From contig JAFIGG010000019.1 of NCBI GenBank assembly GCA_020831485.1, positions 1 to 51,143 on the forward strand: a stretch of 51,143 nucleotides of DNA, written 5' to 3'. The notes beneath the pieces are model-generated. The model saw only the letters and a list, made by a program, of their open reading frames with translations, made no database searches and was not told the DNA's origin. How positions within the stretch are numbered: position 1 is the first letter of the stretch; every line of letters begins with the position of its first letter. This document shows positions 1 through 51,143 of the stretch, one piece after another. The position numbers and the translations under genes were made by a program. The stretch is from Opitutales bacterium. GTDB lineage: Bacteria; Verrucomicrobiota; Verrucomicrobiia; Opitutales; Oceanipulchritudinaceae.

Positions 1-317
1 ACTCCGGCAAATTGATAAATGGATTTCAATGAGAGGGCAAATCGGCCCTTGCCCAGGAGCATCACTGTTTCCCCTTGAGCATCGCGCAGCTCCAGACCCT
101 CAATCTGCAGCCTCAAGGTCAATGGATTGAAGGCAACCCGTTCGACATTGAGTTCAGCCTCCAAAGCAGATTCAACCTGAGAGGTCATTACTGATTCCAC
201 AATGCGTGGAACCCCAAGAAAGCCGAAAGCTATGTAGAGGACGAGCAGTCCGCCGATCCAGTAAATCCATTTTCTTGAACGGCGCTTCTCAACGACAGGT
301 CTTTCGGATTCGCTCAT
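1..317 (-). CDS. DUF748/AsmA-like envelope protein, N-terminal fragment
   Basis: An open frame runs from an ATG at 317 leftward off the window edge (105 codons seen, no stop). The start reads MSESERPVVEKRRSRKW, a charged cytoplasmic stub. One membrane segment follows (about residues 19-35, IGGLLVLYIAFGFLGVP), then a periplasmic-looking stretch with the pattern 'AELNVERVAFNPLTLRLQI'. That pattern is typical of DUF748/AsmA-like proteins, which are anchored in the inner membrane and extend a long beta-rich body into the periplasm. The function of the family is mostly unproven; roles in lipid transport or envelope assembly have been proposed. It is divergent from the peptidase gene at 426 with about 108 bases between. 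Only the N-terminus is visible, so the family call is moderate. Confidence 0.6.
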   Translation of the reverse strand, partial: MSESERPVVEKRRSRKWIYWIGGLLVLYIAFGFLGVPRIVESVMTSQVESALEAELNVERVAFNPLTLRLQIEGLELRDAQGETVMLLGKGRFALSLKSIYQFAG

Positions 318-425
318 GGTCGGAAATGGTAGCCTGACCGGAGTAAATGGCAACTTAGAAGCACAAAGTTCGTTTTTTTTAGTCCAGGACTATACAAAAT
401 TCGCTTTCTGTCTTAGGCTGCGCGA

Positions 426-1580
426 ATGCAATTAAATCCTGCCGAGAGAACCTTCCCCCCCTTTTCTCTTAAACGCCTGATGGAGACCTGTTTTGGTCCC
501 GGATCCGAAGAGCGCCTGTGTGTGCTTATCGATCTGCCCGATCCTGCGGAGATCAAGGACTTTGCCTTCCTCGACAATCCCCGTCTGTCTATCCAGAACT
601 ATGGGTACAAGGTGTTCTATCAAGCCTTCAAGAACGGTGGCCTTGAGGAGATGAACTACAAGGGCGGTGAAATTTTTGCCTACAGGGAGACCGGCGGCAG
701 TAACCTGGACATGGAAGACGAGTGTTACGACGTTAACGGTAAGCTCCTGAGTCTGGACAAGGATATTTACTCTCAGTATCAGCTCATCCTCGTAGTCTCG
801 ACCTTCTCGGCCACTGCGCCGTTGACGGCAAAGGCTAAGGAGTTTGGTTTTCGCGGAGCCACCTTGCACGGGCTGAATCAGATTATTGTCGATACCGGAT
901 TGAGCGTCGATTATCAGGAGGTCAGTGCGGATGCAGAAAAGCTTCGCCTGGGTTTGACCCGTGCGGACTGGTTCGAGCTGGACTTTGAGGTGGAAGGCGT
1001 GACGACCACCCTGAAGTTGTTCACCAACGGTCAGGAGGCACAGAAGAGCCATGGCCTTTGCCCTCCCGGCAAGCCGGATGTTGCGAACCTGCCGGCCGGT
1101 GAAGTGTATTTTGTCCCGGACGGGGCGGAGGGGCAGTTTCCGTTTAAATACGACGAGGAAACGCTCGGGCTATTGACAGTGGAAAACGGCAAGATTGTCA
1201 GTAGCCGCTTGATCTATGGCGACTACGCCTTGATTGAGGAGCACAACGCTAAGCTCAAGGATGACCCGATGATCGGAGCTATTGGCGAGCTCGGGTTCGG
1301 CACTCAGGTGCTGCCTTTCAGTGGCCGCGACATTCAGGACGAAAAAATTCTCGGAACGATCCACGTGGCGACCGGGCGCGATGATCATCTCGGTGGCAAA
1401 TTGACGCCGGATCTCTTTAAGGAGCACAAGAACGCCTCCCACGATGATGTGCTCTACGCTCCGCACAAAACGCCTGAGGTCCGGGTCCCCGAAGTGCGCA
1501 TGCAGCGGGATGGCAAATCCACGGTGATTATGGGCAATTACAAGCCGGGGGATTACATGGTCAATTTGCTGAAAAGCTGA
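426..1580 (+). CDS. M29-type (AmpS-like) metallo-aminopeptidase
   Basis: A 384-residue cytoplasmic protein with no signal peptide. The C-terminal half follows the thermophilic metallopeptidase M29 layout: 'NLPAGEVYFVP' with E226, 'GELGFGT' with E288, 'TIHVATG' with H313, and 'SHDDVLY' with H339 and D340/D341. These match, in order, the metal ligands of M29 aminopeptidases (Glu, Glu, His, His, Asp). The N-terminal half (1-200) is weakly conserved. The expected role is removal of N-terminal residues from peptides using a two-metal site. I see no good Shine-Dalgarno site before the ATG at 426. A small inverted repeat (CCGATT/AATCGG, 1611-1630) lies just after the stop. The family assignment rests on motif order; substrate range is unknown. 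Confidence 0.7.
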   Translation: MQLNPAERTFPPFSLKRLMETCFGPGSEERLCVLIDLPDPAEIKDFAFLDNPRLSIQNYGYKVFYQAFKNGGLEEMNYKGGEIFAYRETGGSNLDMEDECYDVNGKLLSLDKDIYSQYQLILVVSTFSATAPLTAKAKEFGFRGATLHGLNQIIVDTGLSVDYQEVSADAEKLRLGLTRADWFELDFEVEGVTTTLKLFTNGQEAQKSHGLCPPGKPDVANLPAGEVYFVPDGAEGQFPFKYDEETLGLLTVENGKIVSSRLIYGDYALIEEHNAKLKDDPMIGAIGELGFGTQVLPFSGRDIQDEKILGTIHVATGRDDHLGGKLTPDLFKEHKNASHDDVLYAPHKTPEVRVPEVRMQRDGKSTVIMGNYKPGDYMVNLLKS

Positions 1581-1688
1581 GCATTGAAGATGCTTTGACG
1601 CTTAATAGCCCCGATTTGTGTTGCAATCGGAGGGTAGATTGCATGGAAAAACATTCTACTACCCAACCTCCTACAACACACATATCCC

Positions 1689-2822
1689 ATGGCTACTGTA
1701 ACCCTTCGCGACTTGGTTAAAGTCTACCCTGCCTCCGGCAAAAATCCGCCTTTCGAGGCTGTTAAGAAGATCAATTTGGAGATCAAGGACCGTGAATTCA
1801 TGGTCCTGGTAGGTCCGTCCGGATGCGGCAAATCCACGACTCTGCGCATGATTGCCGGACTGGAGGAGATTACCGGAGGGGAAGTTTCTATCGGGGATCG
1901 AGTGGTTAATAATGTTCTGCCAAAGAATCGCGACATCGCGATGGTCTTTCAGAATTACGCCCTCTATCCCCACATGACCGTCTACAACAATATGGCTTTT
2001 GGGCTAAAGTTGAAGAAGGTGCCGAAAGACGAGATTAAGCAGCGTGTGGAGGCAGCGGCGGCGATTCTGGGTATTGAATCCCTGCTCGACCGGAAACCGA
2101 AGGCCTTATCCGGCGGTCAACGCCAACGGGTTGCAGTGGGCCGCGCGATTGTGCGGGACCCCAAGGTTTTTCTGTTCGACGAACCGCTGTCCAATCTCGA
2201 TGCGAAAATGCGGGTTTCGATGCGGACGGAGATCTCCCGGCTGCACAATCAGTTGAATGCCACAATGATTTACGTAACCCACGATCAGGTTGAGGCCATG
2301 ACTATGGGAGATCGGATTTGTGTGATGAAGGACGGGGTGATTATGCAGGTGGATGAGCCCCTGACGCTTTACAAGCAACCACTGAATATGTTTGTCGCCG
2401 GTTTCATCGGCAGTCCACCGATGAATTTTATTCATGGGCGCCTGGAGTCGGATGGCGAAAAGGTGCTGTTCATTGAAACAAACGACAAGGGTAAGCCCAT
2501 TCGCTTTCACCTGTCTCCCGAGCTGGCATCCAGGGCGAAAGCCTGGGTTGGCAAAGCCATTGTTTTCGGTATTCGCCCGGAGGAAATCGGCGATGCGCGG
2601 GTCGCGCGTGAGGGGGATTACTCGGATCCGGTTGAGGCTTTGGTGGATGTTTCGGAGCCGATGGGGTCGGAGACCTTCCTATATCTGGACTCCGGAGCCA
2701 GCCGTTTTATCGCCAAAGTGCGTTCATTCGACCGTTACACCGCACAAGAGCCGGTTCAGCTTATTTTCAATCTGGAAACTGCCCACCTGTTTGATCCGGA
2801 GACTCAGGACGTTATCCAGTAG
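1689..2822 (+). CDS. ABC transporter ATP-binding protein, MalK/UgpC/MsmX type
   Basis: A 377-residue ATPase of the carbohydrate-uptake (CUT1) subfamily. Visible are Walker [10 protein letters not shown] (42-50), the Q-loop '[23 protein letters not shown]', the signature [14 protein letters not shown], Walker B '[16 protein letters not shown]' and the switch '[13 protein letters not shown]'. A C-terminal regulatory/TOBE region follows (about 240-377). Such ATPases power uptake of sugars, oligosaccharides or glycerol-3-phosphate by pairing with two permeases and a binding protein. None of those partners is encoded nearby, so this looks like a shared orphan ATPase that can serve several permeases, as MsmX does in Bacillus. 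The family is certain; the substrate is not. Confidence 0.9.
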
Positions 2823-2851
2823 TGTCGGGAGCCCTTTCCCGCAGAGCTGGA

Positions 2852-3940
2852 TCAGTCAAGAAAGGCAGACTGGGATTGGCGCCGTAGGCGTTCTACATTC
2901 GATCGCAGCGTCAGCAGGGATTGCCGCACCAACTCACCCATGCGCTCGCATTTGAGGAAGTCCTTGTTTTTGTAGTACTCGGCCAGGCTTTGGCGCAGTG
3001 AGCGGACTTTTTCCTCGGATGAGATTCGGTCCTGGCACATGCAGTCGAGCAGGCGCTTGACCCGTGCTTCCGCCAGTTGGATGCGTCGGAAAATGACCGA
3101 GTGCTCTTCTTTCTGGTATTGGCGGGCGGTGGGAATATTGAGCTGGCTGACGCAGAATTCGACCAGGGCATTGTTGTCCTTGAAGAACTGCGGCAGGTAG
3201 AATTTCATCCGGCCGCTGTAGCTCTGCTGGTCAAAATCCATGGCCCGGATACGGATCTGCACGTCTTCGAAATCAGGGGTGACATCGACCACAAAATTAT
3301 AGGACCGCATGTCTCCGAGCAAGCGGACGAAACAACGCTCATTGAATTTAACGAGTTCCTTGGCCAGGCGGATCTTGTTCAGGTTCGGGTCGTGCAACCA
3401 GCGGTCGCTGAATACATCACCAGGAATGCCCACCACATGTTCTTCGATCAGCACATCTTCGGCAACCAGATAGTGCATGCGGTTAGGGGAGAGGAGGTGT
3501 TCCAGCTCCAGCCCGTAGACCCGCGATGCATCGGATTTTTTGATATAGTAGTAGTCCTGGTTGTCGTTATAAGCGTTGACCACCCGGATTCTGAAAGGAT
3601 TGCTGTTGCCGAAAGTGCAATAGTCCACGCGATCGACATACAAGTGGTCGACGTAGGAGATGTCGCCTTCGGTTTTGAGCAGTGCGTAGATTCCCGTCAG
3701 GTGTTTGTTGAGGCGTTTCCAGACCTCCGGCCGGTAGATCACCGTCTGCCAGAGGGTGTCCTCACCGTCCGCGCTGTAGAGGGGCATGGACTCTTCCCAT
3801 TCAGTCAGGCGGGAGTAGGAGACAGGCAGTTCGAATTCCCGGCCGTACTGCTTTAGATAGGCCCTCAAATCGGCCCCCACGGGATACATCGGTTTCTTTT
3901 TGGTGGCGAATGGATCGCGTGGTGGTTCGGGTCGAATCAT
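2852..3940 (-). CDS. Protein-kinase/APH-like fold protein of unknown function
   Basis: A 362-residue soluble protein I cannot name, but whose middle reads like a kinase-like fold. 'YYYIKK' (131-135) could be the beta-3 lysine strand. 'YGLELEHLL' supplies a helix-C glutamate (145 or 147). 'VLIEEHVVGIPG' resembles a hinge. 'LLGDMRSYNFVVD' (208-219) has the D-x4-N spacing of a catalytic loop (D210, N215). 'IRAMDFDQ' (231-238) sits where the DFG/DxD metal-binding motif belongs (D235, D237). The last 100 residues are helical and charged. It is the second gene of a unit: its ATG overlaps the stop of the tandem-ACT gene by 4 bases. It converges on the ABC ATPase with 29 bases between. The kinase reading is inference from motif order; it could be a pseudokinase or an unrelated fold. 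Confidence 0.5.
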   Translation of the reverse strand: MIRPEPPRDPFATKKKPMYPVGADLRAYLKQYGREFELPVSYSRLTEWEESMPLYSADGEDTLWQTVIYRPEVWKRLNKHLTGIYALLKTEGDISYVDHLYVDRVDYCTFGNSNPFRIRVVNAYNDNQDYYYIKKSDASRVYGLELEHLLSPNRMHYLVAEDVLIEEHVVGIPGDVFSDRWLHDPNLNKIRLAKELVKFNERCFVRLLGDMRSYNFVVDVTPDFEDVQIRIRAMDFDQQSYSGRMKFYLPQFFKDNNALVEFCVSQLNIPTARQYQKEEHSVIFRRIQLAEARVKRLLDCMCQDRISSEEKVRSLRQSLAEYYKNKDFLKCERMGELVRQSLLTLRSNVERLRRQSQSAFLD

Positions 3941-4395
3941 CGATAAATATCGCTGGCATCCAAAACTTTGTGCCCTCTGGATTCGAGCACTGAGCAGGCA
4001 ATGTCGTTGTCCTCAAGGGACAGGGCCAGGGCGGATTTCTCCTTTGGGCGCATGACGAATGAGTAAACGTAATGGATGTTGGTCTCGGCCTCGACCAGAG
4101 CGGCGGTAATGAAGCGGATCTCCGCCTCAGTATTGACTTCCACCACAATGATCTCCGTCGTGGTGTAAGCGTAGCCCAGTTGGTCCAGTAGCTCTCTGGC
4201 ACCTTCAAAATCGTCTACGATGAACCGCATAATCGTGCACTCCGTCGTGTCGAGCAGGCTGATGGCCATGATGTGGATCTGCGCCTCAGCCAGGCGTTGA
4301 AGGACATCGTTCAGGCGCCCGACCTTGTTGTCGGCAAAGATCGACAGCTGGTAGACCGGTTCGCGGCGCGGTTTTTGACTCACCTGAGTTTCCAT
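3937..4395 (-). CDS. Tandem ACT-domain protein (amino-acid-binding, COG4747-like)
   Basis: A 152-residue protein made of two ACT modules and nothing else. The first (about 15-77) reads 'VYQLSIFADNKVGRLNDVLQ' and then 'IHIMAISLLDTTECTIMRFI'. The second (about 78-148) begins 'TTTEIIVVEV' and continues 'TNIHYVYSFV'. ACT domains bind amino acids or other small ligands at domain interfaces and usually control a fused or partner protein; stand-alone tandem ACT proteins are commonly called regulators. It is translationally coupled (ATGA overlap) to the kinase-like gene, so the kinase-like protein is its likely partner. The start codon lies only 21 bases from the divergent prmA start, so the two genes' promoters must overlap or lie within each other's coding region. 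Confidence 0.75.
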   Translation of the reverse strand: METQVSQKPRREPVYQLSIFADNKVGRLNDVLQRLAEAQIHIMAISLLDTTECTIMRFIVDDFEGARELLDQLGYAYTTTEIIVVEVNTEAEIRFITAALVEAETNIHYVYSFVMRPKEKSALALSLEDNDIACSVLESRGHKVLDASDIYR

Positions 4396-4416
4396 AGCAG
4401 AAGGGGAAGGGTGGTA

Positions 4417-5370
4417 TTGGAACCCGAAAAGGCTTTATCGGCAACGTTTTATTCGGACTTGCCAAGGATCGGGGCGGTGGCTGTTGTCGGTCGCATGATC
4501 GAATTGCGTATACCCGTCAGCCGTGAGCTCGCAGATATTCTGGAGGGCCACTTCTGTGAAGACTACCAGGAAACCTGGATGTTGCGCGAAAATCACCTGA
4601 CTGGTGCCCAGACGCTCTGCGGTTTTTTTGCCAGCCCGGAAGCGGCAGAGGCCGGACGCATGGAGCTTGCCCAGACAATCCCGGACCTGCCGGAGGGCGG
4701 CGAGCATCTGGTGGTAGAAGATCAGGACTGGAAAGAAGCGTACAAGCTCCATTTTAAACCCTGGAGCGACCGCGGTCTGCACTGGGTGCCGATCTGGGAA
4801 AAGCACAGCTATCCGCTGCCTGAAGGGGATCAAATTGTCTACCTCGATCCAGGCATGGCTTTCGGCACCGGCAACCACGAGACAACCCGGCTTTGTGTCC
4901 GCCGCCTTCTGGATGCAAAGGAAGAGTGGGGCGGTACCATCGCTGAAAAGAGTGTGATCGATGCCGGATGTGGTTCGGGCATTCTGGCAATTTCCGCACG
5001 CAAAGTCGGCTTTTCGCCTGTCTACGCCTTCGACAATGATCCCGACGCGGTCAGCATCAGCCGTGAAAATGAGCAGCTTTGTGACTTGGACGGGCAGATT
5101 GAATTCGTTTGGGCCGACCTCGTTCAGGGTCTTGAGGGCCGGAAGGCCGACCTCATTATGGCCAATATCCTGGCTCCCATTCTCATTGACCATGCCCGTA
5201 TCCTCGTCGATGCCCTCAATCCCGGTGGGCGCCTGATTCTCAGTGGAATCCTCGGACCGCAGGCCGAAGAAGTTCAGGCTGCCTTTGTCGCCGCCAGCGG
5301 GCGCCGCTTTGAAGTGTCCTCCCGCAGCGATGGCGAATGGGCCGATGTGGTGCTGGTTGACATTACATAA
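4417..5370 (+). CDS. prmA: Ribosomal protein L11 methyltransferase PrmA
   Basis: An S-adenosylmethionine-dependent methyltransferase that trimethylates ribosomal protein L11. The PrmA pattern is clear: 'YLDPGMAFGTGNHETTRLC', then motif I 'VIDAGCGSGILAISA', the acidic end of beta-2 'AFDNDPDAV', the family motif 'ADLIMANILAPILIDHA', and 'LNPGGRLILSGIL'. The frame is open back to 4273, but that would overlap the divergent ACT gene by over 100 bases. I prefer the TTG at 4417 (MEPEKALSATF), 6 bases after the purine-rich AAGGGGAAGG at 4401-4410. A GTG at 4411 or an ATG at 4495 are alternatives. The family call is firm; the start is moderate. Confidence 0.88.
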   Translation: MEPEKALSATFYSDLPRIGAVAVVGRMIELRIPVSRELADILEGHFCEDYQETWMLRENHLTGAQTLCGFFASPEAAEAGRMELAQTIPDLPEGGEHLVVEDQDWKEAYKLHFKPWSDRGLHWVPIWEKHSYPLPEGDQIVYLDPGMAFGTGNHETTRLCVRRLLDAKEEWGGTIAEKSVIDAGCGSGILAISARKVGFSPVYAFDNDPDAVSISRENEQLCDLDGQIEFVWADLVQGLEGRKADLIMANILAPILIDHARILVDALNPGGRLILSGILGPQAEEVQAAFVAASGRRFEVSSRSDGEWADVVLVDIT

Positions 5371-5401
5371 AGTGTCGTCTTGACCGTTTGAGGATTCTGG
5401 A

Positions 5402-8400
5402 TTGTTCTCAGAGTTTATGGCGAATGACTCAGTTGACTTGACCTCAGCCATCGGTTTCGATCCGGAATCGCTGGAGAATGTAACGCCGGATCCTTCGTGG
5501 ATTGAATACATCAATTTGAACCTTTCGGCGCTCGGTGAGCCGATATTTGGCAATGCCAAGGATTATCCCACGCTGCGTCTGGGCCAGGCGCTGGTCGAAC
5601 ACTACCAGGCCAAGGACGCATTGCGCGACGCCATTCGCCCTCCGGTGGACCGGCGAATTGAAGAATTCCTGAAGGAATCTTTGAGGGATGTAGACGCCGG
5701 CGACGACATTCATCTGCCCGGCAAAACCTTTCATCTGCGCCAGCACGGTCTGGCGCGTATGCTGTGCCTGCCGCCGGACCGGGATGAGTTCCGCTCGGAC
5801 ATTGTGTCCAGCTACCGTCTCGCGAACGGCATTCTCAACAACCCCAAGGAAGACCGTCGCACCACCAAGGGCGTTTTCCATGTTGCGGAGGGCGGCTTGC
5901 CGGTCCCGAACGACAAAAAAGCGGTGCCGAAAAAGGCCTTTGCACGACTTCTTCGTGCTGCCCTGCAACCTCCTCATGAACTCCTCCAGCTGCCGTTCAC
6001 GGCCAGTCAGGATGCAGACAAGCAGGCACACCTCTGGGTTTCACTGCTGCTGCGCCCGGTTGTGGTTCCGGAGGTCAAAGGCTATATTTCAGAAAAGCGT
6101 ATGGAAGTGCGCTTTTTTGCGCCCGGTAATCTAGTCAGCAATCTGGATTTTGTGGAGTCGATTTTTGGCAATGCCGGCGATCCCTTCATCAAGGACAACG
6201 ATTCCGTGCACGATGTGCGCCATTGGTCTGGTCATACAGGCTGCGTGATCCTGGCGCCGCACCTGATTCGAATGAAAAAGAAGGAGGTGGGTCTGCCGCA
6301 TATAAGTGAAGCCTCCGAACGGCAGAAGCGCGATGGCATGTGCTGGGAGGACCCCGAGGAGCTCTACAATGACGGCTCTGCCTTCAAACTGACCATGCGC
6401 GACCACCGCGGCGTTGTCGTAACGATGATTGCGGACAACTACTACGGTTACTGTAAGAAGGAGGTGAAGACTCAAATCGGCTATGCGGCGAACCTCAACG
6501 GTCTGTGCGAAGAGGAACACGCCGGCGGTGCAATCGCCTTTACCTCTTACGATCTCGGTGAAGATTTTCGTATCGCCAACGTGGTGCAGAACTGCGAGCA
6601 CAGCTTGAAGGATGTGATCGCTGAGTATGGCGACCGGCTGGAACGCCAGGCCGAGGGTCACGCCATCGATAAGCGCTATCCGAACGTTTGGTATGTGCCG
6701 GAAGATGCGTATTTTTCGATGCGCGACCAGACAATCAGCTGGCAGGGGCCGAAAGGTCCGGCCCGGGTGAAACTGCTGGCAGGCAAGACCTACATGCACC
6801 CTTACGGCTATAAGCTTCGAATGGTGAAGCCCGCAGCTGGGCGCCGCTGGCGCTTAATCGGCTCTGTGCCTCAGTCCACGGTCTGCCACAAGCCCTGCAC
6901 GGTATCCGGTGGCGGCAAGTCGGAGATCTCGAAATCGATTGCCGACGCGATTATCCACGCGCCGTTCTACGTGGGTTCAATCCGGGACGATTTTGATCAG
7001 GTGGACGCCATTTTGAAACGGGATTTTGGCGGACGCTTTAAGGACTCCGCGTTGAACCTTCCCAATAGCCGTCCGATTCTGAGCCCTGACCGTTCGCTGG
7101 GTTCGGTAATTAAATTGCTGACACCGAATCCGGACTACACAGATGCATACAACGAGTTCTTGAGCTCCATCCCTAGCCGAATCAAGGGACTGGTTCTGCT
7201 CGTCAAGCGCTTCCACAAGCCCGATTGGGGTGACGACTGGAGGCAGCGTTTCAGTGTGGATGTGATCAACGGTGTGCCGGGCAATGAGTTGAAGCACCGC
7301 GGCTTGCCGGTTATAACGAGCTACCTGCGTGTGGGCTATGAGCCGGACGGATCGTGGCGGGTTTTCAGCTTGCGCAAGGACTTCGCGCCGGCAGCGAAAA
7401 TTCAGGCCGAGGATGACATCACAGCCTCAGTGGTCGTTCCTGTTGAGAAGCTTCCGGGAGTCGATCCCATCGAAGGCGCTCCTGGTGCCAAGATTATCTA
7501 TAATTGCGAATACCGTCTCTTTCAACGCCCGGACGATGCCATTGTGCGGGGCTACGACAAGAAAACGGAGTTGGATATTTCCCGTCCCGGCAACTTTCTT
7601 TCTAACTACCAGCCGCTGACACGTCCCGAGATGAAGGAGATTCTCGACGATGTCGTGCATTTTGACTACTTCACGGATCCGATGAAGGCGCGTATCCGAA
7701 ACTTTGTTGAGATGCCGGAGTCAAATCCTTCGTTCATGGTCTCTTCCGCACATCCACGCCTAATGGACGGCAAGCCTTCCAAAAATCCGCGTTACCTGCA
7801 GAACCGTTCGACTTTGGAGCATCCACAGGACCTGTACATCGCGGAAATGGGAGTGCGCCTGAACAAGCGCCTGAAAAAGGATCAAGCAGTGAGTTATCCG
7901 GTGAGCGCAGTGCTTACCGGTCGGCGCAACAATCCGCCGGAGCCGGGGATTCGGTCCCTGGCGGTTTTCAATCCGATTCACTACTTGCCGTTGCCGGAGG
8001 CCTTCATGGAGTTTACCTCCAGCATGACCGGAAAGAGTCCGTCGACAACCGGCGCCGGTTCAGAAGGGGCCCTGACCAAGGGACCTTTCAATGCCTTGTT
8101 GCCGATTACAGATCTGAACAATTCGTTCGTGTCCTTTGTTGTCACCGGAACCCGTCCGTTTGTGACGGCAGCGGGCAATGTTGGGCCGAAGTTCCGGGTC
8201 GATCATGATATCAGCCTTCTGATTCCGGAGATCTGGTGCCGCATGCGGCCGCACGAGCGGAACCCGGATTGGTTGATCGAAAACGGTTTCCTCGAGACCG
8301 TGCCGGAAGTCGAGTTTAATGGAAAACCGGTGGGTACCCACATTCTGGGTTACCGCATCAATGAATCCTTTGTCGCGCATTTTCTGGGGCGTATATTCAC

Positions 8401-8857
8401 CAATCCGGAGCTGCTCTTCTCCGAGGATATGCTCAAGCCTGAGTTGCAGGATGAGGCTGTCTTTGCCGATGGCATGGACAATATCTGGACCACCCACCGG
8501 GTTGTCGCGGAAAACTACTTCAAGGACGGCAGCATTGATTTGGCCTGTCCTCCTTTAAAGGCTCTGTTGCACATCATGGCCTGCGGCGACTGGGAGGGAA
8601 TGACTTTGCAGTCCAAAGAATTCCGCCAGCTGTTTGACCGTGAGTCGGTGCTGAAAAGCGACTGGTACCATGCCCGTTTGAAGTCTTTGCAGGCCAGTGG
8701 TCACAATTACTGGAAGAGTCGCCTTGACGATACCGAAAGAGACAGTGCCGGGCGCAAACAGATTGAAGAGCGTCTGAAGCGAGTCGACAGCCCTGAATTC
8801 CTCAAGGAAGTTTACGGAACCATTGGCAGGGATCCGGGAATCCCGCTGCCAGATTGA
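5402..8857 (+). CDS. Putative PPi-dependent phosphoenolpyruvate carboxykinase
   Basis: A very large (1151-residue) cytoplasmic enzyme. Length and motifs fit the pyrophosphate-dependent PEPCK family described from Entamoeba and Propionibacterium, which interconverts PEP + CO2 + Pi and oxaloacetate + PPi. 'YYGYCKKEVKTQIGYAANL' resembles the PEPCK lysine region that holds metal and substrate (K352, K353). 'TVSGGGKSEISKS' (K506) looks like a modified PEPCK P-loop, and 'IRDDFDQVD' about 30 residues later resembles the kinase-2 aspartates. ATP- and GTP-type PEPCKs are only about 530-620 residues. The TTG at 5402 has GAGG 8 bases upstream and is taken as the start; the ATG at 5417 is the alternative. 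It follows prmA by about 30 bases. The family call comes from memory of motifs and size, so it is moderately confident. Confidence 0.65.
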   Translation: MFSEFMANDSVDLTSAIGFDPESLENVTPDPSWIEYINLNLSALGEPIFGNAKDYPTLRLGQALVEHYQAKDALRDAIRPPVDRRIEEFLKESLRDVDAGDDIHLPGKTFHLRQHGLARMLCLPPDRDEFRSDIVSSYRLANGILNNPKEDRRTTKGVFHVAEGGLPVPNDKKAVPKKAFARLLRAALQPPHELLQLPFTASQDADKQAHLWVSLLLRPVVVPEVKGYISEKRMEVRFFAPGNLVSNLDFVESIFGNAGDPFIKDNDSVHDVRHWSGHTGCVILAPHLIRMKKKEVGLPHISEASERQKRDGMCWEDPEELYNDGSAFKLTMRDHRGVVVTMIADNYYGYCKKEVKTQIGYAANLNGLCEEEHAGGAIAFTSYDLGEDFRIANVVQNCEHSLKDVIAEYGDRLERQAEGHAIDKRYPNVWYVPEDAYFSMRDQTISWQGPKGPARVKLLAGKTYMHPYGYKLRMVKPAAGRRWRLIGSVPQSTVCHKPCTVSGGGKSEISKSIADAIIHAPFYVGSIRDDFDQVDAILKRDFGGRFKDSALNLPNSRPILSPDRSLGSVIKLLTPNPDYTDAYNEFLSSIPSRIKGLVLLVKRFHKPDWGDDWRQRFSVDVINGVPGNELKHRGLPVITSYLRVGYEPDGSWRVFSLRKDFAPAAKIQAEDDITASVVVPVEKLPGVDPIEGAPGAKIIYNCEYRLFQRPDDAIVRGYDKKTELDISRPGNFLSNYQPLTRPEMKEILDDVVHFDYFTDPMKARIRNFVEMPESNPSFMVSSAHPRLMDGKPSKNPRYLQNRSTLEHPQDLYIAEMGVRLNKRLKKDQAVSYPVSAVLTGRRNNPPEPGIRSLAVFNPIHYLPLPEAFMEFTSSMTGKSPSTTGAGSEGALTKGPFNALLPITDLNNSFVSFVVTGTRPFVTAAGNVGPKFRVDHDISLLIPEIWCRMRPHERNPDWLIENGFLETVPEVEFNGKPVGTHILGYRINESFVAHFLGRIFTNPELLFSEDMLKPELQDEAVFADGMDNIWTTHRVVAENYFKDGSIDLACPPLKALLHIMACGDWEGMTLQSKEFRQLFDRESVLKSDWYHARLKSLQASGHNYWKSRLDDTERDSAGRKQIEERLKRVDSPEFLKEVYGTIGRDPGIPLPD

Positions 8858-8908
8858 CGGAGCCCATGCTTTTATCCTGATCCACAATTCTTATGAAAAT
8901 GCCCTTAT

Positions 8909-9622
8909 ATGAGTGCTGAATGGCTAACCGGACTGCTGGTCCTTCAAGACCGCGATTTAAAATGCGAGAATTTCCGTAAGCAGCTGGAGGCTGTCCCCTA
9001 CGAGATCAGCAAAGAAGAACAGGCGATCGCCCGGGAGCGGGAAGCGCTCGAAGCGGCAAAGAGGGAATTGAAGGAATTGGTATTGCAGCGCGAGGCTGCC
9101 GAAGGGGAGATTGATTCCCTTGAGGCCGCTGTTGTCCGTTACAAGACTCAGCAAATGCAGGTCAAAAAGAATGAAGAGTACACAGCCCTGCAGCACGAGA
9201 TCGACAACCATCAGGCGAAAGTCGGTGAGCATGAGGATGTGGTGCTTGGGTTGATGGATGCCATCGAAGCGAAGGAGGCACAAAATAAGGCCTTGGAGTC
9301 CGAGGGGAACGAGCGCATTCAGGTAATGGAAGCCCATATTCAGCGTCTGCGAGCGAGTGAAGACAGCTACCGAAAAGACCTCGAGGAGGCCGAGCAGGCA
9401 CTGGAACAGGCGCGGGCTGGTATCGATGAAGACGTGGCAAAGTCCTACGCATTTGTGAAGACTCAGGTCAAGCGCGGGCCCTACGTTGTGGAGCTCGAGG
9501 GCGGTACCCGCTGTTCGGGTTGCCACCTCAAGGTCTCCGGCGAAGTCGAAGCGACAGCCCGGCGGGGCAAGGAGCGCGTGCGCTGTGACAACTGCGGGCG
9601 CATGGTGTTTTTTATTCGCTGA
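8909..9622 (+). CDS. Coiled-coil protein with C-terminal C4 zinc ribbon (CT398/DUF-type)
   Basis: A 237-residue protein. Residues about 10-170 form a long charged antiparallel coiled coil with heptad-like Leu/Glu/Lys patterning ('IDSLEAAVVRYKTQQMQVKK'). The end is a zinc ribbon with two CxxC pairs: 'CSGCHLKVSG' and 'VRCDNCGRMVFF'. This is the layout of the widespread bacterial coiled-coil/zinc-ribbon family that includes chlamydial CT398, for which binding to sigma-54 and secretion components has been reported; a general role is not settled. The stop is 3 bases before the ATG of the DegT aminotransferase gene, so the two are probably cotranslated, although no functional link is obvious. Confidence 0.8.
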   Translation: MSAEWLTGLLVLQDRDLKCENFRKQLEAVPYEISKEEQAIAREREALEAAKRELKELVLQREAAEGEIDSLEAAVVRYKTQQMQVKKNEEYTALQHEIDNHQAKVGEHEDVVLGLMDAIEAKEAQNKALESEGNERIQVMEAHIQRLRASEDSYRKDLEEAEQALEQARAGIDEDVAKSYAFVKTQVKRGPYVVELEGGTRCSGCHLKVSGEVEATARRGKERVRCDNCGRMVFFIR

Positions 9623-9625
9623 TGC

Positions 9626-10759
9626 ATGCGCATTTATCTCTCGCCCCCCGAAGTTTCTGAAGCCGATATCGAAGCGGTTGTCGCTGCGATGCGGTCCGGT
9701 TGGATCGCGCCGGCCGGGCCCGCTTTGGCAAGGTTTGAGGAAGGGCTGAGTGTGCTTTGTGGACGTCGGTATGCCGTCGCCTTGAGCAGCGGCACTGCCG
9801 CTTTGCACTTGGCGCTGAAGTCTGCGGGCGTGTGCCCAGGCGACTTGGTTCTCCTGCCCACCATGAGTTTTGCCGCTCCTGCCTTTGCCGTTCGCTACTG
9901 CGGGGCAGAGCCTTTCTGGATCGATGTCGATCCGGAGAATTGGCAGCTGGATCCTTCGTTGCTGGCTTCGGCCGTCGACGAATTGCAGCGGCAGGGTCGC
10001 CGGATCGGTGCGGTGGTGGGTGTTGATCTCTATGGGCAATGCGGTGACTGGGCAGCGGTATCGAGGATCTGTGCAGAAGCAGAGATTCCCTTTATCGAGG
10101 ACGCGGCGGAGGCTCTGGGAGCAGGAACCTGTTTAGAGGACGGCTCGATTCGTCCTGCCGGGAGCTGGGGCCAAGCGGGCATCTTTTCTTTCAATGGTAA
10201 CAAAATCCTGACCACCAGCGGTGGGGGGATGTGGGTCGGCGATGATGAGCAACTCGCAGCCAAGGTGCGAAAATGGGCTTCTCAGTCCCGCGAACCCGTG
10301 GTGCATTACGAGCACCACGAGCTTGGCTACAACTACCGAATGAGTAATTTGCTGGCGGCCCTGGGTTGTTCTCAGTTGGAGTCCCTGCGAGACCGTATTG
10401 AGCGCCGTAAATCGATTTTTAAGCGCTATGGGGCTGCCTTTGATGGAGTGGACGGGTTTTCCCTGATGCCGGTGCCTGCATCCAGCCGGCCCAACTATTG
10501 GTTGAGTTGCTTTACTGTGGATCCCAAACAGTCTGGCGTCTCAGCAAATGAGGTTCAAATGGCGCTGCACGGGGCGGGTATTGAATCGCGCCCACTCTGG
10601 AAACCCTTGCACCGGCAGACCGTCTTTGTCGGGACTGGCAATCGCTTAACGGGTGTTGCTGATCAGCTGTTTGCAGACGGTCTCTGCTTGCCTTCCGGAG
10701 CAGGCTTGACCCTCTCGGAACAAGAGGAAATTATCGACCGAATCAGGGCACTTTTGTGA
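9626..10759 (+). CDS. DegT/DnrJ/EryC1-family PLP-dependent sugar aminotransferase
   Basis: A 377-residue fold-type I aminotransferase. It has the family start 'IYLSPPEVSEADIEAVVAAM' and 'SGWIAPAGPALARFEE', the phosphate-binding 'SSGTAALHLAL', 'IPFIEDAAEALGA', and the PLP lysine in 'FSFNGNKILTTSGGG' (K193). 'HHELGYNYRMSNLLAALG' follows. Enzymes of this type transaminate keto-sugar nucleotides, commonly UDP-4-keto sugars, for glycans. The next gene encodes a polyprenyl-phosphate sugar-1-phosphate transferase; the same pairing occurs in PglE/PglC-type pathways, so the product is likely an amino sugar nucleotide used to start a surface glycan. No dehydratase or acetyltransferase partner lies in the window. 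Confidence 0.88.
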   Translation: MRIYLSPPEVSEADIEAVVAAMRSGWIAPAGPALARFEEGLSVLCGRRYAVALSSGTAALHLALKSAGVCPGDLVLLPTMSFAAPAFAVRYCGAEPFWIDVDPENWQLDPSLLASAVDELQRQGRRIGAVVGVDLYGQCGDWAAVSRICAEAEIPFIEDAAEALGAGTCLEDGSIRPAGSWGQAGIFSFNGNKILTTSGGGMWVGDDEQLAAKVRKWASQSREPVVHYEHHELGYNYRMSNLLAALGCSQLESLRDRIERRKSIFKRYGAAFDGVDGFSLMPVPASSRPNYWLSCFTVDPKQSGVSANEVQMALHGAGIESRPLWKPLHRQTVFVGTGNRLTGVADQLFADGLCLPSGAGLTLSEQEEIIDRIRALL

Positions 10760-10874
10760 TCTCTTTATGAGCTTTATGTTCTTCTTGTTAAAACTGATTA
10801 AAATTGGGTGGAATTTTTGCTTTTGTCTGGCCTGTCCCAGGCGCCGGTCTAAGGTTTTTTCCTTTTGAGAGTCT

Positions 10875-12278
10875 ATGGGATACCGCAAAGCCAAAAATAA
10901 CTCGATCTTCTTCACTTTGCTGGTGCTGGTGCTGGACGTGCTTGTGCTTTCAGGCATTTACGCAATATCCATTCTCGTCAGACAGGAGGTTTTTGGCACC
11001 GGAGGGCGAATGGAATGGGAGGTGATGGCAGCCATCGTCACCGCTACAGTCGCGCCTCTGGCAATGGTCGGTGGGTACAACCGTTATACACAAATGACCT
11101 CCGCCCGCTTTCTGAGTGAACATGCGGTTGCCTCGTTCATTTCGCTATTGCTGGGGTTTACGGTCGTCTTTGCCTTTACTACTTTTGGCCAGACCCTCAA
11201 TGCTGCCCGGGGCAACGTTGGCATCACTCTGGTCTGTTTTCCCGTGCTGTCCATCCTGTATCGGGCAGGCTTGTCCCAGCGGGTCCAGCGTTCGTTGGCA
11301 GGCCAGGTTCTTTTTGTAGTGGGTGATGGCACCCTCGCGAAGGACTTTCTCCGTATGTTGAGGGTTTTTAGTTGGCCGGGTGAAGTGCATTTTTTTGCAA
11401 CCCATCCCAAGCGTGTGGGTCAACCACTCGTTGAAAAGGACCCGCAGTCGCCAACCTTGCGCGGCGACTTAAATACGGCGGTGAGTGAACAGCTCCAGCG
11501 TTTAACAGCCGTGGTAATTGCTGCGCAGAGTGAGGAACTCACTAGCCGGCAGCGTCAGCAATTGATGGAAATCCATTTTCGGGAAACAGTTGCTCAGAGC
11601 TTTTATTCCTTTTGCTCTACTTATTGGAAGTTTGTTCCGACCTCCCAGTTGTCGCTTTGGTGGGTCATCGACGATGGCTTTCGCCTCAACCGTGACTTTA
11701 CCTTTGAGCGTTTCAAGCGTTTGTTCGATGTGATCCTCAGTGGATTGGGTTTACTGGTGCTGGCACCTTTGTTCGCAGTGGTCGCTCTGGTAATTCGAAT
11801 GGAAAGCAAAGGTCCGGCGATATTTCGCCAGCTGCGTGTGGGCCTGGGTGAGCAGACTTTTACTGTCTACAAATTCCGCAGCATGCAGGTGGGCTCTCAA
11901 AATGGGGACAAGTACACCCGTGAGCAGGATCAACGAATTACCAGAATCGGCGCGTTTCTACGGAAATCCCGAATCGACGAGCTGCCACAATTATGGAATG
12001 TGCTGAAGGGTGATATGAGCCTTATCGGCCCCCGCGCGGAATGGGTTGACCTGGTCAAGGATTACGAAATCAAGATTCCCTATTACCACTTCCGTCACCT
12101 TGTTCGCCCGGGCATCACCGGTTGGGCACAAGTCAATTATCCCTACGGCGCCAACCTTCAGGATACCATAGAGAAGTTGAAATACGATCTCTACTACGTT
12201 CGCCATTACAGCTTTACACTCGACCTGGCGATCGTGCTGAAGACCATTTACACCATGATTGGCGGCAAGGGGCGGTAG
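10875..12278 (+). CDS. Polyprenyl-phosphate sugar phosphotransferase (exopolysaccharide-initiating)
   Basis: A 467-residue membrane protein. The N-terminal third has about four hydrophobic segments (for example around 13-31 and 48-68). A soluble middle domain follows, and then the bacterial sugar transferase domain from about residue 278: 'FKRLFDVILSGLGLLVLAPLF', 'FRQLRVGLGEQTFTVYKFRSM', 'DELPQLWNVLKGDMSLIGPR' and 'RPGITGWAQVN'. The enzyme moves a sugar-1-phosphate from a nucleotide sugar to undecaprenyl phosphate and so starts exopolysaccharide, O-antigen or glycan synthesis. The DegT aminotransferase just upstream may supply the activated sugar. A 115-base AT-richer gap lies between the two genes, so a separate promoter is possible. 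Confidence 0.9.
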   Translation: MGYRKAKNNSIFFTLLVLVLDVLVLSGIYAISILVRQEVFGTGGRMEWEVMAAIVTATVAPLAMVGGYNRYTQMTSARFLSEHAVASFISLLLGFTVVFAFTTFGQTLNAARGNVGITLVCFPVLSILYRAGLSQRVQRSLAGQVLFVVGDGTLAKDFLRMLRVFSWPGEVHFFATHPKRVGQPLVEKDPQSPTLRGDLNTAVSEQLQRLTAVVIAAQSEELTSRQRQQLMEIHFRETVAQSFYSFCSTYWKFVPTSQLSLWWVIDDGFRLNRDFTFERFKRLFDVILSGLGLLVLAPLFAVVALVIRMESKGPAIFRQLRVGLGEQTFTVYKFRSMQVGSQNGDKYTREQDQRITRIGAFLRKSRIDELPQLWNVLKGDMSLIGPRAEWVDLVKDYEIKIPYYHFRHLVRPGITGWAQVNYPYGANLQDTIEKLKYDLYYVRHYSFTLDLAIVLKTIYTMIGGKGR

Positions 12279-12295
12279 GGCGCGCCAGCGCTGAG

Positions 12296-12380
12296 TTGGT
12301 TTTCGTTGAGTGTTTCTTGGTTTTCGCTTGGGCCCGACGGAGCGAGCCCCTCCAAGGCGCGTGTCATCATATTTGGAGGG
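12296..12380. repeat. Intergenic short repeats and 8-bp inverted repeat (REP-like candidate)
   Basis: Between the sugar transferase stop and the tRNA are two direct copies of TTGGTTTTCG (12296-12305 and 12317-12326). They are followed by an inverted repeat CCCTCCAA (12348-12355) / TTGGAGGG (12373-12380) with a 17-base loop. The GC-rich 'CGACGGAGCGAGCCCCTCC' arm resembles dispersed intergenic palindromes I associate with Verrucomicrobia. No T-tract follows on either strand, so it is not an obvious intrinsic terminator. It might be a decayed repetitive element or a bidirectional terminator for the two convergent genes. Its repeat status can only be settled against the whole genome. Confidence 0.4.
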
Positions 12381-12425
12381 CCGGCCACCTGCGTAGTCTA
12401 TACGAGCTGAGTATTAGCCAGAAAG

Positions 12426-12509
12426 TACCCGGGGCGGGGCTCGAACCCGCACGTCCTTGCGGACAAAGGATTTTAAGTCCTCAGCGTCTACCGATTCCGC
12501 CACCCGGGC
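12426..12509 (-). tRNA. tRNA-Leu (anticodon TAA)
   Basis: Read on the minus strand, an 84-base cloverleaf begins GCCCGGGTGGCGGAATCGGT. The acceptor stem GCCCGGG pairs with CCCGGGT (one G-U at position 1-72), with discriminator A73. The anticodon stem-loop GGACTTAAAATCC gives TAA. A variable arm TTGTCCGCAAGGACG of class II size and a T-arm GCGGG TTCGAGC CCCGC follow. The long variable arm and A73 are leucine identity features. CCA is not encoded. The tRNA converges on the sugar transferase gene and is divergent from gcvH. Confidence 0.97.
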
Positions 12510-12645
12510 GTCTGGGTCTTGAAGCTTAAGACCGACGGAACAGGGAAGGGACTTTGACGTTGTCGGGACAGGCCGCAAGTCAAAACAGGTTTGCGGGATT
12601 TTCCCGTTGCAAGGGCTGGCATTGGTGCTCATTCATTGAAGTAAC

Positions 12646-13029
12646 ATGAGCGAAATTCCGCAGGATCTAAAATATACCAAAGACCACGAATGGATTCAGC
12701 TGGCCGACGACGGCACAGCCCTGATTGGCATCACTGATTATGCTCAGGAAAGCTTGGGTGACGTTACCTTTGTTGAACTGCCTGAGGTTGGTGACAGCTT
12801 TGAGAGTGGAGATACCTTTGGGGTGGTTGAGTCCGTGAAGGCCGCCAGTGACCTCTATATGCCGGTTTCCGGTGAAATTGTCGAAATTAACGATGCCCTC
12901 GAAGGGGAACCTGAGCTCGTCAATCGTTCACCTTATAAAGAGGCTTGGTTGATCAAGGTTCAGTTGGCGGACGATGCCAATACCGACGATCTGCTTTCCG
13001 CAGACTCCTATCGCGAAATTGCGGGTTAA
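12646..13029 (+). CDS. gcvH: Glycine cleavage system H protein
   Basis: A 127-residue lipoyl carrier. The family pattern is complete: 'YTKDHEWIQL' at the start, 'ITDYAQESLGDVTFVELPEVG', and the lipoylation loop 'GVVESVKAASDLYMPVSGEI' with K65 as the modified lysine. The C-terminal 'GWLIK' equivalent reads 'AWLIKVQL'. GcvH shuttles the aminomethyl group between GcvP, GcvT and Lpd, and in many bacteria also takes part in lipoate transfer. No gcvT, gcvP or lipoate genes are next to it here. It ends 11 bases before the convergent asd stop. Confidence 0.97.
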   Translation: MSEIPQDLKYTKDHEWIQLADDGTALIGITDYAQESLGDVTFVELPEVGDSFESGDTFGVVESVKAASDLYMPVSGEIVEINDALEGEPELVNRSPYKEAWLIKVQLADDANTDDLLSADSYREIAG

Positions 13030-13040
13030 GCTTTTGCAGC

Positions 13041-14039
13041 TCAGCGCGGCAGAGCTTCCGCAATCTGAATGGCGTTGAGTGCGGCGCCCTTGAGGATCTG
13101 GTCGCCGGCGACGAAAAAGCTCAATCCGTTCTCAAGTGCCGAATCGACTCGGAGGCGTCCGACTGCGCAATTGTTTACCCCAGTGCAGGCTTGTGGGGTG
13201 GGATAGCGGTTGCTGGCGGGGTCGTCGACCAGGTCCACTCCATCCGCATCTTCAATCGCTTTGCGCGCCTTGGCCAGGTCGACCGGTCGCTCAAACTCGG
13301 CATTGATTGCAATGGAGTGCGCGCGCATTACCGGCACGCGAACACAGGTGGTTGAAATCGCCAGATTGCCGAGACCCATAATCTTGCGACTCTCGTTGGC
13401 CATCTTGTGCTCCTCCTTGGTATAGCCGTCTTCGAGAAAGACGTCCACATGTGGGAAGAGATTGAAGGCGATGGGGTGGGCGTAGACTTCCGGTGTTGCC
13501 GTCTCGCCGTTGACCCATGCGCGGATCTGCTTTTCCAGTTCGACCATGCCCTTGACGCCGGAGCCGGAGACAGCCTGGTATGTCGCGGCAAAAAAGCGCT
13601 TCAAGCCGAAGGCTTTGTGCAAAGGATTCAAGCCCATTAGGGCAATTGCAGTGGAACAATTCGGATTGGCAATTAGACCCTTGTGTTCCCTGAGTACATG
13701 GGCATTGACCTCGGGAACGACAAGAGGAACATTGGCATCAGTGCGGAAGGCAGAGGAGTTGTCTATCACCACGCAACCGCGCCGAACCGCTTCGGGTGCG
13801 AGGTCCCGGCTGATACTTGCACCGGCACTGAAAAAGACGATGTCGAGCCCGTCAAATGCCTCTGGACGGGTTTCCTGAATCGAAATCTCCTTGCCCTTGA
13901 AGGCCATGGTTTTTCCCGCCGAGCGGGCAGAAGCCAACAGGCGCAGCTCTTTCACCGGAAAACTGCGGGATTCGAGGAGCGTGATCAGTTCTTGACCAAC
14001 CGCTCCTGTTGCGCCGACGATACCAATCGTATATGCCAT
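13041..14039 (-). CDS. asd: Aspartate-semialdehyde dehydrogenase
   Basis: A 332-residue enzyme that makes aspartate semialdehyde from aspartyl phosphate, on the path to lysine, diaminopimelate, threonine and methionine. The NADP-binding start 'YTIGIVGATGAVGQELITLL' fixes the ATG at 14039 (the frame is open further upstream, but that extension is unlike the family). 'FFSAGASIS' and 'IDNSSAFR' are family motifs. The catalytic cysteine is in 'IANPNCSTAIALMGL'. 'CVRVPVMRAHSIAINAEF' carries the substrate-binding residues. Its start region overlaps by 7 bases the proposed start of the divergent L,D-transpeptidase-like gene. Confidence 0.96.
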   Translation of the reverse strand: MAYTIGIVGATGAVGQELITLLESRSFPVKELRLLASARSAGKTMAFKGKEISIQETRPEAFDGLDIVFFSAGASISRDLAPEAVRRGCVVIDNSSAFRTDANVPLVVPEVNAHVLREHKGLIANPNCSTAIALMGLNPLHKAFGLKRFFAATYQAVSGSGVKGMVELEKQIRAWVNGETATPEVYAHPIAFNLFPHVDVFLEDGYTKEEHKMANESRKIMGLGNLAISTTCVRVPVMRAHSIAINAEFERPVDLAKARKAIEDADGVDLVDDPASNRYPTPQACTGVNNCAVGRLRVDSALENGLSFFVAGDQILKGAALNAIQIAEALPR

Positions 14040-14620
14040 GGTTAAATATTGAGGAGGATTCAGCTTTTGTCCAATCGCTGCGACAGCAGCAAATTGAGCC
14101 AACAGACGTTGTGATCTTGTATTCTCATTGCGAGCAAAAACTGATCTGGTGGAAGCGCTCTGGAGAGGCCCGCGCCTTTCCTGCCTCCGCTTCTCCGCTA
14201 CCTATGAGTGCCGTTGAGGGTTCTCTGGCAACGCCACCAGGGCTGCATCGGGTAGCCGAGAAATACGGGGATGGGGCAGCGGATGGCTCCGTCTTTATCG
14301 GCCGCCGCTTGCAGCCGGAGCGCTATTGGGAACGGAGCGACGCTGGGCCCGATCAGAAAGCTTTGGTGACGACCCGTATTCTTCGCCTGGCTGGCCTCCA
14401 GCCGAGTATAAATGCGGGCGAGGGCCTGGACAGTTTTGAGCGCTTCATCTACATTCATGGCACCAATCACCCGGAGCGTTTTCCCGCGCACGGCAGCTGC
14501 GGATGCATAGTTCTGTTGGATGAGGATTTGAAATGGCTGTATGAGCAGACTCCGCTGGAAAGCCAGGTCTGGATTCAGCAGGATCCGTTTGATTTTCAGG
14601 CAGAATCTGTTTTCGCTTAA
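14033..14620 (+). CDS. L,D-transpeptidase (YkuD)-like protein without an obvious signal peptide
   Basis: A protein of about 195 residues. The C-terminal part holds the YkuD catalytic signature as 'IYIHGTNHPERFPAHGSCGCI': H142-G-T, then S155-C-G-C158, with C158 as the expected nucleophile. YkuD enzymes form 3-3 peptidoglycan crosslinks or attach lipoproteins to the wall. Oddities: the usual SHGC is SCGC, the arginine after the cysteine is replaced (CIV instead of CIR), and no signal peptide or membrane segment is seen from the ATG at 14033. A GAGGAGG lies inside the frame at 14051 with no usable in-frame start at the right distance. The gene is divergent from asd and overlaps its start, which fits a cell-wall/DAP link. 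The start is uncertain. Confidence 0.68.
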   Translation: MPWLNIEEDSAFVQSLRQQQIEPTDVVILYSHCEQKLIWWKRSGEARAFPASASPLPMSAVEGSLATPPGLHRVAEKYGDGAADGSVFIGRRLQPERYWERSDAGPDQKALVTTRILRLAGLQPSINAGEGLDSFERFIYIHGTNHPERFPAHGSCGCIVLLDEDLKWLYEQTPLESQVWIQQDPFDFQAESVFA

Positions 14621-14676
14621 TACCTTGCTTCGGAGGCTTTGAACTGCCTGAACGCATACACACCTCGACACCTTTT

Positions 14677-15612
14677 ATGATCACACAGTTTTCCGCCCAA
14701 ACTTTCCGCAACCGTTTGACCATCGCCGTTGTGCTTCTGCTGTTTGCCGTTGCCTCCCAGGCTGAGCAAAGGTCTTCGCGAACTTTGGATCAGGCTCCTG
14801 AGCGTCGTGGCGACTCTGTTTCGGTTTACGAGCAGCGTCTGATTGAGATCGTTCTCGAAGAGCAGCGCCTGGAGCGTTATGTAGCCCGTGAAGATGCTGA
14901 ATATTCTGAGGCGCAGCGGCGCTTCCACGCAGTTTCCCGTCAGTACCTTACCCTGATTGCCAATAACCCGGATCAGCTGGAGCCTCGTCTACTCTATGGC
15001 AAGCTGCTGAACCGTTACGGTGACGGCTTGGGGGCCCTGGAGCAATTCCATGCGGCTTTGGATATCAATCCAGACGTCCCCATGGCCTATCAGCAGCTGT
15101 CGGTGATCTACGCCGAAGAGGGCGATTACGGCACGGCATTCGCCTATGCGTTGGAAGCTGTCGAGAGAGACCCGTCGGAAGCCGTCTATCATTATGGCAT
15201 CGGGGAACTGATCACATATTTCCGCGATGAAATGGTCGCGGACGAAGTTAACAATGCGGAAGAACTGGACGCGCAGATGATCCGTGCCTTTGCCCAGGCC
15301 GCCGAGCTTAAACCCGCGTCGGTCAGCATGCAATTCCGCTACGGAGAGTCTTATTACGATATGATGGATCCCGATTGGGAAGGGGCCCTGAAGCAATGGC
15401 GTCGCATGGCGGAGACGCTTGGCGAATTCATGGGCGACACGGAGCGGGATGCCTTGAGGTTACACACAGCGCGGGTGTTGGCCGAGTTGGGACGGATGGA
15501 TGAAGCCCGTGAGGAAGCGGATCGTGTGACAAAATCCGGCCTACTGCCCACCCGGGACGACCTGATTCGGCAGTTTGACGAGTGGATTGAAAGAGAGGGG
15601 GAGGATGACTGA
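14677..15612 (+). CDS. Secreted/periplasmic TPR-repeat protein
   Basis: A 311-residue protein with a signal peptide (hydrophobic 'LTIAVVLLLFAVASQAEQ', likely cleaved after about residue 29). TPR-like helices follow: 'PDQLEPRLLYGKLLNRYGDG', 'ALEQFHAALDINPDVPMAYQ', 'QLSVIYAEEGDYGTAFAYAL' and 'EAVERDPSEAVYHYGIGELI'. TPR proteins act as protein-protein scaffolds; no enzymatic motif is seen. Its last 8 bases overlap the start of mnmA, so the two are translationally coupled, although a functional link between a periplasmic scaffold and a tRNA-modifying enzyme is not evident. Confidence 0.75.
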   Translation: MITQFSAQTFRNRLTIAVVLLLFAVASQAEQRSSRTLDQAPERRGDSVSVYEQRLIEIVLEEQRLERYVAREDAEYSEAQRRFHAVSRQYLTLIANNPDQLEPRLLYGKLLNRYGDGLGALEQFHAALDINPDVPMAYQQLSVIYAEEGDYGTAFAYALEAVERDPSEAVYHYGIGELITYFRDEMVADEVNNAEELDAQMIRAFAQAAELKPASVSMQFRYGESYYDMMDPDWEGALKQWRRMAETLGEFMGDTERDALRLHTARVLAELGRMDEAREEADRVTKSGLLPTRDDLIRQFDEWIEREGEDD

Positions 15613-16687
15613 GGTTTCGTCATCGCCCAAACCAAGGCTTTTGGTCGCTTTGTCCGGAGGAGTCGACAGTGCGGTTGCTGCCTGGCGTCTGCAGCAGGCT
15701 GGACATCCCATTGAAGCGGCCTATATGAAGAACTGGATCAACGAGGAGCAGGTTTTTGGGAACTGTCCCTGGATGCAGGACATAGAGGACGCGCGCGCAG
15801 TCTGTGACCATCTGGGGGTTCCCTTCCAGGTGATCAATTTTATGGATGCCTACCGCGAGCGCGTCGTCAGCTACCTGGTGGATGGCTATGCAAAAGGGCT
15901 GACGCCCAATCCCGATGTCATGTGCAACCGTGAAATGAAATTCGGTGTGCTGCTGGATTGGGCTCTGGAAAACGGTTTCGATGGGGTGGCGACCGGTCAC
16001 TATGCGCGCAGAAAGGGCGACCGGATCTTTGAAGGGGTGGATAAGAACAAGGATCAGAGTTACTTTCTGGCGCTCCTGCGTCCGGATCAGCGGGACCGTG
16101 CCTGGTTCCCGGTAGGCGATTTGACAAAGCCGGAATTACGTGACTTGGCGGAATCCATCGGCTTGCCCAATGCGGAAAAAAAAGACAGCCAGGGCATCTG
16201 CTTCATCGGTGAAGTGAAGATCAATGATTTTCTGGAGAAGTTTATCGAAGACCGTCCCGGTGATATCGTGAATCCAGAAGGCAGGAAGCTGGGGGAACAC
16301 CGTGGATTGCACCGCTACACGCTTGGCCAGCGACGGGGAATTGGAATCCCTTCCAATGCCGACAACGAATTTTACGTGGTCATCGGGAAAAATCTCGAAG
16401 CTAATGAGCTGGTGGTCGCCTTCGAAAGCTCGAAACCTGATGCTATCTGGGCTGAGTCCGCAACGGTCCGTCACTTGAGTTGGGTGTCTCCGGAGCCTCC
16501 CTGGGATGGCGAACGGCTTCACGCTAAAGTGCGCTACCGCGATCGCAGTGTGCCGATGACCTTTAGCTATCGCGACGACAGGGCAGCGGAAATCCGTTTC
16601 GACGAAGCTCAGCGGGCGTTGGCGGAAGGTCAGGTCTGCGCATTTTACCGGGGCGAGGAGCTGCTCGGCGGCGGCGTTTATTTGTAG
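15605..16687 (+). CDS. mnmA: tRNA-specific 2-thiouridylase MnmA
   Basis: A 360-residue enzyme that places sulfur on U34 of tRNA-Lys, -Glu and -Gln. The PP-loop 'VALSGGVDSAVAAWRLQQAG' opens the protein. 'PNPDVMCNREMKFGVLLDWA' carries the first catalytic cysteine, and 'KKDSQGICFIGE' carries the second. 'HRYTLGQRRGIGIP' and the C-terminal beta-barrel are present. The ATG at 15605 overlaps the TPR gene and is preceded by GGGGGAGG, a good Shine-Dalgarno site. Sulfur would come from a cysteine desulfurase; a SufS-type enzyme is encoded at 26988. It ends 4 bases before the convergent M48 peptidase stop. Confidence 0.96.
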   Translation: MTEVSSSPKPRLLVALSGGVDSAVAAWRLQQAGHPIEAAYMKNWINEEQVFGNCPWMQDIEDARAVCDHLGVPFQVINFMDAYRERVVSYLVDGYAKGLTPNPDVMCNREMKFGVLLDWALENGFDGVATGHYARRKGDRIFEGVDKNKDQSYFLALLRPDQRDRAWFPVGDLTKPELRDLAESIGLPNAEKKDSQGICFIGEVKINDFLEKFIEDRPGDIVNPEGRKLGEHRGLHRYTLGQRRGIGIPSNADNEFYVVIGKNLEANELVVAFESSKPDAIWAESATVRHLSWVSPEPPWDGERLHAKVRYRDRSVPMTFSYRDDRAAEIRFDEAQRALAEGQVCAFYRGEELLGGGVYL

Positions 16688-16691
16688 TGGA

Positions 16692-17474
16692 TCAACGTCT
16701 GCGAATGCCCAGGCTCTCGGGGGGATTCGCTTTCAGTTCGGCTGCCAGACGTTCGAGGTTGCGAACGCGGTTTCCAGGGTGCGGGTGGGTCGAAAGCCAT
16801 TGCGGTGTGCGGCTGTCTGACAGTTCTTCCATCCGGCTCCAGAAGCGGGCGGCTGCGTCCGGGTCATAGCCAGCCATGAACATCAGGATGAGACCGACTT
16901 CATCGGCTTCGGTTTCGTGATGACGGCTGTAGGGCAGCATGACACCAATTTCACTGCCGAGACCATAGCCAGCCAAAATAGCGGCCTGCAGGTGCTGGTC
17001 CTGGTCGCGGATGCCATAGGCGAGGGCGGCGGCCCCAGCGATGCGGAGCAGTTCGGCCGAAACCCGCTGATTGCCGTGCTTGAGCAGCACGTGGGCGACC
17101 TCGTGGCCCATGACGACGGCCAGTTCATCTTCACTCTCAGCGAGGTCCATGATGCCAGTGTAAAACCCGATTTTGCCACCCGGCATCGCAAAGGCATTGA
17201 TAGTATCGTCTGCAAAAACAACAAATTCCCAATCAACCCTGTCCATGTAGGGTGTTGCGACTTCGGCGATTCGTTCGCCCACGCGCATCAGGGGTTCGAC
17301 ATAGGCGGGGTCGGTGGAAACGGTCATTTCCCGTTTCATCTGCTCGAACTGCCCTGCGGCTTCCGAGGCGAGCATGGATTCCGGAACCAGCGTGGGGCCG
17401 GTGGCGCAACCGCCGAGGATCAGCGCGAAGCATAGTGCGGAGAGACGAATACACGCGGAGTAAGCCTTTTTCAT
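16692..17474 (-). CDS. M48-family zinc metallopeptidase, lipoprotein
   Basis: A 260-residue periplasmic peptidase of the BepA/LoiP (M48C) type. The ATG at 17474 begins a lipoprotein signal with lipobox 'ALILGGC' (C23). The active site is 'VVMGHEVAHVLLKHG' (HEVAH, 124-128), and the third zinc ligand is in 'SRHHETEADEVGL'. 'INAFAMPGGKIGFYTGIMDL' precedes it, as is usual for the family. M48C peptidases degrade or help assemble outer-membrane proteins under envelope stress. lspA, which encodes the enzyme that would process its own lipoprotein signal, lies 65 bases upstream on the same strand. Confidence 0.92.
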   Translation of the reverse strand: MKKAYSACIRLSALCFALILGGCATGPTLVPESMLASEAAGQFEQMKREMTVSTDPAYVEPLMRVGERIAEVATPYMDRVDWEFVVFADDTINAFAMPGGKIGFYTGIMDLAESEDELAVVMGHEVAHVLLKHGNQRVSAELLRIAGAAALAYGIRDQDQHLQAAILAGYGLGSEIGVMLPYSRHHETEADEVGLILMFMAGYDPDAAARFWSRMEELSDSRTPQWLSTHPHPGNRVRNLERLAAELKANPPESLGIRRR

Positions 17475-17539
17475 TGCTGCCAATCTAAGCTTGGCAAAGC
17501 GCAGGTCAATGCCCGCATACTGCAATATTTAGCGCTCGC

Positions 17540-18055
17540 TTAGCGGGATGCCTGTTTGCGCCTGGGGCGAAAGTTCATCCAGACATAAATCAGCGCTCCC
17601 ACAACGATGCCGCAGTCGGCAAAATTGAAGGTTGGCCAGCGGTAAAACTGCAGGTCGACATCCAGGAAATCGATTACCCGACCGTGGACGAGACGGTCCG
17701 TGGTGTTGCCGACTATACCGGAAATGATCAAGCCAAATGAAATTTGCCCTTGAAGGGTGTGCAGTTCGAGGTCTCGGCGCAGCAGGTAAATGGCGATCAA
17801 AGATAGCAGGCCGAGCGCGATCAGCACATGGCCGTAGTCGCTGAACAACCCCCAGGCCGCGCCATAATTGGTCGCGTAGACGAGATTGAAAACCCCCGGG
17901 ATGACCTCCATGCCGCCGTGCGGAGGGTAGAGGCCGTGGCTGAAGCCCGAATGGGCTACGATCCAGTATTTGCTGAGCTGGTCGAGGGGTAGGAGTACGC
18001 CGACGATAAGCCAGAGCGTTCTGTAGCGATACAGATTCTCAGTTATCGTTGTCAT
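17540..18055 (-). CDS. lspA: Lipoprotein signal peptidase (signal peptidase II)
   Basis: A 171-residue inner-membrane aspartyl peptidase that cleaves prolipoproteins after lipidation. Four hydrophobic segments are seen (about 13-30, 63-92, 104-117, 148-160). The conserved regions are 'PLDQLSKYWI', 'GIVGNTTDRLVHGRVIDFLDV' and 'PTFNFADCGI'. The catalytic pair is D129 (VIDF) and D147 (FADC). The ATG at 18055 (MTTITENLYRYRTLW) overlaps the end of the DksA-like gene by 17 bases, so the two are translationally coupled. An upstream ATG at 18061 is possible. The order ileS – DksA-like – lspA recalls the ileS-lspA operon of many bacteria. Confidence 0.95.
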   Translation of the reverse strand: MTTITENLYRYRTLWLIVGVLLPLDQLSKYWIVAHSGFSHGLYPPHGGMEVIPGVFNLVYATNYGAAWGLFSDYGHVLIALGLLSLIAIYLLRRDLELHTLQGQISFGLIISGIVGNTTDRLVHGRVIDFLDVDLQFYRWPTFNFADCGIVVGALIYVWMNFRPRRKQASR

Positions 18056-18932
18056 CGTCATTGAATGAAATCGCATCGGCTGATCCCTCATTGAGAAAGG
18101 CACCGGTGCGCTGAACACGACGACGGGCATTCATTTCATGCTGACGCTGACCTTCGAGTGAAAAACGGGTGAAGGGCACGGCCTCCAGGCGCTCTGCATT
18201 GATCGGCTTTCCGGTCTCTTCGCAGACTCCGTAGCTGCCCCGATAGATTCGCTGAATAGCGGCCTCGATCTCGTTCAGGGCTTCCTGTTCGCTGGACAAC
18301 AGACTGAGGGCGAAATCCCGGTCAAAGTTGTCCGTGCCCGCATCCGCTGAGGTTACAATGTCTCCCGCATCTTCCTTTTGCGACCGCTTGAGCGTTTCGC
18401 TGGAGTGCATGTTCAGTTCATCCTTTACCTGCTTGCGCAGCTCGACCAGCAGGTCGTAGTAGTGCTGCCATTTTTCCGGAACCTGCTTGCTGGCTGGTTG
18501 ACTGCTGCCGAGTCCGAGAATGTCGTTCAGCGAGGCGGCCGCGTGTTTGCTCTTCTGCACCGGAATGTCGTCGGCAACCGTCTTTTTGACAGGCTTCTCG
18601 GCTTTTACTGCCTTCGGCTTGTTTGGTTTTGCGGTGTCTTTTTCCTGGAACTGCTTCTTTTTAAGTATTTCGCGAACGTGATCCAGTGTAAAGGCAGAGG
18701 GAGCGCTCTTGCGATTGGCGTTGCTGCCCGCGGTTCCACCGTCGTCTTTCTGGCTCTTCTTCGCCCGGACGCGGTCAATTGCTGCCTTTGCCGCTTTTGT
18801 CGTGGAACTTGAGGTGCTGGCCGTCTTTTTCTCCGCTTTCTTTTGTGCTACATTCTTGCGGGCGGTCTTGGGCTTGGCGGCAGACTGCTTAACGGCGGAC
18901 TTTTTGGCGGCGGACTTTTTCTTGGCTGACAT
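18039..18932 (-). CDS. DksA/TraR-like protein with long Lys/Ala-rich N-terminal tail
   Basis: A 297-residue protein in two parts. Residues 1 to about 130 are a basic, low-complexity tail rich in Lys, Ala and Ser ('MSAKKKSAAKKSAVKQ', 'AKPKTARKNVAQKKAEKK'), like the histone-H1-type tails of some bacterial nucleoid proteins. Residues about 150-265 follow the DksA/TraR pattern: a coiled coil, then 'IYRGSYGVCEETGKPINAER' and 'LEAVPFTRFSLEGQR'. Of the four zinc cysteines only C237 remains; the others read T240, S258 and G261. The tail ends with acidic DDDNDN. DksA-type proteins bind RNA polymerase through its secondary channel. Here zinc binding is probably lost and DNA or RNA contact by the tail is likely. 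It sits between ileS and lspA. Confidence 0.8.
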   Translation of the reverse strand: MSAKKKSAAKKSAVKQSAAKPKTARKNVAQKKAEKKTASTSSSTTKAAKAAIDRVRAKKSQKDDGGTAGSNANRKSAPSAFTLDHVREILKKKQFQEKDTAKPNKPKAVKAEKPVKKTVADDIPVQKSKHAAASLNDILGLGSSQPASKQVPEKWQHYYDLLVELRKQVKDELNMHSSETLKRSQKEDAGDIVTSADAGTDNFDRDFALSLLSSEQEALNEIEAAIQRIYRGSYGVCEETGKPINAERLEAVPFTRFSLEGQRQHEMNARRRVQRTGAFLNEGSADAISFNDDDNDN

Positions 18933-18974
18933 ACGGGTGGATATCGAAGGTTGGAAGTTGAAATGGATATACAA

Positions 18975-21770
18975 TCAGGAAATGGACTCAATCGCCTCCG
19001 CACAGCGGGGGCAGACTGCTCCCATAGATGTTTCAGTGAGAGCAGGGACAGTTCTCCAGCAGCGTGGGCAGCGTTCCCCTTCGGCCTTGGAAGCCGAAAC
19101 GGACAATGCTTCGGCGTCGGCGCTCAGGTTCAGCTCCACTTGCGATACGATAAAAAGCTCGGCCAGATCGCTGCTGTATTCGCGCAAAAGGCGTCCTTCA
19201 GTGGAGGCTGGATCGACGGTGAAATGAATCGCACCCTCGATTGATTTGCCAATCACTTTTTCGGCACGCAAGGCCTCCAGCTTCTCGTTGACCTGGTCAC
19301 GGATCTCCAGAAGGGCCTCGACATCCTCGTTCAGGTCCTTTGCCAGCCACTCGGCGGGAACTTCAGGCCAGGACTGCTGGTGAATTGAGCTTTCCGCGGT
19401 GGCTTCGCCGGATTGGCGGTAGCTCCAGACTTCGTCCGTGGTAAACACCAAAATCGGGGCCCACAGACGATTAAGGGATTCCAGGTGATGGTAGATTACG
19501 GTCTGGGCGGAACGCCGGTCCTTGCCATCGTGGCGGAAGGTGTAGAGGCGGTCCTTGAGGAAGTCATGATATCGGGCGGACAGAGTGACCGTGTAAAAAC
19601 GGTTCATCAACTGGAAGACCCGGTGGAATTCATATTTTCGGTAGGCTTCGGTCACGCTTTCGACCAATTCCCCAAGCTGGTGAAGAGCCCAGCGGTCGAG
19701 CGGATTCAGCTCGCTGGCCGGCAGCAGGTCTTTGGCCGGATCAAAGTCATACAGGTTGCCAACTTGAAAACGGAAGGTATTTCGGACCGTGCGGTAGGCA
19801 TCAGCCGAGCCTTTCATGATTTCCGCGGAAATGGCGACGTCGTTGCGGTAATCGGTGGAAGCCACCCAGAGGCGGAGGATGTCTGCGCCGTACTGCTTGA
19901 TCAGTTCAAGCGGCGAGATCACGTTGCCCTCGGATTTGGACATGGCTTTACCTTTGCCATCAAGAACGAAGCCGTGGGTCAGCACTGCCCTGAAGGGGGC
20001 TGTGTCGTGGGCGCCGATAGCCGTCAATAAAGCGCTTTGGAACCAACCGCGGTGCTGGTCACTGCCTTCCAAATAGAGATCGGCGGGAAAAGACAGGCGG
20101 GAATCCTGCTTTAGCACAGCTGTGTGGCTGGCCCCGGAATCGAACCACACGTCGAGAATATCGAATTCCTTTTCAAAGTCGTCGGCAGAGGACTCACCGG
20201 TTGCTTCATAAACAAATCCATCCGGCAGAAAGCTTTCAAGGGGTTCGGTATACCAGGCGTCGGTACCTTTTTCGGCAACGATCTTGATGAAGTTAGCGAT
20301 CAATTCTGCATTGAGAATCGATTCGCCGGTCTTCCTCGAGCGAATGGAGGGAATGGGCACACCCCAGTGACGCTGGCGGCTGAGGCACCATTCGGGACGG
20401 CGTTCAACCATGCCACGGATGCGGTCATAGCCCCAGCGTGGGATCCACTCCACGGATTCGTCGATGGCTTTCAGCGCCTTTTCGCGGACACCGCCTTCAG
20501 CTAGTTCCATGAACCATTGCTCGGTAGCGCGGAAGATAATGGGCTTTTTGCTGCGCCAGCTGAAGGGGTAATCGTGTTCGACCGTCGTGTGGCCGAGTAG
20601 GAAACCGGCTTCCCTGAGGCGATCGACAATCTTCAGGTTGGCATCGAAAACAAATTCGCCGGCCATGTCCGGAAATTCTTCGGTGTAACAGCCGCGGGCA
20701 TCGACCGGGCAGAACATCGGCAAGCCGTAGCGGGCGCCGATGACAAAGTCGTCCGCACCGTGCCCCGGGGCGGTGTGCACGCAACCGGTTCCCTGTTCGA
20801 GGGTCACGTGCTCGCCGAGCATGACGAGGCTTTCTTTGTCCTTGAAAATGGGGTGTTCGGCAACGGCGCGATCCCATTCGGTCGCCTTGCAGCTGCGCAC
20901 GACTTCGAGGCTGCCGAGTTCACAGGCTTCCTCGAAGGATTCGCGCAATCCTTCTGCGACTATAAAATAACGATCATTGGCGGCCCGCAGCACGACGTAG
21001 TTCAACTCCGGGTGGAGCGAGATGCCCAGATTGGCAGGCATGGTCCAGGGCGTCGTTGTCCAGATGACAAAGGACACATCGTTCAGGCCCTGAAGTGAAG
21101 GGTAGCTTGAGGAATCCTTGAGCCGCATCGCCACGTAAATCGAAGGCGATTTTTTGCGGTGGTATTCGATTTCCGCCTCGGCCAGTGCGGTGCGAAATAC
21201 GGTGTCCCAATGCACGGCCTTGTATCCCTTGCGCACCAGGCCCTTGTCGACCAGTGCATGCAACACTTTCAGAATGCCGACTTCATAATCCGGATTGACT
21301 GTACTGTAGGGCTGGTCCCAGTCGCCAAGAATACCGAGCCGCTTGAATTGCTGACGCTGGGTTTCAATCCATTCTTGTGCGTAGCTGTGACAGAGCCTGC
21401 GCAGCTCGACCGGATCCATGTCGTGAATCTTATCGCCTATGCGCTTGAGAATCTGCTGCTCAATGGGCAAGCCGTGGCAATCCCAGCCGGGGACATAGGG
21501 AACATAGTGTCCCTCCATGGTGCGGAAGCGCAGAATCAGGTCCTTCAGGATCTTGTTCAGGGCGTGGCCCATGTGGATGTCGCCGTTGGCGTAGGGCGGG
21601 CCATCGTGAAGGATAAAAGACGGGTCCGAGCGGTGTTCCTCTATAATTTGCTGATAGAGGTTTTTATCTTCCCATAGGCTGAGGCGTGCAGGTTCGCGTT
21701 TGGCAAGATCGCCGCGCATCGGGAATGCGGTCTTGGGCAGGTTGAGGGTGTCTTTCAGTTCCATTGCCAT
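18975..21770 (-). CDS. ileS: Isoleucyl-tRNA synthetase
   Basis: A 931-residue class I synthetase, close to the usual 930-940. The HIGH motif is 'HDGPPYANGDIHMGHAL', the KMSKS motif is 'GKAMSKSEGNVI', and the editing domain lies between. 'HRGWFQSALLTAIG' and the C-terminal zinc finger 'CPRCWRTV' ... 'CPRCAEAI' mark it as the bacterial (IleRS1) form. The ATG at 21770 is taken (MAMELKDTLNLPKTAFPMRG); a second ATG lies 6 bases later. The gene starts about 90 bases after the tyrS stop and leads the DksA-like and lspA genes. A candidate promoter lies at 21817-21846. Confidence 0.97.
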   Translation of the reverse strand: MAMELKDTLNLPKTAFPMRGDLAKREPARLSLWEDKNLYQQIIEEHRSDPSFILHDGPPYANGDIHMGHALNKILKDLILRFRTMEGHYVPYVPGWDCHGLPIEQQILKRIGDKIHDMDPVELRRLCHSYAQEWIETQRQQFKRLGILGDWDQPYSTVNPDYEVGILKVLHALVDKGLVRKGYKAVHWDTVFRTALAEAEIEYHRKKSPSIYVAMRLKDSSSYPSLQGLNDVSFVIWTTTPWTMPANLGISLHPELNYVVLRAANDRYFIVAEGLRESFEEACELGSLEVVRSCKATEWDRAVAEHPIFKDKESLVMLGEHVTLEQGTGCVHTAPGHGADDFVIGARYGLPMFCPVDARGCYTEEFPDMAGEFVFDANLKIVDRLREAGFLLGHTTVEHDYPFSWRSKKPIIFRATEQWFMELAEGGVREKALKAIDESVEWIPRWGYDRIRGMVERRPEWCLSRQRHWGVPIPSIRSRKTGESILNAELIANFIKIVAEKGTDAWYTEPLESFLPDGFVYEATGESSADDFEKEFDILDVWFDSGASHTAVLKQDSRLSFPADLYLEGSDQHRGWFQSALLTAIGAHDTAPFRAVLTHGFVLDGKGKAMSKSEGNVISPLELIKQYGADILRLWVASTDYRNDVAISAEIMKGSADAYRTVRNTFRFQVGNLYDFDPAKDLLPASELNPLDRWALHQLGELVESVTEAYRKYEFHRVFQLMNRFYTVTLSARYHDFLKDRLYTFRHDGKDRRSAQTVIYHHLESLNRLWAPILVFTTDEVWSYRQSGEATAESSIHQQSWPEVPAEWLAKDLNEDVEALLEIRDQVNEKLEALRAEKVIGKSIEGAIHFTVDPASTEGRLLREYSSDLAELFIVSQVELNLSADAEALSVSASKAEGERCPRCWRTVPALTETSMGAVCPRCAEAIESIS

Positions 21771-21816
21771 GGGAATTCGGTCGGTATATTTGGATGTCAG
21801 CGCTCTTCGCAGGCGC

Positions 21817-21846
21817 ACTAAATGTGCATGCTGACTGTCAAGTCAA
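21817..21846 (-). promoter_or_regulatory. Candidate sigma-70-type promoter for ileS
   Basis: On the minus strand, TTGACT (21846-21841) is followed after 18 bases by TTTAGT (21822-21817), about 50 bases before the ileS ATG. The -35 match is good (5 of 6) and the -10 match is moderate (4 of 6). A second TTGACA overlaps the first, but with only 13 bases to the same -10. No T-box-like leader is seen in the roughly 90-base gap. The call rests on two hexamers only. Confidence 0.3.
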
Positions 21847-21861
21847 GCGCAGCCTTTGATT

Positions 21862-23040
21862 TCAGGGGTCGATGCGGAAGAAAATACGTTTTCCAGCCTG
21901 AATGATTCGGGCGGAATCGGGTCTGGCGATGGTTGCCATGGGCTCCTGCATGCGAACATCGTCAACCTTCACGGAGCCTTGCTCGATCAGTCGGCGGGCT
22001 TCTTTTTTGCTGGCGAACAACTGGCTGCCGGCTAGGAGGTTCACCAGAGTCTGCTCGTCACCATCGGCCAGCTGAGCCCAGCTGAGGGCTGGCATGTCGT
22101 CGGGCAATTGATTCTGGGAGAAAACTTTTTCAAACTGCTCGCGCTCGTGCTGGCCCGTACCTTCGCCGTGAATGCGGTCGGTGAGGGCGACGGCCAGCTG
22201 CTTTTTGCCGTCCATCGGGTGCAGCTTTTTCAGTTCGCGAACGCTATCCTCGGTTTTGAGCAGGAGCAAGCGGTAGTAGTCCCACATGATCTCGTCGGAA
22301 ATCGACATCACCTTGCCGAACAGGTCGCGCGGACTGTCGTTGAAGGCGATAAAATTGTCGTAGGATTTCGACATCTTGCGCACGCCATCGGTGCCGACGA
22401 GCAGCGGCAGGGTCAGCACGGCCTGTTCCGGTTGCCCGGCTTCCTTTTGTAACTGGCGGCCGACCAAGCAATTGAAGGTCTGGTCGGTGCCACCAAGTTC
22501 GACGTCGGATTCTATCATCAGCGAATCGTAGCCCTGAACGAGCGGGTAGAGGAATTCGATGATGGAAATCGGGGTGTTGGACTGGTAACGCTTGGAAAAG
22601 TCGTCGCGTTCCAGCATGCGCGCAACCGTCATTTTGCGGGCGAGGCGGAGGCAGTCGTCGAAGGACATCTTGTCAAACCACTCGCTGTTGTAGCGCACAG
22701 TGGTCTTTTCCGGATCGAGAATGCGGTAGGCCTGCTCCACATAGGTTTCGGCATTGGCTTTGATCTCCTCCTCGCTGAGCACGGGCCGTGTAGAAGAGCG
22801 GCCGGAGGGGTCGCCGATGCGGGTGGTGAAGTCGCCGATAATGAGTGTGGCCCGGTGTCCGAGGTCCTGGAATTGCCGGAGCTTGTTGAACACCACCATG
22901 TGGCCGAAGGTCAGGTCGGGTCGGGTCGGGTCGACGCCCAGTTTCACGTTCAGGCATTTGCCAGCTGTGAGGCGCTCGACCAAAGACTCCTCACCATACA
23001 GCTGATCCGCATTTTGTTTGATGATCTCGATCGCATTCAT
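21862..23040 (-). CDS. tyrS: Tyrosyl-tRNA synthetase
   Basis: A 392-residue class I synthetase. The HIGH-like site is in 'LGVDPTRPDLTFGHMVVFNK'. 'LIIGDFTTRIGDPSGRSSTR' and 'ELGGTDQTFNCLVGRQLQ' are tyrosine-family motifs. KMSKS reads 'GVRKMSKSYDNFI'. An S4 RNA-binding domain closes the protein (about 330-392, 'FASKKEARRLIEQGSVKVDD'). The TFGH form and the KMSKS sequence place it with the TyrZ-like (TyrRS2) group rather than E. coli TyrS; I infer this from memory. The ATG at 23040 fits the family start (MNAIEIIKQNADQLYGEESL). It is divergent from the coiled-coil gene at 23152. Confidence 0.96.
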   Translation of the reverse strand: MNAIEIIKQNADQLYGEESLVERLTAGKCLNVKLGVDPTRPDLTFGHMVVFNKLRQFQDLGHRATLIIGDFTTRIGDPSGRSSTRPVLSEEEIKANAETYVEQAYRILDPEKTTVRYNSEWFDKMSFDDCLRLARKMTVARMLERDDFSKRYQSNTPISIIEFLYPLVQGYDSLMIESDVELGGTDQTFNCLVGRQLQKEAGQPEQAVLTLPLLVGTDGVRKMSKSYDNFIAFNDSPRDLFGKVMSISDEIMWDYYRLLLLKTEDSVRELKKLHPMDGKKQLAVALTDRIHGEGTGQHEREQFEKVFSQNQLPDDMPALSWAQLADGDEQTLVNLLAGSQLFASKKEARRLIEQGSVKVDDVRMQEPMATIARPDSARIIQAGKRIFFRIDP

Positions 23041-23151
23041 GAAAAGCGCGCAGCATGCTGCTCTTGGAGAACTTTGCAAGAACTTAGACCCTGTTTCAGG
23101 GGGCCAAAGGTTTTCGCTGATTCAGCTTGAGCCGAAGGGCCGGCTTACGCC

Positions 23152-24435
23152 ATGCTGCCGCTTTTGAAAATGAAGCTGCGCCATCTCCAACCTGGATTGA
23201 AAATCCTTCTGCTTTTCGGACTCACTCCCTTACTTTGGGGTGAATCGGTTGAATGGGTCTTTGAGGGCCGGATCTGGCAAATGGATCCTGATCTTGAAGC
23301 AGTCTACGGCACTGATGCGGTGTTCTCCGGAAGCCTGCAGACCTCGATTTTCGAGCCCTACGCAACTGGTGATCTGGCCGGAGGCGAGTCTTTCGAGGGA
23401 GGCATCCTGGGCGCGGAGCTCACTTTGGACCGCAATCATCTGGTCTTACTGCAGGGAATTCAGGGTGAGGAATGGCCAATAGTGGATCTTAGGCCTGGAG
23501 TAGAGACGGATGCGCTGGTTTTTATTGTGCCTCTGCAAACGCTGGTCGCTGCGGATGAGTGGCAGGTTGTCTGGCTCGAGTTGGGATTACACGGCCCGGG
23601 TGGTCAGCTTTTGCCGGCGGGCATCGCCTGGCCGGATTGGACGGCTGAGTTCAATTGGGACTGGGCCTGGTTTCGCCTCAGTTTCAGCGCTCCCGACGTT
23701 GAAGAAAGGCGCGTGATCGAGGGTGGGCTGGACGTGTTCGCAGCGGTGGAGGAGCCGTTGACGCCCGAGCTCGAACTTGAGCGTATGCGCCTTTTGCTTG
23801 CCGACCTTGCGCTTGATTTGGACGAGCGGGATCTCATGATCCTGGATTTGCAGGATCAGCTTGCCGCTGCGGATGAACGCATTGCCGGTTTGAACCGCAC
23901 CCTGGATCGTGTCTGGGAAGACCAGGACCGCTTGCGGGCTGAGCGCGATCGGCTGTTGGAAGTGAAGCCGCTCGGAGACGATGAGGCTTGGCAGCAGCGC
24001 CTCGCTGAGAAGGAGGCAGAGTTGGCCTTGCTGGATGAATCTTACCGGAACCTGCAGGAGGACTTTGAACAGCTGCGCTATGCCTACCAGGATGCGGACG
24101 GCGAACGCAGGCGCCTGCGCTATGAAACAGAGAGTTTGCGCGATGCCCTGGAACAGGAGCGTTCGATTCGGCGCATGGCCCAGGATCGTCAGGGCCTGAG
24201 CGGTCTGGGTGGCCAGAGCGGATCCTCGGAAACGGAAGTGGAGGAAAATCCGAATTTCCGGATGGTGGAACACCCCTTGGTTGTGCAGCCGGTTGGCGGA
24301 TCCGCAACGGGTAATTCGGTTCAGGTCGAAGAACGTTCCGAGTTGCCGTCGGTGGAAGATGAATCCCCGGCCTTCGAGGAGTCGCACGGTTTCAGGCGTG
24401 CTCTGCAACGCCGCCGCGGTCCGCGGAGCCGCTGA
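23152..24435 (+). CDS. Secreted coiled-coil protein of unknown function
   Basis: A 427-residue protein I do not recognise. It starts with a signal-like segment ('PGLKILLLFGLTPLLWGES', cleavage near residue 31; an in-frame ATG at 23170 is an alternative start). Residues about 33-195 form a compact beta-rich region with many Trp and Asp. Residues about 205-345 form a strong coiled coil ('LELERMRLLLADLALDLDER', 'LEVKPLGDDEAWQQRLAEKE'). The last 80 residues are low-complexity and end in a basic RRALQRRRGPRSR. It is likely exported and structural. It is followed after 21 bases by the inositol-monophosphatase-like gene on the same strand. Confidence 0.55.
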   Translation: MLPLLKMKLRHLQPGLKILLLFGLTPLLWGESVEWVFEGRIWQMDPDLEAVYGTDAVFSGSLQTSIFEPYATGDLAGGESFEGGILGAELTLDRNHLVLLQGIQGEEWPIVDLRPGVETDALVFIVPLQTLVAADEWQVVWLELGLHGPGGQLLPAGIAWPDWTAEFNWDWAWFRLSFSAPDVEERRVIEGGLDVFAAVEEPLTPELELERMRLLLADLALDLDERDLMILDLQDQLAAADERIAGLNRTLDRVWEDQDRLRAERDRLLEVKPLGDDEAWQQRLAEKEAELALLDESYRNLQEDFEQLRYAYQDADGERRRLRYETESLRDALEQERSIRRMAQDRQGLSGLGGQSGSSETEVEENPNFRMVEHPLVVQPVGGSATGNSVQVEERSELPSVEDESPAFEESHGFRRALQRRRGPRSR

Positions 24436-24456
24436 GCTGGTAAGCCCGGTTTTTAT

Positions 24457-25269
24457 ATGGATACGAGCCTACGCCATCGCGTGAATGCCGGCCGCGAAGC
24501 GGTGAAAAATCAGCTGCGTTTCTTCCGCCAGCAGTTTGGGGCCGTCCTGAGTGAATGGAAGTCCGACGACACCCGCGTAACTTTTGCCGATTTTGCGATT
24601 TCCGAGAAGGTGTTCAAGGAATTGCGGCAGTCCTTCCCGGAAGATCATTTCTGCTCGGAGGAATCCAATCCAAGTGACGAAGTCATTCAGCTGAGCAGCC
24701 GCTACAGCTGGGTGCTCGATCCGATTGATGGCACTAACAATTATGCGCTCGGGATCGCTTTTTGCGCCATATCGCTTGCGCTGTTGAAGGACGGCGAACC
24801 GGTCTTTGGGCTGATTTACGACTTCAGCCGTGATGAATTGATCCAGGGCGGTCCGGGTTTTGGGATCCAGCGCGGAAATGGTCCCTGGCGTTTGCCGGCG
24901 GCGGCACCTCTGGAAGAGCGCTCCGCTGTTGTGGGAGCGCATTTTCCGTTCCCTCCGGAACATTTACCTGCACTTGCGCCTCTGTTGGGGAGATTCCGCT
25001 TGCGTAGCTTCGGCAGTGGCGCCCTCAACCTGGCTTACACCGCGCTTGGTGTGCTGGATGGGTGCATCGACTTCAAGGTCAAGGTTTGGGACATAGCCGC
25101 AGCGGTGGCCCTGATCCGAACAACGGATAGGCAATTGTTCTTCATGGATGCGCAGCCCTTCCCCCTGCGCGAGTTTCATGCAGAGGCTCCGACCATTCGC
25201 TACATTGCCGGCAGTCCGGCCTTTGTGGACTGGATGCGACTCAACTGTCCCTTGCCGCAAGGAACCTGA
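24457..25269 (+). CDS. Inositol-monophosphatase-family phosphatase
   Basis: A 270-residue Mg-dependent phosphatase of the IMPase/CysQ/SuhB superfamily. Motifs are in order: 'SDDTRVTFADFAISEKV', 'FCSEESNPSDE' (E69), 'WVLDPIDGTNNYALGI' (D88, D91, G, T) and 'CIDFKVKVWDIAAAVALI' (WD motif). Substrates of the family include inositol phosphates, 3'-phosphoadenosine 5'-phosphate, fructose-1,6-bisphosphate and histidinol phosphate. The sequence does not decide between them, and histidinol-phosphatase or CysQ roles remain open. Its 3' end overlaps the convergent aroQ by 29 bases. Confidence 0.88.
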   Translation: MDTSLRHRVNAGREAVKNQLRFFRQQFGAVLSEWKSDDTRVTFADFAISEKVFKELRQSFPEDHFCSEESNPSDEVIQLSSRYSWVLDPIDGTNNYALGIAFCAISLALLKDGEPVFGLIYDFSRDELIQGGPGFGIQRGNGPWRLPAAAPLEERSAVVGAHFPFPPEHLPALAPLLGRFRLRSFGSGALNLAYTALGVLDGCIDFKVKVWDIAAAVALIRTTDRQLFFMDAQPFPLREFHAEAPTIRYIAGSPAFVDWMRLNCPLPQGT

Positions 25270-25678
25270 GCGCGGCGCTGTAGCCCTCCAGGCCCAATCC
25301 GGCAATTTGCCCGATGCAGGCACCCGCAGTGTAGGAATGGCGGCGGAAGCGTTCGCGGCGATGGATGTTGGAAATGTGGACTTCAATCCAGTCAATACCG
25401 CTGCCGGAGAGTGCATCGCGCAGGGCGACACTGGTGTGGGTGAAACCGGCCGGATTGATAATGCCGGCATTGAAACCATCGCCGGCAATTCGGCTGATTT
25501 CGTCGATCAGCGCTCCCTCATGGTTGCTTTGGAAACAGTGCAGCGCGAAGCCGAGCGCCTCGGCTTCGGCGATCATACGGGATTCCAGTTCCTTCAGGCT
25601 CATGCTGCCGTATATTTCCGGTTCACGTTTGCCGAGGCGGTCAAGATTTGGGCCATTGAGGAGAGCGATCTTTTTCAT
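25241..25678 (-). CDS. aroQ: 3-dehydroquinate dehydratase, type II
   Basis: A 145-residue shikimate-pathway enzyme, the usual type II length. It opens with 'KKIALLNGPNLDRLGKREPE' and 'IYGSMSLKELE' (catalytic Tyr in the flexible lid). 'FQSNHEGALIDEI', 'INPAGFTHTSVALRDAL' and 'IEVHISNIHRRERFRRHSY' (catalytic His) follow. The ATG at 25678 is 3 bases after the stop of the secreted 418-residue protein upstream, so both are probably on one transcript. The 3' end overlaps the convergent phosphatase gene. Confidence 0.96.
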   Translation of the reverse strand: MKKIALLNGPNLDRLGKREPEIYGSMSLKELESRMIAEAEALGFALHCFQSNHEGALIDEISRIAGDGFNAGIINPAGFTHTSVALRDALSGSGIDWIEVHISNIHRRERFRRHSYTAGACIGQIAGLGLEGYSAALRFLAARDS

Positions 25679-25681
25679 AAT

Positions 25682-26938
25682 TCAATAGGAGTAATCCATT
25701 GCATCGTCAGCGGACAGCAAATTTTGCTCCATGGCGGCCTTAAGGATCAGGAACCCAATCAGCCAGACCTGATGCTTATAAGAGTAAGGATGGATATTGT
25801 CGGTGCGGATGCCTCCGTCAACCTTCCGGGTTGTGCTGACAGTTGGGCGCAGGTAGGGTGCCAGCGCCTGTTCGAACTCTTCAAGCAGAGGGTGGGGCAA
25901 AGCTGCCTGATCCATCAAATCACTGGCCTGGGTCTGTCCCAACATAGTAGATGTGTAGGAAAACATAGCCGCTTGTTCAGGCAGCTGCGAGCGCAGCTTT
26001 TGGTATCCGGGATCATCGATCAGTTTCGTACCCTCGCGGAACCAGACCCAGTCCTCGGCCGCAGAGGTGATGATGAGGTCTCCGGAATCCGCGTCGACGC
26101 CGAATAGCGGCGTCAGGCCGCCTTCCAAATCCATCTGGAGGTCGACCCAGGTGATGGCATCGACCTCATAGACCCGGGCTCCGAACTGCTCGGCATAGGC
26201 GATTGCCGAACGGAGTTTTTCTCCTGCACCGGGAAAACGAGCGGCAAAAGCAACCTCGACCGGAGCGTCGACAAAGCTGTCCTGTGCCGGGTCATAGGCC
26301 AGGCTGGCAGGAGGCAGATAGATTGCCAGACTGATCGGTTGATCGAAGGCGAGGACCAGGTCACGCACGGTGAGACCGTCCTCGCTCAACTGCATTTCGA
26401 GCTGTTGCTGGATCATCATTTGCCCAAAGCCCCCCATGAGGTCTCCGGCGAGCGCTTCCGTCAGGAGCAGGAGGTTTCGTGGGTTGAGCTGGAGCTGTAC
26501 CACCAAGTCGGATTTGGCGGAATACGCTTCCGCTGCCTCAAAGGGGCGGTCCGTCAGGTCGAAGATGCCCCAGATTCCCTTTGGTCCATCTTCGATCAAA
26601 TGAAGAATCGATGCGTTGTTGAAGTAGCCGTTTTCAAGCGGATAGGAAGCAGCGCTCATGCCTTTTATGTTCGTCAGGCCCAGACGTTCGTAGAGCTTCG
26701 AGATATCCACAGGGAAGGGGGGCATGCCCTCCTGTTGAAGTATGAACTCTCGGTAGATCCGGTTGCCAAACTCGCCCATGCGCTCAAAGTCTCCTTCGAG
26801 ATCCGTGTAGAAATAGACAGAAGCTCCCTCCAGCGGCAGGGAGGCATCAGCGGCGCTGTCAGCGCCGAGCCTCAGGTGGGTGAAAGGTTGAATGCAGAGC
26901 AGGCACAGGAGTCCGGCGGTGAGACGAGGAAATTTCAT
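25682..26938 (-). CDS. Secreted protein of unknown function (418 aa)
   Basis: I do not recognise this protein. It has a signal peptide ('FPRLTAGLLCLLCIQPFTHL', cleavage near residue 26-30). The mature part is mixed alpha/beta, with segments such as 'GASVYFYTDLEGDFERMGEF' and 'GKLRSAI'-like helices. The general build recalls DUF3352-type secreted proteins. There are no catalytic motifs, no cysteines suited to metal binding and no C-terminal anchor. It lies directly before aroQ (3-base gap) and is divergent from sufS with a 49-base gap. That placement suggests a shared promoter region but gives no functional clue. Confidence 0.5.
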   Translation of the reverse strand: MKFPRLTAGLLCLLCIQPFTHLRLGADSAADASLPLEGASVYFYTDLEGDFERMGEFGNRIYREFILQQEGMPPFPVDISKLYERLGLTNIKGMSAASYPLENGYFNNASILHLIEDGPKGIWGIFDLTDRPFEAAEAYSAKSDLVVQLQLNPRNLLLLTEALAGDLMGGFGQMMIQQQLEMQLSEDGLTVRDLVLAFDQPISLAIYLPPASLAYDPAQDSFVDAPVEVAFAARFPGAGEKLRSAIAYAEQFGARVYEVDAITWVDLQMDLEGGLTPLFGVDADSGDLIITSAAEDWVWFREGTKLIDDPGYQKLRSQLPEQAAMFSYTSTMLGQTQASDLMDQAALPHPLLEEFEQALAPYLRPTVSTTRKVDGGIRTDNIHPYSYKHQVWLIGFLILKAAMEQNLLSADDAMDYSY

Positions 26939-26987
26939 TTCTTTACGACTTGGGTTTGAAAGCTTAGATGGCTAGTCCTATTTTAAA

Positions 26988-28241
26988 ATGATGACAAGGC
27001 CAACAACCGAAAGCCAGGGATTTTCAGTGGAGGCTGTGCGCGCGGATTTCCCGATTTTGCGCACAGAGGTCAATGGTCAGCCACTGGCTTACTTTGATAA
27101 CGCCGCCACTTCGCAGAAGCCGCAGGCGGTGATCGACCGCATGACAGCCTATTACTCCACGGAAAATGCGAATATTCACCGTGGGGTGCATGCGCTCAGT
27201 CAGGCGGCGACGGAAGCCTACGAGGCTGCGCGTAAGGTGGTGGCCCGTTTCATTGGAGCGCCGGAAAGCCGTGAAGTGATTTTCACCCGAGGCACGACCG
27301 AGGCCATCAACCTGGTCGCCTCGGGTCTCGGCCAGACGGTCCTGCAAAAGGGCGATACCATCCTGCTAACCGAATTGGAGCACCATGCGAATATTGTGCC
27401 CTGGCAACTGCTGGCAGAGCGTAAAGGGCTTCGCATAGAGGTCGCCCCGGTGTTCGACACAGGCGCCCTGGATGTGGAGGGTATGAAGGCGAAAATAGTT
27501 GCCTCTGCGCCTAAAGTGGTCGCCTTCAGTCACGCTTCCAACGCGGTGGGTTGTATTAATCCTGCCCGCGAGCTTATTGATGCCGCGCACTCGGCTGGAG
27601 CACTGGTGGTGCTGGACGGGGCGCAGTCGACAGCACATTTTCCGGTCAATGTCGCTGATTTGGATTGCGACTTTTTTGCCTTCAGCGGGCACAAAGTATT
27701 CGGACCCACAGGCATCGGAGCGCTCTATGGCAAGGCTGACTTACTGGGTTCTTTGCCGCCCTACCAGGGCGGTGGCGACATGATTGAAAAAGTCAGCTTC
27801 AAGGGAACGAGCTTCCGTGGTTTACCGGAGCGTTTTGAAGCGGGCACACCCAATATAGCTGGAGCCATTGGACTCGCGGCAGCCATGGTGTATGTCGATG
27901 GCCTCGGACGGGAGGCTCTGGACGCGCAGGAACGGGCTTTGGTCGAATACGCTTTGGACGCCCTTACCAGCGTGAAAGGCGTTCGGGTGCTGGGTGGTGA
28001 TGGCCCTCGGGTCAGTCTGGTATCCTTTTTGATGGACGGCGTGCACCCGCACGACATTGCTTCCTTCCTGGATGCCGAAGGCATTGCGGTGCGGACCGGT
28101 CACCACTGTGCCCAACCCCTGATGGAACGGCTGGGAATTCCCGGCACTACCCGGGCGAGTTTTGCCTTCTACAACACCTTTGCGGAAATTGATCGCCTCG
28201 TTAAAGGCCTGCACCGTATTCAGAAGGTCTTCGGCAGCTGA
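26988..28241 (+). CDS. sufS: Cysteine desulfurase, SufS type
   Basis: A 417-residue PLP enzyme (NifS class II). It has the SufS-typical start 'VRADFPILRTEVNGQPLAYF' and 'DNAATSQKPQAVIDRM'. 'FTRGTTEAINLVA' and 'LTELEHHANIVPWQLLA' follow. The PLP lysine is K236 in 'FAFSGHKVFGPTGIG', and the catalytic cysteine is in 'AVRTGHHCAQPLMERLG'. It moves sulfur from cysteine to an acceptor for Fe-S clusters and possibly for MnmA thiolation. No other suf genes are adjacent, which is unusual. Its 3' end overlaps the convergent GNAT gene by 22 bases. The ATG pair at 26988/26991 leaves a one-residue ambiguity. Confidence 0.94.
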   Translation: MMTRPTTESQGFSVEAVRADFPILRTEVNGQPLAYFDNAATSQKPQAVIDRMTAYYSTENANIHRGVHALSQAATEAYEAARKVVARFIGAPESREVIFTRGTTEAINLVASGLGQTVLQKGDTILLTELEHHANIVPWQLLAERKGLRIEVAPVFDTGALDVEGMKAKIVASAPKVVAFSHASNAVGCINPARELIDAAHSAGALVVLDGAQSTAHFPVNVADLDCDFFAFSGHKVFGPTGIGALYGKADLLGSLPPYQGGGDMIEKVSFKGTSFRGLPERFEAGTPNIAGAIGLAAAMVYVDGLGREALDAQERALVEYALDALTSVKGVRVLGGDGPRVSLVSFLMDGVHPHDIASFLDAEGIAVRTGHHCAQPLMERLGIPGTTRASFAFYNTFAEIDRLVKGLHRIQKVFGS

Positions 28242-28828
28242 CTTTTGCCCCAGAATTGCAGGGTGTGCTGGACCTCGTCAGGAGTGTTTACGCATTTCCA
28301 TCCAAAGCTGCAGGTGAGGCCCTCGAGGGGTTGATACCCCATTCGCTTCCAGAACGGGTCGAGCGGGCGATAACCAATCGGGCGCAGAGGGTGTTCTTTG
28401 GGGCGGATGACTCCACAGAAAGTATTGAAGCTGCGGCCCAATTCCCGGGCGTGCTGCTCGCGGTTTTCGAAAAAGGCCCGGCCAATGCCTTGTCCCCGGT
28501 ATTCCGGAAGCAGTACGGATTCACCGAAATAAAAGACCGATTCGAGCGCGAAACCGGATACGGTGAAGGGGGTCCGAAAATCTTCATCTGCCGCCTCCAA
28601 CGCCATCCCGGTTGAAACACCAACGACTTTGCCCCGCGTCATGGCCAACACAAATACACTGCTTTCCGTGCTGGCATAGGACTTCAAATATTCGGCTTCA
28701 TAGGATTCGCTGCCATCGTATAGGTAGGGGAATTCGCGAAAGACAGAGATGCGCAGCTTGGCGGCATCATCAATGTAGGCAAGGATGTCCTTCCCTGAGA
28801 CGCGACGGATTTGTATCGATGGACTCAT
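28220..28828 (-). CDS. GNAT-family N-acetyltransferase
   Basis: A 202-residue acetyltransferase. The acetyl-CoA-binding motif A is 'SVLLPEYRGQGIGRAFFENR' (R/Q-x-x-G-x-G), preceded by the strand 'FALESVFYFGE'. The N-terminal part has the usual 'YIDDAAKLRISVFREFPYLY' alpha-1 arrangement. The C-terminal 'PIGYRPLDPFWKRMGYQPL' is typical of a GNAT subgroup common in proteobacteria and Verrucomicrobia. The substrate cannot be told from sequence. The gene is monocistronic, convergent with sufS, and separated by about 208 bases from the acyl-ACP synthetase gene on the other side. Confidence 0.85.
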   Translation of the reverse strand: MSPSIQIRRVSGKDILAYIDDAAKLRISVFREFPYLYDGSESYEAEYLKSYASTESSVFVLAMTRGKVVGVSTGMALEAADEDFRTPFTVSGFALESVFYFGESVLLPEYRGQGIGRAFFENREQHARELGRSFNTFCGVIRPKEHPLRPIGYRPLDPFWKRMGYQPLEGLTCSFGWKCVNTPDEVQHTLQFWGKSQLPKTF

Positions 28829-29036
28829 TTGCAGCTTTAGAATACTTTACATCAGATAAGTTCGATTTTTGTTAAATTGAATGCACGGACCTATCTGAGA
28901 CGGGAGTTGCCAGTTCCCGGGGCACCGGGTGTGAGAGCAGTTTGCATCTCCCTTTTTGCGTTGCCATTGGGCAGCTTTATCTCGAACACTTGAACAACCG
29001 TTTAGCCCTCTTTGTTTCACCTTTACACAATGAATC

Positions 29037-30680
29037 ATGGCCAGTGACCCCAAACCAATTCTCGATTCCGGCATGGAAGCGTTTGCCGAAAACCCCAGAC
29101 TCAAAGGGCACTTGGCCGATTTGGTGGTGCGTAACCTCACGGCGCATCCCTTGCGTAAGATTATTGTGGACCGCAGCAGGGATCGGGTTGAGCTGTCCGG
29201 CGGTATGCTTCTGGCAGCAGCGCTGGCTCTGAGCGAGCAGTGGAAGGAGTTGACGCCGGAACGGCGTGTTGGTGTGGTCTTTCCTTCGGGCCTTGGAGGA
29301 GTATTAACGAACCTGTCGCTGACCGTGCTGGATAAGGTTCCGGTCAATCTGAACTTCACAATGGGTAGCGATGCCATTGAATCCTGCATCGAAAGAAGCG
29401 AAATTCGCAACGTTATCACGGCGAAACCGGTCATAGACAAGGTGCCGGACTTTCCCTGGCCGAAAGCGACGCATGACCTGCTCAAGGTCCGTGCTAAACT
29501 GTCGAAGAAACGTATTTTATGGAATTTTCTGCGAATACTGGCGCTCCCGGGTGGGCTGGTGTGCAGGCAGTTTGGGATTCCGAACAAGGGTGGCAATCGT
29601 GAGGCTGGCCTGCTGTTTTCGAGTGGCAGCACTGGGATGCCCAAAGGCATTCCGCTCAGCCACAGCAACATCATTGCGAATTGTGAGCAGATCCGCGCCT
29701 GCCACCTTCTGGACAGCCAGCACACACTGATGGCTTTTCTGCCTCTTTTCCACAGCTTTGGTTTTACGGTTACGCTTTGGTATCCACTCGTTTCGGGCTT
29801 GAAGACCGTTATGCTCCCTTCGCCCCTTGAGACCAAACGAATTGCCGAAGCGATTGAAGAGGAAAAGGCAACTGTGATGATGGGCACTCCGACTTTCTTC
29901 CGGCCCTTCTTCAAAAGGGTGGAGCCCAAGCAGATCAAAAGTTTGGAATACATTGTCGGCGGTGCGGAGAAAACACCCCCCGGCTTTGCTGAAAAATGGG
30001 AAGAGACTTTCGGCAGTTCCTATTTGGAAGGATACGGCCTCACAGAGACCTCTCCGGTTGTAAGCGCCAATCTGCCGGCGATGGGGGATCGCCCTGCGCG
30101 CACCCGCGCCGGTTCGGTAGGTCCGCTGATGGCAGGAATGCAGGCGCGGGTCACTGATGTATCCTCGAGTAAGCCCTTGTCGGTCAACGAATCCGGAATC
30201 CTCGAGCTCAAGGGTCCGAATGTATTCAAAGGTTATCTGGACGATCCAGACAGCACCGAAGCGGCTTTTCACGATGGCTGGTTCTCGACCGGTGATCTGG
30301 CCAGTATCGATGAGGATGGTTACATCTTTATTAAGGGCCGCCTCAGCCGGTTTTCCAAGCTCGGCGGAGAAATGGTCCCACATGGCCGCATAGAACAGAT
30401 TATTGCCGAGTGTTTTGATCTTGAGGATGCCGACACGCCTATGGTTGCGGTGACTGGTATAGAGGACGAGCAGAAGGGTGAGGCTCTCGTGGTTTTGTCC
30501 ACGGTTGAGATCACACCTGCTCAAATACGGGAGCGCTTGACTGCACGAAAGGTTCCGAACCTTTGGATTCCGCGTATCGTTCAGCGGGTTGACGCGATTC
30601 CCTGTCTGGCATCAGGCAAGCTGGATTTGCAGGGGCTTGCCCGTCTGGCCCGCTCAGCAAAAGGAGATTCAGGGAAATAA
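29037..30680 (+). CDS. AMP-dependent acyl-[ACP]/acyl-CoA synthetase, Aas-like
   Basis: A 547-residue ANL-superfamily ligase. The P-loop is 'GLLFSSGSTGMPKGIPLSHS', the A5 motif is 'YLEGYGLTETSPVVSANLPA', and A7-A8 reads 'GWFSTGDLASIDEDGYIFIK' then 'GRLSRFSKLGGEMVPHGRIE'. The A10 lysine is in 'LASGKLDLQGL'. The 'SKLGGEMV' form of A8 recalls the synthetase half of Aas (acyl-ACP synthetase/lysophospholipid acyltransferase), but no acyltransferase domain is fused or adjacent. It probably activates fatty acids for membrane lipid recycling; a CoA-ligase role is also possible. About 60 bases after its stop the SRP RNA begins. Confidence 0.85.
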   Translation: MASDPKPILDSGMEAFAENPRLKGHLADLVVRNLTAHPLRKIIVDRSRDRVELSGGMLLAAALALSEQWKELTPERRVGVVFPSGLGGVLTNLSLTVLDKVPVNLNFTMGSDAIESCIERSEIRNVITAKPVIDKVPDFPWPKATHDLLKVRAKLSKKRILWNFLRILALPGGLVCRQFGIPNKGGNREAGLLFSSGSTGMPKGIPLSHSNIIANCEQIRACHLLDSQHTLMAFLPLFHSFGFTVTLWYPLVSGLKTVMLPSPLETKRIAEAIEEEKATVMMGTPTFFRPFFKRVEPKQIKSLEYIVGGAEKTPPGFAEKWEETFGSSYLEGYGLTETSPVVSANLPAMGDRPARTRAGSVGPLMAGMQARVTDVSSSKPLSVNESGILELKGPNVFKGYLDDPDSTEAAFHDGWFSTGDLASIDEDGYIFIKGRLSRFSKLGGEMVPHGRIEQIIAECFDLEDADTPMVAVTGIEDEQKGEALVVLSTVEITPAQIRERLTARKVPNLWIPRIVQRVDAIPCLASGKLDLQGLARLARSAKGDSGK

Positions 30681-30738
30681 TAGGTTTCCGACATATTTTG
30701 GTTGAAATCCGGGAAGGGATTGCGGACCTTATTGGCTT

Positions 30739-30836
30739 GGGCCGGGTCCTATGCAACGCCGGACCGGTGAACTCCGCCAGGGCCGGAAGGCAGCAACGGT
30801 AGCCAGGATCCGCGTGTGCCGTAGGTAGCCTGGCCC
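30739..30836 (+). ncRNA. ffs: Bacterial small signal recognition particle RNA (4.5S-like)
   Basis: The apical core of the bacterial SRP RNA is present: 'CCGCCAGGGCCGGAAGGCAG' followed by 'CAACGGTAGCCAGGATCC' and 'GCGTGTGCCGTAGG'. The GGAA tetraloop of the Ffh-binding hairpin is in GGCCGGAAGGC. The closing stem pairs GGGCCGGG (30739-30746) with CCTGGCCC (30829-30836), giving a hairpin of about 98 bases. A T-rich tract (TTTTTATTTC) follows directly and can end transcription. It lies 18 bases before dnaX, an order also seen in Bacillus and other bacteria. The ends are set by the stem and may differ by a few bases. Confidence 0.95.
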
Positions 30837-30854
30837 TTTTTATTTCTTTTTTCT

Positions 30855-31991
30855 ATGTCTGGATATCAGGTAATTGCCCGACGCTGGAGACCGAAGTCCT
30901 TTGATGACCTTGTCGGTCAGGATCATATTGTCCGCACGCTTAAAAATGCGATCGAGACTCAGCGAATCGCGCACGCCTACTTGTTTGTCGGGCCGCGTGG
31001 AACGGGCAAGACTTCCACCGCACGGGTCTTTGCCAAGGCCCTGAATGCCGAGGGCGGACCCAGTGCGAGCCCCTCGGAGGACTCCGAAATCAGCAAGGCC
31101 ATCATGTCCGGCAGTTGCATGGATGTGATCGAGATCGACGGGGCTTCCAATAATTCAGTCGAGCAGGTGCGTGACCTTCGCGAAGAGTGTCAGTACGCGC
31201 CAGCCCAGTGTACCTACAAAATCTACATCATTGACGAGGTGCACATGCTCTCGGCCGCTGCTTTTAATGCTTTGCTGAAGACGCTTGAGGAGCCACCGCC
31301 ACACGTGAAGTTTATTTTCGCGACAACTGAGTCGCAGAAGGTACTGCCGACCATTGTATCGCGCTGTCAGCGCTTTGAATTCCGACCTATTTCCGATGCG
31401 GTGATTGTTGAGCGCTTGACGGAGATCGCCAAGAGCGAGGGCATTGAGGCTGCACCCGAAGCACTTGAAGGCATTGCCCGCCTGGCCAATGGGGGAATGC
31501 GCGACGCCCAGAGTATCCTGGACCAGATGATTTCATTTTGCGGCAAGCAGATCGGTGAGAGCGATGTATTGGATGTCTATGGGCTTGTGAGTTCCGAGAC
31601 GATTGACCAGTTGGGGCGCAACCTTATCGCGGCTGATTACCCTGCCATTATCCAGACAGTGGATACGCTGGCGCAGGAGGGCAGGGATCTTTTCCGCGTT
31701 CTTCAGGATCTGGAAGTGCGGCTGCGAACGGCAATGCTGGATGCGGTGCGCAACCGAGGAGAAACAGACTCCCTGGGCAAGAAGGCATCGGTGGAAACCC
31801 TGATGCGGATGCTGGAAGCTTTGCAAAGCAGTGAGTATTCGGTGCAAAAGGGCCTTTCTGAAAAGGTTAATTTTGAAGTGGCCTTGCTCAAGGCAGTCGA
31901 TGCCGGGCGCATGCGGGCAATCGATGCTTTGATCCGTGAACTGACAGAAATGGGCGAGAGTCACGAGGGGTCCGAAAAAAAAAAGACCTGA
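30855..31991 (+). CDS. dnaX: DNA polymerase III clamp-loader subunit gamma (dnaX, zero-frame product)
   Basis: A 378-residue AAA+ clamp-loader ATPase. It has '[20 protein letters not shown]' at the start, Walker A GPRGTGKT (46-53), Walker B '[20 protein letters not shown]', '[13 protein letters not shown]' (sensor 1/SRC) and '[14 protein letters not shown]' (sensor 2). Domain III runs to about 370. The zinc-module region between Walker A and 'VIEIDGASN' normally carries four cysteines; here it reads '[17 protein letters not shown]' (64-80) with none. The zero frame ends with GSEKKKT and TGA at 31989. A slip site just before the stop lets a longer tau form be made. It follows the SRP RNA closely. 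Confidence 0.95.
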
Positions 31992-32020
31992 TTCCTGACG
32001 AATCCTACCTCGAGCAGGTA
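31965..32020 (+). promoter_or_regulatory. dnaX -1 frameshift (recoding) site
   Basis: A run of ten A (31975-31984) followed by G contains, in the zero frame, the heptamer A AAA AAG (31979-31985), the same slip sequence as in E. coli dnaX. A Shine-Dalgarno-like GAGGGG (31965-31970) lies 8 bases upstream, comparable to the stimulatory element of E. coli. Downstream, TACCT/AGGTA (32006-32020, 5-base loop) can form a small hairpin, and ACCTG (31986-31990) could instead pair with CAGGT (32015-32019). The -1 frame is open from here to 32368. The long A-run may also allow transcriptional slippage, as in Thermus dnaX. The heptamer and the open frame are seen directly; activity is inferred. Confidence 0.75.
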
Positions 32021-32368
32021 ATTCCCATAGTTACGCAGGAAGCTCCGGAAGCGGTTGCTGTTGCGGAAGCGCCGCCACTGGTTTCAACCCCGGAAGTTAT
32101 GGCGGATGAAGACGGGGAGGGCCGCTTCGACAATGATGCCGAGTACTTTGAGGCCTTGATCAATGGCGACGAAACTATTCCTCCGGACGATCCAATTCAT
32201 GTCGAACTCGCCTCAGGCCTATCCTCTGAGGAGGCCAGAGGGCCTTTGATGAGTGTGGATGAAGCGATGGCTTGCCTGTCACCAGAACTGAGGGAAGTGT
32301 TGGACGATCGTTTGCGAGCGGATTTTCGGGAAGTGCGTCCGTATCGCGGCCAAAAGAAAGATTTTTGA
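31985..32368 (+). CDS. dnaX: DnaX tau-specific C-terminal extension (-1 frame)
   Basis: 127 codons are open in the -1 frame directly after the slip site, starting [16 protein letters not shown] and ending '[17 protein letters not shown]'. Joined to the first 377 zero-frame residues this gives a tau of about 504 residues. The segment is acidic with an Ala/Pro-rich linker ('[17 protein letters not shown]') and then a folded-looking end ('[19 protein letters not shown]'). E. coli tau is 643 residues, with separate DnaB- and alpha-binding domains; those are not recognisable here, so the extension may be a shorter lineage version. An internal ATG at 32099 exists, but independent translation seems unlikely. 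If the A-run were truly 11 long, the whole would be one ordinary gene. Confidence 0.72.
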
Positions 32369-32414
32369 ACTGTCGGGATAAAGCCTTTTTCGCCAACGGC
32401 GGCCAACTGTTTGT

Positions 32415-32444
32415 TTGACTAAATAAAAAAGCGTTACTTTTTAT
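32415..32444 (+). promoter_or_regulatory. Candidate promoter before the pseudopilin-like gene
   Basis: TTGACT (32415-32420) is followed after 18 bases by TTTTAT (32439-32444), in an AT-rich patch unlike the surrounding GC-richer sequence. The ATG of the next gene lies at 32451, only 7 bases after the -10-like hexamer, and there is no Shine-Dalgarno sequence before it. If real, the message would be leaderless. The evidence is two hexamers and local AT-richness only. Confidence 0.3.
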
Positions 32445-32450
32445 TGGTCA

Positions 32451-34334
32451 ATGAATTCCCGAAACGGATTCTGGCTTCCGGTTGCTTTCGCATGGCTGAG
32501 CGTTGTCGTGCTGCTCTCCGCTGCCTGGGCTGAACGGACCTTGCGGCAGCACCGTCAGCAGGAATTATTTCGTCAGTCTGCCTACATTGAGGCGGGCCTG
32601 AGCGTCGCATCTGAAATTGCCCGGGTGGACTTGATGCGCTGGCTAAAGGATGAACAGGTAGTCAGCTTTGATGGCGCAATGATGGGGAGGTCTGGTGTTT
32701 CCGGATTGATGCGGGATGCCTCTGAAATTGTCTGGATGGAATCGTCAGGAACTGTGGCTTTTCCAGCCAACGAGGGATTCGAAATCAATTGGAGCTACCG
32801 AATTGAAGACCTGAATCTGAACCATTCAATGGCAACCCCTGAGCCATGGGATTCCATCGATGAGCAGTGGCTTGCTGGCCTACTGAGAGGGAAAAGCAAT
32901 CGGGCGCTTCTGGATGAACCCTTGCCGGACTGGGTGAATAGCTCCCGGCCACTTTTGCTGGGCTGGCGACTGGATGCGGCGGTCTATGCCACCCCGCTTG
33001 GAGAGCAGACTGCCAACTGTGCCATTCGGCTTCGGTTCTATCTGGATCTGGACCTTTGGAATCCCTGGGAAATTCCCGTGCCCCTGAGTGCGGTGAATGA
33101 AGGCAGTCGTTGGCCGGTCTGGCGCTGGGTTATCGAAGGCATGCCGGAGGTCAACCTGATCAATCACTCCCTGGGAGTAGAGACTGGTTTTCAGGCCTTG
33201 GATTATGCTTACAACGAGGCGCGCCCACGCGAGGAGCGTATAGCCGCCTGGGTTGAACGTCCGGGAGTCGTAGGCGAGATGGAAGCGGGCGCTCGCTGGA
33301 CTTTGACCGAGCCGAATGTGAGGCTGCAGCCACAGGGGCTGGCGCGTTTGCTGCACCGCTCCTTTCCGGTCCGGCCGGCTGACCGTCTGGAACTAAGAGT
33401 GCGCTTTCCAAGCAGTGGCCTGAACTTTAGCCTGGCCCCTTATGATACCGCTCGTCCGCCTCAGTCGCAAAATGCGGCGGCAGTCTTTTGGCGTTTTGAT
33501 GGAATTCCGGCTGAAGACTTTTCCCTCCATTTTGATCGTGCGGATCGCCTTCCGAACCCCGTTTACCGTCCCGGTTTGAGCCAGGATTTTCGCCGCCACA
33601 ACACTCAGATCCGGTTTGAATTCCGCATCGATCCAGAGCGAATCAATGCCTGGATATATGGTGCGGACCCCCGCCGTGTTTATTGGCCGTGGGACAGCTC
33701 GCTGTGGCCCGACAGTCCCTGGACTGCGGCGGATGTCTACCTGTTTGATCAACAGGCGATTCAGCGCGGCGCAGCCATGCCAGCTGTCACTGGATTGGAA
33801 GCCAAAGCCCTGTTCCGCCCGGTTAATATTCCTCTGGTAAGCTATCGGGACTGGCAGATGCTGCCAACGGATTGGGGTGGTGGACCCGGATTGGGCCATC
33901 CCATTGCTGAAGCGGATCAATCGATCCTCAACCGAAGTTGGTTTGATTCCGGAGTGAACTCCCGCTACATCTGGATGCCCATCAACGCTCTCGCTTATGA
34001 AGCCTGGGAGGAGGTCATGGATTCATTCGAGAGCGTTGCTGATCCGCATGATTGGTGGCTGGATTACATTGATCGACGCTTTGCCGATGGCGCGGTCTTC
34101 AACAGCGTTGAGGAACTCAGTCAGTCTGGTCTGTTGATGGATCCGAAGGAGCTCCCGGATCCATCGCAGATACTGTTGGCTGACTCCATTCTCTGGGCAC
34201 GCCACGGGCGGGTGTTCGCCATTCATCTTGAGGCGCATTTGCATAAGGCAGACGGCGCGCAGGTTCTCCAGCGTCGTGAACTTAGCCGTATCCTGGCTTT
34301 GAAAGCTGAGGGTGCGAGCCGATGGATTCGATAA
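32451..34334 (+). CDS. Single-pass exported protein, GspK/PilX-like pseudopilin candidate
   Basis: A 627-residue protein with a short basic start (MNSRNGFWLP), one hydrophobic helix (about 7-27, 'LPVAFAWLSVVVLLSAAWAE') and a charged amphipathic helix rich in Arg/Gln ('RTLRQHRQQELFRQSAYIEA'). That build is typical of large pseudopilins such as GspK or of PilX. The remaining roughly 560 residues are rich in Trp, Pro and Asp with no known catalytic motif. It does not have a clean prepilin-peptidase site (G before a +5 glutamate), so the assignment is tentative. It could work with the secretin encoded at 41443, but the two lie 7 kb apart with unrelated genes between. Otherwise it is a secreted protein of unknown function. 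Confidence 0.45.
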   Translation: MNSRNGFWLPVAFAWLSVVVLLSAAWAERTLRQHRQQELFRQSAYIEAGLSVASEIARVDLMRWLKDEQVVSFDGAMMGRSGVSGLMRDASEIVWMESSGTVAFPANEGFEINWSYRIEDLNLNHSMATPEPWDSIDEQWLAGLLRGKSNRALLDEPLPDWVNSSRPLLLGWRLDAAVYATPLGEQTANCAIRLRFYLDLDLWNPWEIPVPLSAVNEGSRWPVWRWVIEGMPEVNLINHSLGVETGFQALDYAYNEARPREERIAAWVERPGVVGEMEAGARWTLTEPNVRLQPQGLARLLHRSFPVRPADRLELRVRFPSSGLNFSLAPYDTARPPQSQNAAAVFWRFDGIPAEDFSLHFDRADRLPNPVYRPGLSQDFRRHNTQIRFEFRIDPERINAWIYGADPRRVYWPWDSSLWPDSPWTAADVYLFDQQAIQRGAAMPAVTGLEAKALFRPVNIPLVSYRDWQMLPTDWGGGPGLGHPIAEADQSILNRSWFDSGVNSRYIWMPINALAYEAWEEVMDSFESVADPHDWWLDYIDRRFADGAVFNSVEELSQSGLLMDPKELPDPSQILLADSILWARHGRVFAIHLEAHLHKADGAQVLQRRELSRILALKAEGASRWIR

Positions 34335-34347
34335 ATGTGCTGTCGCC

Positions 34348-34818
34348 TTACGGGGCAATCTTTTCACTCATCCACTGACGCGTGTTTTGAAAGCCGGTTT
34401 TCAAGTCTTCGTAGGTATTGTTCACACCGCTTTTGAAGCTGTCCCAGTTGGATGCACTGGTGCCCCTTGCTTGAGCCAACTGTTCTTTAAGGCGATCCGA
34501 CTGCACACGCAGTGCGGTGATTTGTGGTCGGGCTTCTTCCTGAACTGCAGCGCTTGAGTTGCTCACTTTTTCCCTGAGCTCGTCCAGTTCTTTGTCCAGG
34601 GCAGCTATGCGGGCTGTAAGGTTGTCCACAAACTGCTCTTTCTGGGCGTGGGTATATGCGCTTAGTTCATTCTGAGCATCGCTGGCGCTGCTTTGCGCCC
34701 GGTCCAGTTGGTCGGATACGCTGGTGTCCGATTGGCTTGCCGAGCTATCAGAAGGGTTACAGGCGGTTAAAACCGTGGCGATGGATAGGGCGCCTAAGAT
34801 CCAGATTGTATTTTTCAT
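34348..34818 (-). CDS. Small coiled-coil lipoprotein
   Basis: A 156-residue protein with a lipoprotein signal: 'MKNTIWILGALSIATVLTAC' with C20 in the lipobox VLTAC. The mature start is Ser/Asp-rich. Residues about 40-120 form a coiled coil ('LDRAQSSASDAQNELSAYTH', 'ITALRVQSDRLKEQLAQA'). The C-terminus 'SFKSGVNNTYEDLKTGFQNT' looks amphipathic. It resembles small envelope or stress lipoproteins, but I cannot name it. It converges on the pseudopilin-like gene with 13 bases between, and shares strand and neighbourhood with the holin-like protein and the 51-residue membrane peptide. Confidence 0.7.
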   Translation of the reverse strand: MKNTIWILGALSIATVLTACNPSDSSASQSDTSVSDQLDRAQSSASDAQNELSAYTHAQKEQFVDNLTARIAALDKELDELREKVSNSSAAVQEEARPQITALRVQSDRLKEQLAQARGTSASNWDSFKSGVNNTYEDLKTGFQNTRQWMSEKIAP

Positions 34819-34891
34819 TCAATCACTCTACTTCATCCGGTCGTGCCGGAAAATGGGGTGTTTTGCTACCGCTTTTCGGCTTAATCATCGC

Positions 34892-35305
34892 TTACTTCTT
34901 GAACATTGAAGCTATTTCTTTGCCATCAGCTTTGAATGCATCGGTTGATGATTTAAAGGGATCCCGTCCGTTACAGCTGTTGTGAAGACCGATTCCGATA
35001 CAGATCACGCCCAGGGATAAATGAATCCCAGTAGCTACACAGAGAGCGAAGAATCTATTTTCCTCTGCGGCCGAGAAAATGACTACAGCAGTAAACGCTA
35101 GGACTCCGACGCCAAGCATCGTTGCGCCGAAGATGCATAGAACCAGGCATTGGATGAAACGAACGCGTTCAAATTGCAACTCTTCAGCAAAAAGTTGCAG
35201 CCGCAACCGCAACAGCTCCGCTGCAGCGGAGCCGACGGCCGGTATCGATTGCATCAGTCGCATGATCGACAGGACTATTGAGCTCAGGCGCAATGCTTTG
35301 TTCAT
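34892..35305 (-). CDS. Holin-X-like (Phage_holin_3_6) membrane protein
   Basis: A 137-residue protein. A helical N-terminal part ('AAAELLRLRLQLFAEELQFE') is followed by two membrane segments (about 51-73 'FIQCLVLCIFGATMLGVGVL' and 86-106 'FFALCVATGIHLSLGVICIG') and a charged tail ending in FKADGKEIASMFKK. This is the layout of PF07332-type putative holin family proteins, which are common on bacterial chromosomes, often next to stress or YqjD/DUF883-type genes, and are usually not phage lysis genes. No phage genes lie nearby. Its neighbours are a small lipoprotein and a tiny Gly-rich membrane protein. Confidence 0.72.
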   Translation of the reverse strand: MNKALRLSSIVLSIMRLMQSIPAVGSAAAELLRLRLQLFAEELQFERVRFIQCLVLCIFGATMLGVGVLAFTAVVIFSAAEENRFFALCVATGIHLSLGVICIGIGLHNSCNGRDPFKSSTDAFKADGKEIASMFKK

Positions 35306-35347
35306 CGGCCTCGGGTGTTAGAAACTAACACGAAAGTATTTTGATGC

Positions 35348-35503
35348 TCAGATCCTTCGGTTAAAACTGCCCGAAAGAAAGAGCACCAGGGCAATTACCA
35401 GGATCAGACCGAGGACGCCTCCGCCAATAGCGGGACCTCCGAAATAAAAGCCACCGCTACCGGTGAGTAACAACACGAGAATCAGGATTAGAAGTAGGTT
35501 CAT
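35348..35503 (-). CDS. 51-residue membrane peptide, DUF3309-like
   Basis: A short frame from ATG at 35503 to TGA at 35348 encodes MNLLLILILVLLLTGSGGFY and then a Gly-rich turn 'FGGPAIGGGVLGLILVIALV' ending in 'SFNRRI'. Two hydrophobic stretches separated by a Gly/Phe-rich hinge match DUF3309-type small proteins, which are often found beside envelope-stress genes. It is followed after 42 bases by the holin-like gene on the same strand. The composition and the clean in-frame end argue for a real gene. The function of the family is unknown. Confidence 0.7.
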   Translation of the reverse strand: MNLLLILILVLLLTGSGGFYFGGPAIGGGVLGLILVIALVLFLSGSFNRRI

Positions 35504-35557
35504 GGCCGACACTATGCCATGAAAACAAAATCTTTGCGATGGGGTGTTACCCGATGT

Positions 35558-38122
35558 TCAAGGTCCGACCGTCAATCGCAGCGATTGAGTCGGATCGAAG
35601 CGTTTGCGTGCGTATTCGGCGATGGCGGCTGGAGTCAGGGCGTCGATGCGTTGGTCAAGTGTCAGCCAGTCTTCGATTGGCTTGTGATAGAGCGCGTTCA
35701 GGGTTGCGACCATGCCGCGGGCCCCCGCGTGTTGCAACTGCATGCGGCGTGTTACTTTGAGCCGGCGTTGGATCTGAGTGAATTTCTCCGGCGGCACGCC
35801 AACAGTGCAGAGTTGATCAATGACCTCATTGAATCCGCGAAATACCTGTTCTTCTTTTCCAGGCTGGGTACCTGCGAATAGATACATCATGCCGTAGTCA
35901 GGGGCCAGCAGGCGGGCTGCGCTGGCGAAATAGGCGAGGCTGTGTTTTTCGCGAATGTTCTGGAACATGGGTCCGGACATGTCGCTCAGCCAAGTTGTGA
36001 TGAAATCACCCATGAGCGTATCCTCGGCGCAAATACCGCAGTCGTGGTAGGCTTGAAATACAACACTCTGCTCCCTAGGCATGTGGTCGATAAGGGCACC
36101 GGTCTTTGACGGAGCATCGAAGGCAATTTCCCGTTTGTTGAAAGCGTTGTTTGGGAGAGCTCCCATGAGGCTTTCGATTTCCGGCAGCAAACGATCGGGG
36201 TCGAAGTCACCCGTGACGGTCAACACTGCGTTTTGGGGTACGATCAGTTGTTGGTGATGAGCCAGCAACTGTTCCCGACTCAGTCCTTCGACGGACAGCG
36301 GTTCACCCAGTGGGTCGGAGCCGAAAGGATGCTCGCCAAAAAAATTGTGACGCAGGGATTTGCGACCGAAATCTACAATGTCGTCGAGTGATTCATGCAG
36401 CAGGGCCAGTTGTGCCTTGCGCTCCCAGTCGATGCTGTCTTCGCGGAATGCCGATTCCGTAAGTCCCTCACGGAGCAGTTCCAGGCCCAGGCTGACTTGT
36501 TCGGGAAACATTTCCAGTGACAGTGCAAACGTATTGTTACCTACGCTTTCGCTGAAAATACCGCCTTCGGTCTCGAGGGTCTCAACCACTTCCCGGGCGG
36601 ACCGCTTGAGGGTGTCGCGGGTCAGCAGGGTTGCCATTAAATGGGTTATACCACGGTTTTCAGGCGATTCATAGAGGGGGCCACCCAGACCGGCGAAGCG
36701 AATGTGCACGCGAGGCAATTGCCGATCCGGCTGAAAGAGGATGCGTCCGCCGCCTGCTGCTTTGATTTCTTGAAAAGAAGGCAAGGCGGGTATGGCAGTC
36801 GATTTTCGGCGGGCGGCACTTTGAGGGCTCTGTTCCGGTTCCAGAGTAACCGATGTCAATTGATCTCGGGTCAGGTATTTTCCGATCAGTTGGGTGATTT
36901 CCTCCGCTTTGGCGGAGCTCAGGCGTTCCAGGTAGCGCCGGGGATAGGAGGGCTCACGGATGATTGCTTCGGCGAGGCCGATGCGGCCAGCCATTCCGCT
37001 TACGCTTTGCCGGGAATGAATCTCTCCGGCCAGAGCAAAACGCCGCGCCTTGTTCAGCGGACCCTCGGCAATGCCGCTTTGCGATAAAGACTCCAGACGC
37101 TCAAGAATGGTTGCTTCGACTTTCTCCTGGAGGCCCGGTTCGCAGGCATAATTGATCCAGAACAATCCACAGGCTCCTGGGTTCCAGGCAGTCGCTTCTA
37201 TGTGGTGTACCAGTTTGCGTTCTTCGCGGATCTCACGTCGCAGGAAGGAGCTGTAACCTGCACCTAGAACAGCTGCCAAAAGGTCAATTGCAGGGGCATC
37301 CGGATGCCGCAGGGAAGGGATTCGAAAGCCCATCCCGCCGCGGCAGATTTGGTAGGCACCGCGACCGTGCTGATAGCGGTAGGCCAGTTGGTCGGGTTCC
37401 TCCGGAACAGTAACCTGATGCAAGAGTGAGCGTGGCACCGGGGCGAAATGTTGGTCGACGGCGGCCCGCACTGTGTCTTCACTGACGTTGCCAGTCACTA
37501 CCAAAACCATGTTCTCGGGAACGTAGCGGGATCGGTAATACCGCCAGAGATCCTCGCGGGAAGTGGCCTCAAACAGTTCACGGTGGCCGAGCACCGGGTA
37601 CCGGTAAGGATGCTGGGTGAAGGCAGTGCGCAACAAGCTGCGGGTCAATTCGCGGTCGGGATCGTCGCTGGCCATGTCGATTTCCCGGAGGATTACACCT
37701 TTTTCGCGTTCCGCATCCGCTTCCAGCACGGAAGCGTTGAAAACCAGATCTGCCAAGAGTTCCAATCCCTGGCTGGTCGCTTCGGCGGGAAGGTCGAGGT
37801 AGTAGACGGTGCGATCGAAAGCAGTGTAGGCATTGACATAGCCGCCCAGTGCCTGAATGGCCTCCGTCAGCTCGTTGCCCGGGCGCTTTTCAGTGCCTTT
37901 GAACAGCATGTGTTCGAGAAAGTGGGATAGACCGGAGCCAAGGTGCCGGCCCTCATGAATGGATCCCGTACGCACCCAGACCTGAAGGGAAACTAGCGGA
38001 TTGGCATCCTTCTCGGCGTGGACAACGCTCATTCCGTTGTCGAGCGTCCAACGGTTGGGGAGCTGCTGAAAGAGCTTTTCGATCAGTTCCGGTCGATTGG
38101 GGTCGAAGGCAGTTGTGCTCAT
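35558..38122 (-). CDS. M16-family zinc metallopeptidase (pitrilysin/PqqL-like, fused two-half form)
   Basis: An 854-residue protein with two M16 halves. The N-terminal half carries the inverted zinc motif H67-x-x-E70-H71 in 'SGLSHFLEHMLFKGTEKR' and the distal glutamate in 'EREKGVILREIDMASDD'. The C-terminal half starts near residue 450 and has the inactive-half pattern 'FAGLGGPLYESPENRGITHL'. No signal peptide is evident, so a cytoplasmic location is likely from sequence, although many M16 enzymes are periplasmic. Such enzymes cut small peptides inside a closed chamber. Its ATG overlaps the stop of the Minf_1886-like gene by 4 bases, so the two are cotranslated. Confidence 0.92.
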   Translation of the reverse strand: MSTTAFDPNRPELIEKLFQQLPNRWTLDNGMSVVHAEKDANPLVSLQVWVRTGSIHEGRHLGSGLSHFLEHMLFKGTEKRPGNELTEAIQALGGYVNAYTAFDRTVYYLDLPAEATSQGLELLADLVFNASVLEADAEREKGVILREIDMASDDPDRELTRSLLRTAFTQHPYRYPVLGHRELFEATSREDLWRYYRSRYVPENMVLVVTGNVSEDTVRAAVDQHFAPVPRSLLHQVTVPEEPDQLAYRYQHGRGAYQICRGGMGFRIPSLRHPDAPAIDLLAAVLGAGYSSFLRREIREERKLVHHIEATAWNPGACGLFWINYACEPGLQEKVEATILERLESLSQSGIAEGPLNKARRFALAGEIHSRQSVSGMAGRIGLAEAIIREPSYPRRYLERLSSAKAEEITQLIGKYLTRDQLTSVTLEPEQSPQSAARRKSTAIPALPSFQEIKAAGGGRILFQPDRQLPRVHIRFAGLGGPLYESPENRGITHLMATLLTRDTLKRSAREVVETLETEGGIFSESVGNNTFALSLEMFPEQVSLGLELLREGLTESAFREDSIDWERKAQLALLHESLDDIVDFGRKSLRHNFFGEHPFGSDPLGEPLSVEGLSREQLLAHHQQLIVPQNAVLTVTGDFDPDRLLPEIESLMGALPNNAFNKREIAFDAPSKTGALIDHMPREQSVVFQAYHDCGICAEDTLMGDFITTWLSDMSGPMFQNIREKHSLAYFASAARLLAPDYGMMYLFAGTQPGKEEQVFRGFNEVIDQLCTVGVPPEKFTQIQRRLKVTRRMQLQHAGARGMVATLNALYHKPIEDWLTLDQRIDALTPAAIAEYARKRFDPTQSLRLTVGP

Positions 38123-38574
38123 CGCTCGGACTCTGTCTCAGATCCACACGAGCCACCGCGCTGGGGCGCTGATAAGGGGCGGTGTCGTTTATTCGGCAGG
38201 AAGGGTTTGTCAAAGGCATCCGCAAAGTCGAAAACATTGACGAAGTCTTCTTTGCGGTCGTCTTCCGTTTTGCCAAAAACTTCGTATTCAACGAGATTGA
38301 AGACGATCTCGCCAAAGTCTTCGGTGCGCTCAATGCCCCATTCCTTCAGTAGTGTGCGCGACATCGGACCATACTGCTCCAAAGCAAAATCCCGTATGCC
38401 CTCGCTCAGCTCCATGCCGCTGACATGCCTGTTGGAGCGGGCCCCATCCGCTTCACGGACCTTTTTCAGTGTGTAGTCCAAAGCTTGACGAATAAAGTGA
38501 TAGGCACCCAGTTCATAGCGTGGGTCGTCGCGCCGAATCAGTTGCACGACTTCGTTGAAATTCTTTCCATTCAT
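38119..38574 (-). CDS. Minf_1886-family conserved protein (PVC-associated)
   Basis: A 151-residue soluble protein with the family pattern 'IRRDDPRYELGAYHFIRQAL', 'HVSGMELSEGIRDFALEQYG', 'LKEWGIERTEDFGEIVFNLV' and 'EYEVFGKTEDDRKEDF'. It is found, as I recall, almost only in Planctomycetes and Verrucomicrobia and has no known function. It is rich in charged and aromatic residues and has no cysteine. The C-terminal roughly 30 residues (KRHRPLSAPQRGG...) look disordered. It leads the M16 peptidase gene with an ATGA overlap, so a shared role is possible. It helps place the organism in the PVC group. Confidence 0.8.
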   Translation of the reverse strand: MNGKNFNEVVQLIRRDDPRYELGAYHFIRQALDYTLKKVREADGARSNRHVSGMELSEGIRDFALEQYGPMSRTLLKEWGIERTEDFGEIVFNLVEYEVFGKTEDDRKEDFVNVFDFADAFDKPFLPNKRHRPLSAPQRGGSCGSETESER

Positions 38575-38636
38575 GATCTGCTGTCCGTATAGTCCCTCTC
38601 TTTGGTCCCGTAACTAATGGACTCCTGCGGCGCTTG

Positions 38637-39158
38637 TCAATCGGTGGAACCGATGATGCCCGGCATGCATTGTTCCTGCACGATTTTCAGCTCTTTATTA
38701 GCGGCGCAATCAGCCCGCAAGGCGGCAAAGCCACGACGGTGATTGAAATAAAGAGGCCACAGCGACTGGGTATCGGTCTCCGGTATATTCAACTGGGCCA
38801 CCTCATCGGGAGCCACAAATGCGAATCGACCTTCTTCCATCGGAGGCGGCAGTCGGTCGAGTGTCACGCGGCAGTCGAAAAGAAACATCAGCCAGTGACA
38901 TCGGTCTTCGTAATTTTTCTCCGCTATCATGCCAAAGAGGTGCAGGTCGCCATCGCTGAGGGGTAGGCCCACCTCCTCTCGGACCTCCCGCATGGCGGCC
39001 TCGAATGGGGATTCTCCAGTCGCCTGATTGAGCTTGCCGCCTATGGGGCTCCAGAGGCCGGCATTGGGTTGCTTCAAGCGCTCGAGAAGCAAGAGCTCTC
39101 CGACTGAATTGCGAATGTAAACAAGGGTGCTGATTTTGTAAGGTAGGGCGGAGCTCAT
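38637..39158 (-). CDS. NUDIX hydrolase
   Basis: A 173-residue hydrolase with a Nudix box in 'GGKLNQATGESPFEAAMREV' followed by 'REEVGLPL'. The catalytic E-x7-RE-x2-EE spacing is intact, with a two-residue longer first loop. The N-terminal strand 'KISTLVYIRNSVGELLLLER' and 'CHWLMFLFDCRVT' complete the fold. The subfamily resembles 8-oxo-dGTPase (MutT)-like enzymes acting on nucleoside triphosphates or ADP-sugars, but the substrate is undetermined. It is divergent from the GspL/PilM-like gene, with a 95-base gap that must hold promoters for both. Confidence 0.92.
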   Translation of the reverse strand: MSSALPYKISTLVYIRNSVGELLLLERLKQPNAGLWSPIGGKLNQATGESPFEAAMREVREEVGLPLSDGDLHLFGMIAEKNYEDRCHWLMFLFDCRVTLDRLPPPMEEGRFAFVAPDEVAQLNIPETDTQSLWPLYFNHRRGFAALRADCAANKELKIVQEQCMPGIIGSTD

Positions 39159-39253
39159 CGACTGCTGAAAAGATTTTTAGCAACACCCCTTCCCGATGGG
39201 GTAAAGGCTGCTGAAAATTGCTGATTGAGGCATAGTAATAACGTCTGTAAGGT

Positions 39254-41446
39254 ATGCGAATGAGATCGCTTCACTCGATGGTTCATACTTCAAAGGGATT
39301 CCATACTGTGTCCTGGAGTCGCTTGGAGGCAAGTGCGGACTGGCAGCCGGAGTCGATGCCTCGTCGGAGCGCTTCGGTGGGCCGCTTGTCCGGCGGCGGT
39401 TCAGTTTGTATCCGTGTCGATACGGAGTTACGGATCCGCAATCCATCGGATCTGAAAGACAGCTGCAGCTACAGTCAACTACAGTTGGGAGGGCTGAATT
39501 GGAACCTGGAGTTTGATCGGGTGCTGGAGCGCTCGCGGCAGGAGCATTTGTGTCCGCTGCCGGCCGCCCTGGCGGGGCTCTATCAGGATTCATCCGTTCT
39601 ACTGTCGGTTCAGGCTGGATTTCTCTACCTGAATGCATCGGTTGGCTGCCTGTTCGGATGGAATAGGGAACGCCCGCACTGGAGACTTTTTAGCCTCTCA
39701 GGGGAGCGTTCGGAACAGGTGGTCCGGCAGGCCTTTGCCATGTGGCTGTCCGGTTTCGAGGAAGGACCGGTTCAGCTTTATACATTTTTCGAGGACCAGA
39801 GTCCGTTTGAAAACTTTTCATTGCCTTTGGAAATGCTTGAATGGAGGGGCTTTCATCCTTTGCACCTGGGATCCCTGCGGGCCTGGACGGACTTGGATCT
39901 ACAGACTCGAAACACGCGCATCCGGTCTTGGAAAGGCAGGCGGTTTGCACTGCCAGCCCTTGCTGCGGCGATGGGGGCAGTGGCCGCAGGCCTTGGGCTC
40001 TCGGGTTGGGCTGAAATTCCAGAGAATGAGGCTGCGGCAGCTTTGGCAATTTCCCTGCCATACCGGGTTGTTCAGGCCTTGCAGAACGCAGATAGCGAAC
40101 AACAAGCCGTTCAGCTTCGCCGTCTCGGTTTGATGCGTGCCTTGGTTTTTGCTGAGTGGGTTGAACGGGTCGAAAATAAATGGCAGGGGGATGAGAACTG
40201 GACGCTGACTTTCAGGTCCGGCGAGAGGATTGAGCTCAGGCGCACTTTCCAATTGCCCATCGACGGTCGAAATGAAGCCGCCGTTCCGGATTGGTTGGAT
40301 CGGGAAATTCTCGAGTTTGAAGTCTGGATGGAGTCTCTGCTGGGAGAATATCCAGTCAGTATTCGGAGCGAATGGCAGGAGCGCCGTGGATTGATTTTGC
40401 AGGCCAGTTTTATTCCGCCCGCTTTGGCTGCTGAGCGCACAGGGTATGAATCCGCGATCCATACTTTGCCCGCGGCTGCGCCAGAACAGGATTTGGTTTC
40501 GCTCAGAGAGCTGCGGGAGCGGGTTGCGAAGATACGGAAACAGTTACGCGAAAGTGGTGTTCGATTGGAGGGGGATCCGCATCTGGGTTGGGGACGTATG
40601 CTCAGACAGCTCGGTGGCAGAGACGCTTCAATAAGCATTCCCGAACCCTTGGTTGCATCTATGGAATCCTTAGCTGAACTCATTTCCCAGGCGCCGGGAA
40701 TTGAATCCGTTGAGCTCAAGTCCCAGCTGAATGCGCCTGAGCAAACGGTGATTGCCGCTGATTTCAGGATGGAGTCCGCGCAGCTCGCAGCCCTGCTTAG
40801 CCGCGTGGCGACGAAGGATTTGCAGCTCAGTCCGCTTTCTCTGCAGGTGCATTCGGGCGAGGACGGAACGGTCCGACTCCGCACTGAGTGGCACTGGATA
40901 CCCACTGCGATTGGTTCGCCCAGTCCATCGTCTTTCGCCGGGGCCTTTCGGCGTTGTCTGCCGGACTGGGTTGCCGTCGAAGTCAGCGGTGAAAGACCCC
41001 GGAGCTCCGCACCGCTACCCGTGGTTTTGGCGGCCGTAACCAAGCCGGGGTCTTTGTCTTTGCGGGGAACTTTCATAGGCACCGATGGACGGCCTCTTTA
41101 CATCCTGCAGAATTCAGAGACTGAGGAGTGGTTGACGCTCGTGGCTGGTCAGTTGTGTGACCATACGGGTGTATTGGCGGGCAAACTGGATGACTTGCCA
41201 GACCAGACCGGTCGCAAGGGCGTCGAGCTGTATTGGCCGAAAACCGGTCGCAAGGAAAGGCTCTTCGGTGAATCGGAGCCATTGCGCATTGCCCATGCGA
41301 GCGTTGAGTGTGCCGATGGCGAATCCGTGATTTGGGTCTGCGGAGAAGTACGGGATGTCGGTGAGTTTCAGTTGCGCTGGCGTTCCAATACCGGCGATGC
41401 GGACGTCGGCGGTCTTTTCGAACCCATGCAGCTGTCCCAGCGATGA
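39254..41446 (+). CDS. Single-pass inner-membrane protein, GspL/PilMNO-like candidate
   Basis: A 730-residue protein without a signal peptide. Residues 1-220 look cytoplasmic. After 'LQTRNTRIRSWKGRR' comes one membrane segment (231-251, 'FALPALAAAMGAVAAGLGLS'), then about 480 periplasmic residues. The topology, with a cytoplasmic domain ending in basic residues before one helix, matches GspL or fused PilM/PilN assembly-platform proteins. A helix pair with 'LRELRERVAKIRKQLRE' fits PilN/PilO-type modules, and the end ('YILQNSETEEWLTLVAGQ') could be PilP/GspC-like. The stop overlaps the secretin ATG by 4 bases. No specific family is recognisable; the name rests on topology and neighbourhood. ATGs at 39254, 39260 and 39278 are all possible starts. 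Confidence 0.5.
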   Translation: MRMRSLHSMVHTSKGFHTVSWSRLEASADWQPESMPRRSASVGRLSGGGSVCIRVDTELRIRNPSDLKDSCSYSQLQLGGLNWNLEFDRVLERSRQEHLCPLPAALAGLYQDSSVLLSVQAGFLYLNASVGCLFGWNRERPHWRLFSLSGERSEQVVRQAFAMWLSGFEEGPVQLYTFFEDQSPFENFSLPLEMLEWRGFHPLHLGSLRAWTDLDLQTRNTRIRSWKGRRFALPALAAAMGAVAAGLGLSGWAEIPENEAAAALAISLPYRVVQALQNADSEQQAVQLRRLGLMRALVFAEWVERVENKWQGDENWTLTFRSGERIELRRTFQLPIDGRNEAAVPDWLDREILEFEVWMESLLGEYPVSIRSEWQERRGLILQASFIPPALAAERTGYESAIHTLPAAAPEQDLVSLRELRERVAKIRKQLRESGVRLEGDPHLGWGRMLRQLGGRDASISIPEPLVASMESLAELISQAPGIESVELKSQLNAPEQTVIAADFRMESAQLAALLSRVATKDLQLSPLSLQVHSGEDGTVRLRTEWHWIPTAIGSPSPSSFAGAFRRCLPDWVAVEVSGERPRSSAPLPVVLAAVTKPGSLSLRGTFIGTDGRPLYILQNSETEEWLTLVAGQLCDHTGVLAGKLDDLPDQTGRKGVELYWPKTGRKERLFGESEPLRIAHASVECADGESVIWVCGEVRDVGEFQLRWRSNTGDADVGGLFEPMQLSQR

Positions 41447-43413
41447 AGCGCCTGTTTTTGATTGTTCAGTCGGCATTGCTGACTTCTTGCCTGCAGGGGA
41501 GCGGGGAATCCTTTGACCTGCAAGCTTGGGTCGACCGACATGAACGCCAGGCAAAGACCCCTGTGGTTGGCTTTCAGTCGGTCGAAATGTCGACTCATCT
41601 GGAAGAGCCTGTTGAACCCAGTCGTCTTTCCAGGGCTGCCTTGCGTGAGGCAATGCTAGAGGACGTGGATGCCGCCTGGCAGCGTCCACGCGTTTTCAGC
41701 CGTTCGGTGGAGGCATTGAGCAATGAACCGGACCGTGCGGCCCTGGATCATTTACGGACCATACGGATCCCGCGGGTAGAATTTTTACGCATGCCGTTGA
41801 GTGCCGTGGTCGATCAACTTTCAGCTCTTACAGAGCAATTCGATCCACGCGGACAGGGTATCAATATCGTTCTGCTCGATCCGGGCGGTTTGGACCCTGT
41901 CGTCCATTTGACTTTGCGTGGACTGAGCCTTGACCGAATTCTCGACCTGGTCGTCGAATCGGTTGGATTTGAATATCACGCGACGGCTGATGCGGTGCTG
42001 GTGCGCTTGTCCGAAAGTGTGGGGCGCGGACTTGAAACCGAATTTTTCCCACTTAATCGATCAACTATTATCCGCCTCACCGGGATGCGTCAGGAGGTAA
42101 TTCCGGACCCCCATGTTCCCGATCCGTTCGCGCCGGTTTCCGAAAGTGAAACAGAAAGTGGGTTGCGAGACCTGGAAGATGCACTGGTGCGCTTTTTTCA
42201 GCGTGCTGGCATTCCCTTTGCCAGTGTCGAAGGGGCCAGTCTCGCCCTGGCGGATGGGCAATTGATTGTTACCCATACCCCCCGCAATCTTGAGCGGATG
42301 GCGAACATCCTGCGCCGCTACAGTGAGATCAAGCAGGTGGAAATTGAGGCCCGATTTCTTGAGGTTGAAATGGAGCAGCTGGAGGAAAAAGGGCTGGAGT
42401 GGCGACTGCGTACAGCGGGCATCCCCATTTTCGACAGCAGCGGCATGCCGGTCATTGATTCTGCGGGCAATCAGTTGCGGGAACAGCGCCTGCAGTTAGG
42501 CAATGCTCCGGTACAACGCATCGCGCCGGGGAGTGGATACAGCCGCTCGGAAAACCGCATTGTGATCGACCGTCCGGGTTCGAGTATTCCCGATCTGAGG
42601 GTCGGCCCTCCGCATTTGCCGACCCGCACTGGCGGAAATGATCCGGGAGGCGAGTTCGCCCGCTTTTCAGGTGTGATGGGCACTTCGGAGGTGGAGGCCT
42701 TTATTCGTGCGCTCGAACGTGAAAGCGGCAGCGACCTTTTGAGCGCGCCCAAGGTGACTGTGTTGTCGGGCAAGACTGCGGAGATCACGGTCGCTCAAGA
42801 ATTCCGTTACCCGCAGTCCTATGGGGATATTGTAGCCGACGTGGGTCGCGGCGATTCCACCAGTGGTTCGGCCGGAGTTGCCATCGCAACCGGAACCCCG
42901 CGCGATTTCACTGTCCGCAACATAGGCGTGGAGATGCGGGTGACGCCTACCGTTGAAGACAACAATGCGATCAGTTTGCGACTGGAACCTGCGGTTACTG
43001 AATTTGAAGGGTTTCTGGAATACGGCGGACCCTCCGTGGCCATTGCTTCGGACACCACGGTAACCGTGCCCAGTGGATTTTATCAGCCCTTGTTCAGCGT
43101 GCGGCGTGTCCGGACGGAAGTGACCATCTGGGACGGAGCCACCGTGGTGCTGGGCGGCTTGACCCGGGAGCAGACGGTGACGGTGGAGGATCGCGTTCCG
43201 GTGTTGGGTAAGCTGCCATTGCTCGGACGCATGTTCCGCAATGAAGGGTTGAGCAGTCAGAAGCGAAACCTGTTGATTTTTATAACCGCCAGCCTGGTCA
43301 GTCCGGGTGGTTCTCCGGCGCGTCAGCAAGTTGATGGGGCGGAGCCCGGCAGTCTCTTTCAAATGCCGGATTATCCTTCTCCGGCCGGGCGCATGCCGCG
43401 CAACGAGGAATGA
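41443..43413 (+). CDS. Type II/IV secretin (GspD/PilQ; Amuc_1098-like)
   Basis: A 656-residue outer-membrane secretin. The leader 'FLIVQSALLTSC' has a possible lipobox (C17). N-domains include 'IRIPRVEFLRMPLSAVVDQL' and the KH-like region ending 'LIVTHTPRNLERMANILRRY', then 'KQVEIEARFLEVEMEQLEEK'. The secretin core is clear: 'LLSAPKVTVLSGKTAEITVA', 'NIGVEMRVTPTVEDNNAISL' and the C-terminal 'VVLGGLTREQTVTVEDRVPV' with 'LGKLPLLGRMFRNE'. It should form the export pore for pseudopilus- or pilus-driven secretion. The type resembles the Verrucomicrobial Amuc_1098 family. It overlaps both neighbours by 4 bases (ATGA), so the three genes form one translational unit. Confidence 0.93.
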   Translation: MKRLFLIVQSALLTSCLQGSGESFDLQAWVDRHERQAKTPVVGFQSVEMSTHLEEPVEPSRLSRAALREAMLEDVDAAWQRPRVFSRSVEALSNEPDRAALDHLRTIRIPRVEFLRMPLSAVVDQLSALTEQFDPRGQGINIVLLDPGGLDPVVHLTLRGLSLDRILDLVVESVGFEYHATADAVLVRLSESVGRGLETEFFPLNRSTIIRLTGMRQEVIPDPHVPDPFAPVSESETESGLRDLEDALVRFFQRAGIPFASVEGASLALADGQLIVTHTPRNLERMANILRRYSEIKQVEIEARFLEVEMEQLEEKGLEWRLRTAGIPIFDSSGMPVIDSAGNQLREQRLQLGNAPVQRIAPGSGYSRSENRIVIDRPGSSIPDLRVGPPHLPTRTGGNDPGGEFARFSGVMGTSEVEAFIRALERESGSDLLSAPKVTVLSGKTAEITVAQEFRYPQSYGDIVADVGRGDSTSGSAGVAIATGTPRDFTVRNIGVEMRVTPTVEDNNAISLRLEPAVTEFEGFLEYGGPSVAIASDTTVTVPSGFYQPLFSVRRVRTEVTIWDGATVVLGGLTREQTVTVEDRVPVLGKLPLLGRMFRNEGLSSQKRNLLIFITASLVSPGGSPARQQVDGAEPGSLFQMPDYPSPAGRMPRNEE

Positions 43414-45023
43414 AAATGAATGCGATCGGTTATTACTTTCGAATGGCGCTTTGGGTTGTGATGCTGACCAAGGGCGTTCTACTGAATGCACAATCCGTCG
43501 AGAGTTTTGAACAGCTTACGGCTTCCGGGATTCGCTACGAAGCGGGCAGCTTCACCGGCGACACTGGTTTTGTCTGGCATTTCTACGGAGCCCGTGCGGT
43601 GCGCGCGAATTATGTTTACAGTGGGACTTCCATTGGTTTTGGAACGGACAGTCTTGAACTGCGACGCCTGGAGGCGAGCCTGCCGGATCATGGACTGAGT
43701 CGCCTTAGCTTTGTGATAGGCCCATATTTCAGCGCGGGAGTTGCGGCAGACCGGGGGGTCGAAGTATGGCTGAACGACAATTGGGTTGGCAGTTATTGGC
43801 TGGAGTCGATGGACACATTTACCGAGATCGACCTGAAGGGGCTCGAATACGCTGGCGTCGTTCAGCTGCGTATCGAAGGCATCGGCCCACGGCAGATCGT
43901 TTTGGATAACCTGCGCTGGTGGCCAATGGAGGCGGAAGCACCAGTCGATCCCCCGGATGATCGGCCACTTCCCCCTGAAGAGCCGGATCCGCCGGAGGAA
44001 CCTGAGCCGGAAGAGCCGCTACCCGTTCCCGAGGAAGGATTCAATCCATGGCGCTCGGATACCGACTTTTTGATCCTGTTGGAGTCGTTGCTGCCGAACT
44101 CCGCTGGGTTCGACCCTGGATTGTGGCAGTGGGCTTTTGAACAAGGGCAATTGAACCGATTGAGGGCACTGGAGATTTGGTTCGAGCTGGAGTCGGTATA
44201 TCGCCTTGAGGTTTTGTTTCGGGCAGTCTGGCTGCTCGAGGGGCGTTTCCCAGAGCGAGAGGAGTGGTCGTCCGAGGCGGCGGCTGTGGCTTTGTTCAGG
44301 GATTACCTGAATGATGGCCAACTTGACGTGTTGATTCACGGCATCCTATACGAGCGACCTTTTGCCCGATTGCGTCTTGGGAGCTACGATATTCACCGTC
44401 CGGCTGTGTTTTGGAACCTCCTCTGGCTGCATTGGGCTGGTGGGTATCCCACGGCCCAGCAATTGGTGCAAATGCAGTATCGGCTTGAGACTTTTGCCGA
44501 TGCACTCGATTCGTTGGAGGCATCGATGGCTGCGTTTTTGGCAGACTTTGTGGAGCGGCGTCCGCATCAGGGACAGGCCTTCATCCATCAGCAACCCGCT
44601 GCAGTGTTTGAAGAGAAATTGATGAGTCAGCTGCTTGATGCAGTCTGCGGATTCGAATCTTTTGAACAATTGAATGGGTTGGAGACGTCTTACCGGTATG
44701 CGGATCTACCCGTTCAACTCTGGGCACGCTTGTCGCACCCTGTCTTTCTGGAGAACTACGGTCTTGGAGCCCTGGGTTCAATCCGTACGGAAACTGGTTA
44801 TTCCTGGCACCCGGTGTACGGCTGGTTTTGGGAGGCGGAACCGCATGCCGCCTGGATTTATTCGGACTGGTTTGGCTGGGTGTGGTTACCCCCAACCCTG
44901 GCCGCTGATGGTGTCTGGTTCTGGTGGCCCGGTCAGGGCTGGTTTTGGACGAATGAGGCCATTTTCCCATGGGTTTGGCCCATCGGTGGGCAGCGGCCAT
45001 TTAAGCTTTCTTTTTCCCATTGA
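43410..45023 (+). CDS. Secreted protein with anchor-like N-domain, Pro/Glu linker and aromatic C-terminal module
   Basis: A 537-residue exported protein (signal 'MALWVVMLTKGVLLNAQS'). Residues about 30-172 match the build of a common extracellular N-module: 'ESFEQL...GSFTGDTGFVWHF', 'GARAVRANY' and 'RQIVLDNLRWWPM'. That module is often found on secreted nucleases and surface proteins and is probably a binding or anchor domain. A Pro/Glu linker follows (178-208, PPDDRPLPPEEPDPPEEPEP). The helical middle (212-455) resembles DUF4214-like repeats. The last 75 residues are packed with Trp/Tyr/Phe ('VYGWFWEAEPHAAWIYSDWF', 'GWFWTNEAIFPWVWPIGG'). It is cotranslated with the secretin and could be its cargo or surface partner. 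Confidence 0.6.
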   Translation: MKMNAIGYYFRMALWVVMLTKGVLLNAQSVESFEQLTASGIRYEAGSFTGDTGFVWHFYGARAVRANYVYSGTSIGFGTDSLELRRLEASLPDHGLSRLSFVIGPYFSAGVAADRGVEVWLNDNWVGSYWLESMDTFTEIDLKGLEYAGVVQLRIEGIGPRQIVLDNLRWWPMEAEAPVDPPDDRPLPPEEPDPPEEPEPEEPLPVPEEGFNPWRSDTDFLILLESLLPNSAGFDPGLWQWAFEQGQLNRLRALEIWFELESVYRLEVLFRAVWLLEGRFPEREEWSSEAAAVALFRDYLNDGQLDVLIHGILYERPFARLRLGSYDIHRPAVFWNLLWLHWAGGYPTAQQLVQMQYRLETFADALDSLEASMAAFLADFVERRPHQGQAFIHQQPAAVFEEKLMSQLLDAVCGFESFEQLNGLETSYRYADLPVQLWARLSHPVFLENYGLGALGSIRTETGYSWHPVYGWFWEAEPHAAWIYSDWFGWVWLPPTLAADGVWFWWPGQGWFWTNEAIFPWVWPIGGQRPFKLSFSH

Positions 45024-45071
45024 ATTAGCCGGACGAATCCACCAGTGTGGTCGTTTTTCCGAAAATCCCGG

Positions 45072-48000
45072 ATGAAGCCCCATTGGATCCAACTGTGTCT
45101 CGCTGCCTGCGGATGGATTATCACACCAACCTTTGGGGTCGGTGTGGAAAGCTTGCGCGAAGACATTGATGCACTCATCGCTCCGGTTGTTGAGGCGGAG
45201 AATGGGCAAGCGGTGGACTGGAACTCACTTGCTGTGCACATTGAACAGTTGGCCACCTCAACCGATATAAGCGGGGCTCAGCAAGTCTACCTTGATTTCC
45301 TCAGCCAAATGAAAGGCGGTATGCCTTGGTTGGAGAACCCGCGGATTTCTCAGTATTTCCGTTCGTGGCTGGAAGATGCCTTGATTTTCACCGAAGAACC
45401 GGAGGCCTTGGCCAAAGTGCACTTCTGGCTGGCGCGTCATCTGCATGCGCGCGCAGACTCCAGTAGTGAGGCGGAGCGCATCGGTCGACTGTACGAGTAT
45501 GCGGTTGAGCTGGATGCCTTACCGGAAGCAATTCTGTGGGACGCTCTGGAGCATTGGGCGCAGTGGGCGAGAGATTACGGCATCCAATCCTTCGATGTGC
45601 GGGGGGAGGTTTTTCATGAGAGTGATTACGCGTTTGCTCTGGAGCTGTACCACCGGATGCTCGCACAACATTCGGCCCCCAGCGATGAGGCACTTGCGAG
45701 GGTGGAGGCAGAAATACAGCAAATTGAGGCTCCGGAGCTTTCCTGGCTGCAGCCGAACAGTTTCTTTCCAGACACGGAAATTCAACTGCGTCTGAGGAGC
45801 CGGAACCTGAATCAGGTTCATGTTGAATTGCATCCGGTTCCCGCATTGGAAGCTTTCTATGTGAACAGCTCCGGGGCGCTTGATGTGAGGCCTGATCAAC
45901 AGTGGCGCAGTGAGGCGCTGCACCCCACGATTTATACGCCTCAGCCACGTCGGCCCCATTACGCCGATGAGCGTTTGTTGACCCTGCCGGTGATGGAACC
46001 AGGTGCTTATCATCTGCGGGCTCGTTCCGGTGATTTATTTGAGATGGACTGGGTGGTTGTGTCAGATTTTGCCCTTGTGGTTCAGCGAGACTCCAGCCGC
46101 TTGCAGATTCTGGCCGTTCAGTCAGAGACCGGCCAGTCCCTCGAAAATGTTGAACTGAGAATCTGGTTTGAATCGGAGGACGGGGAGTGGGGTGATTTTG
46201 GAGCAGCGATCCAACAGCGGGGACCCACGACATTTACGATTCCTGAGGCCTACCGTGAAGGTGCTTATTATATTGCGGCCAAATGGCAGAACCGCATTAG
46301 TCTGGTTCACGGCGAGGCGTTCAGGCCAGATTTGTCTGATCCATCGCGGATACCCGCCTGGACTATTGTGCCGGACCGACTGCGCGTCTATAGGGGGCAG
46401 AAAATGCAGTGGCGCGGAATTCCCAGAGTTCGGCGTGCGGACTGGAGCGATTGGGTTGATCTGGAGGCTGGAGTTGTCCTGCGATGGCTAAACCCTGCGG
46501 ATGAAGTTGTCGCCGAAACAGCTGCTTCGGTGTCCGATACCGGCTCCCTCGAAGGAGATCTTAAGGTTGGAGACGACTGGACGTCTGGACTTTACCGGGC
46601 CGCAGTCGCAGGGGATTCGATGAATGGGCATAGCTGGGAGAGCAGTCCGGTTGCAGCGTTTTATCTGCGTGAGGATTCTAATCTGCGGATACGGCCTGAG
46701 ATTATTTTTGATCAAGGCAATGGCGCATTGGTTCCGGTGGTGTTGGCTTCGCAGGCATTGGAAGGCACGGTTCGCCTGACCACTCAGGAGGGGGCTTTGG
46801 TACCCGGAGCAGGCATTCGCATAACGCTGCGGGAGTCTCCGGATGGAGAGGCACTATTCCGCATAGAGGGCTTGCAGACCAATCCTGAAGGTGAAGCGCC
46901 TTTTCGGATCCCTGAATCCGGATTCCAGCAACTTTCTGATCTGGTTTGGATGGAAGTGGGCCTGAGTGGTGATGCCTCCGCCGCGACATCCGGCAAGTGG
47001 CTGCAGGTTCTGGATCAGCCCTTCGATGCCTCCTTGAGTTTGGCCGAGCGGATCCATCGGATTGGTGATCAGGTTCAGGTTCAATTGAACTTGAGCTCAG
47101 CCCTCGAGTTGCCGAGTTCGGTTCAGGGTACATTGATTGTGAACCGTGAGCGTTGGCAGTCTGTGTATGTGCATCGCAGGCGTGGCAACGAGATAACTGG
47201 TGCCCAGTATCGGGAATTGCCGGAGCGTTCACTCTTGGGAACTTCTCAGGGCGATTTCAGGCTGCGCGAGGAAGGCTTTGTTACGGAGGAAAAGCGGCGC
47301 TTGGACGTGAGGGTCGAGGATGGGGCGGCCTTTTTTACCCTGCCTGCCGGTGAACCGGGCTTTTATCGCATGAGCTGGGTCACGCCCGGACATGGCGGTC
47401 GCAGTATTCAAGCGGATGCCCGCTATTGGGTGGTGGGTGATGCGCAGCGGCAGATGAATTATCGTCCTGAGAACCTTGAGATCATACCCAATGGTGAAGA
47501 ATTGTTGAGAACCCGCTCAAACCGCGTATTGATCGCGGCGCCTTACTTAAACAGCTTTGCACTTTTTTCCGAAGGGGATGGGTTGCGCAAGCAGCAGCGA
47601 TGGCTGGAGTTGCCGACCCGCACCCAGCTGTTCGAGTTGGACTTGCCCACGGACACAGGCAGTTCAACGCATCTGGAGGTCAATGCTGTTTATCAGGGCC
47701 AGTGGTTGCGGGATCAACGGGGCATGCCAATTCGGCGGGGAGATGGACGGATTCAGCTGGAAGTCGAAAGGCAACTGAGTTTTCTGCTACCAGGACAGGC
47801 CTTTGAAGCCGAAGTCCGTGCCGTAGATTCCCAGGGGCAGCCGGTGGATGTGGAACTCCATACTTTTATTCGACCGGCTTCTGAAATTGGAATTGTTGAG
47901 CGCATGCGCTCATTGGGTTCGCGGTCAAACGTGTCTGCGAATCCTCCCTGGAAGACCACTTCGAGCATTGAAAGTTATCCCTATCCTGGCAGCAATCCGC

Positions 48001-50060
48001 GGCCTGCCAATGATCGGGTGGAAGACGCCTGGTGCAGGGAAATGGAGCGCCGATTGACCGCTGAGTTGCAGAATCTGGCTGCAATGGACTTACAGCCGGG
48101 TGGATGGTTGCCCGCTGAGAAAGTTACAGATGGTGAGGCTTCGCTCTTTAGTTGGCCACTTCCTGATGTTGGCGGAGACTGGGTGCTGGAGTGGATTGCC
48201 GTGGATGCACAGGGAAGGGTGGCGCAGCATCGGGAATGGGTGTCGACACACGATATTCTGGGGCTGCATTTTGATCTTCCCGCGTTCGTCAGGGTTGGCG
48301 ACACCTTAAACGTTCGTTTCAAGGCGAACAACGAGTCTGAGGCGACAGTTTCTGGAGACCTGGATCTACAGATCTGGCTGAACGAGCAGCAGATACTCGA
48401 TGAAGTGAGGCCTTTTAATTTGGAACCGGGTGCGTCTTTGATCGAAGAAATACCTGTTCAGCCGGAGGCTGAGGGCCGCCTGAGGGTTCGCGCCGAGATG
48501 GATCACCTCGAGGATGGCGTCCATCTGGAGCGCACTGTAAGGGTTCTGCCGGTCGAGCGCAAAGTTACCCACTGGCGTGCCCGGGCTTTGACTCCGGCCT
48601 CAGCGCGGGAAGTCTCCGCTAAAGATGGCCGGCGCCTTACCGCAGACCCCTGGGCCCTGCTGGGAAGTGCAGCACAGCACACCGACCTGCTTGGCAGTGA
48701 CTCGGTCGATGAGATTGCCATGGAGCTATTGTTCCTGGGTCGGCTCCTGAGGCTGGAACTGCTGTCCCAGTCCCAACTGGACTCCACATTACTGCGTCGT
48801 GAAGCTTTGCTGAACTCAATCGTGGAGGCACAGAACAGCGACGGTGGCTGGTCCTGGGTTGGTCAGACCCATTCGGACCTGTGGACCTCAGCACTGGTGG
48901 TTTTTGCTTTGGCTGAAAGCATTCCGGTTGATGCTGAGCGTGCCCGGAAGGCGATGGACCATGGGCGTCAACATCTCTCAACCAAATTGATGCAGAATGC
49001 CCTCAGTCCTCGCTTGTTGGCCTGGGTTCTGCACGCAACCGCGCATTATCAGAATCGATTTGGTAGTGGCCGGCCGGAGCGCCTTGAAGCGCGGGGCTTT
49101 CTGCAGTTGATGCGGGATTGGGAGCAGTTGGATCCGGATGTACAGGGGCTTTTACTGGTGATTGCCTATCAGTTCCGATTCGAGGAAGAGATCGGTATGT
49201 TGAGCGATGGTTTGCTGGCTGGCCCTGCTCGGGATGAGGGGCTGGAAGGCCGTTTGTCCGAGGGTGAGGGTTGGCGATACCCCGGCCTGCAGTTTCTGCT
49301 CTGGTATAGGGGAATGCTGTGGGCAAATCCCGATGCCCGGTTTCTTACGGCGCACGAGCCCATGCTGGTTGAAGGATTGTTTGCAGGAAGAGATCCTGTT
49401 GCCAGTGCACGCTTGGCTCAAGCGGTCTTTGCCGAGTATCTGATGCTGAGGGACCATTACTCCGAGTCGGCGGAGTCCTCTTTCACCCGTCCGCTACTGG
49501 AAGATTGGAGCGCCGAGGCGCTCGATTCAGTTGTAGCGGATCCCTATATCTATGAACTGTCGGCAACGGAAGCTCCTCGACGTCAGGCCGACGAAAGCAG
49601 CTGGGCCTATAGACGGAAAGGCGAACTGCGCCGACTTACGCCCACACTGTTGCGTGGCTTGGTCGAAGAAGTCCAGCCTTGGGAGGAAAGCGATGCGGTT
49701 GTTCAAGGCAGCCGGTTGCGCCTTGTTTGGGAATGGGAGTTGGCTCAGCCGCAGGACAGGGTCCGCATCGATCTGCCGCTGCCTGCGGGCTGGGCCGCAC
49801 TGCCGGAATCCGGACAACACCTGCTGCGGGTTGAACCGGATAATCTGGTTTCACACAGGAGTTACTCCGAAGAATCCCATCAGCTCACGTTGTTTCTGCC
49901 TCAGGTCCCGGAAGGAACTTTTCGTCTGGCTATCCAATTGCAGGCCCAGGGTTCCGGCCGTTTTCAGATATTTGCTCCTACCTGGACCATGCAGGATTCC
50001 AGGGAACCGATTCGCTTCGAAGAAGCTGTTATTGTCGAAATTGTACCTTCTTCATTTTGA
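45072..50060 (+). CDS. Bacterial alpha-2-macroglobulin-like protein (YfhM-like), thioester site degenerate
   Basis: A 1662-residue exported protein. The ATG at 45072 begins a signal peptide ending near 'TPTFGVGVES'. A 'CLAAC' lipobox at residue 13 is unlikely because the hydrophobic part before it is short. The frame is open from 45045. The body is a string of MG-type beta domains ('GAYHLRARSGDLFEMDWVVV', 'RLRVYRGQKMQWRGIPRVRR', 'RLQILAVQSETGQSLENVEL'). The alpha-alpha thioester domain has 'QNSDGGWSWVGQTHSDLWTS', and a receptor-binding-like end follows. At the place of the CxEQ thioester (E. coli YfhM near 1187) it reads LGSDSVDE, with S1211-V-D-E1214. Bacterial macroglobulins trap proteases or help envelope defence, usually with pbpC, which is absent here. 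It lies 49 bases after the aromatic-tail gene. Confidence 0.88.
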   Translation: MKPHWIQLCLAACGWIITPTFGVGVESLREDIDALIAPVVEAENGQAVDWNSLAVHIEQLATSTDISGAQQVYLDFLSQMKGGMPWLENPRISQYFRSWLEDALIFTEEPEALAKVHFWLARHLHARADSSSEAERIGRLYEYAVELDALPEAILWDALEHWAQWARDYGIQSFDVRGEVFHESDYAFALELYHRMLAQHSAPSDEALARVEAEIQQIEAPELSWLQPNSFFPDTEIQLRLRSRNLNQVHVELHPVPALEAFYVNSSGALDVRPDQQWRSEALHPTIYTPQPRRPHYADERLLTLPVMEPGAYHLRARSGDLFEMDWVVVSDFALVVQRDSSRLQILAVQSETGQSLENVELRIWFESEDGEWGDFGAAIQQRGPTTFTIPEAYREGAYYIAAKWQNRISLVHGEAFRPDLSDPSRIPAWTIVPDRLRVYRGQKMQWRGIPRVRRADWSDWVDLEAGVVLRWLNPADEVVAETAASVSDTGSLEGDLKVGDDWTSGLYRAAVAGDSMNGHSWESSPVAAFYLREDSNLRIRPEIIFDQGNGALVPVVLASQALEGTVRLTTQEGALVPGAGIRITLRESPDGEALFRIEGLQTNPEGEAPFRIPESGFQQLSDLVWMEVGLSGDASAATSGKWLQVLDQPFDASLSLAERIHRIGDQVQVQLNLSSALELPSSVQGTLIVNRERWQSVYVHRRRGNEITGAQYRELPERSLLGTSQGDFRLREEGFVTEEKRRLDVRVEDGAAFFTLPAGEPGFYRMSWVTPGHGGRSIQADARYWVVGDAQRQMNYRPENLEIIPNGEELLRTRSNRVLIAAPYLNSFALFSEGDGLRKQQRWLELPTRTQLFELDLPTDTGSSTHLEVNAVYQGQWLRDQRGMPIRRGDGRIQLEVERQLSFLLPGQAFEAEVRAVDSQGQPVDVELHTFIRPASEIGIVERMRSLGSRSNVSANPPWKTTSSIESYPYPGSNPRPANDRVEDAWCREMERRLTAELQNLAAMDLQPGGWLPAEKVTDGEASLFSWPLPDVGGDWVLEWIAVDAQGRVAQHREWVSTHDILGLHFDLPAFVRVGDTLNVRFKANNESEATVSGDLDLQIWLNEQQILDEVRPFNLEPGASLIEEIPVQPEAEGRLRVRAEMDHLEDGVHLERTVRVLPVERKVTHWRARALTPASAREVSAKDGRRLTADPWALLGSAAQHTDLLGSDSVDEIAMELLFLGRLLRLELLSQSQLDSTLLRREALLNSIVEAQNSDGGWSWVGQTHSDLWTSALVVFALAESIPVDAERARKAMDHGRQHLSTKLMQNALSPRLLAWVLHATAHYQNRFGSGRPERLEARGFLQLMRDWEQLDPDVQGLLLVIAYQFRFEEEIGMLSDGLLAGPARDEGLEGRLSEGEGWRYPGLQFLLWYRGMLWANPDARFLTAHEPMLVEGLFAGRDPVASARLAQAVFAEYLMLRDHYSESAESSFTRPLLEDWSAEALDSVVADPYIYELSATEAPRRQADESSWAYRRKGELRRLTPTLLRGLVEEVQPWEESDAVVQGSRLRLVWEWELAQPQDRVRIDLPLPAGWAALPESGQHLLRVEPDNLVSHRSYSEESHQLTLFLPQVPEGTFRLAIQLQAQGSGRFQIFAPTWTMQDSREPIRFEEAVIVEIVPSSF

Positions 50061-50117
50061 GTTTTGAGGAGATGGAGCGTATGGTTTCAGGAGCCTCCTC
50101 TTTCGTTTCCGAGAAAA

Positions 50118-50720
50118 ATGATTAGAGACCAAATAGAATCCCGCGGAGTTTCGGATCCCCTGGTGCTGAAGGCCATGAGGGCTGTTCCCCGTCATGCCTT
50201 TGTGCCGGAGAAATTCCGTTCTCAGGCTGAAGCTGATAGTCCCTTGCCGATTGGTCTCGATCAAACTATTTCACAGCCGTATGTCGTCGCCGCCATGACG
50301 GAACTGATACACCCGAAAGCAGGTGGCAAAGTGCTTGAGATTGGGACCGGATCGGGATACCAAGCCGCGGTTCTGGCGGAAATTGGTATGGAGGTATATA
50401 GCATTGAGATACTTGAGCTGCTAGGTATGCAAGCAAAGCGAAATCTCGAAGCTGCCGGTTACACCGATCTTTATTTGTGGATCGGTGACGGCAACAAGGG
50501 CTGGCCCGAAGCCGCTCCTTTCGACAGCATCATCGTAACCGCAGCCCCACCACGTATTCCGCAAGCCTTAAAGGAACAACTGAAGGTCGGGGGCCGAATG
50601 GTGATTCCTGTTGGTCAAAGCTATCAGGAACTGTTTGTCATTACCCGAACCGAGGACGGATGGAATGAGGAAACGGTCTTCCCAGTGCGTTTTGTTCCGA
50701 TGACAGGTGAGGTTCGATAG
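50118..50720 (+). CDS. pcm: Protein-L-isoaspartate O-methyltransferase
   Basis: A 200-residue SAM-dependent repair enzyme for isoaspartyl residues. The Pcm pattern is complete: 'GVSDPLVLKAMRAVPRHAFV', 'PIGLDQTISQPYVVAAMTEL', motif I 'VLEIGTGSGYQAAVLAEIG', 'FDSIIVTAAPPRIPQALKEQ', 'LKVGGRMVIPVG' and the end 'VFPVRFVPMTGEVR'. The ATG at 50118 gives the family-standard start; the frame is open to 50064, but that extension has no family similarity. It follows the macroglobulin gene by about 57 bases and converges on the truncated gene at the window end. Confidence 0.95.
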   Translation: MIRDQIESRGVSDPLVLKAMRAVPRHAFVPEKFRSQAEADSPLPIGLDQTISQPYVVAAMTELIHPKAGGKVLEIGTGSGYQAAVLAEIGMEVYSIEILELLGMQAKRNLEAAGYTDLYLWIGDGNKGWPEAAPFDSIIVTAAPPRIPQALKEQLKVGGRMVIPVGQSYQELFVITRTEDGWNEETVFPVRFVPMTGEVR

Positions 50721-50795
50721 GGTGGTGGGGCAGTGGGCGGTGAGGCTGTGAGATTGTGTTGCATGAGTTCCGGTGTTCGAGGGTAAACAGTTTTG

Positions 50796-50812
50796 GGCTG
50801 GCCCCTCCAGCC
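50796..50812. other. Short hairpin between convergent genes (possible terminator)
   Basis: GGCTGG (50796-50801) and CCAGCC (50807-50812) form a perfect 6-base stem with a CCCCT loop. It lies between pcm and the convergent truncated gene. On the minus strand it is followed by CCAAAACTG and on the plus strand by TGTAAACACTC, so there is no proper T-tract. It may be a weak bidirectional terminator. The other bases of this gap (50721-50837) show nothing else of note. Confidence 0.3.
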
Positions 50813-50837
50813 TGTAAACACTCAAACGGCCACTCCT

Positions 50838-51143
50838 TTATCCGTCCCCAGCCTGCAATGCCTTCAACTGCTCTGGATCATCACACCATTGGCTGCCGTC
50901 CCAGAATTCGCAGGGGCTAAGGCCATGGGTTTTGTAGGCGCTTTTGAATTTGTAACCGGTTCCGAGATAGGCGGTTTTGAGGTTCTCGGAGCGTGCCCAG
51001 TCGAGGAAATCCCCCAGCAGCCATTTGCCGGGAGAATTGGCGTCGGGGACTTGGGAGTCGTAGAAGCAGAACCAATAATGTGCCATCTGCTGACCGCGAC
51101 AAATGAGGGCCCAGGCGACCGATTGGTTGTCGTCCTCCCAAGC
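50838..51143 (-). CDS. GNAT-fold / arginyltransferase-like protein, C-terminal fragment
   Basis: A minus-strand frame enters from the right edge and stops at TAA (50838-50840). It is open for about 101 codons and its true start lies outside the window, so the ATG at 51086 is internal. The visible part reads 'EDDNQSVAWALICRGQQMAH', 'YWFCFYDSQVPDANSPGKWL', 'LGDFLDWARSENLKTAYLGT' and 'GYKFKSAYKTHGLSPCEFWD'. The 'AYLG.GYKFKSAYK' segment resembles the C-terminal half of Ate/Bpt aminoacyl-tRNA–protein transferases, which have a GNAT fold. The call is tentative because the N-terminal half is missing. Confidence 0.45.
   Translation of the reverse strand, partial: AWEDDNQSVAWALICRGQQMAHYWFCFYDSQVPDANSPGKWLLGDFLDWARSENLKTAYLGTGYKFKSAYKTHGLSPCEFWDGSQWCDDPEQLKALQAGDG

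Follow-up and report, generated by a model that had tools for sequence, protein, structure and literature searches.

Recoding within dnaX is classical, and in both Escherichia coli and Thermus thermophilus the zero frame of the gene encodes tau while slippage gives rise to gamma. In E. coli the site is described as the heptamer A AAA AAG accompanied by an upstream Shine-Dalgarno (SD) site and a stem-loop (PMC5009743, PMC3711429), whereas the gene of T. thermophilus carries a run of nine A at the gamma/tau border, with early stops in the other frames and two products for which slippage of RNA polymerase has been demonstrated (PMC1088944, PMC5009743). The opposite arrangement, in which a stop comes early in the zero frame and the tail of tau is encoded in -1, so that tau depends on recoding, was already reported in 2013 for a GeneTack cluster of two-ORF dnaX genes (17 genes from 12 genera; Antonov et al., PMC3711429). 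According to that paper, 12 of the 17 genes have a poly-A stretch, of ten A in nine of them, and transcriptional realignment was proposed. Its authors read a conserved direction of frameshifting as ribosomal and a mixed direction as transcriptional realignment (PMC3711429), and a single-base change is stated to be able to swap the roles of the frames when slippage is near 50% (PMC5009743).

The dnaX gene considered here lies in a stretch of 51,143 nucleotides from an Opitutales bacterium (contig JAFIGG010000019.1), which was analysed as a whole and is referred to as the window. The gene is identified by a match to NCBIfam dnaX_nterm (2.1e-125) and by matches to the Pfam families delta2, lid and gamma3, and its features are collected in Table 1. 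The first-pass annotation had described a run of ten A with the zero-frame stop just downstream, an in-phase A AAA AAG heptamer with GAGGGG 8 bases upstream of it, a -1 frame open over 127 codons, and a gamma of 378 residues together with a tau of roughly 504 residues from one gene. All of these are recovered in the window: the zero frame ends in GAG GGG TCC GAA AAA AAA AAG ACC TGA, the spacing from GAGGGG to the heptamer is 8 bases, the stops after the run come at two codons in the zero frame and at four codons in the +1 frame, and the predicted lengths were recomputed as 378 and, for the joined product, 504 residues. A point absent from that annotation is the reversal with respect to E. coli and Thermus, gamma here coming from the zero frame. 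The arrangement is that of the GeneTack cluster; like Thermus it has two predicted products, a long run of A where gamma and tau part, and stops soon after it in the other frames, though in Thermus tau is in the zero frame, and it shares with E. coli the in-phase heptamer and, in weak form, the SD-like stretch upstream, though with the frame roles reversed and with no stem-loop. The 3.86 Mb assembly has only 12 runs of at least nine A or T, three of them of ten, and this rarity, together with recurrence of the run in the relatives described below, places the A-run at the dnaX border beyond chance.

Table 1. Positions of the dnaX features in the window
Feature	Position	Strand	Remarks
dnaX zero frame, gamma-like product of 378 aa (predicted)	30855..31991	+	ATG at 30855; AAA+ clamp-loader ATPase, lid, domain III
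GAGGGG	31965..31970	+	weak Shine-Dalgarno-like stretch, 4-base match
A10 slippery run (putative)	31975..31984	+	at least nine A kept in 141 of 147 order dnaX genes (closer matches)
A AAA AAG heptamer	31979..31985	+	phase required for -1 slippage of the ribosome; results from A10 followed by G
Zero-frame TGA ending the short product	31989..31991	+	
Tau tail, -1 frame, 127 aa + stop	31985..32368	+	open 31985-32365, stop 32366-32368; Pro/acidic linker, weakly conserved C-terminal motif of ~35 aa

The occurrence of the run was examined in an order sample of Opitutales-like Verrucomicrobiota. Among 196 genomes searched, 184 had a dnaX match and 12, including the single-contig G223, had none at an E-value of 1e-60; 177 of the 184 were examined. 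A first set of 147 genes comprised the gene in the window, 16 members of the window's family and 130 taken from the closer matches among those listed, and a further 30 genes were taken from the most distant families of the order, all but one of them in genomes of 0.7-1.1 Mb. Fragments or duplicates of counted genes (L022, L023, L025) and second dnaX matches in G243, G245, G271 and G310 were kept outside the tallies. The run was sought in the stretch around codons 330-440. In 141 of the 147 closer matches a run of at least nine A lies at codons 365-389 (query numbering), two others have eight A and four have no such run; three of the 147 genes are cut by contig ends. The distant order genes have a run of at least nine A in 8 of 30 cases (seven from family f67, all with a -1 tail, and one from f62 with a +1 tail), and most of the other 22 have a short continuous frame. 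Other orders of the class contributed 30 genes, which have no run of at least eight A in the stretch examined and have one long frame (that of L247 being cut by the contig); one of these genes, L271, has a run of nine A elsewhere in its 3' part. Based on these counts in the order, its distant families and other orders, the A-run is an order feature in this sample that has been lost in some reduced lineages.

Among the reduced-genome families f55, f66, f68 and f69, the genes L332-L345, L347, L352 and L355-L360 have no run of at least nine A in the stretch examined, two of them having eight A. Such genes mostly have a short tail in one frame, and three (L342, L344, L358) stop near codon 358-368.

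The position of the tau tail relative to gamma is not fixed in the order. Across 140 order genes the tail is in the -1 frame in 64, in the zero frame in 45 and in the +1 frame in 31; one family includes all three frames, and four others have two each. On a gamma-core tree (FastTree, 139 rows, modest support; L024 was too short to be included) the observed labels require 14 changes of frame, whereas shuffled labels need 61.8; the minimum number forced by the starred branches is 9 with the zero label, 7 with +1 and 4 with -1. Close relatives can differ by a single A and by frame. For example, the sister species represented by L240 (A11, zero) and L241 (A10, -1) have 97.5% core identity, L134, L136 and L141 (A9, zero) are 90% identical to their sister L153 (A10, +1), and L132 (A11, -1) is 89-94% identical to its sisters L144 and L147-L150 (A10, +1), although some of these single-A differences could be assembly errors since the named relatives are mostly metagenome-assembled genomes (MAGs).

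Irrespective of frame, the tails are homologous protein sequences. The profile of the zero-frame tails matches 51 of 63 -1 tails and 26 of 31 +1 tails with an E-value of 1e-3 or better, that of the -1 tails matches 39 of 45 zero tails and 15 of 31 +1 tails at the same threshold, and that of the +1 tails likewise matches 36 of 45 zero and 35 of 63 -1 tails; none of the three profiles matched a shuffled decoy. In this search L243 was relabelled zero after its family, whereas it is counted as -1 in the RNA-structure and frame-closure figures; L190 (A8), for which the automatic frame call was wrong, was relabelled zero in the latter two counts. Tails of all three frames comprise a Pro/acidic linker and, delineated by eye, a motif spanning some 35 residues at the C-terminal end, and an alignment of 25 tails has a mean column identity of 18% and no invariant column. 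In 30 non-overlapping close pairs (14 in -1, 7 in +1 and 9 in zero), substitutions at the first, second and third codon positions of the tau frame number 465/371/873 for -1, 216/162/385 for +1 and 345/276/640 for zero tails. The third-position excess follows the tau frame in each of the three groups, and the shifted frame is thus very probably translated and under selection. The tail presumably does the work of tau. Comparison of the order's tail with the C-terminal part of tau from other orders did not show homology (best HMMER domain i-E 0.0085, hhalign probability 3.4); neither Pfam nor NCBIfam gave a match for the tail in the window (best Pfam E-value 0.1), and a search with the tail alignment against the PDB gave no relative (best E-value 2.1).

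These comparisons also bear on whether the interruption could be spurious, that is, whether an assembly or sequencing error or DNA-level phase variation hides what is really a single frame, or whether the tail has decayed and is dead. Long A-runs are error-prone, and the 80 named relatives (labelled Opitutales, Opitutaceae, Puniceicoccaceae or Opitutia), of which 75 have a run of at least nine A in the stretch examined, are mostly MAGs. However, among the 11 genomes read that consist of no more than two contigs, 10 have the run (7 with a -1, 2 with a +1 and 1 with a zero tail), which disfavours assembly error, and 55 of 63 pairs with a core identity of at least 0.90 agree in both run and frame, these pairs not being independent. 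The third-position excess in the -1 tails is also at odds with decay. One of the 75 named relatives with the run, the isolate Cephaloticoccus primus (L075), has ten A and a -1 tail. We therefore regard this group of explanations as extremely improbable, DNA-level phase variation being a weak alternative among them.

Thus, slippage at the A-run very probably yields a short and a long protein from one gene, and the short gamma-like and long tau-like DnaX subunits are probably produced through RNA polymerase slipping on the ten A. RNA polymerase would then generate transcripts with varied numbers of A. Those with 10 (or 10+3n) A would reach the TGA two codons on and give the gamma of 378 residues, those with 11 (or 8, 14 and so on) A would enter the -1 frame and give tau, of 504 residues in the case of 11 A, and the remaining transcripts would stop after four codons and thereby also make a gamma-like protein. 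That RNA polymerase rather than the ribosome is the slipping machine, and the ratio of the products, are what we infer from the sequences. The polymerase is favoured by the mixed -1, zero and +1 direction of the tails, a pattern published as a mark of transcriptional realignment, and by the rapid closure of both other frames after the run. For 123 of 138 genes, both frames not used by tau reach a stop within 10 codons of the run; at control positions taken from the same tails this is so in 11.9%. Among the genes with a -1 tail, the +1 frame, which is of no use to a -1 shift, has its stop at a median of 5 codons versus 20; the weakest comparison is that of the -1 frame in the zero group, whose closure is only somewhat early (median 4 versus 10, mean percentile 0.33). 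Ribosomes sliding in both directions on poly-A lysine codons, with the RNA unchanged, would yield all frames and so would also permit -1, zero and +1 tails, and sliding on A stretches has been published (PMC4363877); we nevertheless consider this quite improbable as the explanation here.

The reading put forward in the first-pass annotation, programmed -1 frameshifting by the ribosome at A AAA AAG with help from the upstream GAGGGG, in which frameshifting would give tau and zero-frame termination gamma, with the roles of E. coli reversed, is in our view unlikely. The heptamer is in phase, the weak SD-like site is 8 bases upstream, every tail of the window's family is in the -1 frame, and a dnaX gene of Chlorobium whose signals resemble those of E. 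coli and whose frames have swapped roles has been cited as unpublished (PMC5009743). However, A AAA AAG is in phase in only 2 of 16 genes of the window's family and in 34 of the 64 genes with a tail classed as -1, and 17 of these 64 have A AAA AAC, which is described as far less shift-prone in E. coli (PMC5009743). All 64 genes classed as -1 (L015 being classed apart) retain at least nine A where seven would do, despite the preference for AAG, which is the commoner lysine codon in the dnaX genes of the window's family (AAA share 0.29). Conservation of run length and not of the heptamer, although AAG is preferred, favours RNA polymerase. In addition, the +1 tails of 31 of 140 relatives are out of reach of a -1 shift. 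What stands of the earlier proposal is one gene with two predicted products and slippage at a run that is conserved in relatives and is no sequencing slip, whereas the E. coli-type frameshift with an SD-like helper is its weaker part: in the comparison of relatives the A-run was retained, but the SD-like site is at the level expected from the amino acids and the -1 tail is confined to 64 of the 140 genes.

The SD-like sites and RNA structure around the run were evaluated across the order. Before amino-acid correction, the family-mean rate of SD-like sites is 0.44 versus 0.17 elsewhere; in total this signal is gone once the encoded amino acids are kept, and a conserved SD stimulator was accordingly rejected. 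In the window's family 6 of 16 genes have such a site, against 6.3 expected from the encoded amino acids, and in 138 genes 58 are observed against 53.2 expected with amino acids kept. By family, f4 (10 versus 3.4) and f50 (11 versus 7.0) are above and f2 (1 versus 4.7) is below expectation. No stem-loop was found 3' of the window site (z 0.20 for 60 nt) and the upstream side gives a z of 1.13, so that RNA structure as a general stimulator was rejected for the window, as it was for most families; the group mean z for downstream structure ranges from -0.24 to -0.49, with the lowest family means in f56 (-1.17) and f5 (-1.08). SD-like sites at amino-acid expectation and a window with no stem-loop both argue for polymerase slippage over a ribosomal shift.

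Genes of f5, f64 and f4 (L131, L133, L168, L173 and others) have a GC-rich hairpin abutting the 5' side of the A-run, which is absent in the window. The family mean z of the upstream hairpin is -2.60 in f5 (10 genes), -4.31 in f64 (1 gene), -1.44 in f6 and -0.99 in f4, and a hairpin in this position is a possible helper of polymerase slippage.

Two observations from the window's own family count against polymerase slippage. First, this family is uniformly -1: all 16 of its genes with a run have a -1 tail. Second, L015, which belongs to this family and lacks the run, also has an intact -1 tail past the site CTA AAA AAC GCC TGA (codons ~374-378), with six A only; long-run slippage offers no explanation for this tail, and the A AAA AAC of L015 is compatible with a -1 ribosomal frameshift. 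Either ribosomes shift there, or tau has been lost, or the site is misassembled. The tRNA complement is relevant as well, since the presence of tRNA-Lys-CUU has been suggested to disfavour slippage on AAG (PMC5009743). All 12 near-complete order genomes have this tRNA, as do 14 of 17 genomes of the window's family, including that of L015 (G001; L395), but it was not found in the window's assembly, which is 96.8% complete and has 42 tRNA matches with tRNA-Lys-UUU only; the other family genomes with no match are G003 and G008. The AAG of the window may consequently be as slippery as in E. coli. Given the missing tRNA-Lys-CUU match and the six-A site of L015 with its intact -1 tail, ribosomes may still have a part in slippage in the window's species.

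Taking the order as a whole, it appears on balance more likely than not that RNA-polymerase slippage on this one A-run sets the ratio of two core replisome subunits throughout the order, and scrambles the frame so strongly that the DNA frame of tau hardly matters. Selection would then maintain the run, and tau would wander over the three frames through single-base insertions and deletions of a kind that most other genes would not survive. In the GeneTack cluster only the -1 version is described (PMC3711429), whereas the Opitutales-like order has -1, zero and +1 versions, and we found no description of an order-wide swapping of tau among three frames in the literature searched. Nor did the literature searched hold a report of dnaX recoding for this lineage; the main text of PMC3711429 does not contain 'Opitut', and has the Verrucomicrobia word stem only in a count table, though the nine ten-A sequences in its supplement may include an Opitutales member. 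The order constitutes a natural experiment in which the same site has its long product in each of the three frames, and allows one to ask whether slippage by RNA polymerase makes the frame selectively neutral and how the gamma:tau ratio is maintained. A gene finder that reads a single frame would call most of these dnaX genes short, and tau is therefore probably missing from the annotation in much of the order.

Some further features of the locus and genome may be mentioned. An SRP RNA gene of the small bacterial type is found at 30740-30838 (Rfam match), and dnaX begins 16 bases 3' of it. In the stretch 31030-31140 of the window, which we take to be the DnaX zinc module, the zinc-module cysteines are missing except for one near the end of the stretch. 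With a crude pattern, the corresponding stretch in 140 order cores has one cysteine in 80, none in 3, two in 17, three in 12 and four in 9, with 19 unmatched, and the same crude pattern finds four cysteines in 6 of the 30 dnaX genes of other orders, 12 of these being unmatched. Elsewhere in the genome of the window's organism, a run of nine A lies at positions 1501-1509 of L326 in a minus-strand frame that runs from stop to stop over 519 codons, with 20 codons left to its end, and this is possibly a second slippage gene.
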